Source: a virus. Taken from it: a stretch of DNA of 40,657 bases. The position numbers were made by a program, and so were the translations under genes. The stretch is from IMG/VR virus record IMGVR_UViG_3300046535_000659, positions 1 through 40,657 of that record; one strand, given 5' to 3'. Each line of letters opens with the position of its first letter. The first letter of the stretch is position 1. The notes beneath the pieces are model-generated. The model had not been told where the DNA came from and did no database searches. It worked only from the letters and a program-made list of their open reading frames with translations. Positions 1 to 40,657 of this stretch are shown here, piece after piece.

Positions 1-861
1 TGGCTCGAGCACATGCTCGACAGCGGCGTCAAGGTTCATCTCATCGAGTGCCAGTATGGAGTGCGCCCATTCGTCTATGCGAATACCCCGCACATCGATT
101 TCGTCGGCGTGCGGGCCTCGAGCCCGGCATGGTGTAAGGAGAACCTCCTTAACCTCGCCATCCAACGGGCGCCCGAGGCCGAGAATATCTGCTGGATGGA
201 TTCGGATGTATTCTACGAGAAGCCGGGTTGGGCTGCTGAGACGGTCCACGCGCTTCAGTTGTATCATTGGATACAGCCCTGGAGCCAGGCGATCGACCGT
301 GGCCCCAACGGCGAGCTGTTAAACAACGGGCAGTCATTCCGCAGCTTCTGCCACCAGTATGAGCAGGGCGCGCCGTTGATCCCCGACAAGCATGGCTGGA
401 AGGGATACGGACACCATTACCCGCATCCGGGCTATTGCTGGGCGACGAGGCGGCCGATCCTCGATATGTGCGGTGGCCTCTTCGAACTCGCCGGCATGGG
501 GGCGGCCGATCATGCGATGGCACTGGCGTTGGTTGGCAAGGCTTCTGCGGCGGCTCCTGCGACGATCACAGGCCGCTTCATCGAGCACTTGGCCCGCTGG
601 CAATCTCGCGTGCGCGTGGCCACGCATGGGCGCATCGGTTATATCAACGCGGTGATTAATCACCGGTTCCACGGAGCAAAAAAGAACCGGCATTATCTCT
701 CGCGCTGGCAGATGTTCATTCGCCACCAATTCAATCCTGACAGTGATCTGAAGCGCAACAGTTATGGGGTTCTGGAATGGGCCTGCAACAAGCCGGAGCT
801 CGAGCGCGAGTGGCTTTTATACTTGAGAAGCCGCGAAGAGAATGCTAATATCGCCGAATGA
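1..861 (+). CDS. Glycosyltransferase-like protein, 5' end outside the window
   Basis: The frame is open to base 1 and the first Met is at base 13, so the true start is probably upstream. The protein has the layout of nucleotide-sugar glycosyltransferases seen in phages: KENLLNLAI, then WMDSDV (a DxD-type metal/nucleotide-sugar motif, residues 63-65 counted from base 13), then a WIQPW segment. Members of this group are thought to transfer a sugar to a glycan or protein, but the acceptor cannot be read from sequence. No signal peptide or membrane segment is visible, so it should act in the cytoplasm. Its stop overlaps the next start (ATGA at 858-861). It joins other sugar-active genes at 35622 and 36351, suggesting virion or host-surface modification. 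The family call is fairly safe; the role is inference. Confidence 0.7.
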   Translation, partial: WLEHMLDSGVKVHLIECQYGVRPFVYANTPHIDFVGVRASSPAWCKENLLNLAIQRAPEAENICWMDSDVFYEKPGWAAETVHALQLYHWIQPWSQAIDRGPNGELLNNGQSFRSFCHQYEQGAPLIPDKHGWKGYGHHYPHPGYCWATRRPILDMCGGLFELAGMGAADHAMALALVGKASAAAPATITGRFIEHLARWQSRVRVATHGRIGYINAVINHRFHGAKKNRHYLSRWQMFIRHQFNPDSDLKRNSYGVLEWACNKPELEREWLLYLRSREENANIAE

Positions 862-1574
862 AATCTCTGCCACTTTCTCGAGATCCTGAATACAAGCGGA
901 AGTGGAGGGCCAACCGCCCCTTAGATAAGGCAGAGGAAGAGCGGGCTAAGGCCCGCGAGTGGAAGCGCAATAATGCGGCGCGCGTAAAGGCCAGTAGGCG
1001 CGCATATTATTGGGAGAAAACCAAACCCACTATGTCGCCGCCGAAATTGCGTCCATTGACTGCTCGGCAAGCGGCAAAAGCAGCGGGCGAAACGTCCTAC
1101 GCAGGCGCTAAATGCAAGAACTGCGATGGAATAACTCGGTATGTGTCCACTGGCGGTTGTGTGGCGTGCAACGTCGCCGGGGCCAAGAAACGACAAGCCC
1201 AAAATGGCAATGCCGCTCAAATTAGGTGGATGAAGGAATGGGCGAAAACGCCCAATGGCAAGATCGTCATTTCCCTTCGGAACCGTCTTTATAAGGCAGT
1301 GAAGAGAAACCAGAAAACTGGATCGGCCGTTCGCGACCTCGGATGCTCTGTCGAGCAGTTCAAGGAATTCATATCCGGTAAATTTTTAGATGGCATGTCA
1401 TGGGCAAATCATGGGAAATGGCATCTTGATCACATACAGCCCCTTGCTGCATTCGATCTTTCTGACCGCTGTCAGCTATTGAAGGCCGTTCATTACTCGA
1501 ACTATCAGCCCCTTTGGGCTGAGAATAATCATCGTAAAGGGGCCAGGGGATGGAAGGGCGTCAGAATTACATGA
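858..1574 (+). CDS. HNH endonuclease with Cys4 zinc finger
   Basis: This 238-residue protein has a very basic N-terminus, a Cys4 zinc-binding motif (CKNC, then CVAC about 12 residues later, residues 86-104) and a C-terminal HNH-type core: WHLDHIQP, a second Asn-containing helix (NYQPLW) and a final basic ENNHRKG. Such proteins are typical free-standing phage homing endonucleases that nick or cut DNA and spread into neighbouring genomes. The start overlaps the glycosyltransferase stop by four bases, so it is translated from the same message. It could instead serve in packaging, as some HNH proteins do, but it lies far from TerL. Confidence 0.75.
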   Translation: MKSLPLSRDPEYKRKWRANRPLDKAEEERAKAREWKRNNAARVKASRRAYYWEKTKPTMSPPKLRPLTARQAAKAAGETSYAGAKCKNCDGITRYVSTGGCVACNVAGAKKRQAQNGNAAQIRWMKEWAKTPNGKIVISLRNRLYKAVKRNQKTGSAVRDLGCSVEQFKEFISGKFLDGMSWANHGKWHLDHIQPLAAFDLSDRCQLLKAVHYSNYQPLWAENNHRKGARGWKGVRIT

Positions 1575-1577
1575 GTA

Positions 1578-1706
1578 ATGGCCGCCCAGGTCTGTGCTGA
1601 TTTTGGCATCGGCTACGGGTGGGGGGCTATGTTGCAGGGAATCGTCATGGGCTCCTGCATAATGCTGCTGGTCGTGATCGTGATCAACGCGCGAGGACTG
1701 AGATGA
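1578..1706 (+). CDS. Small membrane protein (42 aa)
   Basis: Short frame that ends by overlapping the next start (ATGA at 1703-1706). Residues 17-36 form one hydrophobic helix (GIVMGSCIMLLVVIVI). No good Shine-Dalgarno is seen before 1578; an internal ATG at 1629 follows a G-rich stretch and would give a 25-residue peptide made almost only of the helix. Its place at the head of a run of small membrane proteins supports it being real. Function unknown. Confidence 0.45.
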   Translation: MAAQVCADFGIGYGWGAMLQGIVMGSCIMLLVVIVINARGLR

Positions 1707-1909
1707 GCCATGTGGTCACGTCCGGCATGCTTATTCACTGGGCGCTATTTCTCGGGTTTATCTTCCTCGCGGCTGCTTCGGCTGTCACATGGCTCTACGC
1801 GCTTGGATCTGTGATGTCGGATACGCCAGGAAAAGAGGTGCCGGCCTTGGCGCTCTATGGTCTGCCGATGCTAGCGGCGGTCTGGTTCGCTGTCTGGTGT
1901 GTCGTTTGA
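1703..1909 (+). CDS. Small membrane protein with two predicted helices (68 aa)
   Basis: The ATG at 1703 was chosen because it sits in an ATGA overlap with the preceding small gene; an upstream in-frame start at 1619 would overlap that gene completely. Two hydrophobic stretches are visible, residues 9-32 (HWALFLGFIFLAAASAVTW) and 47-68. The arrangement resembles small phage holins or superinfection-exclusion membrane proteins, but no family motif is recognised. The stop overlaps the next ATG at 1909. Confidence 0.55.
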   Translation: MSHVVTSGMLIHWALFLGFIFLAAASAVTWLYALGSVMSDTPGKEVPALALYGLPMLAAVWFAVWCVV

Positions 1910-2004
1910 TGCCGTCGTTTGTGGCCGTCATGGCCGTGGTGATCATCGCGAGCGTGGGCGGCCTTATCGGGGCATGCCTGGCTGCGATCATCTTCGCTCA
2001 CTGA
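1909..2004 (+). CDS. Single-helix membrane microprotein (31 aa)
   Basis: Starts in a TGATG overlap with the preceding gene and consists almost entirely of one hydrophobic helix (VAVMAVVIIASVGGLIGA, residues 5-22). Its sequence alone gives no function; its place between membrane proteins and lipoproteins suggests an envelope or lysis role. A Shine-Dalgarno for the next gene (gaggaggt) follows its stop. Confidence 0.45.
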   Translation: MPSFVAVMAVVIIASVGGLIGACLAAIIFAH

Positions 2005-2014
2005 GGAGGTCCAT

Positions 2015-2125
2015 ATGCGCATTGCCACGCTCGCATTGATTGCTGTGCTGCCGTTGTTGCTGGGCGCCTGCGCGACAGCGGACGCCGTGCTGACGTGCGT
2101 CACACATAGCCGGGCTTGCAACTGA
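2015..2125 (+). CDS. Lipoprotein microprotein (36 aa)
   Basis: A perfect-looking Shine-Dalgarno (gaggaggt, 2003-2010) precedes ATG at 2015. The N-terminus is a lipoprotein signal ending in the lipobox LLGAC with Cys at residue 19, leaving a mature peptide of about 18 residues with two more Cys. Phage lipoproteins of this size often serve as outer-membrane spanin subunits or exclusion factors. No inner-membrane spanin partner is recognised beside it. The stop overlaps the next ATG. Confidence 0.6.
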   Translation: MRIATLALIAVLPLLLGACATADAVLTCVTHSRACN

Positions 2126-2205
2126 TGCGCCGACTCTGGTGGCTGCTCATCGCGCTCGCTCCGCTGCTGTCTGCGTGCGGGCATGCAAGCCAGTGGCGGA
2201 TGTGA
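2125..2205 (+). CDS. Second lipoprotein microprotein (26 aa)
   Basis: Begins in a TGATG overlap with the previous lipoprotein gene. Residues 1-18 form a signal ending in lipobox LLSAC; only nine residues (CGHASQWRM) would remain after processing. Two consecutive lipobox peptides of this size are unusual. The clean signal architecture and coupling argue for a real gene; function unknown. Confidence 0.5.
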   Translation: MRRLWWLLIALAPLLSACGHASQWRM

Positions 2206-2231
2206 CGCCCCCTTTTAGAAAGGTAACACCC

Positions 2232-2441
2232 ATGTTCCCGACCTTCGGCACCAAAGCCAGTATGTGGGCCAATTTCGCTCTAGCCGCTTTCGGCGCGCTC
2301 TCGCAGTCCGGTCTAGTCAACCTGATCCCCGGACCCTACGCTCCGATCGCGATGATGGGCATGGGGTTGCTCAACGGCATCCTGCACATGAGCACCGGCA
2401 ACACGCCGATCGTCCCGCTCACGCCTCCTCGATCGTCTTAG
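2232..2441 (+). CDS. Small membrane protein (69 aa), holin-like
   Basis: ATG at 2232 has a good ribosome site (aaggtaac). Two hydrophobic stretches at about residues 11-30 and 36-57 are separated by a short LIPGPY turn, and the C-terminus is short and polar. The size and two-helix shape fit a holin or related small phage membrane protein, but no signature is recognised. Its 3' end overlaps the convergent gene at 2419 by 23 bases, with no terminator between. Confidence 0.6.
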   Translation: MFPTFGTKASMWANFALAAFGALSQSGLVNLIPGPYAPIAMMGMGLLNGILHMSTGNTPIVPLTPPRSS

Positions 2442-2736
2442 CGAAGCCTGCTTCGATCTCGCTGGTGGTGAGGTTCTGCTCGGCCCATTCGAGAGCGTCG
2501 TCATCGTCCAGCGGCTTGATGCCGCTCCCGCCGGTCCAGCTATTCGTGCCGGTAGAGGTGGCCCATCGCGTCATCGGGCCGCCTCGTCCCGCTAGGAAAT
2601 AACGGCCCGAGCGAGGGGTGCGGTAAAGGCCGCATGTCCACCATTGCAAATTGGTGCGCGGGCAATCGCTGTCCGCCTCTCCGATCAGTATCGCCTTGGC
2701 GGTGTCGTAACGCAGTCCGTTGATGATGGCTTTCAT
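2419..2736 (-). CDS. Conserved hypothetical phage/plasmid protein (105 aa)
   Basis: Start at 2736 follows an AGGAGG site that lies inside the 3' end of the upstream gene. The protein opens with INGLRYDTAKA, continues with WWTCGLYRTPRSGRYFLAG and ends in an acidic helix ending ALEWAEQNL. I recognise this pattern as a widespread small protein of plasmids and phages with no known function. It is the last gene of a short leftward operon (3233 to 2419). Confidence 0.75.
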   Translation of the reverse strand: MKAIINGLRYDTAKAILIGEADSDCPRTNLQWWTCGLYRTPRSGRYFLAGRGGPMTRWATSTGTNSWTGGSGIKPLDDDDALEWAEQNLTTSEIEAGFAKTIEEA

Positions 2737-2737
2737 G

Positions 2738-2974
2738 TCATGCCTCCTGAATGTGGAATTTGCGGCGCTGCGCGGGACTGAAATCCTCGGCGCAGGAATA
2801 ACGAGCGAGCAGGCTTTCAGCGACGTAGTCCACATAGGACTTGAGCGTCCCTTCCATGCGGCAGAGTTCAAGGTGTTCGGCCTCCTCATCCATCTGGTCT
2901 TCGAACATCTCGTTCAATGCGTCGAGTTCCTCTTCTGTGTAGCCTTCCGTGTTATCCATCGTGAAGCGGTCCAT
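2738..2974 (-). CDS. Acidic hypothetical protein (78 aa)
   Basis: Start at 2974 is preceded by aggaggaag; the longer upstream extension of the frame lacks such a site. The N-terminal half is strongly acidic (EELDALNEMFEDQMDEEAE), the C-terminal half more mixed (YSCAEDFSPAQRRKFHI). No domain is recognised. It sits in the middle of the leftward trio and its end carries the ribosome site of the next gene. Confidence 0.65.
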   Translation of the reverse strand: MDRFTMDNTEGYTEEELDALNEMFEDQMDEEAEHLELCRMEGTLKSYVDYVAESLLARYSCAEDFSPAQRRKFHIQEA

Positions 2975-3026
2975 CTCTTCCTCCTCTGATGCCGCTACTG
3001 CGCCCCGTGAGGCGCAGGGTGTGGGA

Positions 3027-3233
3027 TCAGCGTCCCGCCTCGAAGCTGCGGCGGATGGTGTCGATGTGGTGGCCACCGTAATAGGCCATGCAGACGAGCT
3101 TGTGCCGCAGCGCGTCCCAGGTCAGTTCAGGGTGCTCGTAAGCAAGAAGCTTGACGCAGGGCAGGATATAGCCACCTCGGCGGCAGTTGATTTCGAGGAT
3201 GGTGCTGATCTGGCGGCTTCGCTCGATGGTCAT
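3027..3233 (-). CDS. Hypothetical protein (68 aa), first gene of leftward trio
   Basis: A compact protein with Cys at positions near 17, 26 and 48 and the run GGYILPCVKLLAYEHPELTW. No family recognised. A GGGAG ribosome site precedes the ATG, and a good sigma70-type promoter reads into it from 3261-3290. Confidence 0.65.
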   Translation of the reverse strand: MTIERSRQISTILEINCRRGGYILPCVKLLAYEHPELTWDALRHKLVCMAYYGGHHIDTIRRSFEAGR

Positions 3234-3260
3234 CTGCGTGCTCCCGTGTTTCGATGAACC

Positions 3261-3290
3261 ATCTATTCACCCGCGAGGTGCGCGTGTCAA
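3261..3290 (-). promoter_or_regulatory. Promoter for the leftward trio
   Basis: On the minus strand TTGACA (plus coordinates 3285-3290) is followed after 17 bases by AATAGA, or after 18 by ATAGAT (3261-3267). The perfect -35 and correct spacing just upstream of the 3233 start make this a convincing vegetative-type promoter. It faces away from the holin-like gene at 3343. Confidence 0.6.
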
Positions 3291-3297
3291 CAACAAT

Positions 3298-3316
3298 ATG
3301 CACCACGAAGGTGCAT
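3298..3316. promoter_or_regulatory. 19-bp palindrome between divergent genes (possible operator)
   Basis: ATGCACC-acgaa-GGTGCAT has perfect 7-bp arms and lies between the leftward promoter and the rightward gene at 3343. It could be a dimeric repressor site or a small hairpin in the leader of the 3343 message. No second copy was noticed. Confidence 0.45.
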
Positions 3317-3342
3317 GACTGATATGCAGTATTGGAGCCGTC

Positions 3343-3672
3343 ATGAACGACCAATTGATCGTCCTCATCCGCTACGCCGTCACGGGCGTGGTCGCCTTCG
3401 GTGCCGGGCGGCACTGGTTTACTGCTGCTGACGCGACCGCCCTGGACGCAGTCCTCATCAACGCTGCCGTTGCAATCGCCGGGGCCATCCCGACGGTCAT
3501 TGGCGTGGTCACGTCGAGCAAATCCGCCAAGGTCGCCGCCGTTCAAGCCATGCCCGACATGGAGGTCGCGACATCCAATCAGGCGGTCAAAGACGCCGTG
3601 CCTGGCGTCACCATGGCCAAGCCCGGTGCGGCTCAAGTCGTGGTGCCCGCGCCCATTGCACCCAAGCCCTGA
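3343..3672 (+). CDS. Membrane protein, putative holin (109 aa)
   Basis: The start is preceded by ggag. Two hydrophobic segments are visible, residues 5-22 (LIVLIRYAVTGVVAFGAG) and 33-57 (with ALDAVLINAAVAIAGAIP), followed by a Lys/Ala/Val/Pro-rich cytoplasmic-like tail. This is the layout of two-helix phage holins of the Pam3 gp28-like kind, which form lethal lesions in the inner membrane at lysis. No endolysin is seen nearby, so the holin assignment rests on topology and on the adjacent coiled-coil membrane protein. Confidence 0.55.
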   Translation: MNDQLIVLIRYAVTGVVAFGAGRHWFTAADATALDAVLINAAVAIAGAIPTVIGVVTSSKSAKVAAVQAMPDMEVATSNQAVKDAVPGVTMAKPGAAQVVVPAPIAPKP

Positions 3673-3686
3673 TCGGGGCGGGGGCA

Positions 3687-3950
3687 ATGACAAACCAAGA
3701 ATACAGTTGGTTGGAAAACAGCCAGCTAGTGCTTCAAAGCTTGCGTCGTCTCGACAAGGACATCAAAGAACAGGATGCTCGCAGAGAGCGCTATCATGAT
3801 GAAATGCGGGCCGAGATATCTGCCCTCAGATCCGAGGTCGCAGCGCTCAAGCAACAATCGCGCAGCCAAGCCGGAGTGATCGCATTTCTGGTCGCGCTTG
3901 GAACCAGCATCACCGCGGCGATCATCAGCGGCCTGATAGGTCGGCACTGA
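3687..3950 (+). CDS. Coiled-coil protein with C-terminal membrane anchor (87 aa)
   Basis: Residues 15-60 form a charged coiled coil (DKDIKEQDARRERY and EISALRSEVAALKQQ) and residues 64-84 a single hydrophobic anchor (VIAFLVALGTSITAAIISGL). This resembles XhlA-type hemolysin/holin partner proteins. It follows the putative holin by 14 bases with a G-rich ribosome site, so both are likely one lysis or membrane unit. Confidence 0.6.
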   Translation: MTNQEYSWLENSQLVLQSLRRLDKDIKEQDARRERYHDEMRAEISALRSEVAALKQQSRSQAGVIAFLVALGTSITAAIISGLIGRH

Positions 3951-3956
3951 AGGCAA

Positions 3957-3992
3957 GGTGATGCGGGCCGGGGCAAATCGGCCCGCATCGCT
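3957..3992 (+). terminator. GC-rich hairpin, weak terminator candidate
   Basis: GATGCGGGCC (3960-3969) pairs perfectly with GGCCCGCATC (3980-3989) around a 10-base loop, and wobble pairs extend the stem outward. It lies just after the stop at 3950. No T-run follows, so it may be a processing or stability element rather than an intrinsic terminator. Confidence 0.45.
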
Positions 3993-4094
3993 CCCTACGC
4001 GCTATCCCGATGCCGAACAAAACGCCTGGAGGGGCTTGAGGTTCTGTCTGCGCATCTGCCGGATAGCCGACACTTCTAAACACGCCCCCGATCT

Positions 4095-4122
4095 TTGGAT
4101 AGGTGTGTAAACTACCTATACC
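4095..4122 (+). promoter_or_regulatory. Possible promoter with overlapping inverted repeat
   Basis: TTGGAT (4095-4100), 16 bases, then TATACC (4117-4122) could drive the gene at 4196. The inverted repeat ATAGGT-n9-ACCTAT (4099-4104 and 4114-4119) overlaps the spacer and would suit a repressor. This is the only regulatory signal seen in the 245-base gap from 3951 to 4195 apart from the hairpin at 3957-3992. Confidence 0.35.
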
Positions 4123-4195
4123 GACTACTCATGGAAAGGAGCCGTCAGCGTTGTCGCGTCCCACGTGGTGACTATAGCCCCAGGAGACGGCCGTC

Positions 4196-5497
4196 ATGGC
4201 GTCCGATATGGAGAACCGCCGCCGCAAGGCAGCGGTGGAAAATGCTCTACGCGAAGGCTTTTTGCCTAAAGGAGAATACTCGCAGCGCAATCGTGCCGAG
4301 CGATCAGCAACCGAGGAAGGGGCCGACCGGATCGGCGTCAACCGCGTCACAATGGCGCGCTGGGTTTCTAGCATAGAGGGCACTGAATCCGAACCGGATT
4401 GGAGCCTGTGGTCAGGCCGGACTGAGCCGACCAAATCCGAGGAGGCTGATACGCCCGAGGGCCGTCGCGACATTCGCGATGCGGCTTTCTGGCGTAGGAA
4501 GGCCATCGAACTCCAAAAGCAACTCGCGGATGCCGAGCATGTTGCCGAGCAACTAGCCGGTGTTCGCCATCAGCCTATCGTCGTTCCTGATTGGCTGATC
4601 GCTCGCGGTAAGGGCAAGCCCGGCCGGGCGATGCTCTGCATGCTTGTCTCGGACATCCATGCCGGCGAGGTGGTGAGCGCCGACGAGCTCGGCGGCCTCA
4701 ACGAGTTCAATGTCGATATTTGTCGTCGCCGCTTGCGCAGACTGTTCGCCGCGGCATGCGAGATCGGGCCGCGTTGGTTGGCTGACTGTCAATGCACGGG
4801 CGCATTATTGGCACTCGGGGGCGATCTCGTCAGCGGCTCGATTCATGAAGAGTTGCGGATCACCAACGAGCTCCAGGCGCATGAGCAAGTCCGCTTCGTG
4901 GTCGAGGAGCTGTCGGGCGGTGTCGGCCATCTGCTGAAGCAATTCGGCAAGGTGCATGTTGCGAGCGTCCCCGGCAACCATGGTCGCACGACACTCAAGC
5001 CCACAGCGAAGCTCTACTCCCGCCTCTCCTATGATACCATGGTCGCCGACATGTTGGCCGACCGGTTTCGGCACGACAATCGCGTGACCTTTCAGATCGG
5101 CGTCTCGACCGACCAGATCATCCCGATATTCGGATGGTCGATCCATTTAACGCATGGGGATAAAACAGGCTCTGGAGGGGGGCAGGGGTTCGCCGGGCCT
5201 GATCTGCCTATCGTTCGCGGCGGGAAGAAGGTTGCCGCCCAACAGGCGTCCGTGGGGCGCCGCATACACCTCCATCTCAAGGGGCACCATCACTATAGCA
5301 CGAACCCTGGACGCATCCTCTCGAATGGCTCAGTGCCGGGGCTGACCGAATTCGGTGCGGACCTCCGCGGCGAGGTCGAGGTTCCCAAACAGTGGCTGTT
5401 CCTGATTCATGAACTCTGGTGCCTCAGAGAGCGCCTCGACGTTCAGCTTGAAGATCCGCTCGTGCCCGAGAAGCCGCGCGTTCGGGTGTACGTGTGA
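4196..5497 (+). CDS. Metallophosphoesterase with N-terminal DNA-binding-like region
   Basis: The 433-residue protein carries the full calcineurin-type metallophosphoesterase motif series: SDIHAG (about residue 152, DxH), GGDLVSG (about 208), VPGNHGR (about 258, GNHD-like), LTHGDK (about 319) and LKGHHHY (about 361). These residues bind two metals and hydrolyse phosphodiesters or phosphomonoesters. Residues 1-65 are basic and contain a helix-turn-helix-like segment (EEGADRIGVNRVTMARWVSS). The whole resembles phage proteins annotated as DNA repair exonuclease or metallophosphatase. A ribosome site aggaga lies 8 bases before ATG 4196. It heads a rightward cluster with the genes at 5497 and 5714. 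Enzyme class is safe; the substrate is unknown. Confidence 0.8.
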   Translation: MASDMENRRRKAAVENALREGFLPKGEYSQRNRAERSATEEGADRIGVNRVTMARWVSSIEGTESEPDWSLWSGRTEPTKSEEADTPEGRRDIRDAAFWRRKAIELQKQLADAEHVAEQLAGVRHQPIVVPDWLIARGKGKPGRAMLCMLVSDIHAGEVVSADELGGLNEFNVDICRRRLRRLFAAACEIGPRWLADCQCTGALLALGGDLVSGSIHEELRITNELQAHEQVRFVVEELSGGVGHLLKQFGKVHVASVPGNHGRTTLKPTAKLYSRLSYDTMVADMLADRFRHDNRVTFQIGVSTDQIIPIFGWSIHLTHGDKTGSGGGQGFAGPDLPIVRGGKKVAAQQASVGRRIHLHLKGHHHYSTNPGRILSNGSVPGLTEFGADLRGEVEVPKQWLFLIHELWCLRERLDVQLEDPLVPEKPRVRVYV

Positions 5498-5721
5498 TGG
5501 AAAACGTAATCGGACTACCGAAGGACGAGCCTTACCCTTTCGCTATTGGCGATGTCGTGGTTCTCAAGAGCGGTGGCGTGCAAGTCACCGTCAAAAAGAT
5601 GTCGCGGGTCAAAAACGCCGTTCAGGTCGAGGTCGATTGGATGGACGCGGCCGATACGCTTTGCAGCGCAATTTTTGACGCCCGCCAACTAAAGGCCCAC
5701 GAGGAATCCTCGGATGGTTGA
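5497..5721 (+). CDS. YodC-family (DUF2158) small protein
   Basis: ATG 5497 overlaps the upstream stop (TGATG). The 74-residue protein shows the family pattern IGDVVVLKSGGVQVTVKKM near residues 17-35, then VEVDWMD and a final FDARQLK. DUF2158 proteins are small beta-rich proteins of unknown function, common on plasmids, phages and in enterobacteria. It is coupled to the metallophosphoesterase and overlaps the next gene by 8 bases. Confidence 0.75.
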   Translation: MENVIGLPKDEPYPFAIGDVVVLKSGGVQVTVKKMSRVKNAVQVEVDWMDAADTLCSAIFDARQLKAHEESSDG

Positions 5722-6085
5722 GCGCGAGTGGCGCTACGTCGCCCATGTCGAGGTCGCGACATACGAGGCGCAGGGCTGGGTGGATACGGGCGAAAGCGTC
5801 GGGCACCATGGCGCGCACAGCCATATGATGTATCGCTACGTTGAGGGGGCGCCAGTGGACAATACGCGCATCCATGCCTCGGCCGTCAGTGCAGAGCGCG
5901 GCGAGATCGTGCTAACACTCGTGACAGATGCCGGGGCATATGCCTACGTGCTCACGGGCGATAAAGCCGGAAGCCTGGGCAGCAAGCTCTGTCGGGCCAT
6001 GAGTGATCTAATCCCGAGTTCAGCCGGCCGGGCGGATGTGCGCACATCACCCCGAAATGAGGGCTCAAACCCCGTCGCCGACTGA
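5714..6085 (+). CDS. Hypothetical protein (123 aa)
   Basis: It overlaps the YodC gene by eight bases, with gaggaatcc as ribosome site. The N-terminal half has many aromatic residues and His (REWRYVAHVEVATYEAQGW, then HHGAHSHMMYRYV). The C-terminal 30 residues look unstructured. No domain recognised. Confidence 0.65.
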   Translation: MVEREWRYVAHVEVATYEAQGWVDTGESVGHHGAHSHMMYRYVEGAPVDNTRIHASAVSAERGEIVLTLVTDAGAYAYVLTGDKAGSLGSKLCRAMSDLIPSSAGRADVRTSPRNEGSNPVAD

Positions 6086-6157
6086 AGCCTGCGAGGGGCT
6101 GCCCGTGCTGTCCGGGTAGCTTAAACGACGGTGGCATAACCGCGCCCTTGCCCAACA

Positions 6158-6195
6158 TGTCGATGCCATCGACACATCCAGAAAACGTGTCGATG
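6158..6195. promoter_or_regulatory. TGTCGATG palindrome plus third copy (possible operator)
   Basis: TGTCGATG-c-CATCGACA (6158-6174) is a 17-bp near-continuous palindrome, and a further direct TGTCGATG occurs at 6188-6195, giving three identical 8-mers in 38 bases. They lie in the gap between the 6085 stop and the 6258 start, where a regulator could act. Nothing else was recognised in this gap apart from a 27-codon frame at 6157-6240 without a ribosome site. Confidence 0.4.
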
Positions 6196-6233
6196 AATTA
6201 CGATTTTTCAGGCGCAGTTACGGCTTTTCACGC

Positions 6234-6246
6234 ATCCTAATCGCCG
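6234..6246 (+). repeat. 13-bp direct repeat, copy 1
   Basis: ATCCTAATCGCCG occurs here and again at 6461-6473, bracketing the small gene at 6258-6461. This could be a trace of insertion or exchange of that gene, or chance in related leader sequence. Confidence 0.4.
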
Positions 6247-6257
6247 AGGTCCGATTG

Positions 6258-6461
6258 ATGACACGCATCGCCATGGCTTTCGTGCTCGGCGCGCTAGTAG
6301 GGGCATATGGCGACGTTGTGTGGACTCGCGCTCATCGTGTTGAGATAGCTCAGGACGTCGACTGGTCCCACCCATCGATCGACAATATGCCGAATTTGAT
6401 GGTGCCTGCGTTTTCCAACGACCTCGTTTGCCGCACGCCATATTGCGCGCCGCCGCCATAA
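6258..6461 (+). CDS. Small exported or membrane-anchored protein (67 aa)
   Basis: ATG 6258 follows gaggt with 7-base spacing. Residues 3-21 (RIAMAFVLGALVGAYGDVV) form an uncleaved anchor or signal; the remainder is polar with a terminal VCRTPYCAPPP containing two Cys. No family recognised. It is the last rightward gene before the double hairpin at 6500-6609. Confidence 0.55.
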   Translation: MTRIAMAFVLGALVGAYGDVVWTRAHRVEIAQDVDWSHPSIDNMPNLMVPAFSNDLVCRTPYCAPPP

Positions 6462-6473
6462 TCCTAATCGCCG
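6461..6473 (+). repeat. 13-bp direct repeat, copy 2
   Basis: Second copy of ATCCTAATCGCCG, starting at the last base of the stop codon of the 6258-6461 gene. See copy at 6234-6246. Confidence 0.4.
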
Positions 6474-6499
6474 GACATCAGGCTCCTAATTTCCCCAAT

Positions 6500-6529
6500 C
6501 GCATCAGGTGCCGTCCAAGTCCTGATGCG
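6500..6529 (+). terminator. Hairpin upstream of main terminator
   Basis: CGCATCAGG (6500-6508) pairs perfectly with CCTGATGCG (6521-6529) around a 12-base loop. It is followed by TTAAG, so termination would be weak alone, but it stands 45 bases before a strong terminator, giving a tandem arrangement between convergent operons. Confidence 0.45.
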
Positions 6530-6573
6530 TTAAGCGCGGCGGCGGCTCCTCCCTCCCACCGCTTCGTTCACTC

Positions 6574-6609
6574 GCCGTCGTCATCCTTTGGGGTGGCGGC
6601 GGCCTTTTT
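6574..6609 (+). terminator. Strong rho-independent terminator
   Basis: Thirteen consecutive pairs (6574-6586 with 6591-6603, including several G-U) close a TTTG loop and are followed by C and five T (6605-6609). It ends the rightward transcript of 4196-6461. The leftward operon also ends here; its last stop codon overlaps the T-run. Confidence 0.7.
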
Positions 6610-6869
6610 CATTTGTAGCCAATGGAAACGGTCAGGGTGATAGGTTCACCTACTGCTTTGATGCAAGCCGCAGCATTCCCTGGAATCGTCATTTTCTGCC
6701 CGTCCACCAGCACACTGCAACGGGCATATTCATGGTACTCCGAAATCCGCTCTTTCATGGTTTCATAAGCCGCCGTTGTAACGAAGATCGTCCCGCATAT
6801 GACGCCGCTAATAAATACCGCTGCGGTCCTCATTCGAAGCGGCTCCGCGCCTGGGCGTGGCTCGCTCAT
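6609..6869 (-). CDS. Small membrane-anchored protein (86 aa)
   Basis: Start 6869 lies in an ATGA overlap with the upstream gene; an internal ATG at 6833 would remove 12 polar residues. Residues 14-34 (RTAAVFISGVICGTIFVTTAA) form a membrane anchor; the rest is polar and contains two Cys. It is the last gene of the leftward operon. Function unknown. Confidence 0.6.
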   Translation of the reverse strand: MSEPRPGAEPLRMRTAAVFISGVICGTIFVTTAAYETMKERISEYHEYARCSVLVDGQKMTIPGNAAACIKAVGEPITLTVSIGYK

Positions 6870-6878
6870 CTCTCGCTC
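6859..6878 (-). repeat. 20-bp repeated translation start region, copy 1
   Basis: The 20 bases covering ribosome site, ATG and codons 2-4 of the gene ending at 6609 are identical to those at 7095-7114 for the preceding gene. Both give the N-terminus MSEP. Confidence 0.7.
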
Positions 6879-7105
6879 GCCGGGACCAGCCCGGCCCTAG
6901 AGCACCATACCGCCACAGCTTCCTCAAGCGCTGCCTTGGCGGTAGGGAGAGTGGAGACGAATCTTGTCAGATCAGCGTTGAGATAGCACACGACGCCCCA
7001 GTGGCCCGGATTATACCACCACACTTTTCCTGCTGGAATTTCTCCCAACATTGCTATTGCTTCTCGCTCGCCTTCCTCGCGCCAGGTGATCATGGGCTCG
7101 CTCAT
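6866..7105 (-). CDS. Hypothetical protein (79 aa)
   Basis: ATG 7105 was preferred because it forms an ATGA overlap with the upstream gene and is preceded by GAGAG. The protein begins MSEP, as does the next gene, because a 20-bp segment covering ribosome site and start is duplicated. Middle region KVWWYNPGHWGVVCYL is rich in aromatic residues. No domain recognised. Confidence 0.6.
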   Translation of the reverse strand: MSEPMITWREEGEREAIAMLGEIPAGKVWWYNPGHWGVVCYLNADLTRFVSTLPTAKAALEEAVAVWCSRAGLVPASER

Positions 7106-7114
7106 CTCTCGCTC
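7095..7114 (-). repeat. 20-bp repeated translation start region, copy 2
   Basis: Identical 20-mer to 6859-6878, again placed over the ribosome site and start codon. Supports the ATG at 7105 as the real start of that gene. Confidence 0.7.
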
Positions 7115-7320
7115 CTGATACGGGTGGACCACCATTGCCGGAACTCAGCCATGCAGGAGGGGCAAATGTCGGCCGCGTTCATGCCGACGGGGAACGTCAT
7201 CTCGTCCAACACCCCTTCGACCTGCACGTTGGCCCATGCCCATCGGCCAGGACAAGCACGGTTGTCTCGGCCACAGCGGTCGCAGGTTAACGTGGTGATT
7301 GTCGTGGTTTCGCGCGTCAT
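7102..7320 (-). CDS. Zinc-ribbon-like hypothetical protein (72 aa)
   Basis: Two Cys pairs, CDRC (13-16) and CPSC (54-57), frame an acidic/hydrophobic core, the pattern of a small zinc ribbon. Such proteins can bind DNA or partner proteins. It overlaps the next gene by four bases. No named family recognised. Confidence 0.6.
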   Translation of the reverse strand: MTRETTTITTLTCDRCGRDNRACPGRWAWANVQVEGVLDEMTFPVGMNAADICPSCMAEFRQWWSTRIRSER

Positions 7321-7330
7321 GCGCTGGCCT

Positions 7331-7681
7331 TCATAGGTTCCACCAACGACCTGGCGGCCGCCCCATTATAGGATATGGCTCCCAATAGGGTAGCTCGACG
7401 CCTTGGTCTGTTTCACGTGAAACAGGCAGGCGGTCTTGCCGTTTGCCTACCGGCTTCTCAGGCGGAAGGGGCGCAGGCATGGGCCGAGCTGCAAACCGTG
7501 GGGGCGGCACAAAGCGCACGATCTCCCGCGCGGCCCGGGAGTGGATCGAGACGCAGCGGCCCCCGCGTAGAAGGTGGATCTCGCCGGGCCAACAGTGCAG
7601 GCGATGCATGTAACGGTGATAGCGGGCCTCGGCGGGAGCGGCCACGAGGACGAGGAGAGCGGCGGCGGATACGAGTCTCAC
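7331..7681 (-). CDS. Exported hypothetical protein (116 aa) containing parS
   Basis: A signal peptide is clear (MRLVSAAALLVLVAAPAEA, cleavage expected near residue 19), so the mature protein should reach the periplasm. It is rich in Arg, Pro and Trp with two Cys (HCWPGE and GRCVSIHS). The start overlaps the upstream gene stop by four bases. Codons for PVSRET near residue 87 spell the exact 16-bp parS palindrome, so the site sits in coding sequence. Confidence 0.6.
   Translation of the reverse strand: MRLVSAAALLVLVAAPAEARYHRYMHRLHCWPGEIHLLRGGRCVSIHSRAAREIVRFVPPPRFAARPMPAPLPPEKPVGKRQDRLPVSRETDQGVELPYWEPYPIMGRPPGRWWNL
7409..7424. promoter_or_regulatory. Exact parS partition site
   Basis: TGTTTCACGTGAAACA is a perfect 16-bp palindrome identical to the chromosomal parS bound by ParB in most bacteria, including Caulobacter and rhizobia. 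The match extends one more base pair each side (C...G). I saw only one exact copy and no parA or parB in the window, so it would have to be read by host ParB or by a phage gene outside the window. Confidence 0.75.
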
Positions 7682-8004
7682 GCGATCGGCTCCCGCTTTG
7701 GGATGAGCCGCAGCGCAGATTCAGCAAGACGCAACGCCCTGATGTGATCCGGACTGATCTCGTTGAGCGACCACCCGTTCCTCTCGACCTGCATGGCCCA
7801 AGCGCGGTGCAGGAAGGAGTGAATTTCCAGATCTGTAGAGTCATCCGATGCCGTTTCCTTGCCCTTGGTAATGGCTTGGAGAGCAGCTAGCTCGGCTTGC
7901 GTGGGGCGGCCATTCGATGTGGATTGCGTAGAGGCATTCTGCGCAATGTCACGGACCTGATTTTCGACGTCGTTGAGGATAGTCGAGATAACGTCGGTAG
8001 CCAT
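7678..8004 (-). CDS. Hypothetical protein (108 aa)
   Basis: A good ribosome site (gggagaag) precedes ATG 8004. The N-terminal half is helical and polar (TDVISTILNDVENQVRDIAQ), the C-terminal part contains DHIRALRLAESALRLIPK. No domain recognised. Coupled by ATGA to the exported protein downstream. The 97 bases from 8005 to 8101 upstream hold no convincing gene. Confidence 0.65.
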   Translation of the reverse strand: MATDVISTILNDVENQVRDIAQNASTQSTSNGRPTQAELAALQAITKGKETASDDSTDLEIHSFLHRAWAMQVERNGWSLNEISPDHIRALRLAESALRLIPKREPIA

Positions 8005-8101
8005 TGCACTTCTCCCTTTGCGGTGTGTAAAATAGTGGTGACATAGGGCGGTGTTCGCCGGGACCAGCGCTTTATCCGCTCAAGCCAACTGGCGGGTCTC
8101 G

Positions 8102-8464
8102 TCATGCGTCGCCTCCCTCTGCCTTACGGGCCTTGAGCTTGGCGAGGAGAGCGTCGGCGCGATGGACACTATCCATATCCCGCTCGAAATCAGTCGTATA
8201 TTCGCCGAGCACCGTCTCGCACTCCGCGAGCAGCGCTTCAGCGGCAACGAGCGCTCGAATACGTTGGAGCACATTTATCGATTGCGTGGGCGCGCCTTCG
8301 ACCATACCGCCCGCCGCATGCACTATGGCGGCCAAGCGCCCATGAAGTGGCTTGATGTGCTCCGCGATGATGCGGTCGGCAAGTTCAGACATGGTGCGAT
8401 CCGGGTCGCAGTCCCATTCGTCGATCGTGTCGAACACGGCCTCCCACTCTGTGGGGGTGGTCAT
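8102..8464 (-). CDS. Hypothetical helical protein (120 aa)
   Basis: Mostly alpha-helical in composition; C-terminal residues 78-117 are charged and suggest a coiled coil (RADALLAKLKARKAEGG). No family recognised. Both ends overlap neighbours in the leftward operon (ATGA at 8461-8464). Confidence 0.6.
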   Translation of the reverse strand: MTTPTEWEAVFDTIDEWDCDPDRTMSELADRIIAEHIKPLHGRLAAIVHAAGGMVEGAPTQSINVLQRIRALVAAEALLAECETVLGEYTTDFERDMDSVHRADALLAKLKARKAEGGDA

Positions 8465-8943
8465 AGCTGCGGCCCTCTGATCAGGGCAATAATGGCGTCG
8501 ATACGCTTATCCTCGGGCCGAGAAGGATGCTTGCGGAAATCGTCTATGATTGATCTTGCCTGCTCCCTCGTCACCGCCCCGCGCTCGACCGTCCCGAATA
8601 GGGAGGCGGCGGTCAAGGCGGCTTCGGCGCTCTTGACCCAAGTCCGCCAAGCATAGTGCAACTCAATTTTCTGAGGACCAGCCCCTAAGCGAGAGTCATA
8701 TTTGTGTATACTGTCAATCGGGTATTCGCCATAGAAATGTTGTAATAGCGTCATGGGATCTCTATCGCGCGAGGCGCATATTGCCTTTGCGGCCGCCTCC
8801 ACTGCGCTCTCCGCGCTCTGTGCCGCGAGCACGAGGCGGGCGGCGTCAACGACCAGTTGATTAGCGAATGACGCCTCCATGTGGCCATAGTCGCCAGTCT
8901 TCCAGCCATGGATAGCTGCGCGAAGCTTGTCGTTGTCGGTCAT
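8461..8943 (-). CDS. Hypothetical protein (160 aa)
   Basis: Alanine-rich helical region at residues 33-58 (ARLVLAAQSAESAVEAAAKA), then a more globular part with HFYGEYPIDS. The pattern of an AAKAIC helix followed by a WRTWVKSAEAAL helix is common in small phage proteins of unknown role. Coupled to both neighbours by four-base overlaps. Confidence 0.65.
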   Translation of the reverse strand: MTDNDKLRAAIHGWKTGDYGHMEASFANQLVVDAARLVLAAQSAESAVEAAAKAICASRDRDPMTLLQHFYGEYPIDSIHKYDSRLGAGPQKIELHYAWRTWVKSAEAALTAASLFGTVERGAVTREQARSIIDDFRKHPSRPEDKRIDAIIALIRGPQL

Positions 8944-9320
8944 ATTTCCCTCGCGTAAAGTTGTCTTGGCGGCAGCGCTTGCTTAGGCTCACGCTTGCTG
9001 CGGTCTATGGCGCGTTGAGTGCGGGCAAAGCCGGGCGAGCGGATGGGGGCTGAAGGTGTATGCGCATTGATGCTGCCGGCGTGCTGCCTCTTCATCTTGG
9101 TGATGCGTGGGATACTCTGTTCCTTCGTCACCACCTTGTGGCAGGGGATGCAAAGCACCTGACAGTTCGCCAGCGCATTGTCGCCGCCGAGCCGAGCTTC
9201 CAGGATGTGGTGGTATTGAGGCCCGCCGTCCCGCAGCTCGACATCGCAAGCTTGGCAGCGCCCCTTGGCGCGCTCGTAGGCTTTGCGCTTCGTCGGGGCG
9301 CTGAATTCGAGCCGGGTCAT
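8940..9320 (-). CDS. HNH endonuclease (126 aa)
   Basis: A classical HNH nuclease: C-x2-C (CQAC, 22-25), YHHILEARLGGDN (about 36-48) with the catalytic His, then NCQVLCIPCHK with the second Cys pair and final His. These enzymes nick DNA using one divalent metal. Here it sits between the recombination genes and hypotheticals, so it could serve recombination, host DNA cleavage or homing. The basic C-terminal tail is likely DNA-binding. Confidence 0.85.
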   Translation of the reverse strand: MTRLEFSAPTKRKAYERAKGRCQACDVELRDGGPQYHHILEARLGGDNALANCQVLCIPCHKVVTKEQSIPRITKMKRQHAGSINAHTPSAPIRSPGFARTQRAIDRSKREPKQALPPRQLYAREI

Positions 9321-9508
9321 ATGAGCCTCTCGGCGCCCTCGGCTTGCGCCTTTGCGCGATAGTCGTCGGCGATTGCTCGCATCGTCTCGATCTCATGCTC
9401 GGCCTGCTGCGGCTTCATTTTGCCGGCAGCGATCCAGCGTGGATAGACGCGCTCGCGCATTCGCAATTCACGCTCAGCGCACTTAGCCTTGTCCTCGGAC
9501 GTGATCAT
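9317..9508 (-). CDS. Small conserved phage protein (63 aa)
   Basis: A charged helical protein whose core RVYPRWIAAGKMKPQQAEHE is a pattern I recognise from many phage recombination clusters, function unknown. It overlaps the HNH gene downstream (ATGA) and the NinB stop upstream by one base. Confidence 0.65.
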   Translation of the reverse strand: MITSEDKAKCAERELRMRERVYPRWIAAGKMKPQQAEHEIETMRAIADDYRAKAQAEGAERLI

Positions 9509-9906
9509 TAGGCGGCCTCTCTCGCATCGTCGGCGAAGTCAACGCCGTTCTGGGCGCCCCAGGAATAAAGCAATTCGATCATGTTCGACATCTCCTCTAT
9601 GCCAAGGTCAGACGAGCTTTGACCGATAGGCAGGAAGCCAGTTCCATCGAGCGATGGCACAAAGCGCGTCTCACGGCCCAGAGCGTGCAAGAAAATCACC
9701 TTCCAGTCTCCGGGCGAGTAGCGCTGACCATGATGCTCTTTCTGGACGCTGATATGCGTCAGCAGCACCCACATAAGCGCGTTTTGCGGTAGTGTGCGCT
9801 TGGATGCCTTGTATTCAATTCTTGTCCCATCAGGAGCGCGTCGCACCCAAGCGATGGCACGCTCCCGATCGGCCGGACGGTGGATGACGATTAACGCCCT
9901 GCCCAT
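9508..9906 (-). CDS. ninB: NinB/Orf-type recombination protein
   Basis: The 132-residue protein has the NinB signature: LPQNALMW (about residues 39-46) followed by SPGDWKVIFLHAL, a RFVPSLDGTGF turn and the helix NMIELLYSWGAQNGV. In phage lambda this protein (Orf) binds single-stranded DNA and SSB and substitutes for host RecFOR in loading recombinase. Its place beside ERF supports a role in phage homologous recombination. Full-length for the family. Confidence 0.85.
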   Translation of the reverse strand: MGRALIVIHRPADRERAIAWVRRAPDGTRIEYKASKRTLPQNALMWVLLTHISVQKEHHGQRYSPGDWKVIFLHALGRETRFVPSLDGTGFLPIGQSSSDLGIEEMSNMIELLYSWGAQNGVDFADDAREAA

Positions 9907-10109
9907 GCCGGGGCCTCAACGGGGCGCTCGTCCTTCGGCTTGGCCTGGAGCGAGATCCACTTCCCCTTAGCGCCTTCCTTCGTCCAGCCCGAAAGCCAGT
10001 AGGCTCGACCATCAATCATGATGGAACCTTGAAGATTCGGGTGCGTGTCCTTCTCGCGCTTCTCGTTTTTGAAGAGCGAGCCTTGGCCTTCCTTGAGTTC
10101 GTAAGCCAT
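9891..10109 (-). CDS. Small conserved phage protein (72 aa) next to ERF
   Basis: The pattern GSLFKNEKREKDTHPNLQGS, then AYWLSGWTKEG and KWISLQAKP is typical of small phage proteins distantly like DUF736, often found beside single-strand annealing genes. It abuts the ERF stop at 10110 and overlaps NinB by 16 bases. Possibly a DNA-associated accessory protein; not proven. Confidence 0.7.
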   Translation of the reverse strand: MAYELKEGQGSLFKNEKREKDTHPNLQGSIMIDGRAYWLSGWTKEGAKGKWISLQAKPKDERPVEAPAWAGR

Positions 10110-10772
10110 CTAACCAGCCCTCATAACTTCTGCGGCATCGGCCGCCTTCGCGATCTCGCCAAGCTCTTCGTAAATCGCGTCGAGCTCGTCGCACTGTTCG
10201 CCGGTTAGCGTTCCCCACCATGTGCCAAGAGCCTGCGCCCCCTCTTTCGCTATGCCCCTGGCTTTGGTGCGGAGAGCCGCCACGGGATCAGCCTTAACTG
10301 CGGTGAGTGCAGGCTTGGCGACCTTGGGCGGCGGGGCCTGACGCGCTGGCCATTCGCTGCGGTCCTGCTGAACGGGCGTCTCTCCCGCGTTGGCGTCGTC
10401 ATCGTCGTCCGAGGAGGCAACGGCGGCGATGGCCATGAGGGCATAACGTTTGGCGTAGGTGATCACGGCACCAATGCCCTGCGGCGTGAACTGCGGGACG
10501 GGCATGCGCAGGATGTCGCTGATATATTGGCCGCTCTCTCCATGGGCGAGGAATGTCTCTACCTCGATAAAGCCTTCCCCGGTTCGGGGGAACTGCGTAA
10601 CGGCAAGACCATTCTCTGAGAACGGCTTGCGAACGGCCTGGCGCACGGCTGCGAGCGTCGCGTAGCGAGACTTAAAGTGCGGATTGCGGCTATCCTTGCC
10701 CGCGTCCTCCATTTGGCCCTGCGCTTTGGCAAGGGCCGTCATGAGGGCGCCGATCTCTTCTGTCATGCGCAT
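10110..10772 (-). CDS. erf: ERF-family single-strand annealing protein
   Basis: The 220-residue protein carries the ERF core: NPHFKSRYATLAAV, then ENGLAVTQFP, DILRMPVPQFTPQGIGAVITYAKRYAL-like segment ending with acidic SSDDDDDANAG, matching the P22 Erf group. ERF rings anneal complementary single strands for recombination and circularisation of linear genomes. After residue about 120 comes a Pro/Lys-rich linker and a small C-terminal helical domain. The ATG 10772 is preferred; ATG 10766 two codons later is an alternative. Confidence 0.9.
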   Translation of the reverse strand: MRMTEEIGALMTALAKAQGQMEDAGKDSRNPHFKSRYATLAAVRQAVRKPFSENGLAVTQFPRTGEGFIEVETFLAHGESGQYISDILRMPVPQFTPQGIGAVITYAKRYALMAIAAVASSDDDDDANAGETPVQQDRSEWPARQAPPPKVAKPALTAVKADPVAALRTKARGIAKEGAQALGTWWGTLTGEQCDELDAIYEELGEIAKAADAAEVMRAG

Positions 10773-10774
10773 GG

Positions 10775-11512
10775 CTAAATCTTTCGTTCGATGTGAATGG
10801 AGATGCCTTTGGGCAGTCGCCCGTGAGCCTTGCGGTAATCGCGCGCCGCACTGCGGATCGCGTCGCCGATCTTGTCGGATGGCCACATGCTGATGACGGC
10901 CGATATGTGGTTGTCGATGACGAGCGTCTCGACGGTTCGCATAGCTACGGCACGGCCGTAGCCGGTTGCGATCCGCTCCGGCACGTCCTTCTCTGCGATG
11001 GCGAGTGCCCTGGCAGCTCGCGCCGCATCTTCCTGGGCAATCGCCGTATCGGTTATGGCTTGCACGACCGGCCCGCCGATCTCGCCTAGAGCCGCGTTCT
11101 CAATGGCGTCGCGCTCGGCCTCCGCGGCCCTCAGGGCGGCGATCTCCGCTTCCTGCGCCGCACGTAGCTTGGCGGCGACATCGGCCTGCCTGCGGGCCTC
11201 CTCGGCCCGCGCACGGTCGGTTAAGCGTGACTTGAGCAAGACAAGGAGCCGATCGAGCGGAAGGCTGGCGCGCTTGTAAGCGGCGTTGATTGCCTTCACG
11301 CGTTCGTTGAGCGGCCTAACATTGCCGTCTCTCTCGTCGTCGAGTTCGTCGGCTGCGATCCTGCCGCGTTTGATGAGTTCCGCAGCGCGCTTGGCTTCCT
11401 CGTGTGAGCCGATGACCGGCGTCTCGCTCAAGAAGCGCGACAGCTCCTCGACGACGCCATCGATTAGCTCGATCTGGCTGGGTGGATGGTTATGCCCCGC
11501 AACCGCGCTCAT
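10775..11512 (-). CDS. Ala/Glu-rich coiled-coil protein beside ERF (245 aa)
   Basis: ATG 11512 is chosen for its ATGA overlap and GAGAG site. The N-terminus holds GHNHPPSQIELIDGVV, the centre (about residues 85-160) is a long Ala/Arg/Glu coiled coil, and the C-terminus is globular with RTVETLVIDNHISAVI. I know proteins of this layout from phage recombination clusters; they lack a named function. Likely a structural or exonuclease-accessory partner of ERF. Confidence 0.7.
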   Translation of the reverse strand: MSAVAGHNHPPSQIELIDGVVEELSRFLSETPVIGSHEEAKRAAELIKRGRIAADELDDERDGNVRPLNERVKAINAAYKRASLPLDRLLVLLKSRLTDRARAEEARRQADVAAKLRAAQEAEIAALRAAEAERDAIENAALGEIGGPVVQAITDTAIAQEDAARAARALAIAEKDVPERIATGYGRAVAMRTVETLVIDNHISAVISMWPSDKIGDAIRSAARDYRKAHGRLPKGISIHIERKI

Positions 11513-11745
11513 CTTGAACTCTCTTCCGAATGACCGAGCATGGACATGCCGCGATCTGGCGAGCACATGCCTATATTGAATTCGGTCTGGTTCGCGTGTT
11601 GACCCAGTTCGATCGTGTGCCAGCGAGGATCATCGCCGCTGGACTCCTGCCATTTTGAACCCCATGCTCCGGCCTCATCCATCGTCTTGAAAGGACCGAC
11701 GAGCCATAGGGCGTGCGTTTGCCAGATCACCACTTGAATGCTCAT
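11509..11745 (-). CDS. Hypothetical protein (78 aa)
   Basis: Small globular-looking protein beginning MSIQVVIWQTHALWLVGPFK, with four Trp and an acidic centre (ESSGDDPRW). No family recognised. Overlaps both neighbours by four bases in the leftward operon. Confidence 0.6.
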   Translation of the reverse strand: MSIQVVIWQTHALWLVGPFKTMDEAGAWGSKWQESSGDDPRWHTIELGQHANQTEFNIGMCSPDRGMSMLGHSEESSR

Positions 11746-11930
11746 GCTGCCCTCTTCAAGAACCGGGCGCCCCGGTTGTTCATGCGCACGTTCCTGGCGA
11801 GGAGGACCGAGCGCACTTGGCTGTGCGAGATACCCAACTCGTCGGCAAGACTGCGTAGGCTTCTTGTGCGCGTCCTGTATTGCTTGCAGATGTATGTGTT
11901 CCGCTGCACGAGCGGGTTTACTTTTCTCAT
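11742..11930 (-). CDS. Small helix-turn-helix DNA-binding protein (62 aa)
   Basis: Residues 27-48 (SLADELGISHSQVRSVLLAR) form a clear helix-turn-helix, with strongly basic flanks. AGGAG precedes the start. The protein is small enough to be a dimeric regulator of this operon or a nucleoid-like factor. The long structured leader upstream (11959-12020) suggests its expression is set separately from the genes before it. Confidence 0.65.
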   Translation of the reverse strand: MRKVNPLVQRNTYICKQYRTRTRSLRSLADELGISHSQVRSVLLARNVRMNNRGARFLKRAA

Positions 11931-11958
11931 ATCATGTCACTCCTGGGAAGGGGGGGAA

Positions 11959-12020
11959 GGCGCAGCCGGTTGGTAGCCCGCGGAACCGGCCGCGCCCTTG
12001 CAGACTTCAGTGCCTGCAAG
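11959..12020 (-). promoter_or_regulatory. Two strong hairpins in an internal operon leader
   Basis: A 13-bp stem with one mismatch (11959-11971 with 11984-11996) and a 7-bp stem (CTTGCAG 11997-12003 with CTGCAAG 12014-12020) lie back to back. On the minus strand they precede a poly-C/T stretch and the AGGAG of the 11930 start. They may act as attenuator, processing site or internal terminator; no U-run follows, so termination is not assured. Confidence 0.4.
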
Positions 12021-12024
12021 CTCG

Positions 12025-12399
12025 TCAATGAAATGACAGCCGCCGGCTGTGGCAGATTGGGGGGGCAAAGCTGCCTGGGCCGGCGGCCTCGGAGCGAACA
12101 GGGGCTCCGATCTCGTAATGGGGTGCGCCCGAGCTTGGTGTGTCAAGGGGCTCGGACGCGGCACCGGCAGGCGGTCGCTGCCTGCCGATCTGTGAATTGG
12201 GATAGGCTCGTCGTCTCGCCGCCTCGAAATTGGCCGCCATCCTCAGAACATGCGGTATCGTGTTATATCTAGCGCAGACAAGGTCTATGTTGACTGAGCC
12301 GAGATGATGTATCCGGCAGAGGTCGGCGTGGCTGAATTCGCGCAGATGGTGCTGCGCAATTGCCGATGCCTCCTCATCCTCGTCGAACCAGCGGCTCAT
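12025..12399 (-). CDS. Hypothetical protein (124 aa)
   Basis: ATG 12399 follows AAGGAG. The first 70 residues look folded (DEDEEASAIAQHHLREF, SHADLCRIHHLGSV) and contain several His and Cys; the rest is Pro/Ser/Gly-rich and probably disordered. A run of seven C on the coding strand near 12058-12064 makes the last part sensitive to a sequencing or slippage frameshift. No domain recognised. Confidence 0.55.
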   Translation of the reverse strand: MSRWFDEDEEASAIAQHHLREFSHADLCRIHHLGSVNIDLVCARYNTIPHVLRMAANFEAARRRAYPNSQIGRQRPPAGAASEPLDTPSSGAPHYEIGAPVRSEAAGPGSFAPPICHSRRLSFH

Positions 12400-12401
12400 G
12401 A

Positions 12402-12554
12402 TTACTCCTTGCTCCAACTATTAGCGATGATGACAAGAACGAACCCGGCCCCTATAATGCCAAACGGCCATCCAGCCACATAGCTTATGCCTATCAGCAC
12501 CATCGCAACGCCGCCAAAGCCGACCACGGCTGTTGCCAATTCGCGGTCCCTCAT
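12402..12554 (-). CDS. Small membrane protein with two helices (50 aa)
   Basis: ATG 12554 overlaps the upstream stop by four bases; the longer upstream frame would run through the neighbour and is rejected. Two hydrophobic segments, AVVGFGGVAMVLIGISYVAG and FGIIGAGFVLVIIA, are joined by a WP turn. Likely an inner-membrane hairpin protein of unknown role. Confidence 0.6.
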   Translation of the reverse strand: MRDRELATAVVGFGGVAMVLIGISYVAGWPFGIIGAGFVLVIIANSWSKE

Positions 12555-12748
12555 GCGATCTCTGCCAATGCGATGCGGCGCTTCTCTTGCCGCCTCCACC
12601 GTGAGATGATGCGGAAAGCACGCCCGCTCAACGCGACAGGCTGATCCCGCAAGTAGCGGCGGGCGAGGCGCTTGTGGCCCTCGTAGATGCCCTGGGCCGT
12701 GCTGCGCTCGATCTCGTCGAAAACGCGCTGCATCAGAGGAGATGTCAT
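12551..12748 (-). CDS. Basic hypothetical protein (65 aa)
   Basis: Arg-rich (pI clearly high), with RVFDEIERSTAQGIYEGHKR and a C-terminal RWRRQEKRRIALAEIA helix. Could bind nucleic acid; no helix-turn-helix seen. Coupled by ATGA overlaps at both ends. Confidence 0.55.
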   Translation of the reverse strand: MTSPLMQRVFDEIERSTAQGIYEGHKRLARRYLRDQPVALSGRAFRIISRWRRQEKRRIALAEIA

Positions 12749-12963
12749 GACTTCCCTCCACGAGATTTGAGAAACTCGTTGAAATCAGACTCAAATTGCG
12801 TTTGTTTGTTCATTCTCGTATGAGCGGCAAAGTCACTTCGCAGCTCTTTCATATATTTCTCAAATTCAGGGTTCTCACTCGTGCTGTCGCTTTCGCCAAT
12901 CATAGCGACGGCGCTAATCAAAACGACTGCGGAGCATGCCGCCCCCGCGATAAATTCGATCAT
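12745..12963 (-). CDS. Single-pass membrane protein (72 aa)
   Basis: ATG 12963 lies in an ATGA overlap. Residues 2-22 are a membrane anchor (IEFIAGAACSAVVLISAVAM) and the remainder a charged helix (EFEKYMKELRSDFAAH). This resembles small phage membrane proteins with a cytoplasmic or periplasmic coiled tail; function unknown. Confidence 0.6.
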   Translation of the reverse strand: MIEFIAGAACSAVVLISAVAMIGESDSTSENPEFEKYMKELRSDFAAHTRMNKQTQFESDFNEFLKSRGGKS

Positions 12964-13217
12964 GACTTGTCTCCGAGCGAGCGATGGTGCGCGGCTTCTA
13001 AATATCGGGTGGCTTTGTGCAGCGCACGCGTTCGCTTTGCTTCCCATTCGCGCAACTTGACGGCGCGGATCTCGCTGTATCCAGGGATCGCGACAATGAC
13101 GCAGTCGTCAATCATCTCTTCGGTCAAGTCGCCATGGTCGTGATAGACCTTGATGGATCGCAGCACGTCATGCATCTCGGCAAAAGCGTCGATCTCAAGC
13201 TCATTAATGCTTTTCAT
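12960..13217 (-). CDS. Hypothetical protein (85 aa)
   Basis: Acidic N-terminal half (DLTEEMIDDCVIVAIPGYSE) and basic C-terminal half (WEAKRTRALHKATRYLEAAH). No family recognised. Coupled to both neighbours. Confidence 0.6.
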   Translation of the reverse strand: MKSINELEIDAFAEMHDVLRSIKVYHDHGDLTEEMIDDCVIVAIPGYSEIRAVKLREWEAKRTRALHKATRYLEAAHHRSLGDKS

Positions 13218-13552
13218 GGCTTCTTCCTCGATACAACAAGACCGTGTTTGTCGAGCGCTGAGCGAAGGGCATCATCCGATACGCCATCGCAGTCAGTCGC
13301 GTCTGAGAAAGCGCACTGGAGATCCCAGATAAGATCGTGCTCTTCCTCGCGCGTCTCGAGGTCGGCGATCAGTGCATCGCGCTCGTCACACAGGCCATGA
13401 AGCTCAGCACGCTTCTCGCCCAAAAGGCCATTACGGAGGAACTGAAACCGGAAGCTGTTGATCCGAAACTCCGCATGCTCGATCTTGCGGTCGAGTTCCT
13501 GCACGCTTGCGCGGAGCGAGGCGAGAAGCTGGCTTCGGACTAGCGTGCTCAT
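13214..13552 (-). CDS. Coiled-coil hypothetical protein (112 aa)
   Basis: ATG 13552 forms an ATGA overlap. Residues 5-70 are rich in Leu, Arg and Glu with heptad spacing (ASVQELDRKIEHAEFRINSF, DERDALIADLETREEEHDL), a likely coiled coil; the C-terminus is short and globular (DGVSDDALRSALDKHGLVV). Function unknown. Confidence 0.6.
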   Translation of the reverse strand: MSTLVRSQLLASLRASVQELDRKIEHAEFRINSFRFQFLRNGLLGEKRAELHGLCDERDALIADLETREEEHDLIWDLQCAFSDATDCDGVSDDALRSALDKHGLVVSRKKP

Positions 13553-13749
13553 ATCTGGTCCTTCGACTGGCGTTGTGCCTCGTGTTTGGCGGGCTCGGAT
13601 GCGGCTCGTGCGCAGTGAGGGCAAACAGAGGACGCCTTGACTGCCGCCGCTGCATCGTGGGCAGCCATGCCAAGCTCGACATCCGTGAGGTCGTTGCGTA
13701 GATAGGGGAGCAGCGCTCGCCCGACCGCGATGATCTGTTCTTGCGTCAT
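13549..13749 (-). CDS. Hypothetical protein with a single CxxC (66 aa)
   Basis: The ATG at 13749 directly follows the upstream stop; a GTG at 13767 is an alternative. Contains ALLPYLRNDLTDVELGMAAH and a C-terminal CPHC pair. Too short for a full zinc ribbon on its own. Function unknown. Confidence 0.55.
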   Translation of the reverse strand: MTQEQIIAVGRALLPYLRNDLTDVELGMAAHDAAAAVKASSVCPHCARAASEPAKHEAQRQSKDQI

Positions 13750-13750
13750 C

Positions 13751-14002
13751 TCAGTGAACTCGCACAACGCGCTTGGCCAATTGGAGCGCGGTCTTCGTCG
13801 GGCGATAATCTCCGACGACGCCGTGGATCATCCGAAGCTCGGCGCAGATCATCCAAATCGGCTCGCCAGCATCGAATGCCTGCTCAATGCGGCGAGCCTT
13901 TGAGCGCATGAATTCGAGGGGAAGGCAGCACTCGACGCTGACCGCCTGCAAGTAAACCGAGTAGGAGACCGTCTGGTTGGCTGGAACGTGGAAGCTGCTC
14001 AT
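13751..14002 (-). CDS. First gene of the leftward early operon (83 aa)
   Basis: GAGGGG precedes ATG 14002. The central region RSKARRIEQAFDAGEPIWMI followed by CAELRMIHGVVGDYRP looks helical with a possible helix-turn-helix near residues 38-62, so it may be a Cro- or anti-repressor-like early protein. As the first gene after the divergent promoter it is expected to be made first. Assignment tentative. Confidence 0.55.
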   Translation of the reverse strand: MSSFHVPANQTVSYSVYLQAVSVECCLPLEFMRSKARRIEQAFDAGEPIWMICAELRMIHGVVGDYRPTKTALQLAKRVVRVH

Positions 14003-14053
14003 ATCGGTATCCCCTCATCTCGGTGTCGGCTGCTGCCGGGGTTCGATGAGAGG

Positions 14054-14082
14054 ACATTACGCGCGCCGCAAAACAGTGTCAA
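14054..14082 (-). promoter_or_regulatory. Leftward early promoter
   Basis: On the minus strand a perfect TTGACA (14077-14082) stands 17 bases from TAATGT (14054-14059). A second TTGACG sits seven bases further upstream (14084-14089). This promoter would drive about 7.4 kb of leftward genes from 14002 to 6609. CGCAAAA repeats at 14067-14073 and 14112-14118 are candidate operator half-sites. Confidence 0.6.
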
Positions 14083-14139
14083 GCGTCAAATCCGAAGAAA
14101 ATTGCATTCGGCGCAAAAATAAATAAATGGCTAGCGGTC

Positions 14140-14168
14140 TTGACGTCCCGTTGCGCAATATGTAACTG
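14140..14168 (+). promoter_or_regulatory. Rightward promoter for the repressor gene
   Basis: TTGACG (14140-14145) is the -35; possible -10 elements are TGTAAC (14161-14166, short spacer) or TAACTG (14163-14168, 17-base spacer). The palindrome TTGCGCAA (14151-14158) lies between. With the second choice, transcription would begin at about the A of ATG 14176. The -10 is weak, as expected for a controlled maintenance promoter. Confidence 0.4.
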
Positions 14169-14175
14169 TCGGAAT

Positions 14176-14403
14176 ATGGAACATCCGCTGCGCCGTTATC
14201 GCAAGGTCCAGGGCCTCTCACTCGGGGAACTGGCACAGCGATTGAACGTCAGCGTCGCCACGATCTCCCGCCTCGAAACCGGTAAACAGGGCGCTTCGTT
14301 GGCCCTGGCGGTCGCCATAGAACGCGAAACCGGTGTTCCGGCACATAAATTCGTGATAAAAAAATCCGTGGATTACGCGGAGGGAAGGCTGGCGGAAGCA
14401 TGA
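14176..14403 (+). CDS. XRE/Cro-CI family repressor (75 aa)
   Basis: Residues 8-60 are a textbook HTH_3 domain: LRRYRKVQGLSLGELAQRL, then VSVATISRLETGKQGAS, ending with ALAVAIERETGVPA. The protein lacks the RecA-sensitive protease domain of lambda CI and is of Cro or short-repressor size. It stands divergent from the leftward early operon over shared control DNA, so it most likely sets the lysis/lysogeny or early/late decision. ATG 14176 has only a weak GGA upstream. Confidence 0.85.
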   Translation: MEHPLRRYRKVQGLSLGELAQRLNVSVATISRLETGKQGASLALAVAIERETGVPAHKFVIKKSVDYAEGRLAEA

Positions 14404-14468
14404 CTTTCCAGCGCATCCTGCTCGCCTTCATGTTCGGCTTCATGTTTATGACCGCGTTCGGCATCTAA
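14400..14468 (+). CDS. Hydrophobic microprotein (22 aa)
   Basis: An ATGA overlap with the repressor stop opens a 22-codon frame that is almost wholly hydrophobic (ILLAFMFGFMFMTAFGI). Translational coupling to the repressor makes it plausible as a membrane peptide, but its small size leaves doubt. Confidence 0.4.
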   Translation: MTFQRILLAFMFGFMFMTAFGI

Positions 14469-14606
14469 ACCTAACGGCGGATCCAACCGCCGCGCGTGCC
14501 GTCTGTAAGTTGGGCTAAGCCTGGAGGGGCCAATCCCATCGCTGAGTTGGTTATCGTCGTTTCGATCCGGTGGGATCGGCGCGGCTGGTTAGTGCGTCCC
14601 GAATTC

Positions 14607-14630
14607 GCAATGTACGGTATCGAACATTGC
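14607..14630 (+). promoter_or_regulatory. Inverted repeat just upstream of an early gene
   Basis: GCAATGT (14607-14613) and ACATTGC (14624-14630) are perfect 7-bp arms 10 bases apart, ending four bases before the AAGGAG of the 14648 gene. It may be an operator or a leader hairpin. The rest of the 14469-14647 gap holds only a short GC inverted repeat (CGGCGG...CCGCCG near 14475-14492). Confidence 0.4.
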
Positions 14631-14647
14631 CCCAAGGAGACGAGCGC

Positions 14648-14809
14648 ATGCCTCTCATCCTCACTGATCGCAGACACATATCCGCTGGCGACATTATCCG
14701 CCTGATGCGGAGGGGCTTCAACACCTTAGCCATCGCCGAGATGCACGGCGTCGAGGAATACGTCATCTGGAACATCCTCGCCCTGTCCGATGGAGAGGTT
14801 AAGTCATGA
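14648..14809 (+). CDS. Small HTH-like protein (53 aa)
   Basis: AAGGAG precedes ATG 14648. The segment AGDIIRLMRRGFNTLAIAEM followed by HGVEEYVIWNILA reads as a helix-turn-helix of the short phage type. Probably a small DNA-binding regulator. Coupled to the next gene by ATGA. Confidence 0.6.
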   Translation: MPLILTDRRHISAGDIIRLMRRGFNTLAIAEMHGVEEYVIWNILALSDGEVKS

Positions 14810-15033
14810 CAAAGCCGAAAGCGCTTTCGGCTTACCAAGCCAACCGGGCCGGCGACTGCATGACCCGGTATTGGGACCATGTGCAGATGATGGTCCACGC
14901 GTCAGCGGAAGACCTCATCCGAGTCTACGGGCCGAATTGCTTTAAGCCCTTCGACCTGCACATCCCGCCCGATTACATTGTCTTCATGAAGGGCGGCCCC
15001 AATCCTTTCATTCACACCCCGGTGTCGCCATGA
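14806..15033 (+). CDS. Hypothetical protein (75 aa)
   Basis: Mixed composition, with KPFDLHIPPDYIVFMKGGPN in the C-terminal half. No domain recognised. ATGA overlaps couple it to both neighbours. Confidence 0.6.
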   Translation: MTKPKALSAYQANRAGDCMTRYWDHVQMMVHASAEDLIRVYGPNCFKPFDLHIPPDYIVFMKGGPNPFIHTPVSP

Positions 15034-15212
15034 CGGCCGTCAACAAACGCCTGCGTCCCGAGGTCGTGGTCACCATGCGTCGACTGCGCTCCCAAGGCGC
15101 CCTGATCACCGAGATCTCGCGAGCTACCCATGTCTCCCGCGGCGCCGTCCATCGTTATTGCCGCGGCTGGCACCCTGACGAGAAGCCGGGATTGCCGCCT
15201 CTGCCTGTGTAG
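15030..15212 (+). CDS. Small HTH DNA-binding protein (60 aa)
   Basis: Residues 12-46 (VVVTMRRLRSQGALITEISR, then ATHVSRGAVHRYCRG) form a resolvase-like helix-turn-helix with a basic recognition helix. Likely a transcriptional regulator of the early genes. The 112 bases from 15213 to 15324 hold no further gene that I can support. Confidence 0.65.
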   Translation: MTAVNKRLRPEVVVTMRRLRSQGALITEISRATHVSRGAVHRYCRGWHPDEKPGLPPLPV

Positions 15213-15324
15213 AAAATGCCGCCTGGGCAGACCCACCACGATCGTCCAGGCGACACTCCCAAGAGGCACGAACATAACGCTTTCCTCCCTGTGTTGTCGC
15301 GTAAAAGCACAGAGGATTGCCCAA

Positions 15325-15813
15325 ATGTGGACAAAAGATAAAAGGCCGTCGAAAATGATTGTCACCGCGGATGACATGGAGGGGCGCGCCCGGCCTATTG
15401 CGCGTGCCCTCGTCGAGCACCATGAGCGGATGACTGGCTCTCGAATGGCCGCTTACGAGGGCGTCGCGAACTGGGTCGGCGTCTCGTCATCATGGCTGCG
15501 CAAGCTGATCGGTCGTCAAGACCACATCGCCCTTCACGCTCACGAATACTCAAACCTGGTCTCCGTCTATCGCTCGATATGTGAACGCATCGAGAAGGCG
15601 GGGAAACACGAACAAGCCAAAGCAGCATTGATACGCGGGGTGACTACAGATGCGATTGTTGCAAGCCACTTGGGCATGGCTTTGCGCCTTACTCAGTCGG
15701 ATGCGAGCGGAACGGAAAAAGTAGTTCTGATGATGAAGGTTCCGGATGATCCGGCATTTCGCAGCCGGCTTCTGGATTTCGGGATCTCTGAAACGTCGGG
15801 GCGCAAGGCATGA
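15325..15813 (+). CDS. Hypothetical DNA-binding-like protein (162 aa)
   Basis: AGAGGA lies upstream of ATG 15325; ATG 15355 is an alternative. The middle (about residues 36-60) contains AYEGVANWVGVSSSWLRKLI, a helix-turn-helix-like stretch, followed by RQDHIALHAHEYSNLVSVYR. I cannot name the family. Upstream extension of the frame would overlap the previous gene heavily and is not preferred. Confidence 0.6.
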   Translation: MWTKDKRPSKMIVTADDMEGRARPIARALVEHHERMTGSRMAAYEGVANWVGVSSSWLRKLIGRQDHIALHAHEYSNLVSVYRSICERIEKAGKHEQAKAALIRGVTTDAIVASHLGMALRLTQSDASGTEKVVLMMKVPDDPAFRSRLLDFGISETSGRKA

Positions 15814-15911
15814 TGCTCATCATCCACATCGTCGAATGGATTTGCATTTTCTGGCTGGTCCTCGTCGAGGTAGCCCTTGAGCATCTCCTGCGCCAGGAGC
15901 GGCAGAAGTGA
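15810..15911 (+). CDS. Membrane microprotein (33 aa)
   Basis: Starts in an ATGA overlap. Residues 3-24 (LIIHIVEWICIFWLVLVEVA) form one membrane helix, followed by a basic tail (LLRQERQK) expected to face the cytoplasm. Function unknown. Confidence 0.5.
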   Translation: MMLIIHIVEWICIFWLVLVEVALEHLLRQERQK

Positions 15912-16075
15912 GCCTCGAGGTTTATGCCGCGGCGCTGGTGGCCGTCATGCTGATTGCATGCGCAATCGCTCCATGGGTCATGCGCAATAAGCGCGTACCC
16001 GAGGTCGAGCCATACGAGCGTGAGCTAGAGCCGGACAAAAAGCCGTGGCGGCGCACCACGGTGGATGTCGAGTGA
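15908..16075 (+). CDS. Membrane-anchored small protein (55 aa)
   Basis: GTG start overlaps the previous stop (GTGA). An N-terminal helix (VYAAALVAVMLIACAIAPWV) is followed by a charged tail. No ATG alternative in a good position. Function unknown. Confidence 0.5.
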   Translation: MSLEVYAAALVAVMLIACAIAPWVMRNKRVPEVEPYERELEPDKKPWRRTTVDVE

Positions 16076-16437
16076 TGGCTCGCGCGCAACCCGAGGCGGC
16101 TATCCAGCGCTCCGTGCTGGAATACCTTGCGAGTGTCGCCCCTCAGCTCGTCGTCTACGCCAATCCGAATGCGTCGAGGCGCACTGCCTCGGGCCGAGCA
16201 TCCAATGCCGTCCCTGGGCTGCGCAAGGGCGTCCATGACCTCACCATCCTCTCCCATAGGCGTGTCCATTACGTCGAGGTCAAGGCACCGAAGGGCAAGA
16301 TGACGCCCGAGCAATGCGAGTTCGCCGATGCGCTCGATCGGCTGTCCATCTCTTGGTGGGTGGTCCGGTCTATCGACGACATGCGTGAGGCTCTGAAATG
16401 GTGGGGCCTCGAAACACGGGAACGGGCGGCCTCATGA
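16075..16437 (+). CDS. VRR-NUC domain nuclease (120 aa)
   Basis: ATG 16075 overlaps the upstream stop. The protein has the compact VRR-NUC fold signature: EAAIQRSVLEYLA, then GLRKGVHDLTIL with the catalytic Asp, VHYVEVKAPKGKMTPEQ with E-x-K, and a final SWWVVRSIDDM helix. Stand-alone VRR-NUC proteins in phages cut branched DNA, acting as Holliday-junction-type nucleases. It would serve recombination or packaging here. Confidence 0.8.
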   Translation: MARAQPEAAIQRSVLEYLASVAPQLVVYANPNASRRTASGRASNAVPGLRKGVHDLTILSHRRVHYVEVKAPKGKMTPEQCEFADALDRLSISWWVVRSIDDMREALKWWGLETRERAAS

Positions 16438-16994
16438 ACAATTTCAAAGCCGCCGAATGGTCGCAGGAGCGTATCAAGATGCTCACGGATCTATGCGCCG
16501 AGGGGCTGTCCTCGGGCGAGATCGCCTCTCGGCTCGGCGTCACTCGTAACAGTGTCATCGGGCAGTCCTCGCGCCGTGGCCTGACGCTGTCCTTCACGCG
16601 AGGGTCGAAGCCTAAAGCACCCCCGGCTGAGCCACGGCAATCTCGCACAATCGCGCCGAGCGAACCTCGCACAATCGCGCACGTTATTGCTCCAACTGCG
16701 CATATTAATCATGCAACGATTACCGCAGTTAGCGTTAATGATTATCTAGCGACAAGCCGCCCATGCACGCTAATGCAGCTCTCCGCTACGCGCTGCCGCT
16801 GGCCCTATGGCGATCCTAAGAAGCCCGGCTTCCACTATTGCGGCGGCGCGAAGGAGCCGGAGCGTTCCTATTGCCCCACGCACATCAAATTAGCTCATCG
16901 TGAGCCCCTGCCATACCTGCAGCACGGGCCGACGACACGCACGCCGCCTCACATGCCTGGCACATCGCGAATTCTCGAAAGCGAGGACGCATGA
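16434..16994 (+). CDS. gcrA: GcrA-family cell-cycle transcription regulator homologue
   Basis: The 186-residue protein shows both conserved ends of alphaproteobacterial GcrA: an N-terminal helix-turn-helix (residues 9-50, WSQERIKML to VTRNSVIGQSSRRGL) that reads DNA, and the C-terminal Cys/His region (111-155: CTLMQLSATRCRWP, GDPKKPGFHYCGG, SYCPTHIKLAH) that binds sigma70. In Caulobacter GcrA promotes open complex formation at promoters with methylated GANTC. A phage copy could redirect host RNA polymerase. It overlaps the nuclease upstream and the methyltransferase downstream by four bases each, so it is translated together with a DNA methyltransferase. Confidence 0.9.
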   Translation: MNNFKAAEWSQERIKMLTDLCAEGLSSGEIASRLGVTRNSVIGQSSRRGLTLSFTRGSKPKAPPAEPRQSRTIAPSEPRTIAHVIAPTAHINHATITAVSVNDYLATSRPCTLMQLSATRCRWPYGDPKKPGFHYCGGAKEPERSYCPTHIKLAHREPLPYLQHGPTTRTPPHMPGTSRILESEDA

Positions 16995-17671
16995 GCCATC
17001 GGGTCGAGCATTTGGCCGAAGGCGTGACGCTTTATCTCGGCGATTGCCGCGACGTGCTGCCCATGCTCGACAAGGTCGATGCAGTCGTGACCGATCCGCC
17101 TTATGGTCTTGGCGCATTGTGGGGTGTCGGTGGCGATGGTGCGTGGCCTCTTAGAGATAGAGATATGAAAGACGGCGCTTGGGACATGGCAACCTGCGAA
17201 GACGCGCTGCGTCAAGCCATGGCTCTAGTGCCAGCGTCAATCGTGTGGGGCGGAAACTACTATGAACTGCCTCCTTCTCGGGCTTGGTTGCTTTGGGACA
17301 AAATGCAGGAACACTCGACAGCCCATGCCGAAATGGCCTGGACTAATTTGGATTTTCCAGTACGCATCTTTCGATATGCCCGCGCGCAGCTCGCCAGCGA
17401 GGGCAAGGAGCACCCGACACAGAAGCCGCTGCCTCTGATAAAGTGGTGCATTGAGAAGCTTCCCGCTTCATTCCGCACCATCCTCGACCCCTTCATGGGC
17501 TCCGGCACCACCGGCGTTGCCGCCGTCAAGCTTGGCCGCCGCTTCATCGGAATTGAGATCGAGCCCAAGTATTTCGACATCGCCTGCCGGCGCATATCGG
17601 ATGCCTTGGCGCGCCCCGATCTGTTCATCGAGCCTCCCGCACCCAAGCCCAAGCAGGAGGCATTTCTATGA
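16991..17671 (+). CDS. Beta-class DNA methyltransferase (adenine-N6 or cytosine-N4)
   Basis: The motif order is DPPY (35-38, catalytic) first and DPFMGSGTTG (about 166, AdoMet site) later, which marks the beta class that includes CcrM. LYLGDCRDVLP precedes the catalytic motif and GIEIEPKYFDIA follows the AdoMet site. At 226 residues it lacks the extra C-terminal domain of CcrM. The specificity cannot be read from sequence; translational coupling to a GcrA homologue makes GANTC a tempting guess. It could equally protect phage DNA against restriction. Confidence 0.9.
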   Translation: MSHRVEHLAEGVTLYLGDCRDVLPMLDKVDAVVTDPPYGLGALWGVGGDGAWPLRDRDMKDGAWDMATCEDALRQAMALVPASIVWGGNYYELPPSRAWLLWDKMQEHSTAHAEMAWTNLDFPVRIFRYARAQLASEGKEHPTQKPLPLIKWCIEKLPASFRTILDPFMGSGTTGVAAVKLGRRFIGIEIEPKYFDIACRRISDALARPDLFIEPPAPKPKQEAFL

Positions 17672-17886
17672 GCACAGCCGAGGTCAGGCGACGCTACAAG
17701 CGCGAGGTTGCCGCAGCGCAGCAGCTATTCGATCCGCCCGTCCTCCCGCCAGCCATGCAGATGGAAGAATGGCAACTCGACATGCGATGTGATCGATGCC
17801 GTGTCCCATCATCCTGCTTGTATAAGCAGCCTGATGGGAGCCGCGTCAGAAGATGTGAGAGATGTGAGGAGGCGAAGCTAACGTGA
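17668..17886 (+). CDS. Zinc-binding hypothetical protein (72 aa)
   Basis: Two Cys pairs, CDRC (41-44) and CERC (63-66), make a small zinc ribbon at the C-terminus after a basic N-terminus. It overlaps the methyltransferase by four bases and the next GTG start likewise. Possibly a nucleic-acid-binding accessory. Confidence 0.65.
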   Translation: MSTAEVRRRYKREVAAAQQLFDPPVLPPAMQMEEWQLDMRCDRCRVPSSCLYKQPDGSRVRRCERCEEAKLT

Positions 17887-18581
17887 GCCTTTCATCCGTC
17901 ATCGACTCCATGCTGGCGTCAGGATGCACACGCGAGCAGATCGCCGCCGTGGTGAAGGCTGACGAGGCCGAGCGGGCCACAGTAGAGGCTACTCGCCTTG
18001 AGGCCAAGAGACTATCGGGGGCAGCGAGACAGAGGAAGAAAAGGGAGCGAGATAGGGCAGATGTAACGCACGTAACGCGTGACATGCCGTTACCTGCCGT
18101 TACGGAGCGTGACGAGCGTGACATGCATTCCGTCCCTCCCCCTGCCCCCCCACACCCCCCCTTATATCCCCCACCTTCCGAAGCTAACGCTTCGGACGGC
18201 GAGCCGCCGTCGAGCTACCCGGCCGACCCTGTCGAAAGGCTCTGGGCCGAAGGCATCGATGCGATGCTGGCTATGGGAGCGACGCGCAAGGACGCAGGTT
18301 CGAATATCGGCCGGTGGATGCGCGACACCGGCAACGATGCCGTGGGTGTCCTCTCGGCGATCATTCGCGCCCGCGCCCATGGCACCGGAGATCCGATACC
18401 GCTCGTTTCTCGAATTCTAAAGCCGATCCAAGGAAATGGGAGATCGAATGATGACCGAACCTCACGATCCGTCATTGCCGCCGCTGACCGGCTCATTGAT
18501 GCCGGCATCACTTTCGGCCCCAAGCCAGTCCTTGCAGCGTGCCCGACTGCTACTCGCCTGTTATCGCAGAGGCGAGGCTGA
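17883..18581 (+). CDS. Putative replication initiator-like protein (232 aa)
   Basis: GTG start in a GTGA overlap. N-terminal helices (SSVIDSMLASGCTREQIAAV) lead to a basic charged stretch, a Pro-rich linker (about residues 80-105) and a globular C-terminal half with LWAEGIDAMLAMGATRKDA. The architecture (DNA-binding end, linker, second domain) and its coupling to the next gene resemble phage replication initiator/helicase-loader pairs such as lambda O/P, but I cannot match a family. A repeat cluster inside the gene at 18063-18126 supports the idea. The last 134 bases overlap the next gene. Confidence 0.45.
   Translation: MSLSSVIDSMLASGCTREQIAAVVKADEAERATVEATRLEAKRLSGAARQRKKRERDRADVTHVTRDMPLPAVTERDERDMHSVPPPAPPHPPLYPPPSEANASDGEPPSSYPADPVERLWAEGIDAMLAMGATRKDAGSNIGRWMRDTGNDAVGVLSAIIRARAHGTGDPIPLVSRILKPIQGNGRSNDDRTSRSVIAAADRLIDAGITFGPKPVLAACPTATRLLSQRRG
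18063..18126. repeat. Iteron-like repeat cluster, candidate replication origin
   Basis: Within 64 bases: GTAACGC at 18063 and 18072; its inverse in TGCCGTTAC at 18085 and 18095; and GCGTGAC at 18077, 18107 and 18116, two of them extended to GCGTGACATGC. The GTAACG units point right, right, left, left. The cluster is followed by a C-rich tract and a perfect 8-bp hairpin (18177-18196). Lambda-type origins lie in the same position inside the initiator gene. Repeated codons (GTA ACG, CGT GAC) are the alternative explanation. Confidence 0.5.
18177..18196 (+). repeat. Perfect 8-bp hairpin inside coding sequence
   Basis: TCCGAAGC-taac-GCTTCGGA has no mismatches and a four-base loop. It follows a 50-base pyrimidine-rich, C-dominated tract within the putative replication gene. 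Confidence 0.5.
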
Positions 18582-19056
18582 AGACCCGGAAACCTATGTT
18601 GCCGCAGTCGCGGCGCTCCTCGACGGCTATCCCGAGGACGTTCGAGCCTTCGTCGCCGACCCCCGCACAGGCATCGCCGGCAAGGTCAAGTTCCTGCCAA
18701 CGTTGAGCGAGGTACGAGACGCCTGCGAGGCCGCGATGGAGCCTCGTCGGCAAGCCGAGCGCCGGGGGGCTGAATTCGAGCGTCGGCAGAAGATCCTCGA
18801 CGAGCGTTGGCAATGGCAAGCCGATCAGGCCGCGGCCCGTGAGCAGGACGTGAGGCGGCTCGAGGAATGCGCGGCTGAACTGCGATCGCGCGGCGATCCT
18901 CAAAGGCGCGTGCCCAACACGATGACCCGCGAGCAGGCTGAAGCCAAGCTTGAGGCGGCGATCTTGTCGGCCCGAGAGCCGCTGAGCCCGAAGCTAGCCG
19001 CCGACATCAAGCGGCTGATGGCACTGCCGAGTTCTCGCGTCGAGGGGCACGGCTGA
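18448..19056 (+). CDS. Hypothetical replication-associated protein (202 aa)
   Basis: GGGAG before ATG 18448 decides the start (18451 is equally possible; 18436 has no spaced site). The first half contains ARLLLACYRRGEAEDPETYV and VKFLPTLSEVRDACEAAMEP, the second half is a long charged helix (ERRQKILDERWQWQADQAAA). Proteins with this layout follow replication initiators in several phages and may be helicase loaders, though no ATPase motif is present. It overlaps the previous gene by 134 bases in another frame. Confidence 0.5.
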   Translation: MMTEPHDPSLPPLTGSLMPASLSAPSQSLQRARLLLACYRRGEAEDPETYVAAVAALLDGYPEDVRAFVADPRTGIAGKVKFLPTLSEVRDACEAAMEPRRQAERRGAEFERRQKILDERWQWQADQAAAREQDVRRLEECAAELRSRGDPQRRVPNTMTREQAEAKLEAAILSAREPLSPKLAADIKRLMALPSSRVEGHG

Positions 19057-19277
19057 TGAGGCAATGCATCAATTGTTGGTTCTTCAGGCCTGATCCCGAT
19101 CATGACGAGGAACGGGCAAAGGGCGACATGGGCAATGGTGAATGCCGCCGACACGCTCCTCAGATCATCACCGCTCGTGATTATCGCAGCGATGAAGTTG
19201 AGGAAGCACTCACCGAATGGCGCTGGCCGATAACGGCGGACGAAGAGTGGTGCGGTGAATTCGAGGCCAAGCCTTGA
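19056..19277 (+). CDS. Cys-rich small protein (73 aa)
   Basis: TGATG overlap start. CINC (4-7), ECRRHAP (about 29-35) and WCGEF (65-69) form a spaced set of Cys/His that suggests a metal site. I recognise the pattern from many phages, function unknown. Confidence 0.65.
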   Translation: MRQCINCWFFRPDPDHDEERAKGDMGNGECRRHAPQIITARDYRSDEVEEALTEWRWPITADEEWCGEFEAKP

Positions 19278-19888
19278 GTAGGGCTGGTCGCAGACGCGCT
19301 GTTCTCGCAAGGCGAGAGGCCAATGGCCAGCGCCAGCGTGAATCACGATATGAGCAACAACTCGAAAAGCGAGATAAAATAATGGGCGTTGTCCTATCGC
19401 AGCCGCATCGTCGGGGGGAAACCTCGCATCTCGCCGGCTTCGTCCTCGGTCGACTTCTGCTCACCAAGCAGATCACCCCGGAGCAATTCTCGGCCGGCGA
19501 GCGCTATGGTCAATTAGCCGCCCGGCACATGCGCGACGTGCTGGGCGCCAGCTTTCGCTGGCCCGCGGCATCGATAGCAGGGCGCATTGGAGGGCGTGAT
19601 CTGGGGCCTGATCCCGATCCCGACGTCACGATCGAGATCGAGCGCCAATGGTCCGACGCCATGAATTGCCTCGCCGACTACGGCCTGTTGCGGACCGGCG
19701 TTACAGCGCTCGCCCGAACCTGTCTCATGGATTTAGACCCCCTAGACGACGACGATCTTGCCTGTGGGCGACGTGCGATGGAGGTTTTACACAGGCTTTG
19801 GGCCGTCGAACCACGTAGGCGGTTGACGCCTCGTCCGAATTATGCGAGTGAGAAATTCATCGTCCCCGCTTTGTGTCGAGAGGGGTGA
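19274..19888 (+). CDS. Hypothetical protein (204 aa, TTG start or shorter)
   Basis: The start is TTG in a TTGA overlap with the previous stop; an ATG at 19382 would give 168 residues and leave a 104-base gap. The region QITPEQFSAGERYGQLAARH is typical of phage proteins sitting before the terminase. The acidic run DLDPLDDDDL and helical C-terminus follow. It may correspond to the late regulator position of other phages, but no motif proves it. Confidence 0.55.
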   Translation: MSRAGRRRAVLARREANGQRQRESRYEQQLEKRDKIMGVVLSQPHRRGETSHLAGFVLGRLLLTKQITPEQFSAGERYGQLAARHMRDVLGASFRWPAASIAGRIGGRDLGPDPDPDVTIEIERQWSDAMNCLADYGLLRTGVTALARTCLMDLDPLDDDDLACGRRAMEVLHRLWAVEPRRRLTPRPNYASEKFIVPALCREG

Positions 19889-20021
19889 TCGCAAGCCATT
19901 GGCCGGGTATTTCGACTGAATCTCGGGGGCGGACAGTAACCGCCTTGCATGCGCTTCCATTTCGAGGCGTCAACGCGGTCCCGGCAACACCGACATTAGC
20001 CGCGAATGCTCGGAAGCCCCC

Positions 20022-20177
20022 ATGCAGATCCTTCATGACATCCTAACGTCAGTTCAAGGCTTCGCGGTTCAAATCATCAGCTTGGTGATTGTCTGGGTGA
20101 TTGCCAGCAAGATTCTCAATGGGGGAGGATTGAGGTCGAGGGGGCGTTGGACCTTTCCAAAGAAGCGCCGCTGGTGA
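20022..20177 (+). CDS. Membrane microprotein (51 aa)
   Basis: Residues 10-32 (VQGFAVQIISLVIVWVIASK) form a membrane helix with a strongly basic tail (RSRGRWTFPKKRRW). The stop overlaps the next ATG. The gap before it, 19889-20021, shows nothing I can support. Confidence 0.5.
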   Translation: MQILHDILTSVQGFAVQIISLVIVWVIASKILNGGGLRSRGRWTFPKKRRW

Positions 20178-20488
20178 TGGGGGCTCCTCTCGACCTGACT
20201 GGCAAGTTATTCGGTCGGCTCACGGCGCTGAGCCTCGTGCCGCGTGAATTTGGCAAGCCGCGTCGCTGGCTTTGCGCGTGCTCGTGCGGAGCGAGCGTCG
20301 TGGTTGCCGCGAGAAACTTGCGCGGCGGGGACAGTAAGTCTTGCGGGTGTTTTCATAGGGATGTTACCAGAAACGCCGCCCGGCGCAGATATGGCTCAGA
20401 CCGTAGATGGGGGGCTGGCGGCCTTGCCTATGTGATGGATAGCGAGTTCGACGATGGGTTCTACCCTCAGAAAGTAGATGAAAGTTAG
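20177..20488 (+). CDS. Zinc-finger-like phage protein related to homing endonuclease N-termini (103 aa)
   Basis: ATG 20177 overlaps the upstream stop. LTGKLFGRLTALS, then WLCACSCGASVVV, RNLRGGDSKSCGC matches the small Cys-bearing module often found at the N-terminus of phage HNH/AP2 endonucleases. No HNH or AP2 part follows here, so it is a free-standing binding module or a shortened endonuclease. Confidence 0.65.
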   Translation: MGAPLDLTGKLFGRLTALSLVPREFGKPRRWLCACSCGASVVVAARNLRGGDSKSCGCFHRDVTRNAARRRYGSDRRWGAGGLAYVMDSEFDDGFYPQKVDES

Positions 20489-20758
20489 ATGGCACTCGGT
20501 AAAAAGACGGGTGGCCGCAAGAAGGGCGTTGGAAACAAGACGCTGAAGGCCCAGCGCGAGGAACTCGCAGCCTCAGGTCTCATGCCGCTTCCCTACATGC
20601 TCGCCATCCTACGCGATCCTGAAGCCACGCAGGAGCGCCGTGACTGGGCTGCCGACAAAGCCGCGAAGTTCTGTCACCCCAGCATCGCGCCCAAGACCGC
20701 CGAGGGCACGGACCCCGTTACAAGGGTGCTCGTGGGCTGGTTAGAGGGGGATGATTGA
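20489..20758 (+). CDS. Putative small terminase subunit (89 aa)
   Basis: The start GKKTGGRKKGVGNKTLKAQR is the well-known beginning of phage proteins found before terminase genes, followed by a helical core (LPYMLAILRDPEATQERRDW, AADKAAKFCHPSIAPK). Such proteins bind the packaging site and regulate TerL. At 89 residues it is shorter than most TerS, so this could also be a TerS-like accessory. Confidence 0.55.
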   Translation: MALGKKTGGRKKGVGNKTLKAQREELAASGLMPLPYMLAILRDPEATQERRDWAADKAAKFCHPSIAPKTAEGTDPVTRVLVGWLEGDD

Positions 20759-20931
20759 TGCCCGAGCTGACTCCGGGCGATATCATCATGCGCCCGACAG
20801 AGCGCCTAGATCTGGGCTGGCAACTAGAAAACTACATCGTCGACCTGCATGGACACCTCGTCCTCGCCACGCCCGAGGCTATCAGCGCGGTCATGGCAGG
20901 ACTCGCCGAGCAGGATGGCCTCACTGAATAG
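20758..20931 (+). CDS. Hypothetical protein (57 aa)
   Basis: TGATG overlap with the previous stop. The sequence contains LTPGDIIMRPTERLDLGWQL and an ISAVMAGLAEQDG helix. Lies between the putative small and the large terminase genes. No family recognised. Confidence 0.5.
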   Translation: MPELTPGDIIMRPTERLDLGWQLENYIVDLHGHLVLATPEAISAVMAGLAEQDGLTE

Positions 20932-20938
20932 GCGTTGA

Positions 20939-22273
20939 ATGGCAGCAACCCAGCGAATAACGCTGCCCTATGCGCCCCGTCGTGTCTTCATGCCGTACCA
21001 CCAGCGCAAGCAACGGTGGGCCTGCATTGTGGCTCACAGGCGATGCGGCAAGACAGTCGCCTGCATCAACGACATCATCAAGGCCGCGGCACTTCTCAAG
21101 ATCCCCCACGGCAGATTCGCCTATGTCGCCCCGTACCTAAGCCAGGCTAAGGAAGTGGCATGGGAGTATCTTAAGAGATATTCAGCACCGATCATCACGG
21201 ACAAGAATGAAGGGGAGTTGTGGGTTGAGCTCATCGGCGGATCACGCATCAGGCTCCACGGGGCAGACAACCCCGACAGACTCCGAGGCAACTACCTTGA
21301 TGGAGCGGTACTCGACGAGTTCGGTGATATGCGACCCTCCATATGGGGGGAAGTTATTCGACCAATGTTGGCAGATCGTCTCGGGTGGGTCACGTTCATC
21401 GGCACGCCCAAAGGTCGCAACGAGTTCAGCGCCATTTACGAACGCTCCAAAACTATCGAAGGGTGGTTCTCTGCGATGTTACGGGCCTCGGAAACGGGCA
21501 TCCTCGATGAAGCCGAGCTGATATCCGCCCGGCAGGACATGACGCCGGAGCAATACGAGCAGGAGTTCGAGTGCAGCTTCGACGCGGCCATCCTCGGCGC
21601 CTACTACGGCAAGGAGATCGCCGAGGCCGCCCGCGCTGGGCGCATCACCGAGGTTCCATACGAGCCTGCCCTGCCTGTCCATACATCGTGGGATCTGGGC
21701 ATCGGCGACTCGACGGCGATCTGGTTCTGGCAGGTGAGCGGCGGCGAGATCCGCGTGATAGACCACTACGAGAACAATGGGCAGGGATTAGCGCATTATG
21801 CTAAGGTCATTGCAGCGAAAGGTATCGCGCTTGGAGAAGGACGCACTGGTCGAGATTACGTCCCCCACGATGCCCGCGTTAGAGAGCTGGGAACAGGCCG
21901 AACGCGAGTTGAAACTCTTGGAGAGCTTGGGCTATCTCCCGCATTGGTTCCCGACCACAAGCTTATGGACGGTGTTAATGCACTTCGCCTCACCATCCCC
22001 AAGTGCTGGTTCGACAAGACTAAGTGCGCAGAGGGTCTCGAGGCGCTCCGGCAATACCGCGCCGACTTCGACGAGAAGCTGAAGACCTTCAAGGACGCAC
22101 CGCGGCACGACTGGACGAGTCACAGTGCTGACGCCTTCCGGTACATGGCCATGGCGTATCGTGAGATCGAGGCGCCTGTGGTTAAGCCGCCGCCCCGGTT
22201 CATCGAGGACGTGACCCTCGACGAGTTGTGGGATATGCAGGAAGCAATCCCGAAGCACGCGAGGCGCATATGA
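20939..22273 (+). CDS. terL: Terminase large subunit
   Basis: The 444-residue protein has an N-terminal packaging ATPase and C-terminal RNase H-like nuclease. AHRRCGKT (32-39) is the Walker A loop, VLDEFGDM (about 123-130) Walker B with the catalytic Glu, and FIGTPKGRN (about 152) the coupling motif. The nuclease starts at SWDLGIGDSTAIWF (about 250, first metal Asp) and ends at SHSADAFRYM (about 393-402, last metal Asp). It drives DNA into proheads through the portal at 25323 and cuts the concatemer. Full-length, no sign of damage. Confidence 0.95.
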   Translation: MAATQRITLPYAPRRVFMPYHQRKQRWACIVAHRRCGKTVACINDIIKAAALLKIPHGRFAYVAPYLSQAKEVAWEYLKRYSAPIITDKNEGELWVELIGGSRIRLHGADNPDRLRGNYLDGAVLDEFGDMRPSIWGEVIRPMLADRLGWVTFIGTPKGRNEFSAIYERSKTIEGWFSAMLRASETGILDEAELISARQDMTPEQYEQEFECSFDAAILGAYYGKEIAEAARAGRITEVPYEPALPVHTSWDLGIGDSTAIWFWQVSGGEIRVIDHYENNGQGLAHYAKVIAAKGIALGEGRTGRDYVPHDARVRELGTGRTRVETLGELGLSPALVPDHKLMDGVNALRLTIPKCWFDKTKCAEGLEALRQYRADFDEKLKTFKDAPRHDWTSHSADAFRYMAMAYREIEAPVVKPPPRFIEDVTLDELWDMQEAIPKHARRI

Positions 22274-22734
22274 ATCCCCCGACTTCTGAGGAGCTGTTGG
22301 GTCTGCTCGGCAAGCTTCCTAACACGATTGAAATTAGGGCGTGGCATATCCTTAAGAGCGAGGGCATTTCGACTATCGACCAGCTTTGTTCCCTTTCGCG
22401 CCCGGAGCTTTTGCGGATTCCCAATTGTGGCCGCAAGACGGTTGACTCGATCGAGGATGCCCTGTTCGCCATTGGGCGTGAGTTGCGCAGCAGCTCCTGG
22501 CGTCCGACAAACTGGCGAGAGGCGCAGGCTAAGAAAGCCTTGGGGAAAAGATATTCAGCGCAGAAGTCGTTCGACTTGATTGAGAAGATCCGTTGGGCGC
22601 CGCGGCCTCTTGACCTTGACGCAGGGTTCGCGTGTGATCTGCGCGATGCGCTTTTAGCCGCCGACGAGCTAATCGAGATGCTAGGTGGCGCTGACCATCA
22701 TTGCTTCGGCTATGATCCGTATCCGCCGGCATGA
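22270..22734 (+). CDS. RNA polymerase alpha-CTD-like protein (154 aa)
   Basis: Residues 20-70 match the alpha C-terminal domain: EIRAWHILKSEGISTIDQL, then RPELLRIPNCGRKTVDSIEDAL. Aligned by eye with E. coli alpha, the DNA-contact residues R265, N294, G296 and K298 are kept, while N268 and E302 differ. The remaining 80 residues are not recognised and no alpha N-terminal domain is present. It could compete with or mimic the alpha tail at UP elements, or simply use the helix-hairpin-helix fold to bind DNA. It overlaps terL by four bases. Confidence 0.75.
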   Translation: MNPPTSEELLGLLGKLPNTIEIRAWHILKSEGISTIDQLCSLSRPELLRIPNCGRKTVDSIEDALFAIGRELRSSSWRPTNWREAQAKKALGKRYSAQKSFDLIEKIRWAPRPLDLDAGFACDLRDALLAADELIEMLGGADHHCFGYDPYPPA

Positions 22735-22952
22735 ACGACCTTGCCTCTGCTGTTGCCCGCGCTGTCGCTGATGCTGGCGAAAAGATTTCTAAGCGCACGG
22801 CTAAATACGGCGATGGCATGCCGGAGCGCCATTGTGGCATCTGCCAGTATTTCGAGGGAGCGCATTGCCGCATCGTGGCCGGCAACATCAATGCTGATGA
22901 TTGGTGCAGATACTTCGACTTGGAGGTTGGTGAGGCCTCGGGGGCTGAGTGA
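22731..22952 (+). CDS. Cys-rich protein of phage HiPIP-like pattern (73 aa)
   Basis: HCGICQYF, then HCRIVAGNINADDWCRYF gives four Cys with the spacing C-x2-C, C and WC seen in many phage proteins and resembling high-potential iron-sulfur proteins. It may bind a metal cluster or zinc. ATGA overlap at its start. Confidence 0.65.
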   Translation: MNDLASAVARAVADAGEKISKRTAKYGDGMPERHCGICQYFEGAHCRIVAGNINADDWCRYFDLEVGEASGAE

Positions 22953-23137
22953 TGGGAGAGGTCGTTTACTTCCCGCGCGCATCACGGCCGTCGCGTGGTG
23001 GCCTCGAGCAAGCTCTTCTTGAATTCCACGAAGCCGTCGAGAAGCTTCGGCGCGTCTGCCAGGCGTATGACGATGCGACGCAGGTGTACATTAGCGTGGC
23101 GGAAGCGGACGAGATTGAAAGAGAGAGCAAGCCATGA
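22952..23137 (+). CDS. Hypothetical protein (61 aa)
   Basis: ATG 22952 overlaps the previous stop. MGEVVYFPR is followed by a helix (LLEFHEAVEKLRRVCQAYDD). No family recognised. Confidence 0.55.
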   Translation: MGEVVYFPRASRPSRGGLEQALLEFHEAVEKLRRVCQAYDDATQVYISVAEADEIERESKP

Positions 23138-23295
23138 AGAAGCCCGGCAAGTCGCAGCCTAAAATTGCAAAAGTGATGCACGAGTTCAAGGGTGGTGATC
23201 TGCACTCGGGCTCGAAGAAGGGGCCGCTCGTCAAGACCCGTGCCCAGGCAGTCGCGATTGCGATGTCTGAGGCCAAGCGAGGCAAACGCAAGTGA
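23134..23295 (+). CDS. DUF6496-like small basic protein (53 aa)
   Basis: The pattern VMHEFKGGDLHSGSKKGPLV followed by RAQAVAIAMSEAKR is one I know from numerous phages (DUF6496-type). It is strongly basic and may bind DNA or other virion components. ATGA at the start and GTGA at the end couple it to neighbours. Confidence 0.75.
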   Translation: MKKPGKSQPKIAKVMHEFKGGDLHSGSKKGPLVKTRAQAVAIAMSEAKRGKRK

Positions 23296-23825
23296 GCGGC
23301 ATCGACAGGGAACCCCAGCTTTACTGGCGCGTGACGGCCGGCGATCCGGAGACGCGCATGGCAATCGAGGGCGCGCGGCAGGTTACGACGCAGGCCGGCG
23401 TGAGCGTTCAATGCGAATGCCCGAGCTGCGCGGCGAAGCGTGATGAGCAGATCGCTAATGCGCAGGTCGTGACTAGCGGCGCGCGAGATGGTGCTTGGGA
23501 TTATCGCTATCGCGGTGTCGTCACCCAGATGGATGCAGACATCGCGAGGGCCGCCATGGTCAATGGCATCGTGAAGGCCACGGTTGATGCCATGACAGAC
23601 GAGGAGGCTGTGCTTTCGCCGGACTCAATCTCCAAGATATGGGGCACCGTCTTTGGGGAGCCCGTTGATGAGCCCATAGCGCCGCCGCCGATCAACTGGC
23701 TGACCAACATGAAGCCCGACACTGACACGGTCGAGCAGCGCGCTGCCTTCCTCAAGAAGGAGGGCCTAGCCTGCCCGACCGAGATCACGCCGGATGATGT
23801 CGAGGCAATCGGGCGCGTGCGGTGA
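23292..23825 (+). CDS. Hypothetical protein (177 aa)
   Basis: GTG start in a GTGA overlap. It has a CECPSC motif (about residues 41-46), then a helical, acidic C-terminal part (RAAFLKKEGLACPTEITPDD). No domain recognised. Confidence 0.6.
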   Translation: MSGIDREPQLYWRVTAGDPETRMAIEGARQVTTQAGVSVQCECPSCAAKRDEQIANAQVVTSGARDGAWDYRYRGVVTQMDADIARAAMVNGIVKATVDAMTDEEAVLSPDSISKIWGTVFGEPVDEPIAPPPINWLTNMKPDTDTVEQRAAFLKKEGLACPTEITPDDVEAIGRVR

Positions 23826-24058
23826 CTAAGCCCCTGGTCTCATCGAGTTTTAGGGTGGGGCCATGTTGGTGTGATATGGCCATGTATGCGGATGGAGAAT
23901 GCTCGGCTGCGTGGCGACCGGATCGGCCGCCCGTTGATGGCAACGACTACCTCGGGCAATATCGCGCCGGCCGCAACGCTCTCTTGCAGGAGTGGGCTAG
24001 GTTGACGGGCATCCCGGTGACGATTGTCGAGACATGCTCGGCGATGGTGTCGGAATGA
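23822..24058 (+). CDS. Hypothetical protein (78 aa)
   Basis: GTG start in a GTGA overlap. Contains PCWCDMAMYADGECSAAW with three Cys and a helix LLQEWARLTGIPV. No family recognised. Confidence 0.55.
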   Translation: MTKPLVSSSFRVGPCWCDMAMYADGECSAAWRPDRPPVDGNDYLGQYRAGRNALLQEWARLTGIPVTIVETCSAMVSE

Positions 24059-24306
24059 TGGATTATGCGGAGAGGCGTAATGAGACCGAACGGCTCGCGC
24101 GATTGATCTGTGCGGCGATGGGAGACGCGCCCGACGATATCGTCTCGAATCAGAATCTGCCGGTGACGGCACGCGGGTGGCAGGTCATATCTGCCGCGTC
24201 CGTTCAGCCGGGATGGTCCGTATATTGGCATGCTGCAACGGCTGTTATCGCGGACGCTGAGCTTCGGGCTCAGCGACGTAAGGTGCCGCGTGATGATTCG
24301 ATTTAA
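24055..24306 (+). CDS. Hypothetical protein (83 aa)
   Basis: ATG 24055 overlaps the upstream stop. Begins MMDYAERRNETERLARLICA and continues PGWSVYWHAATAVIADAEL. Helical, no domain recognised. Confidence 0.55.
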   Translation: MMDYAERRNETERLARLICAAMGDAPDDIVSNQNLPVTARGWQVISAASVQPGWSVYWHAATAVIADAELRAQRRKVPRDDSI

Positions 24307-24322
24307 CCATAAGGAACGTCCC

Positions 24323-24508
24323 ATGAAATCCATCCTCACCAGCAACCAGGGCAAGCTTTCCTCCAAGCATTGCCTCACGTCGCCCGGCTATAAGACGAAG
24401 CCGCAGGAGACCGCGAACGGCTTTGCGCAGAAGCTGATGAGCAAGGGCAGTTTCAGCACGCCGAGCGTTGCGCCGAAGATGGGCCGCGGCAACTTCGGCA
24501 AGGGCTGA
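24323..24508 (+). CDS. Small basic Gly/Ser/Lys-rich protein (61 aa)
   Basis: AAGGAA precedes ATG 24323 with proper spacing. The sequence is low in hydrophobic residues (SSKHCLTSPGYKTKPQETAN; ends MGRGNFGKG) and probably unstructured. Similar short basic proteins sit upstream of phage portals; function unknown. Confidence 0.6.
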   Translation: MKSILTSNQGKLSSKHCLTSPGYKTKPQETANGFAQKLMSKGSFSTPSVAPKMGRGNFGKG

Positions 24509-24513
24509 CGGTC

Positions 24514-24663
24514 ATGGCCAAGAAGATGGGCGAATACGGCAAGGGCGTCAACAAGCCCATTCCGCGCGCTCCCAGGATCAACGTCTCGCCGACGCTCGAC
24601 TTCCCAAATCCGGGCAAGGCAACGCCGATGCGCAAGATCCCGCTCAAGAAGGGCGGCAAGTGA
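24514..24663 (+). CDS. Small basic Lys/Pro/Gly-rich protein (49 aa)
   Basis: MAKKMGEYGKGVNKPIPRAP, ends KKGGK. Very basic and without hydrophobic core. Its stop overlaps the GTG of the next gene. Together with the 23134 and 24323 genes it forms a trio of tiny basic proteins ahead of the portal. Confidence 0.55.
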   Translation: MAKKMGEYGKGVNKPIPRAPRINVSPTLDFPNPGKATPMRKIPLKKGGK

Positions 24664-24890
24664 AGCTTGATGCCGTTGCGGAGGCAGACCCGGACGTGGT
24701 TAGGCGAACGGCTGCTGCCGTGGATAAGGCCGAATTCGTCATGACGGTCGAGAAGATCAGCACTGGGCGTTGCCCGACATTGTATGACCTCGTGACGGGC
24801 TCTTGCTATATGTTTGAGCCTAACACGCCTGGATATGCGGTGCTCATGAGCATGCTCGAGCGGCGTTGGCCTAACTTGAAGGGCAAGTGA
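24660..24890 (+). CDS. Hypothetical protein (76 aa)
   Basis: GTG start in a GTGA overlap; the first ATG would remove 26 residues. Contains TVEKISTGRCPTLYDLVTGS and a C-terminal helix. No family recognised. Confidence 0.5.
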   Translation: MKLDAVAEADPDVVRRTAAAVDKAEFVMTVEKISTGRCPTLYDLVTGSCYMFEPNTPGYAVLMSMLERRWPNLKGK

Positions 24891-24910
24891 GCGTCTGAGA
24901 GACTGACTTT

Positions 24911-25318
24911 ATGGATGACGACTGGTTCAATAGCCTGCTTGCAGAGCGGGCTGAGAAGGCGCAGGAACAGAGACGAGTGGCTCTGTTGTGGGCGCGCCTG
25001 GAGAAAGAGGCAGCGGAGGCCAAACGCAAGCGCAACGATCATCCCGCTCACTATGTTCCGCCCTCTCGCGAGCGCAATTGCGACATATGGGCGGCCCGGT
25101 GCCGTGATGGCCTCACTTTTAAGGCTGTCGGGGATAAGTTCGGTATAACCACTGAGCGAGTGAGACAAATCGTCTGGCGTGAGAACCGTCGGCGTGAGCG
25201 AGCCAGGGAGCATGTCGCCGCTCCTCAATCCAGACCGATCGACATGGGCGGCATTCGCGACCAGTGGCAGCATTGGACGCCTGAGACGAACGCCATAGAA
25301 TTGGGATTAATTAAATAG
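24911..25318 (+). CDS. Sigma region 4-like HTH protein (135 aa)
   Basis: Residues 66-94 (RDGLTFKAVGDKFGITTERV, then RQIVWRENRR) closely follow the helix-turn-helix of sigma70 region 4.2, including the ERVRQI recognition helix. Residues 1-45 are a charged coiled coil. Regions 2 and 3 of a sigma factor are absent, so it is not a complete sigma; it may be an anti-sigma, a late activator touching the polymerase, or a plain DNA-binding protein. Only a weak ribosome site precedes ATG 24911. Confidence 0.7.
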   Translation: MDDDWFNSLLAERAEKAQEQRRVALLWARLEKEAAEAKRKRNDHPAHYVPPSRERNCDIWAARCRDGLTFKAVGDKFGITTERVRQIVWRENRRRERAREHVAAPQSRPIDMGGIRDQWQHWTPETNAIELGLIK

Positions 25319-25322
25319 CATC

Positions 25323-28070
25323 ATGGCCCGACGCACGACTACGCTCGCCAAGAGAGATGACAATCCTGGCGACGAAGAAGCCGCGCGTTGGAAACACGAA
25401 ATCGAGCAATTCGAGGAGGACGACAACGCTTGGCAGAAGCGCGGCGATGACATCGTCCTGCGTTACCGGGCTCCAATGCCGGATGGCCAAGGGGGCATAA
25501 CCGCGGTTGGCGGATTCGCGCATAGCCGCGGCTACAACATCCTGTGGTCGAACGTCCAGACGCTGAAGCCTAGCCTCTATAGCCGTGAGCCCGTGCCGAT
25601 TGCCGAGCGACGCTTCCTCGACAAGGATGTCGTCGGCCGGGCCGCATCTCAAATCCTCGAGCGCGCTATGCGCTACGAGATGATGGATTGCGGCTTCCAC
25701 GAGACGGTCACCAAATGTATATACGATTACCTGCTTCCCGGTCGTGGGACGGCGTGGCTGCGCTATATTCCTGCCTTCGGGCCGGCATCGAGCCCAGCCG
25801 AGCATGGCGATGATCAACTCGCCGAGGACGATGGCGAGCCGGTCGACGAGGATGGCTATGAGGACCGCTCGCCCGAGCGTGACGAACATGACGAGAGTGA
25901 CGAGCGCACCTACGAGAGCCAGTCCGAGAAGCTGATCGGCGCAAGCATCGCCGTCGACTATGTCAACTGGAAAGACTTCGGCCACACGAAGGCGAGGACG
26001 TGGGAGGAGGTTGAGGCCATCTGGCGCCGCCGCTATATGAGCCGCGACGACCTCATCGATAACTTCGGCAAGGAGATCGGCAAGGACGTTCCGCTCGATC
26101 GCGTGCCGGATGACAAGAACAGGTCACAAGTCGCAGACCGGATGAAGGACGGGTTAAAGAAAGCCACCGTCTACGAAATCTGGTGCAAATACGATCGTAA
26201 GGTGTATTTCGTCGCGAAGGGCTTTGATCGGCTACTCGAAGAGCCGAAGGACGACCCGCTGAATCTTGAAGGCTTCTGGCCATGTCCTCGTCCGCTCTAC
26301 GCGACGATGACGAATGACACGCTAAAACCCATTCCGGATTTCGCAGAGTATCAGGATCAGGCGATCGAGCTCGACAACCTGACGCGGCGCTGCGATGCGC
26401 TCTTAGCGGCGCTTCAGGTCCGGGGCGTCTACAATAGTGCCAACAAGGAACTAGCGCGGCTGCTCGACGAGGGCAGCGAGAACCGCATGATCGCCATTAA
26501 GGACTGGGCGGGATTTGCGGAAAAGGGGGGCCTGAAGGGCGCGGTGGACTTCATGCCGATCGAGATGATCGGCTCGACCTTGATGGAGCTGTTTCAGGCT
26601 AGGGAACAGATCAAGAAGGATCTCTACGAGATCACCGGCTTGGCCGATGTGATCCGCGGGCAGTCTGACCCGCGTGAGACGGCCGAGGCGGTGCGTACCA
26701 AGGGCCGATTTGGCAGCATGCGACTGCAAGACCGGCAGGCCGAGGTTGCTCGTTTTTGCCGCGACATCATTCGCATGATGGGCGAGATTATCGCCGAGCA
26801 TTTCCCGGATCAGACGCTTATCGACGTGTCGGGGATCATGTATGATGAGGGCGTCGGGCCGATGATGCCGACGCCTCCGGCGAAGCCTGACGAGCAGGCT
26901 CAGAATCCGATGATGGGCCACAATGGTGGCCCGCCGATGAATCCTGCGCAAGCAGGCGTGCCAGGCCCCTCAGGGATTAATACCGCTCCGAGCGGTGTTG
27001 CCGCGCAGACGAGCAATCCAGTCCCCGGGGGGCCGTTCCACCCACCACAAGGCGCCGCTGTTCCGCCGGGGGCTATGCCGCCCCCCGGAATGCCGCCTTC
27101 GCCATCGCAGGGGTTGCAGCCGCCGGGTTCACCGGGTGCTCCTCCCTCCCCGCAACAGCCAGGCATGGCTCCTCCTGCGATACCTCCGCAGCTTCAATAC
27201 GCCATGGACATGGCGCAGTATGAGCAGAAGCGCCAGGCCGCGGAGATCGAGAAGCAGCAGCTCGTCGAGAGGGCGCTCGGCCTGCTTCGCCAGGACAAGC
27301 TACGCGGCTTCAGGATCGACATCGAGACGGACTCGACGCTCAATCAGGACGCCAACGAGGACAAGGCGGCCCGCGTCGAGTTCATGACGGCCATGTCGGG
27401 CATGCTTGAGAAAGGGATGCAGGCCGGCATGGCTGATCCCGAGATTGTCCCGCTGATCGGCAAGATTATCTTGTTTACGGCTCGCGGGTTCAGAGCTGGG
27501 CGTGACCTCGAAAGCGCGATCGAGGAATACGTCGACCAGAAGGAGAAGGACGCCAAGAAGTCCGCCGGGCAGCCGAAGCCGCCTGATCCGAAGGTCCAGG
27601 CAGAGCAGATCAAGGCCGCCGCGGAGGTGCAGAAGGCCAAAACCGACGCGCAATCGAGCGCCGACGACAACCAGCGGGCCATGGCTCAGAAGGCAGCGGA
27701 TGCTCAGATCGCCCAGCAGAAGGGCCAGATGGAGCAGCAGCAAATGGCGGCCGACTTCAAAATGAAGGAAGCCGAGCATCAGATGCAGATGGCGCAGCTT
27801 CAACTAAAGATGCAGCTTGCCGAGAGGGAACTCGGCGTTAAACTACAGATCGCCGAGCAAGAGCATGCGCACAAGATGCAGGCGAGCGACCGTGAGCATC
27901 AGCAACAGATTGCCTTGGCTGGAATGAATATGCAGGCCACGCATCTCGGGCATCAGCAGAAGTTGGAACAGGCGGGCGTGGGCCATGAGCACAAGCTCGA
28001 GGCCGGCGAGATGGCGCATGAACAGGCGATGGAGGCCGCGAAGGCTCAGCCGACTGGAGCGGGGGCATGA
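25323..28070 (+). CDS. Portal protein with long C-terminal extension (915 aa)
   Basis: The gene follows terL and precedes scaffold and capsid. Its first 520 residues are helical and charged (ARWKHEIEQFEEDDNAWQKR at the start, YEITGLADVIRGQSDPRETA near residue 440, the usual portal wing/stem region). After about residue 515 comes a Pro/Gly/Met-rich linker (about 515-620) and then a very Gln/Lys/Met-rich coiled coil to the C-terminus with repeated Q-M-Q motifs. Portals form the 12-mer through which DNA enters; a long C-terminal barrel or tail is known from P22-like phages. No clear Shine-Dalgarno is present before ATG 25323. Confidence 0.8.
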   Translation: MARRTTTLAKRDDNPGDEEAARWKHEIEQFEEDDNAWQKRGDDIVLRYRAPMPDGQGGITAVGGFAHSRGYNILWSNVQTLKPSLYSREPVPIAERRFLDKDVVGRAASQILERAMRYEMMDCGFHETVTKCIYDYLLPGRGTAWLRYIPAFGPASSPAEHGDDQLAEDDGEPVDEDGYEDRSPERDEHDESDERTYESQSEKLIGASIAVDYVNWKDFGHTKARTWEEVEAIWRRRYMSRDDLIDNFGKEIGKDVPLDRVPDDKNRSQVADRMKDGLKKATVYEIWCKYDRKVYFVAKGFDRLLEEPKDDPLNLEGFWPCPRPLYATMTNDTLKPIPDFAEYQDQAIELDNLTRRCDALLAALQVRGVYNSANKELARLLDEGSENRMIAIKDWAGFAEKGGLKGAVDFMPIEMIGSTLMELFQAREQIKKDLYEITGLADVIRGQSDPRETAEAVRTKGRFGSMRLQDRQAEVARFCRDIIRMMGEIIAEHFPDQTLIDVSGIMYDEGVGPMMPTPPAKPDEQAQNPMMGHNGGPPMNPAQAGVPGPSGINTAPSGVAAQTSNPVPGGPFHPPQGAAVPPGAMPPPGMPPSPSQGLQPPGSPGAPPSPQQPGMAPPAIPPQLQYAMDMAQYEQKRQAAEIEKQQLVERALGLLRQDKLRGFRIDIETDSTLNQDANEDKAARVEFMTAMSGMLEKGMQAGMADPEIVPLIGKIILFTARGFRAGRDLESAIEEYVDQKEKDAKKSAGQPKPPDPKVQAEQIKAAAEVQKAKTDAQSSADDNQRAMAQKAADAQIAQQKGQMEQQQMAADFKMKEAEHQMQMAQLQLKMQLAERELGVKLQIAEQEHAHKMQASDREHQQQIALAGMNMQATHLGHQQKLEQAGVGHEHKLEAGEMAHEQAMEAAKAQPTGAGA

Positions 28071-28372
28071 CGACCTACGTTCTGCGCCATGGTAAACTCG
28101 TTGAGAAGGCAAAAGCGTTTTACCATGAGGGCGGTGGGGCGGCCTATGTGATCTCCGACACGCAGGATCTGCTTTGGCATCCGGTCGCGAACGTCTACAC
28201 GGATTCGAAGAGCCAGTTCCGCAAGATGACGGTGGCCGCGGGTTGTCGTGAGTTAGGCAATGATGTGAACTACAACCCGAAGCGCAGCGCGCCGAAGCTC
28301 GACAAGCGCCAGCGGGCCGTGGACATCAAGCGCGCCATCGATCAGTTGAGGAGCGGCTATCGTGGACCCTAA
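28067..28372 (+). CDS. Conserved phage structural-region protein (101 aa)
   Basis: ATGA overlap with the portal. MTTYVLRHGKLVEKAKA, then FRKMTVAAGCRELGNDV and DKRQRAVDIKRAIDQLR; a family commonly seen next to portals of this type, with no known role. Confidence 0.65.
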   Translation: MTTYVLRHGKLVEKAKAFYHEGGGAAYVISDTQDLLWHPVANVYTDSKSQFRKMTVAAGCRELGNDVNYNPKRSAPKLDKRQRAVDIKRAIDQLRSGYRGP

Positions 28373-28604
28373 CGATCCGAACGATATCCAGGCGATGGCC
28401 CGTCTGCTCATGGGCGACAGTTCTGGGCCGGTCGCGCATGGGTTCGTTCAGGGGCAGTTGGACTCAGCTCCCACGGCTATTTCGCAGGCGGATGCGATGT
28501 CTGCGGAGAATCCGTACATGCCGGGCACCTCGGGAGTGCCTCAGAGCCAGGCTTACCCGATGCCATCGCCGAATGAGCTTCTCGCACTAGGATTGTTGGG
28601 ATAG
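28362..28604 (+). CDS. Hypothetical Pro/Ser-rich protein (80 aa)
   Basis: GTG start after GAGGAG, overlapping the previous gene by 11 bases. DPNDPNDIQAMARLLMGDSS, then low-complexity sequence with many Pro, Ser and Met. Likely unstructured; no function can be given. Confidence 0.5.
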   Translation: MDPNDPNDIQAMARLLMGDSSGPVAHGFVQGQLDSAPTAISQADAMSAENPYMPGTSGVPQSQAYPMPSPNELLALGLLG

Positions 28605-28606
28605 TC

Positions 28607-28927
28607 ATGGTTGACCCGAGCAACTATCAAAGCCTCATGGGGAACGCCCTTATGGGAAAACTGGGAACGCCTGGTCTGTCGTTCCCAAGCGGCCAGAACC
28701 CGGTAACGCAAGCGGGCATGATGGCGATGACCGGCAGTCCTACCGTGCAGGGCGGCATGCTTGGCATTAGCCCATATCAAAGCATCGACCCGAATGCGCC
28801 GGCTAGCATGGTGGGACAAATGGGCCAGATGGGACAGATGGGCGGCCAAGACCAGAACCAGCTCATGCAGCCGTTCGCTCAGTATCCCGGCCGGGATGGC
28901 GGCGGGGGTGGGGCAGAAAGCCGGTGA
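28607..28927 (+). CDS. Hypothetical Gly/Gln/Met-rich protein (106 aa)
   Basis: Low-complexity protein with an imperfect tandem QMG repeat (QMGQMGQMGGQ, about residues 71-81) and a Gly-rich end. Possibly an injected or accessory virion protein; the composition resembles the linker of the portal. Confidence 0.5.
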   Translation: MVDPSNYQSLMGNALMGKLGTPGLSFPSGQNPVTQAGMMAMTGSPTVQGGMLGISPYQSIDPNAPASMVGQMGQMGQMGGQDQNQLMQPFAQYPGRDGGGGGAESR

Positions 28928-29238
28928 GCCTGCTAGGTGCCAACGGCAAGCCGCTAAAGAGGGCCGCGCCTGAGCCCGTCATCGAAACCACGCATGCTGA
29001 GAACCTGGCGGCTCGCAAGTTTCTGAGCTTCCTTCTCAACGATCTCCACTATCAGGCCCGAGAGATGGCTGCTGATCCGAAGGTGACGCGCAAGGAGATC
29101 GCGGACGCCAAGGGGCCGGCGGCGTTCTTGCACGGCTACCTGTCGCATCAGATCCGGGAGCTGGATAGGGTGATCGCGGTCGTCGAGAAGGAGCAATTGA
29201 TGCCCCTATCGCGTAAGCTGGCCGAGACGCTCAACTAG
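28924..29238 (+). CDS. Hypothetical helical protein (104 aa)
   Basis: GTG start in a GTGA overlap. The body is helical (ENLAARKFLSFLLNDLHYQA, HGYLSHQIRELDRVIAVVEK). I cannot name a family. Confidence 0.55.
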   Translation: MSLLGANGKPLKRAAPEPVIETTHAENLAARKFLSFLLNDLHYQAREMAADPKVTRKEIADAKGPAAFLHGYLSHQIRELDRVIAVVEKEQLMPLSRKLAETLN

Positions 29239-29243
29239 CCATC

Positions 29244-29870
29244 ATGATCCCGACGGGCTATCGCGACGCAGATGGGCTGCTCTGGCCCGCAGATGATGTC
29301 GAATGCCTGCGCGCCGCGCGAGCGCAGGTCGCCGACCTTGAGCAGGTCTATCCCTACTGCAAGGGGTTTAGAGTCGCGGTGCAGGCGGGCGGGAATTGCG
29401 GCGTCTGGCCGGCGGCTCTGATCAAGCGCTTTGAGACGGTCTACACGTTCGAGCCTGATCCGACCAACTTTCGCTGCCTTTGCGTGAATGCACCGCATGA
29501 AAATGTGTACAAGTTCAACGCCGCGCTCGGCCAGTTTCACGAGACGATCGAGCTGAGCCGGAAGGCTGATAATGCCGGGGCGCATTATGTTAGCGGGGCA
29601 GGCGCGATCCCCACCCTGCGCATAGACGACCTGGCACTGAAGGCCTGCGATCTCATCTGCCTCGACATCGAGGGCCGGGAGTATGCTGCCATCATGGGCG
29701 CCATGGGCACGATCCAGACCCATAAGCCGGTCATCGTGCTCGAGGATAAGGGCTTGAGCGCGAAATACGGCATCGCAAAGGGCTATGTTAGGGATGTGAT
29801 CGTTGGGCTTGGCTACCGGGTTGAGGGTCGATTGCGCCGCGATATCATCTTCGCGCCGACCGGAGGTTGA
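29244..29870 (+). CDS. FkbM-family methyltransferase (208 aa)
   Basis: AdoMet-binding pattern VQAGGNCGVWP (about residues 50-60), YTFEPDPTNFRCL (about 69-81) and CLDIEGREYAAIM (about 138-150, IEG motif) is that of FkbM-like O-methyltransferases. These commonly methylate sugars or glycolipid and peptide groups. It sits between structural genes rather than with a biosynthetic cluster, suggesting modification of a virion component or surface glycan. No good ribosome site is seen before ATG 29244. Confidence 0.8.
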   Translation: MIPTGYRDADGLLWPADDVECLRAARAQVADLEQVYPYCKGFRVAVQAGGNCGVWPAALIKRFETVYTFEPDPTNFRCLCVNAPHENVYKFNAALGQFHETIELSRKADNAGAHYVSGAGAIPTLRIDDLALKACDLICLDIEGREYAAIMGAMGTIQTHKPVIVLEDKGLSAKYGIAKGYVRDVIVGLGYRVEGRLRRDIIFAPTGG

Positions 29871-29874
29871 GCCA

Positions 29875-30066
29875 ATGGGTTTCTCGCCGCATTATGGCCT
29901 CAAGGACAGCGAGGGCAACGAGTTCCACATCGAGGCTAGGAGTTCAACGGTCGTCATCTGGAGCGGCGATGAGACGCGCGAGATTCTTCGAATGTCGTAT
30001 GAGGAAGCTCGCAAGCTCGCGGATGATCTCAACCTCGTCTGCTCGATGAACGAGGGCGACGATTAG
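29875..30066 (+). CDS. Hypothetical protein (63 aa)
   Basis: GGAGG (5 bases after the previous gene's end region) precedes ATG 29875, deciding the start against an upstream in-frame option inside the methyltransferase gene. Beta-rich sequence with [20 protein letters not shown]. No family recognised. Confidence 0.6.
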
Positions 30067-30068
30067 TC

Positions 30069-32225
30069 ATGGGCTTCTGGGACACGGCCCCGGCATACCC
30101 TAATGATCCAGGGATGCCGCCGGGTTATGATCCGACACAGCCGCAAGATCCGCTTCTAAAGGCATTAGCGGCGCAGCGGGCCGCGCAGGCAGCAGGCGTG
30201 CAGTTACTGACGACTGATCCGGCATCATTTGCCGATCCGTCTTCGAGCGGCTCGCCTACAGGTACGGCAGCAGGGTTGCGGGTTCCCGGCAATATTGATC
30301 TCAATAATAGACCTGTAGTGAAGAACCCAGATGGGTCGGTTTCGACGGTGCGTTCAATGTCGATCGGCACCGACAAGGGGGAGACGTTGATCCCCACCGT
30401 TTCGGACGACGGACGGGTGATGAGCGATCAGGAGGCAATTCAGCAATACCGGGAGACAGGCAAGCATCTTGGCATTTTCGATACGTCGGATAATGCGACG
30501 AATTATGCGCAGGCGTTGCATGGCGCTCAAGAGCAACGCTACGTGCCGCATCCACCTGCCTCCGGTGATCCATTTGGCATGATCGATACGCCCGGCGCAT
30601 TGCCGCTGACCTCGCAGGATCAGGCGTCGAGGATGATGGGCAAGCTTAGCCAAACGTTGCCAGGACGGCTTGTGCAGGGGATGGTGAGCGGCGCCAGTTG
30701 GCCGCATGATGCGTATTACGGAACTCCAGATGGGCGGATTATTGATCCCCTCTCTGATGAGGGAATGGGGCGAAACCTCGACCTCGTTGGGTTGATGGCG
30801 GGACCAGGGATCGGCCGGGCCGCAATGGCTCCCGCATCTGAGAATGCGCTCGGCACATTCGGCGGCCGACTCGCGAAGACGGCGGATCATGCGGCACTGG
30901 CGAAGGCGGAGCAGATGGAAGCTGCCGGAGCGTATCCAGATGACATTTGGAGCGCCACAGGCTGGGGGAAAGGTGCTGACGGAAAGTGGCGGTTTGAGAT
31001 ACCAGACAACACGGCCACTATGGTGCATAAGTCCATCGGAGAGTTGCCCAAAACGGCAGGGCAGACGACGGCAGATTTTATCAACCACGGCTCACTGACT
31101 AGTGCTTATCCGCAATTAGGAACGATGCCAGCCTCAGTGCTTAGGCCGCAAGATGTGGGCGGGGCGATGGTGGGCGGGCGTGCTAATCCAATGCTGACTG
31201 GTGCCCTCTATGGGCAAACGGACGCCGGGCCTGCTATCGGGTTGGGGCAAAATCTTTATGTGTCAACGGGGAGCGATACGCCGCGCAGTGTCATGCTTCA
31301 TGAATTGCAACACGGCATTCAAGATATTGAGGGATTTGCGCAGGGTTCTACTGCTGACAGCATGCAGTCCTATCTTGAACAAATTCGGTCGTCGGCTCGG
31401 TCCAAGCAAAACGATATCGCGTCTGCAAAAGAAATTGCTAATGTATATGAGCCTGGGGATACAGTGGAGGCCATAACCGCGAAGCTGAATCAAAAATACG
31501 GTCAGGGGTCGTTAGCTCCCCATGTCGAGAAAGCGGCATCGGATGGATTTGCTGCGTGGGAGCAGTTAGGGCGCCCCTCTGCGGCGCAGATTGCCAAGAT
31601 GGAGAAAGGCGCAGAGACTGAATATAAGAATGCGCTGAATCTTACTCCTTCGCAAGCTTATCGGCGAGTGGCCGGCGAGGTTGAGTCTCGCAATGTTGAG
31701 AACCGCAGGGACTGGTCACCCGAACAGCGTCGCGACGTGCCGCCCTGGTATTCGCAGGACGTGCCTGCTGACCAGCAAATTGTGCTTCCACGAAGTGGGG
31801 GCGCTCAATTTTCGGCCCCTACCGAGGGAGCGCCCGCATCTGGCGGGATGCTAGCATCTGAGCCACCGAGCATCACGGCGTATCACGGCTCGCCCTCGGG
31901 CATGGCTGAAGCCCCCATAGCGCAATTTAGGCGTGACGCAGACGCCATACAACAAACACTGCCTGATGCAGCGGAGGGGTTCACGCGGCTATGGCGGGGC
32001 AACCGGCCTGGCGAGGTCGGCAAGGCTACGACTTTCACTAATGACCTGCCTGGAATAGCGCTGCCTTTCCGCAAGGGCTATGGGGGCGATCTGTCTTACG
32101 TGGACGTGCCGACTGGCAAGCTTGGCTCATATGAGAATAAGGCAGGAACGGCAACGGGCGCAGAATTCAATCTTCCGCCCGAGTTAGCTTCGCGGGCGAA
32201 AGCTATTAAGGGCAAACGACCGTAA
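30069..32225 (+). CDS. Large polyvalent virion protein with HELQH motif and ADP-ribosyltransferase-like end (718 aa)
   Basis: Residues 75-160 contain a module I recognise from many phage internal virion proteins ([40 protein letters not shown]). Around residue 411 is [16 protein letters not shown], a zincin-type HExxH metal site typical of polyvalent-protein peptidases, preceded by a KWRFEIPDN strand. The last 120 residues have TAYHGSPSG, then [20 protein letters not shown] and [10 protein letters not shown], consistent with the Arg, Ser/Thr and Glu elements of ADP-ribosyltransferases. The middle (31200-31600) looks more AT-rich than the rest. It is the last gene before the terminator at 32250; likely an ejected host-modifying protein. 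Confidence 0.65.
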
Positions 32226-32249
32226 TCTCAATCCATCAATTTCTGAACC

Positions 32250-32276
32250 AAGGCGCTCTTCGGGGCGCCTTTTTTA
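32250..32276 (+). terminator. Rho-independent terminator with UUCG loop
   Basis: AAGGCGC pairs with GCGCCTT (32250-32256 and 32265-32271), extended by T-G and C-G to a TTCG tetraloop, followed by a T-run (32270-32275). It ends the long rightward packaging transcript and overlaps the stop of the leftward gene at 32274. Confidence 0.85.
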
Positions 32277-32531
32277 TTGGAGCCCCAACCGCTCGATCAG
32301 AGCGTTGTCCCTGATGGACATCTCGGCGATCTCACCTGTGCGGTTACGCAGGGTTACCCTGACGATCTCCGAGAGGCTGGGCCAGGTGCCGCCCCGAAAG
32401 ATCTCGGGCATGCCTCGCATTCCCCATGGGATCTCGGGCTCGAACAGCTTGACGGGCATCAGGCTCGACGCGCGCACGATCGCGGGAGCCGCGAACAGAC
32501 CTAAGAGAAAACCGCGCCGGGCAAGGACCAT
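32274..32531 (-). CDS. Tat-signal protein carrying a copy of the capsid N-arm (85 aa)
   Basis: MVLARRGFLLGLFAAPAIVR is a twin-arginine-like export signal with likely cleavage after AIVRA. Residues 51-82 align without gaps to residues 4-35 of the major capsid protein (22 of 32 identical, including LSEIV, TLRNRTGE and NALI). The gene runs against all neighbours, between a terminator and the scaffold gene, as a moron-like insert would. No Shine-Dalgarno is seen; a possible promoter sits so close that the message could be leaderless. Function unknown. Confidence 0.6.
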   Translation of the reverse strand: MVLARRGFLLGLFAAPAIVRASSLMPVKLFEPEIPWGMRGMPEIFRGGTWPSLSEIVRVTLRNRTGEIAEMSIRDNALIERLGLQ

Positions 32532-32536
32532 GGCGT

Positions 32537-32566
32537 TATATAACCCCTAAGGAGCCTGTATGGCAA
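32537..32566 (-). promoter_or_regulatory. Possible promoter for the Tat-signal gene
   Basis: On the minus strand TTGCCA (32561-32566) is followed after 18 bases by TATATA (32537-32542), inside the palindrome GTTATATAAC (32535-32544). Transcription would start about at the ATG of 32531. The same AT-rich spot lies just before the scaffold ribosome site on the plus strand. Confidence 0.4.
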
Positions 32567-33792
32567 TCGATGACCAGGCTGTTGAGGCCACAACCTCAAC
32601 CGCAACGGATACCTCTGCGCCCGTTACGACCGAAGCGCCAGAGTACGAGACGTCTTCCCGATCCGATCCCGCAGAATCTCCCGACGACAAGAAGCGGTCG
32701 GACCTCAATAAGGCTCTAAAGGCCGAATTCGAAAAGGTTAAGCGTGAGCCATCCGAGGCTCGTCGCGAGGCCGCTGCCCGCCGGGCACGCGAGGAGCAGA
32801 CCGGTAAATTCGCCCCCGAGAAGGGACAAGTTTCAGCGAAGGTCGAGCCGGCCGCTAAGGCCGCTCCTGACGCTTCCACCTCTCCCGGTCAGCAGGCCAC
32901 GAGTGAACCCGCAAAGGTCGCCCCACAAGGCGCCGCGGCAGCTCCGGCCAGCTTGTCCAAGGACACCAGAGCCATCTGGGACACTCTCCCCGAGGTCGTT
33001 CGCAACGACATCATCAAAAGGGAAAGCGACACCCAGCGTGGCGTCGAGCAACTCAAGCAACGATACCAGACGATCGACGAAGCCTTAGCGCCTTACCGCC
33101 CCCTGCTACAACAGGTCGGCAAGACTGAAGGCGATGCCGTTAAGCAGCTCTTTGCTTGGCATCAGGCGCTCGCCGGCCCAAACAAGGCCCAGGCATTCCA
33201 GGCGCTCGCTCGTAGTCACGGTTTCGACCTTTCAACCCTTGCCCCCGCTAGCCAGACTAGCCAGCAGCAGCAAGATCCGAATGATCCCCGTGTCCAACTC
33301 CAACAGGCGTTGCACGGGACTGTAAGCCCGCTTGACCAAAGACTGTCGGCCCTCGAGCAACAACTCGTCCGCCGGGAGCAGGCTCAGCTTCAAGACGAGA
33401 TCGGTTCATTCTCTAAGGATAAGCCCCACTTCGACCGTGTCCGCTACGCCATGGGCCAGATGATGGCTTCCGGCTATGCGACAAGTCTGCAAGACGCCTA
33501 CGACAAGGCGGTATGGGCCGATCCCGAGATGCGCACCGAGCTCCTGTCAGCAGAGCAGGCCAAGCGTGAAGCCGAAGCCCAAGCCGCCCAGCAGGCTCAA
33601 GCAGCCAAGGCAGCACAGGCTGAAGCCGATCGCAAGGCGAAGGAACGCGAAGCCATGGAGAAGGCACGTAGGGCCATGAGTCCTCGTAGTTCATCTCCCA
33701 TGGGCTCTGCCGTTCCCAAAGCATCAGGCGGCAAGTCTATTCGGGAATCGTTAGCCGAGGCACGCCGGCAAGTCTCAGGGGGCTCCATTTAA
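32560..33792 (+). CDS. Scaffold (prohead assembly) protein, 410 aa
   Basis: AAGGAG precedes ATG 32560. The N-terminal 130 residues are acidic then Ala/Lys/Pro-rich and disordered; the middle holds WDTLPEVVRNDIIKRESDTQ and a helical core; the C-terminus (about 330-400) is a long Ala/Glu/Lys coiled coil ending in basic residues. This layout and the position right before the capsid gene fit a P22-type internal scaffold that guides capsid assembly through its basic C-terminus. Confidence 0.75.
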   Translation: MAIDDQAVEATTSTATDTSAPVTTEAPEYETSSRSDPAESPDDKKRSDLNKALKAEFEKVKREPSEARREAAARRAREEQTGKFAPEKGQVSAKVEPAAKAAPDASTSPGQQATSEPAKVAPQGAAAAPASLSKDTRAIWDTLPEVVRNDIIKRESDTQRGVEQLKQRYQTIDEALAPYRPLLQQVGKTEGDAVKQLFAWHQALAGPNKAQAFQALARSHGFDLSTLAPASQTSQQQQDPNDPRVQLQQALHGTVSPLDQRLSALEQQLVRREQAQLQDEIGSFSKDKPHFDRVRYAMGQMMASGYATSLQDAYDKAVWADPEMRTELLSAEQAKREAEAQAAQQAQAAKAAQAEADRKAKEREAMEKARRAMSPRSSSPMGSAVPKASGGKSIRESLAEARRQVSGGSI

Positions 33793-33806
33793 CAGGAGCC
33801 TAAGCC

Positions 33807-34850
33807 ATGGCCTTCCCAGGCCTCAGCGAAATTGTCACGACCACTCTCCGCAACCGCACTGGAGAGCTCGCCGACAACTTCACCCGCAACAACGCGCTCA
33901 TCGCGCGTCTCAAGAGCCGCAACCGGATTAAGACTTTCTCCGGCGGCCGTACTATTGTGCAAGAGTTGGCGTATGCTAACAACAGCACATTTCAGTGGTA
34001 TTCTGGCTATCAGACTCTGAATATCGCCCCCTCGCAGACCTTCACGTCTGCGGAATACCCGATCCGGCAGGCCGCTATTGCCGTGTCGATCTCCGGCCTC
34101 GAGGAGTTGCAGAACTCCGGCGAGGAAGCCATCATCGACCTGCTCGAGTCGCGTATCGAGAACGGTGAGGAAACCTTCCTCAACGGTCTGTCGCTCGGCA
34201 TGTATGGCGATGGTAGTGTTACCGGAACCATCAATGGACTTCAGAATTTGGTGAATACTTCGCCGACTTCTGGCGTCATCGGTGGTATTGACCGTGCGAC
34301 GTGGACCTTCTGGCAGAACTTTTACTTCTCTGCGTCCGGTTCGGCCGGCACGCATGGCGGTGGAGCGGCCACGACTTCCGCGAACATCCAGAGCTACATG
34401 AACCGGGTCTACGTTTCGATCGTTCGCGGTCGCGACAAGCCCGATTTGATTGTCGCCGACAACAACTACTGGAGACTGTATCTCGAGAGCCTCCAGGCGA
34501 TCCAGCGTATCACCACGACCGACAAGACGCCGGATCTCGCCGAGATCGGCTTCGACTCGGTGAAGTACATGAACGCTGACGTGGTGTTGGATGGTGGTTT
34601 CCAGGGCTTCTCGTCCGATCCGTTCACTGCCGACTATTCCGGCGGCAACGCGGTTGGCGGTGCTCCGAGCAACACCATGTACTTCCTGAACACCCGCTTC
34701 ATCCATTGGCGCCCCCACGCTGAGCGTGACATGGTTCCTCTGGACCCGAAGCGCTTCAGCGTGAACCAGGACGCGATGGTCGCCCTCATGGGGTGGGCCG
34801 GCAACATGACGCTGAGCTGCGCGTTCCTTCAGGGCGTTCTCTTCGCCTAA
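33807..34850 (+). CDS. Major capsid protein (347 aa)
   Basis: Located directly after scaffold. It begins MAFPGLSEIV, TTTLRNRTGELADN; the body has FTSAEYPIRQAAIAVSISGL and DLLESRIENGEETFLNGLSL, and a C-terminal segment NTRFIHWRPHAERDM typical of HK97-fold coat proteins with the arm at the N-terminus. Codons favour the host, as for abundant proteins. A copy of its N-arm occurs in the leftward gene at 32274-32531. No sign of truncation. Confidence 0.85.
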   Translation: MAFPGLSEIVTTTLRNRTGELADNFTRNNALIARLKSRNRIKTFSGGRTIVQELAYANNSTFQWYSGYQTLNIAPSQTFTSAEYPIRQAAIAVSISGLEELQNSGEEAIIDLLESRIENGEETFLNGLSLGMYGDGSVTGTINGLQNLVNTSPTSGVIGGIDRATWTFWQNFYFSASGSAGTHGGGAATTSANIQSYMNRVYVSIVRGRDKPDLIVADNNYWRLYLESLQAIQRITTTDKTPDLAEIGFDSVKYMNADVVLDGGFQGFSSDPFTADYSGGNAVGGAPSNTMYFLNTRFIHWRPHAERDMVPLDPKRFSVNQDAMVALMGWAGNMTLSCAFLQGVLFA

Positions 34851-34904
34851 TACAGCAGGGCTTTGGCGGTCTGAGCCCCATTATCAACCGCCGCTTCATT
34901 CTCT

Positions 34905-34943
34905 CGCTTGCTCGCCCGGAAACCAATTCGCGGCGAGTGAGCG
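34905..34943 (+). promoter_or_regulatory. Stem-loop after the capsid gene
   Basis: Twelve consecutive pairs with two G-U (34905-34916 with 34932-34943) close a 15-base loop in the 165-base gap 34851-35015. No T-run follows. It may protect the abundant capsid mRNA end or reduce read-through into the next gene. Otherwise the gap holds only the ribosome site (tttggaggag) of the 35016 gene. Confidence 0.45.
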
Positions 34944-35015
34944 ACGTGCCTGCCGGGCAGTAACCATTGGCTCGGCTCCCCACCCTCATCAGCACTCATA
35001 TTTGGAGGAGCCATC

Positions 35016-35579
35016 ATGGCCCTTGCTCCCGCTATCGTCACTCCCGGTATGACCGGAGTTGACCTCAACCAGACCTATAGCGCCGTCAACCAGACCAACC
35101 CGGCAACCCCGGAATATCCTGGCCTCCCCTTCCTCCCCGGCACGCGCGTCATCGCGACCGACGGCTCGGAGTGGATCTTCGTGACCTCGGCCGGCACCTT
35201 CGCTCAGTACTCCGTTGTGTGGGTTGACAACACCTATGCCGCGGCCGTCCTGATCGGCGGCACGGGCGCTGACACCGCTGTTCCGGAGGGCCTCGCTGGC
35301 TTCCCGGCGACCGTGCAGACCTCGAACACCTTCACCTCCGGCTATTCCGGATGGGTGCAGATCTCGGGCACTTGCACTTGCCTCGTGGCTTCGGCAGGCG
35401 TTGCCGTGGCGCTCTACACGCTCGACACCGCGGGCGCGCTGACCGGCGCGACCAACACCTCGTCGCACTACCAGATCTCGGGCATCACTTGCGTGGTGAC
35501 GGCCTCGGGCTCGACCGCGTCCGCGACGCTGACTGTGTGGAATGCGGTGTCTGTCCGCAAGCCGCACGCTGGCTCGTAA
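35016..35579 (+). CDS. Putative capsid decoration or head protein (187 aa)
   Basis: A strong ribosome site (tttggaggag) precedes ATG 35016. The protein is Thr/Gly/Ala/Val-rich and low in charge, with WIFVTSAGTFAQYSVVWVDN and a beta-sandwich-like pattern ending in ASATLTVWNAVSVRKPHAGS. The location right after the capsid gene and composition fit a decoration protein. Thr/Ser richness would also offer glycosylation targets for the following cassette. Confidence 0.55.
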   Translation: MALAPAIVTPGMTGVDLNQTYSAVNQTNPATPEYPGLPFLPGTRVIATDGSEWIFVTSAGTFAQYSVVWVDNTYAAAVLIGGTGADTAVPEGLAGFPATVQTSNTFTSGYSGWVQISGTCTCLVASAGVAVALYTLDTAGALTGATNTSSHYQISGITCVVTASGSTASATLTVWNAVSVRKPHAGS

Positions 35580-35588
35580 GACTGAGAT

Positions 35589-35612
35589 GGGCGGGGCTTC
35601 CGGGCTCCGCCC
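35589..35612 (+). terminator. GC hairpin before glycan cassette
   Basis: GGGCGG (35589-35594) pairs with CCGCCC (35607-35612) and the stem extends inward with a few pairs; a pyrimidine-rich tail (TCTTCTC) follows. Likely a partial terminator that lowers expression of the genes at 35622-38408. Confidence 0.45.
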
Positions 35613-35621
35613 TCTTCTCGC

Positions 35622-36350
35622 ATGAAAGCTCCATCGTTTCCACCGCAGCGCTCGATTTGGATCGGGTTCGATCCGCGCGAGGCCGACGCCTTTGCGGTCG
35701 CACGCGAGAGCATCAGGCGCAGGCTCAATACGCCGCTCCCGATCAACGGGATCGTGCTCGACGACATGCGGGCGGCGGGCCTCTATCACCGTCCGACGCA
35801 GCGGCCGAACGGCAAGCTCTGGGATGAGATCAGCGAAGCGCCGATGGCAACGGAATTCGCGATAGCACGCTTTCTGACGCCACATCTCGCGCGTGACGGC
35901 TGGGCGCTGTTCGTCGATTGCGATGTGATGGCGCTGACCAATGTCGAGGCGCTGTTTGGGTTGGCGGACCCCACGAAGGCCGTGATGTGCGTCAAGCACA
36001 ATTTTGCTCCTCCGCCTGGCGTCAAGATGGATGGGCAAGAGCAGACGCGATACGCCAGGAAAAACTGGTCATCCGTAATGCTGTTCAACGTAAAGCATCC
36101 GGCGAATAAAGCACTGACCGTCGACCTGATCAACACCGTGCCGGGGCGTGATCTGCATCGCTTCTGCTGGCTCGACGATAGCGATATCGGCGAACTCGGG
36201 CCGGAATGGAATTGGCTGGTTGGGCACTCCAGCCCGAACATCGAGCCGAAGATTGTCCACATGACGGACGGATGCCCGAGCATGCGGGGCTATGAGAATC
36301 AGCCATTCGCGGCTCAGTGGCGAGCTGAGTTGTCGAGATGGGCGCGCTGA
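35622..36350 (+). CDS. Glycosyltransferase (242 aa)
   Basis: IWIGFDPREADAFAVARESI opens like many phage and prophage glycosyltransferases. WALFVDCDVMALTNVEALF (about residues 93-111) holds the DxD motif for metal and sugar-nucleotide binding, and KNWSSVMLFN (about 147-156) follows as in GT-A enzymes. It abuts the next gene (stop 36350, ATG 36351), so the two form a unit. Acceptor unknown. No ribosome site visible before ATG 35622. Confidence 0.8.
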   Translation: MKAPSFPPQRSIWIGFDPREADAFAVARESIRRRLNTPLPINGIVLDDMRAAGLYHRPTQRPNGKLWDEISEAPMATEFAIARFLTPHLARDGWALFVDCDVMALTNVEALFGLADPTKAVMCVKHNFAPPPGVKMDGQEQTRYARKNWSSVMLFNVKHPANKALTVDLINTVPGRDLHRFCWLDDSDIGELGPEWNWLVGHSSPNIEPKIVHMTDGCPSMRGYENQPFAAQWRAELSRWAR

Positions 36351-38408
36351 ATGGACCTTGCTGAACAGAACTACCCCGAGCCGCGGCGCTATCGCGTGGT
36401 GACGGCGTTCAATGACGAGGGTTTCGAGCTCTACGGCAAGCGGATGGTCGAGGGCTATCTGCGCTACTGGCCGAAGAGCGTTCCGCTCATCGTCTATCCG
36501 CAGGGATTAAGGGATACGGATCTCGACTGGCTCGATGATCAAGGCGTGGAGCTTCGGGATCTCCCGGATTGGTGGGGGGCTTTCATCGCGCGCCATGATG
36601 ATAACCCGCTAGCCAAGGGCAACTTGCCGACACATTACGATTTCCGCTGTAACGCAGTGAAGTGGGCATGCAAGCCGGCGGCAATCGCGGATGCTCTTGA
36701 GCGGCTGATCGATGGCGTTCTGATCTGGATTGATGCCGATACGGTGATGCGTAAGCCCATCACCGAGGAATGGCTCGACGGGCTGTTTCCCAACCCCGAC
36801 AACGGCATGGCGTGGCTAGATCGGGAAGCCAAGGTGCAAGAGGGCAGCTTCTTGATGTTCCGGGTCGCGTTCTCGGAGGCCCATAGCATCGTCGGCGAGT
36901 TCCGGCGCCTCTACGAGACCGACGAGGTGTTCCAACTCAAATACACCGCAGACAATTACGTACTACAGCATGTGGTCGACAAGATGGGCCTGACGCCCGT
37001 CTCGCTCTCGGGTTCCGGGCGCCACAACAACGAGCCTTTCAATGAGGGGCCGTTGGGCGACCGCATCCTCCACCTCAAGGGGCCTATGGCGAAATATCGG
37101 TCTGCCCCGCGCATCTCGGACGCGTACCGGGAGATGCAGGTCAAAATGCATGCCGAGCAGCCGCTCTACGGGACGTATGGGCGGCGGTTCGCGCGGCAGC
37201 TAGAGGATATCGCCATCGAGCACCGATGCGCCTCCTTGCTCGATTACGGGGCAGGGAAGGGCACTCTGAAGCAGGCGCTCAAAGACTCGAGTTGCCGGCA
37301 GCTAACCGACATCAGGGAATATGACCCCGCGGTGTCGGGCATTGACGGCGAGCCGGAGCCCGCCGACCTCGTTGTCTGCGGCGATGTCCTCGAGCATGTC
37401 GAGGCCGACAAGATCGCCGCCGTCCTTGAGCATATCCGCCGGCTGACGCTGCGTGTCGGGTTCCTCGTCATCCACACGCAGGAATCGACCAAGCAGATGC
37501 CGACCGGCGAGAATGCGCATATCCTGATGCGCGATCCCGACTGGTGGGCGATCACACTCAGTCATTATTTCGAACTGCGCAAGTTCGATGTCGGCGTACG
37601 CGAGATCTCGGTCATCGTCTCGCCGAAGCTCTACGAGCCGAATGTCATTACCTTTGCTGCCCTCGACGACGGCATCAGGCTGCGCCAGGCTCGCGCGAAT
37701 ATGCGGCGCGTGCCGACGAGGCTTGAGGAGGCCCCGCCGCACGATCGGACTGCGGTCATCGTCTGTTATGGGCCGTCGCTCCGATATACCTGGCCGCTGG
37801 TCAGCCGATCCGGCGACAAGGCAGACGTGTTCTCGGTATCGGGCGCGCACAAGTTTCTGATCGACCATGGCGTTATCCCGCACATCCATATCGATTGCGA
37901 TCCGCGCGAGCATAAGGCGAAGCAGTTCGGCGAGCCGCATCCGCAGGTCCAGTACTGGCTCGCCTCTTGTGTGCATCCTGCCTATCTCGATCGGCTAGAG
38001 GGTCGCGCCGTCGCCCTCTGGCATTTGTGGAACGGCGACGAAACGAAGGGGCTGTTCGACGAGCTCGAGCCGGGCGAGTGGCTTGTGCAGGGCGGGGGGA
38101 GCGTCGGGCTGCGGGCAATGCCGCTGCTCTATGCGATGGGATACCGCGACTTCGAGATCCACGGCATGGATTGCTCCTATGCCGGGGGTGAGAAATACGC
38201 CGGGCAGCATTTCGGCAAGGCCCATCACGACCTCAGGATCAGATGCGGCGACCGCTGGTTCGATACCGGCGCGAGCATGGTCGCCTATGCGCAGCAATTC
38301 TTCATCACCCGCGCTGTGATGCATGACGCGACCGTTCGCCTGCATGGCGATGGGCTGCTTCAGCATATGGTGAGAATGCAGGGGGAAGGCGACGCGGGCC
38401 GGGCTTGA
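36351..38408 (+). CDS. Three-domain glycan enzyme: glycosyltransferase, methyltransferase, DUF115
   Basis: Residues 15-275 are a glycosyltransferase-like domain with WIDADTV (about 126-132). Residues 285-440 are an AdoMet methyltransferase: LLDYGAGKGTLKQAL (about 291-305) and DLVVCGDVLEHVEADK (about 338-353). Residues 465-670 match the DUF115/Maf or MptE-like fold: AVIVCYGPSLRYTWPLVSR, FSVSGAHKFLIDHGVIPHIH, LVQGGGSVGLRAMPLLYAMG. DUF115 proteins include flagellin glycosyltransferases. One 685-residue polypeptide could thus add and methylate a sugar. Such fusions occur in some phages; the target here is unknown. It is the second gene of the cassette. Confidence 0.75.
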   Translation: MDLAEQNYPEPRRYRVVTAFNDEGFELYGKRMVEGYLRYWPKSVPLIVYPQGLRDTDLDWLDDQGVELRDLPDWWGAFIARHDDNPLAKGNLPTHYDFRCNAVKWACKPAAIADALERLIDGVLIWIDADTVMRKPITEEWLDGLFPNPDNGMAWLDREAKVQEGSFLMFRVAFSEAHSIVGEFRRLYETDEVFQLKYTADNYVLQHVVDKMGLTPVSLSGSGRHNNEPFNEGPLGDRILHLKGPMAKYRSAPRISDAYREMQVKMHAEQPLYGTYGRRFARQLEDIAIEHRCASLLDYGAGKGTLKQALKDSSCRQLTDIREYDPAVSGIDGEPEPADLVVCGDVLEHVEADKIAAVLEHIRRLTLRVGFLVIHTQESTKQMPTGENAHILMRDPDWWAITLSHYFELRKFDVGVREISVIVSPKLYEPNVITFAALDDGIRLRQARANMRRVPTRLEEAPPHDRTAVIVCYGPSLRYTWPLVSRSGDKADVFSVSGAHKFLIDHGVIPHIHIDCDPREHKAKQFGEPHPQVQYWLASCVHPAYLDRLEGRAVALWHLWNGDETKGLFDELEPGEWLVQGGGSVGLRAMPLLYAMGYRDFEIHGMDCSYAGGEKYAGQHFGKAHHDLRIRCGDRWFDTGASMVAYAQQFFITRAVMHDATVRLHGDGLLQHMVRMQGEGDAGRA

Positions 38409-38472
38409 TACCGGCTTGAGCGTGTGAAGCTAACAGGCTCCCGAAGAGCTTACCCTCGCTGCGTGTCCTTCC

Positions 38473-38512
38473 ACGCCGCCGCGTCGCTTTCAACTTAGCG
38501 CCGCGGCGTTTT
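38473..38512 (+). terminator. Terminator-like hairpin after the glycan cassette
   Basis: ACGCCGC (38473-38479) pairs with GCGGCGT (38503-38509), and CGCT with AGCG closer to the loop, followed by TTTTC (38509-38513). It separates the glycan cassette from the structural genes. The rest of the 123-base gap shows only the ribosome site for 38532 (aacaggaga). Confidence 0.6.
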
Positions 38513-38531
38513 CATTTCAACAGGAGACTTC

Positions 38532-39518
38532 ATGAGTTTTCAAGACCACGTCGCGATGCCTGGCGATTCCAATCTGAACATCCGGCCGACACAGACCGAG
38601 GGGGTTTATGACGTGTCGTTTACGGCGCCGGACAGCCGCAAGAATGTGAAGTTTTACAACAAGAAGGTAAGTGATCCCGACCTCTCGGCGCAGTATGGGC
38701 GCCCGATGTTCAAGGAAGAACCCTACGTATTCATCCAAGAACCTGGGGAACGCGATTATATCGACGACCCGCTGCGAAACAAGCCTTGGGCGCCGACACG
38801 GTTCCCGCGCCAATGGGCGCAATACCAGAAGCAGCAAGAGCAGATTCCCGAGGGCACGCCGATCGACTTTCTGTTCCCGCAGCATCCCTACATCGGCGAG
38901 AACCTGCGCTCGATGTCGATCCACACGATCGAGCAGATGGCGGGGATGCACGACACGGGTCTTCAGAACATTGGCATGGGCGCGTTTCAATGGAGAGACA
39001 AGGCGAAGAACTACCTCGCCATGGCGAACAAGGGCGTTGGTGCGCACAAGCTACAGACTGAGCTCGACGCGCGCGACAACACCATCGCGACAATGAAAAG
39101 CCAGATGGACGAGATGCGAACCCGCATCGATCGACTGACGGCGCAGGTTGATCAGAAGATCCCGGCAACCATGATTCCGAGCACGCCCGCCGCCACGCAG
39201 GCGCAGGCCCATGCCGGGACGGTCGAACTGAGGCAGGACTGGACGACAACGCAGCCCAAGTTTCAGGGCGCCGACTTCTCTCAGCATCTCTATAGCGATG
39301 CATCTCCTCCCATCGGCCCGATGGCCGGGGGCGGCACGGATTGGACCCAGGAAGCCGTAGACGCCGATCATGGCGATGACGGCATGGGCGTTTCCGGCGC
39401 TGATCGGCCATATGATGCCCCCGCCATCAACAGCATCGTTCCGAATGATCCTCCGAGGGCACCAGCGCGCGGGTGGCCCAAAGGAAAACCACGCGGCCCG
39501 CGCATCCCTTCTCAATAA
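38532..39518 (+). CDS. Structural phage protein (328 aa)
   Basis: ATG 38532 after aggaga. The N-terminal 150 residues are folded (VYDVSFTAPDSRKNVKFYNK, FPQHPYIGENLRSMSIHTIE), then a coiled coil (TELDARDNTIATMKSQMDEM, about 170-205) and a disordered Pro/Thr/Gln tail ending with a basic GKPRGPRIPSQ. Similar proteins lie after the capsid in podovirus-like genomes; precise role unknown (head completion or internal protein). Confidence 0.6.
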   Translation: MSFQDHVAMPGDSNLNIRPTQTEGVYDVSFTAPDSRKNVKFYNKKVSDPDLSAQYGRPMFKEEPYVFIQEPGERDYIDDPLRNKPWAPTRFPRQWAQYQKQQEQIPEGTPIDFLFPQHPYIGENLRSMSIHTIEQMAGMHDTGLQNIGMGAFQWRDKAKNYLAMANKGVGAHKLQTELDARDNTIATMKSQMDEMRTRIDRLTAQVDQKIPATMIPSTPAATQAQAHAGTVELRQDWTTTQPKFQGADFSQHLYSDASPPIGPMAGGGTDWTQEAVDADHGDDGMGVSGADRPYDAPAINSIVPNDPPRAPARGWPKGKPRGPRIPSQ

Positions 39519-39530
39519 CGGAGACTGAAT

Positions 39531-39920
39531 ATGGCACTTGCAACCGACCTCATGGGGCTGGGTGACAGCGCGGCGCATGCCGGGCGTCTCGGCCACGCGA
39601 TCGCGACTCTCACCGGCAGCGGGACGACACAGGCGGGCACGCCGACAGCGCTCGTGCAGACGATCACCATTGGCACGCCCACGACCGGGCAGACGGCTTA
39701 TCTGTTGCCGTCCGCCCCCCCGATGGCGAAGGAATACTATTTCTTCAACGCCGCCGTCGGTGCCGACAGCGCCCTCATCTATCCGCGCACTGGCGGCATG
39801 ACGCTCAACGGTTCGACCTCAAGCGCGGTGACCATCGCGCAAAACAAGGGGTGCATGTTCATGTGCGTTGCGAACTCCGGCGGCACTGCGCCGCAGTGGG
39901 TCGCGATCAACAGCGCATAA
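39531..39920 (+). CDS. Small beta-rich structural protein, paralogue 1 (129 aa)
   Basis: MALATDLMGLGDSAAHA and a Thr/Gly-rich body (TLTGSGTTQAGTPTALVQTI, KEYYFFNAAV, TGGMTLNGSTSSAVTIAQNK) ending in APQWVAINSA. It is a paralogue of the next gene. Expected to be a beta-sandwich virion component such as a decoration or head-fibre protein. Confidence 0.6.
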   Translation: MALATDLMGLGDSAAHAGRLGHAIATLTGSGTTQAGTPTALVQTITIGTPTTGQTAYLLPSAPPMAKEYYFFNAAVGADSALIYPRTGGMTLNGSTSSAVTIAQNKGCMFMCVANSGGTAPQWVAINSA

Positions 39921-39931
39921 GGGGAACCCAC

Positions 39932-40324
39932 ATGGCACTTACAAGCGACCTTATGGGTCTTGGGGATTCCGGTCCTCACGCTACCCTCATCGGCCGCCAG
40001 ATCAGCGGGCCGACCGCAGGCGTTGGAACCACTCAGGCCCTCGGCGTGGTCATCGGGACATCGGTCTTCCTCGCCAATTCCACGAGCGGCAAGACCGGGT
40101 TCATCCTGCCGCCTTCGGCGGTCGTATTTCCCCCGGCGAAGGAAATTTACTTCTTCAACACGGGCGACACGACTGCTCTCGTCTATGCACCGACCGGCGG
40201 CGCGACGCTCAACGGCTCGACCTCGGCCAGCGTTTCAGTATCGGCCAACAAGGGGGCGAGCTTCCAGCTTGTCTCGGGTTCAGGTGGTGCGGCCCCGCAA
40301 TGGGTCGGTATCGTGAGCGCATAA
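39932..40324 (+). CDS. Small beta-rich structural protein, paralogue 2 (130 aa)
   Basis: ATG 39932 after AAGGGGA. It mirrors the preceding gene: MALTSDLMGLGDSGPHA, KEIYFFNTGD, TGGATLNGSTSASVSVSANK and final APQWVGIVSA. Recent tandem duplication followed by divergence is the simplest explanation. Confidence 0.6.
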   Translation: MALTSDLMGLGDSGPHATLIGRQISGPTAGVGTTQALGVVIGTSVFLANSTSGKTGFILPPSAVVFPPAKEIYFFNTGDTTALVYAPTGGATLNGSTSASVSVSANKGASFQLVSGSGGAAPQWVGIVSA

Positions 40325-40328
40325 CGCT

Positions 40329-40657
40329 ATGAGCTACCCTACCTATACGCTCTTTCAGATCGTTTATCAGGCTTACACAGAGCTTGGCCTCAATCCGCCC
40401 GCCGTCGTCACGACGAGCACGGATTTGCAGGTCAAGCAATTGTGGGCGCTGATCAACCGCGAGCTCCAGCAACTGATCCTCGATAAGGATTGGACGGTGT
40501 TGCAGAAAGAGTATGATCTGCATGTCGCTCAGCCGATCACCACGACCGGCGATACGACGCTGAACGCCTATACGATCACCAATATCCCAACGACAGCCGG
40601 CATCCAGCCCTATAACTGGGTGGTCAACGCGGGCAACATTCCTGTCGCGGCGAGGGT
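40329..40657 (+). CDS. Head-tail connector candidate, 3' end outside the window
   Basis: The frame opens with ATG 40329 and runs off the end of the window after 109 residues. Its start FQIVYQAYTELGLNP, then ALINRELQQLILDKDWTVLQ, resembles phage tail-accessory or head-completion proteins (P22 gp4-like). The last residues are beta-rich. Identification remains tentative because most of the protein is missing. Confidence 0.55.
   Translation, partial: MSYPTYTLFQIVYQAYTELGLNPPAVVTTSTDLQVKQLWALINRELQQLILDKDWTVLQKEYDLHVAQPITTTGDTTLNAYTITNIPTTAGIQPYNWVVNAGNIPVAAR

Follow-up and report, generated by a model that had tools for sequence, protein, structure and literature searches.

The DNA analysed here, referred to as the window, is the whole of a 40,657-base IMG/VR virus record. 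It was found to be a phage contig carrying a terminase and structural genes common to other phages, together with genes for an ERF recombinase, NinB, an HNH protein, an exonuclease and an HTH regulator (Table 1). An exact chromosomal-type parS site lies in a small ORF within a packed run of early genes. The GTG start of this ORF overlaps the stop of the upstream ORF by 4 bp (GTGA), and the N-terminus of the 116-aa product resembles a signal peptide by inspection. Searches of viral contigs, cultured phages and 397 genomes gave no relatives of the protein. A lone weak genome match was rejected because its frame contains stops, and the 433-aa exonuclease, used as another route to relatives, gave none that could be confirmed. 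Among the late genes, an FkbM methyltransferase gene (29244-29870) and a gene whose 685-aa product combines a methyltransferase with an MptE-like domain (36351-38408) are possible glycan or surface modification genes.

Table 1. Features of the window bearing on the parS site
Feature	Position	Strand	Remark
Exact chromosomal-type parS TGTTTCACGTGAAACA, perfect palindrome	7409..7424		Exact match; identical 16-mer beside parB in related Rhizobiales genomes
18-bp palindrome CTGTTTCACGTGAAACAG	7408..7425		
116-aa ORF with the site as (P86)VSRET(91) in its Pro-rich C-terminal tail	7331..7681	-	No known family
Tightly packed early-gene run, mostly 4-bp overlaps (GTGA/ATGA), holding the gene with the site; HNH, NinB, ERF recombinase	6609..13624	-	
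HTH (repressor/Cro-like) regulator, transcribed away from the minus-strand cluster	14140..14403	+	
GcrA-family cell-cycle regulator	16398..16994	+	Strong profile and structure matches
N6/N4 DNA methyltransferase, 4-bp overlap with the GcrA gene	16991..17671	+	C-terminal part resembles CcrM and DpnA
Large terminase, used as query for relatives	20939..22273	+	

A chromosomal-type parS is a 16-bp palindrome with at most one or two mismatches to the consensus, and the site in the window matches it exactly. It was the sole match to TGTTTCACGTGAAACA when up to three mismatches were allowed, with no additional parS-like copies elsewhere in the window, and shuffled sequence gave a mean of 0.03 matches at the same threshold. 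The flanking C and G lengthen it to the 18-bp palindrome. There are three perfect 16-bp palindromes in the window, parS among them; the other two are CGGTGATTAATCACCG at 650-665 and CCGAAAGCGCTTTCGG at 14815-14830, the latter just inside a small ORF of the regulator region. Within the 116-aa ORF, the 16-mer takes in the third base of Pro86 (CCT) and codons 87-91, GTT TCA CGT GAA ACA (VSRET). All five of these codons end in A or T in a window with a GC3 of 0.70, and the probability of exactly these five codons, given VSRET and the window's own codon usage, is approximately 1.2e-4. The original prediction had called the site an exact parS match within coding sequence, extended to an 18-base palindrome and far beyond chance. 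Direct matching bore out the match, the palindrome and the coding position, and the last point was upheld by the shuffles and by control palindromes that are far rarer in phages, as described below.

Several features suggest which host the phage infects. The GcrA-family gene, the adjoining methyltransferase gene, a depletion of the CcrM site GANTC across the window (63 seen compared to approximately 146 expected from base composition) and terminase relatives at 61-67% identity in Rhizobiales bins lead us to infer an alphaproteobacterial host. No full CtrA sites (TTAA-N7-TTAA) were found in the window. The GcrA-family and CcrM/DpnA-like methyltransferase genes form a phage-borne pair that could affect host cell-cycle transcription.

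Four Rhizobiales genomes with a relative of the terminase have a canonical parB. In three of them (G032, G033 and G036) the identical 16-mer was found on the parB contig within approximately 4 kb of parB, and in the fourth (G031) a one-mismatch parS lies within the same distance, also on the parB contig. The ParB of one of these genomes has the recognition helix GKSRSHVANT of Caulobacter ParB, and the parS of Hyphomonas neptunium is TGTTTCACGTGAAACA (PMC7022226). The same 16-mer thus occurs near parB in these Rhizobiales and serves as parS in H. neptunium, so that what the window contains is exactly the chromosomal site of the likely host group. The 16 bp are thus identical to those of the chromosomal ParABS systems of Alphaproteobacteria (Caulobacter, Hyphomonas, Rhizobiales), but the site in the window lies on a virus, away from oriC, parA and parB. 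Many contigs of a Defluviicoccus MAG (G035, L210/L214) bear parS-like sites, 47 in all and thus unusually numerous, which often come in pairs spaced 37 bp apart and may be a repeated element.

Profile searches of the whole window gave no match to ParB_N, ParA-type AAA_31, tyrosine integrase or serine recombinase, and all four profiles detected known genomes in the same run. This agrees with the earlier statement that neither parA/parB nor an integrase was visible, and parA and parB adjoining parS, as expected of a phage-encoded ParABS or phage-plasmid, were not found in the window. The window covers the entire record, and no terminal repeat was found in it, so this contig may be incomplete; the absence of ParB from the window is therefore not proof of its absence from the phage. 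That the site belongs to a ParABS system encoded by the phage itself, on a missing part of its genome, is nonetheless quite improbable. Besides the lack of end repeats, a ParB_N match in 4 of 40 parS-bearing viral contigs of approximately 25 kb or more speaks for such a system, but the remaining 36 contigs had none. Moreover, early, recombination, packaging and capsid genes are all present in the window, which equals its relatives in size, and its site is the exact chromosomal consensus, whereas the ParB proteins of phages and plasmids usually have distinct sites of their own. Because ParB_N is missing from most of these parS-bearing contigs, a host protein is the obvious reader. Host ParB would likely bind the site in the window.

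A scan of IMG/VR for exact parS returned at least 120 contigs. With control palindromes of the same base composition, there were no contigs for TGTCTTACGTAAGACA, one for the backwards reading and five for TTGTTCACGTGAACAA, which retains the CACGTG core, so that the controls were at least 24-fold rarer. Some viral contigs may include host DNA, a problem from which cultured phage genomes are free. With a 30-base query taken from around the site, 334 records of cultured phages were matched (270 at no less than 99% identity), compared to eight for a control query with the same flanks and the backwards palindrome. The matches include Listeria Pecentumvirus, the phi29 group, actinophages and small single-stranded DNA phages. 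Listeria Pecentumvirus and the phi29 group are usually regarded as strictly lytic. Clusters of three to five exact parS sites within approximately 1 kb were seen in three viral contigs (L063, L017 and L044), and bajarodino virus 3 (L257), an inovirus of 6183 bp, has six exact copies and no annotated ParB.

These counts bear on the idea that the site is a coincidence of chance or of protein sequence, a VSRET peptide that happens to fall on parS codons. The window offers one occurrence, and a reader who looks for many motifs would find some. The exactness of the 16-mer, the rarity of the control palindromes and the low codon probability given VSRET all oppose it, and we consider it the least probable of the explanations weighed here.

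The coding of the site across phages was used to ask whether DNA or peptide is enriched. The 146 sites compared (those of the 120 IMG/VR parS contigs and one further site from a terminase relative) comprised 61 coded as VSRET, 27 coded as FHVK, seven third-frame sites, most of them at the ends of ORFs, and 51 outside ORFs of at least 60 aa. In 80 loci that had not been picked for parS, only six VSRE peptides were found in approximately 730,000 six-frame residues, and none of the four codings listed was parS. Because the sites are spread over frames and non-ORF DNA, and because unselected VSRE codings are not parS, the enriched word is, by this tally, DNA and not peptide.

A marine phage family (L267-L346), chosen by terminase alone, provided a comparison among relatives. 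Enough upstream sequence was available in 76 contigs. Exact parS preceded terL in 48 of these, in most cases by about 110 bp, while one had a single mismatch, none had two to four and 27 had five or more. Because the terminase used as query was itself taken from a contig with parS, 48 of 76 is not an estimate for the family as a whole, and it is the gap between exact and absent that is informative. No case was obtained in these upstream regions with 200 shuffled palindromes. The flanking DNA of site-bearing members averages 64% identity; the site columns of that alignment are invariant by construction, the sequences having been picked for the exact site, and the bimodal mismatch count was used instead. 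Other diverged pairs retain the site at flank identities of 47-79%. The site is thus kept by selection across relatives in other phage families, both marine and in the diverged pairs. None of ten long marine-family records, eight of them with exact parS, had a ParB_N match. Of the cultured phages with a relative of the marine terminase, HTVC027P alone showed a one-mismatch parS, which does not lie upstream of terL. By analogy with these other phage families, the site in the window would sit where a small phage protein tolerates it and be held there by selection on the DNA.

Among relatives of the window's own terminase, 29 of 30 records had no exact or one-mismatch parS, and the remaining one has the 14-bp core in another gene, place and frame. 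These relatives share mostly structural genes and few early genes with the window, so that loss of the site among them says little. On this comparison parS is not ancestral to the wider terminase family. It was probably gained in or near this lineage, since the 116-aa gene has no relatives and only one of the 30 terminase relatives has the core.

A close known parallel is the group of Bacillus phage phi29. Exact parS was found in the endolysin linker of B103 and Chedec 11, before the C-terminal repeats, where it is coded as NVSRET, and the linker of phi29 reads NVSRGT with TGTTTCACGTGGAACA, the form taken by its four one-mismatch parS sites. The Pro-rich tail of the 116-aa ORF looks like the same kind of linker placing. 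Entrapment of the phi29 genome in the spore needs the host ParB, Spo0J, as reported by Meijer et al. 2005 (EMBO J) according to the account given in PMC9437464. The window and phi29 resemble each other in having a chromosomal-type parS but no own ParB that could be found, in the coding of the site within a protein as an (N)VSR(E/G)T linker, and in the implication of host ParB. They differ in their sites, four with one mismatch each in phi29 and a single exact one in the window, and in their hosts, which sporulate in the case of phi29 and are probably alphaproteobacteria in that of the window.

Other mobile elements offer partial likenesses. The parABS cassettes of extrachromosomal prophages, such as cluster A actinophages and P1, also place a centromere on phage DNA, but these phages encode their own ParA/ParB and use their own sites (PMC7157519, PMC11652158), and neither gene was found in the window. 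In the hijacking of the IncC parABS by SGI1, as outlined in PMC10954446, a mobile element likewise borrows the partition system of another replicon, though in that case a plasmid lends and an integrative element borrows.

Our preferred explanation, which we consider probable though well short of certain, is that the window carries an orphan parS, to which host chromosomal ParB would bind and on which it would load, so as to position or segregate intracellular phage DNA. The phage has the exact 16-mer and no detectable parA or parB. Given the sequence identity, host ParB would bind the site, close as a CTP clamp and slide onto the flanking phage DNA. ParA, and SMC, which loads at ParB-parS, could then treat the phage genome like the origin region, and phage DNA would be kept near the origin or pole and passed to daughters in a non-lytic or delayed phase. 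The phi29 precedent makes segregation or positioning of intracellular DNA the most likely benefit to the phage. The single site in the window provides no internal replication of the pattern.

The original prediction had also proposed that host ParB could load here and that the site would suit a plasmid-like prophage state. The first proposal stands in that host ParB is the best candidate reader by sequence, while its benefit in segregation is a proposed one. The plasmid-like state is possible but is neither established nor required, as orphan parS is also frequent in phages regarded as strictly lytic, such as the phi29 group and Listeria Pecentumvirus; parS without an integrase therefore does not imply a plasmid prophage.

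The main rival to segregation or positioning is a regulatory or packaging role, given that parS occurs in lytic phages and, in the marine family, upstream of terL. Host ParB would then be recruited for a regulatory or physical effect, its clamps together with SMC silencing or compacting the early region, or aiding replication or packaging. The place of the site in the early minus-strand cluster, the marine-family parS upstream of the terminase gene and the presence of parS in strictly lytic phages are all consistent with this, but a long distance separates the site in the window from the divergent regulator region at about 14 kb, and the phenotype reported for phi29, as described in PMC9437464, is entrapment of the genome in the spore. 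We regard such a role as unlikely. A different use of host ParB would be that of a decoy, in which replicating phage DNA titrates or misdirects the protein and upsets segregation of the host chromosome. Some phages do have several copies (six in the 6-kb inovirus and four in phi29), but a genome with one copy soaks up little ParB unless it is itself present in many copies, and inoviruses usually do not kill their host. We consider a decoy very improbable.

Beyond the window, we tentatively propose, with rather less confidence than for host ParB as reader of this one site, that orphan parS is widespread. Many phages, lytic ones included and mostly without ParB, would retain perfect copies of the host centromere, in many cases spelled as VSRET within disordered linkers or set just upstream of terL, and host ParB-CTP and SMC would join the ordinary phage cycle. 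The window would be an alphaproteobacterial case, in which the phage GcrA and DNA methyltransferase would belong to a broader takeover of the host cell cycle. In the literature searched, no account of orphan parS as something general among phages was found, and it appears to be little recognised so far. A phage with a synonymous parS-null change is predicted to lose ParB foci on its DNA, and ChIP-seq of host ParB in infected cells is predicted to light up phage genomes. If host ParB does load on phage DNA, the centromere machinery of the bacterium would serve the positioning, inheritance or packaging of phages, and the spore entrapment of phi29 would no longer stand apart but exemplify a general strategy.

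Follow-up and report, generated by a model that had tools for sequence, protein, structure and literature searches.

Small phage genes from environmental contigs join an export-type signal to a piece of a virion protein, and the piece is of the same type as the virion protein that the phage itself makes. One such gene lies in the window, the 40,657-nucleotide stretch analysed here (positions 1 to 40,657 of IMG/VR virus record IMGVR_UViG_3300046535_000659), and carries a copy of the arm of the capsid protein encoded nearby. A literature search that took in little subscription content and no bioRxiv preprints returned no description of such signal-virion fusions, which apparently form an undescribed phage protein family.

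The fusion gene and its neighbours

The gene runs from 32531 to 32274 on the minus strand, starts with ATG and encodes 85 residues (MVLARRGFLLGLFAAPAIVRASSLMPVKLFEPEIPWGMRGMPEIFRGGTWPSLSEIVRVTLRNRTGEIAEMSIRDNALIERLGLQ); an identical gene is found in IMG/VR contig 3300047319_000713 (L001). Residues 1-28 (32448..32531, minus strand) form the signal module, a twin-arginine-type signal (RRGFLLGLFAAPAIVRA) comprising a twin-arginine motif, a short hydrophobic stretch and APAIVRA, with the phage-specific SLMPVK (SLMPV in its shorter form) behind the probable cleavage site. The linker, residues 29-49 (32385..32447, minus strand), has no recognised source. Residues 50-82 (WPSLSEIVRVTLRNRTGEIAEMSIRDNALIERL; 32286..32384, minus strand) copy the N-terminal helical arm of the major capsid protein and align without gaps to its residues 3-35 (33813..33911, plus strand), with 22 of 33 residues and 66 of 99 bases identical. 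Over residues 51-82 the count is 22 of 32, just as the earlier note had it, and two further results agree: the best ungapped BLOSUM62 score of arm against capsid is 104, the maximum in 300 shuffles being 45, and profile positions 7-38 of PHROG 9953 (major head protein) match residues 51-82 (E 0.013 with the whole protein, 0.005 with the C-terminal half alone). Chance similarity is ruled out by the shuffles, the PHROG match and the recurrence described below. The protein is a capsid fragment and not a full-length HK97-fold phrog_9953 capsid, as only about the first 35 of the 329 profile positions are present. Helices are predicted at capsid residues 6-27 and 30-37, so that the copied segment would correspond to the whole N-terminal helical arm of the model. 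A single ORF thus holds an export-type signal and a capsid arm, the fusion that had been proposed from the first inspection.

The capsid gene itself (33807..34850, plus strand) encodes 347 residues with an HK97 fold; it matches phrog_9953 (E 7e-106) and NCBIfam NF033394, capsid_maj_Podo (E 6e-94), and its predicted model, of moderate confidence (mean pLDDT 69), matches HK97 folds. Divergent from the fusion gene lies a probable scaffold gene (32560..33792, plus strand), so assigned from composition and from its place just upstream of the capsid gene, where related phages keep a homologue; family searches with its product gave no match. The portal protein (phrog_12082) is encoded at 25323..28070 on the plus strand. 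The stretch from portal/g28067 to scaffold is a variable zone, and in three related phages the fusion gene lies there. Being small, accessory and provided with a signal, its product shares a trait with superinfection-exclusion proteins, which are small exported or membrane proteins of phages. The terminator placed beside the gene by the earlier note exists as a hairpin (32250..32271, plus strand) between the 30069-32225 gene and the fusion gene, but it is a consensus match at chance level, one such hairpin being found against 1.2 in shuffles. A promoter consensus search near the fusion gene gave no promoter-like site, and its ribosome-binding site, judged by eye, is weak.

Several other genes of the window deserve mention. 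The product of the 30069-32225 gene, which lies in the variable zone, is 718 aa long and contains LPD23, a large polyvalent protein associated domain; few of the related phages compared have a counterpart. Just upstream is an FkbM methyltransferase gene (29244-29870), and at 36351-38408, downstream of the capsid gene, there is an MptE-like plus methyltransferase gene; the two could form a cassette for sugar or methyl modification within the late-gene region. The adjacent genes 39531-39920 and 39932-40324, whose products match each other at E about 1e-25, look like a tandem duplication.

The signal module in phages and bacteria

Scans of IMG/VR recovered 34 loci with the 85-aa protein, 44 with a profile of the signal half and 106 stretches with a degenerate DNA pattern, 80 of which were kept. 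Combined, they yield 111 distinct sequences with the module motif, all from environmental phage contigs and including a few truncated ones such as a cut copy of the window gene. Their consensus reads RRxFLxGLxxLxAAPAIVRASSLMPVK, and the signal, the cleavage-site region and the first mature residues are the best-conserved part of the family. The arginine pair, which belongs to an SRRxFLK-like N-terminal motif as in Tat substrates, is invariant in the module alignment and present in 86 of 86 distinct matches to a DNA pattern that does not cover it. Codons at the conserved residues vary synonymously, so conservation acts at the protein level, and a role of the module as a DNA element is ruled out.

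A short hydrophobic region with an A-x-A-type cleavage region, a trait of Tat substrates, is present, and APAIVRA is conserved; in the window copy the hydrophobic stretch is about three residues shorter, a form common to L092, L128 and L148. In an alphaproteobacterium, ordinary periplasmic binding proteins open with a signal of this type (..RRSIVLGAMATPFATPAIVRAQSLP; ..RRTFNTGLAAAASLLAAPAIVRAQGG). Going by established knowledge of such signals, RR and APAIVRA suggest Tat-type export in alphaproteobacteria, and the earlier description of the first residues as an export signal is supported by the conservation of the module in phage relatives, by its arginine pair and by the likeness to these host proteins. 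The full module with SLMPV was found in one of 289 alphaproteobacterial genomes, namely the one used as centre, and in two contigs in a GTDB-wide scan with a strict pattern. Being nearly absent from bacterial genomes, it is a phage feature, and an origin of the gene as a host gene is ruled out on these counts. Isolate phages yielded no significant BLAST match to the module, an absence that is weakly tested because this BLAST masks low-complexity sequence.

In related phages the portal gene is followed by a small gene, the variable zone and then the scaffold and capsid genes, an arrangement that is conserved. Among 80 loci with a related capsid the module occurs in three: L177 (the twin of the window), L190 and L218. 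The fusion gene is therefore a rare accessory. The earlier note had considered that all relatives might lack one half or the other: the signal half is retained in relatives, while the same arm is not, a different virion piece of the phage's own capsid type standing in its place. The fusion genes of L190 and L218, which run in the direction of the late genes, carry a tail-collar-like piece; when its source gene was sought on these short contigs, the fusion itself was the only collar match. None of 80 phages with an L066-type capsid has the module. Most IMG/VR records are fragments. The fusion gene lies on the strand opposite to the capsid gene in the window, L048, L175, L095, L054 and L066, and on the capsid-gene strand in L044, L100, L113, L169 and L136; it therefore does not belong to any single operon. 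Two or three fusion genes per phage are present in L048, L054, L055, L070 and L052, those of L052 (IMGVR_UViG_3300021432_000009) being three genes with one N-terminal and two C-terminal P22-type coat pieces.

The capsid genes of this group show interruptions of their own. In L190, which is related to the window phage, a group I intron (9656-9985; RF00028, 83 bits) interrupts the capsid gene after residue 23, an insertion that falls within the copied arm region. A longer interruption (L191:1134-1847) sits at nearly the same place of the capsid gene and has no Rfam match.

Virion pieces behind the signal

Where a source can be recognised, the C-terminal half nearly always comes from a virion protein, mostly the major capsid protein, also portal and tail collar, and some halves are mosaic. 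A PHROG scan of 99 C-terminal halves gave described families that are almost all virion (tail collar/tail fibre, major head, head-tail adaptor, distal tail), the sole exception being a weak match to 'amidase' (E 0.013). Pfam matches were Collar (four, best 5e-15), GP7 capsid (three), Head-tail_con (two) and Gp23 (one), other matches being weak and single. In a further search, with the 2,249 ORFs of 150 aa or more on the same contigs as targets, 18 halves had a match at E<1e-3 (reversed queries gave one), and the best match was a capsid protein in 16 of the 18, although capsids make up 1.7% of residues (p 9e-27, the members not being fully independent). This search and the capsid-family searches below took the place of an earlier own-contig control made without composition correction, which was too noisy (13 of 98 fragments against 55 of 665 control ORFs at E<1e-3). 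The matched capsids belong to phrog_283 (P22-type), 212, 138 (T4 gp23-type), 334 and a 4523/371 type. No pieces of terminase, polymerase or helicase were seen among the sources.

The captures are in the native frame. A search of the other five frames of the C-half DNA found no out-of-frame capsid capture, the matches there being self-overlaps, mirror-image antisense ORFs and isolated weak matches. Random capture of late-gene DNA is weakened as an explanation by this result together with the capsid bias. Among the mosaics, C-terminal capsid and portal pieces are joined in L175 and portal and middle capsid pieces in L105, each in that order, and in L048, at 5964, the portal-like motif YGRSPAMD comes after a capsid piece. 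The portal segment is common to L175 and L105 (PF12236 positions about 260-289), and to L048 by motif. Capsid segments recur as well: residues 3-59 of the P22-type coat in L044, L111, L052 and L100, and residues 286-340 of the phrog_212 capsid in L048, L175 and L095. The regions used comprise N-arm, insertion domain (P22-type), middle and C-terminus, with no single epitope.

For about two thirds or more of the C-terminal halves no source was assigned, among them those of the ten-member VIPF group (L147, L097, L132, L089, L172, L141, L109, L055, L051 and L130). In that group the half is conserved and 110-130 aa long (VIPFEPYMLVRG...SGLQTAAIESRADEKA); structure prediction and fold search gave no source for it, the fold matches being weak and non-significant. 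A different arrangement is seen at L165, where a signal fusion (2804-3289) lies directly upstream of a gene for a 227-aa protein (3292-3975) and resembles part of that protein (E 2e-9).

The type of the fragment follows that of the phage's own capsid. Whole records behind 24 loci were searched for four capsid families (phrog_283, 212, 334 and 9953-like). Capsids of phrog_283 were found in exactly L052, L111, L126, L044, L100 and L113, all of which carry P22-type fragments; phrog_212 capsids in L095, L048, L175, L148, L136, L068 and L064; phrog_334 capsids in L169, L151 and L152; and phrog_9953-like capsids in L110, L043 and L150. L105, a 7-kb piece, shows its fusion alone in the phrog_212 search. 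When 23 fragments, including that of the window, were scored against 20 capsid proteins of the four families, the phage's own family scored best for 21, the exceptions (L064, L151) having noise-level scores with every family. The z-scores agree for 11 re-tested weaker or predicted fragments, the weakest being L150 (3.2). For nine records (L052, L111, L126, L095, L148, L152, L110, L043 and L150) the capsid family was predicted before it was looked up, from capsids of other contigs (by eye only for L043 and L150), and all nine predictions were correct; the stretch retrieved for L095 already included part of its capsid.

Within the family, about half of the fragments match the resident capsid best or nearly as well as the best, so that derivation of every fragment from the resident capsid holds only in part. 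In L095, L175, L048 and L126 it is not the closest family member. The fragments are thus either old, independently diverged or passed between phages that share a capsid type.

Both halves look to be selected as protein. When close relatives are grouped and their values pooled, pN/pS is 0.14-0.20 in the signal half and 0.35-0.43 in the C-terminal half; between L045 and L081 the latter has dN 0.06 and dS 1.08. The arm copy of the window stands at pN 0.25 and pS 0.58 from its own capsid relative, in line with the earlier view that the duplication is not very recent. A comparison with 78 capsid arms (76 at the NALI position) shows that the copy retains most of the positions conserved among them. 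It has in common with its own capsid the isoleucine of NALI, which is rare (one of 76 capsid arms; leucine in 74 of 76), and it carries V, E and M at T10, D21 and N22, positions invariant or nearly so in the 78 arms, where these residues are absent from all capsid arms compared. The pattern fits a copy taken from its own capsid lineage that is no longer a capsid arm. The suggestion of a relic of an older capsid gene is not supported: native-frame capture and purifying selection, which also acts on the arm, argue against it, and so does the recurrence of the arrangement with portal and tail-collar pieces and with no fewer than five further capsid families (phrog_283, 212, 334, 138 and the 4523/371 type).

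Possible roles of the fusion proteins

Both roles named in the earlier note, a decoy or an assembly-interference factor, would fit these observations. The C-terminal half may be a mimic or bait, which would make the protein a decoy that carries an export tag and occupies whatever recognises capsid proteins; this is the reading we prefer, though we offer it tentatively and regard it as possible but doubtful. In the infected cell the bait would bind a factor that detects capsid or portal protein as it is newly made. A host defence sensor triggered by capsid proteins is the most plausible such factor, because bacterial sensors of this type are known: CapRel is directly activated by a capsid protein and Lit by the Gol peptide of T4 gp23 (PMC9712102). 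As a fragment without capsid-invariant residues (T10, D21 and N22 here), it would bind without triggering, and the Tat signal would keep the captured partner at the inner membrane or export it as a folded complex, hitchhiker-like. Tat export of signal-less partners by hitchhiking (PMC4273604) would offer a route for removing a bound sensor. The variety of the fragments, the presence of up to three genes per phage and their absence from close relatives would then reflect different sensors in different hosts. Recurrence, capsid bias, family matching, native frame and purifying selection count for the decoy, as do the recurring portal segment (L175, L105, L048) and the placing of a host-like signal on a module that is nearly phage-only. 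Against it count the many capsid regions used, with no single epitope; the fact that the own capsid is not always closest (L095, L175, L048, L126), so that the target need not be the resident capsid; the lack of any obvious need for an export signal on a cytoplasmic decoy; and the many C-terminal halves with no recognised source, including the VIPF group. A wider claim would be a general 'bait-and-export' counter-defence, in which many unrelated phages use a Tat signal on a non-triggering piece of their own virion protein type to bind host sensors of capsid, portal or tail protein in the cytoplasm and pull them to or across the inner membrane; we consider it unlikely.

Other roles can be weighed against the same observations. 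The pieces are assembly parts (capsid N-arms, C-terminus, P22-type insertion domain, portal), the window copy would be a complete predicted N-terminal helical arm, and several phages' pieces fit the capsid of another family member better than their own, as would suit a piece that poisons or diverts the assembly of co-infecting phages or satellites, or tunes that of its own phage, with the signal tethering subunits at the inner membrane. Tail-collar pieces do not fit such interference, however, the phage would risk poisoning itself, and a cleavable-looking signal is not usually for tethering; we consider it rather unlikely. An exported mimic might instead act in the periplasm or outside the cell, for example on superinfection, on lysis timing or on particle capture after release, which would agree with the strong conservation of the signal with its cleavage-site region and first mature residues. 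Yet the capsid and portal of an infecting phage remain outside the cell and we know of no periplasmic partner for pieces of either, so we assign this role a low probability.

The signal/SLMPV module might also be the active part, for example on the Tat machinery or the membrane, the C-terminal half being filler from nearby late genes. These halves are indeed highly diverse, less constrained than the signal (0.35-0.43 against 0.14-0.20) and changed between related phages, but the strong capsid bias of their sources, without terminase, polymerase or helicase pieces, their purifying selection and the lack of out-of-frame captures make filler an improbable description. A non-functional relic or a chance similarity is more improbable by far: the segment is short, no consensus promoter-like site was found and the ribosome-binding site is weak by eye, but shuffle test, PHROG match, selection and recurrence across capsid families all stand against it.

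Known systems resemble the fusions in part. P4 Sid, the PICI Cpm proteins and PLE TcaP are phage-satellite proteins that redirect helper capsid assembly; they are small and act on the major capsid protein, but have no export signal and, to our knowledge, are not known as copies of capsid segments. Fv1 (from gag) and truncated env proteins such as suppressyn are host restriction factors from viral structural genes, in which part of a viral structural protein likewise serves as a gene of its own, and the env cases carry a signal peptide; these are animal host genes directed against retroviruses, whereas the present gene is carried by a phage and matches the capsid type of that phage. In T4 Gol/Lit and CapRel-SJ46, too, a capsid protein or a short segment of it is the recognised part (PMC9712102), but there the segment of the real capsid triggers defence, whereas here a diverged segment lies in a separate gene behind an export signal. 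In Tat hitchhiking complexes such as E. coli PaoABC, one partner has the twin-arginine signal and the rest travel along (PMC4273604); these are host enzymes there, not phage fragments, and co-export in the present case is a proposal.

One export signal with a virion piece of the own type has been kept or rebuilt in phages of six capsid sequence families. We know of no function that predicts such a joining. If the pieces are baits, each fusion would point to a stretch of capsid or portal to which a bacterial protein responds by recognition, and the family could serve as a map of capsid-sensing defences yet to be described; if they act on assembly, the fusions would be natural dominant-negative inhibitors.
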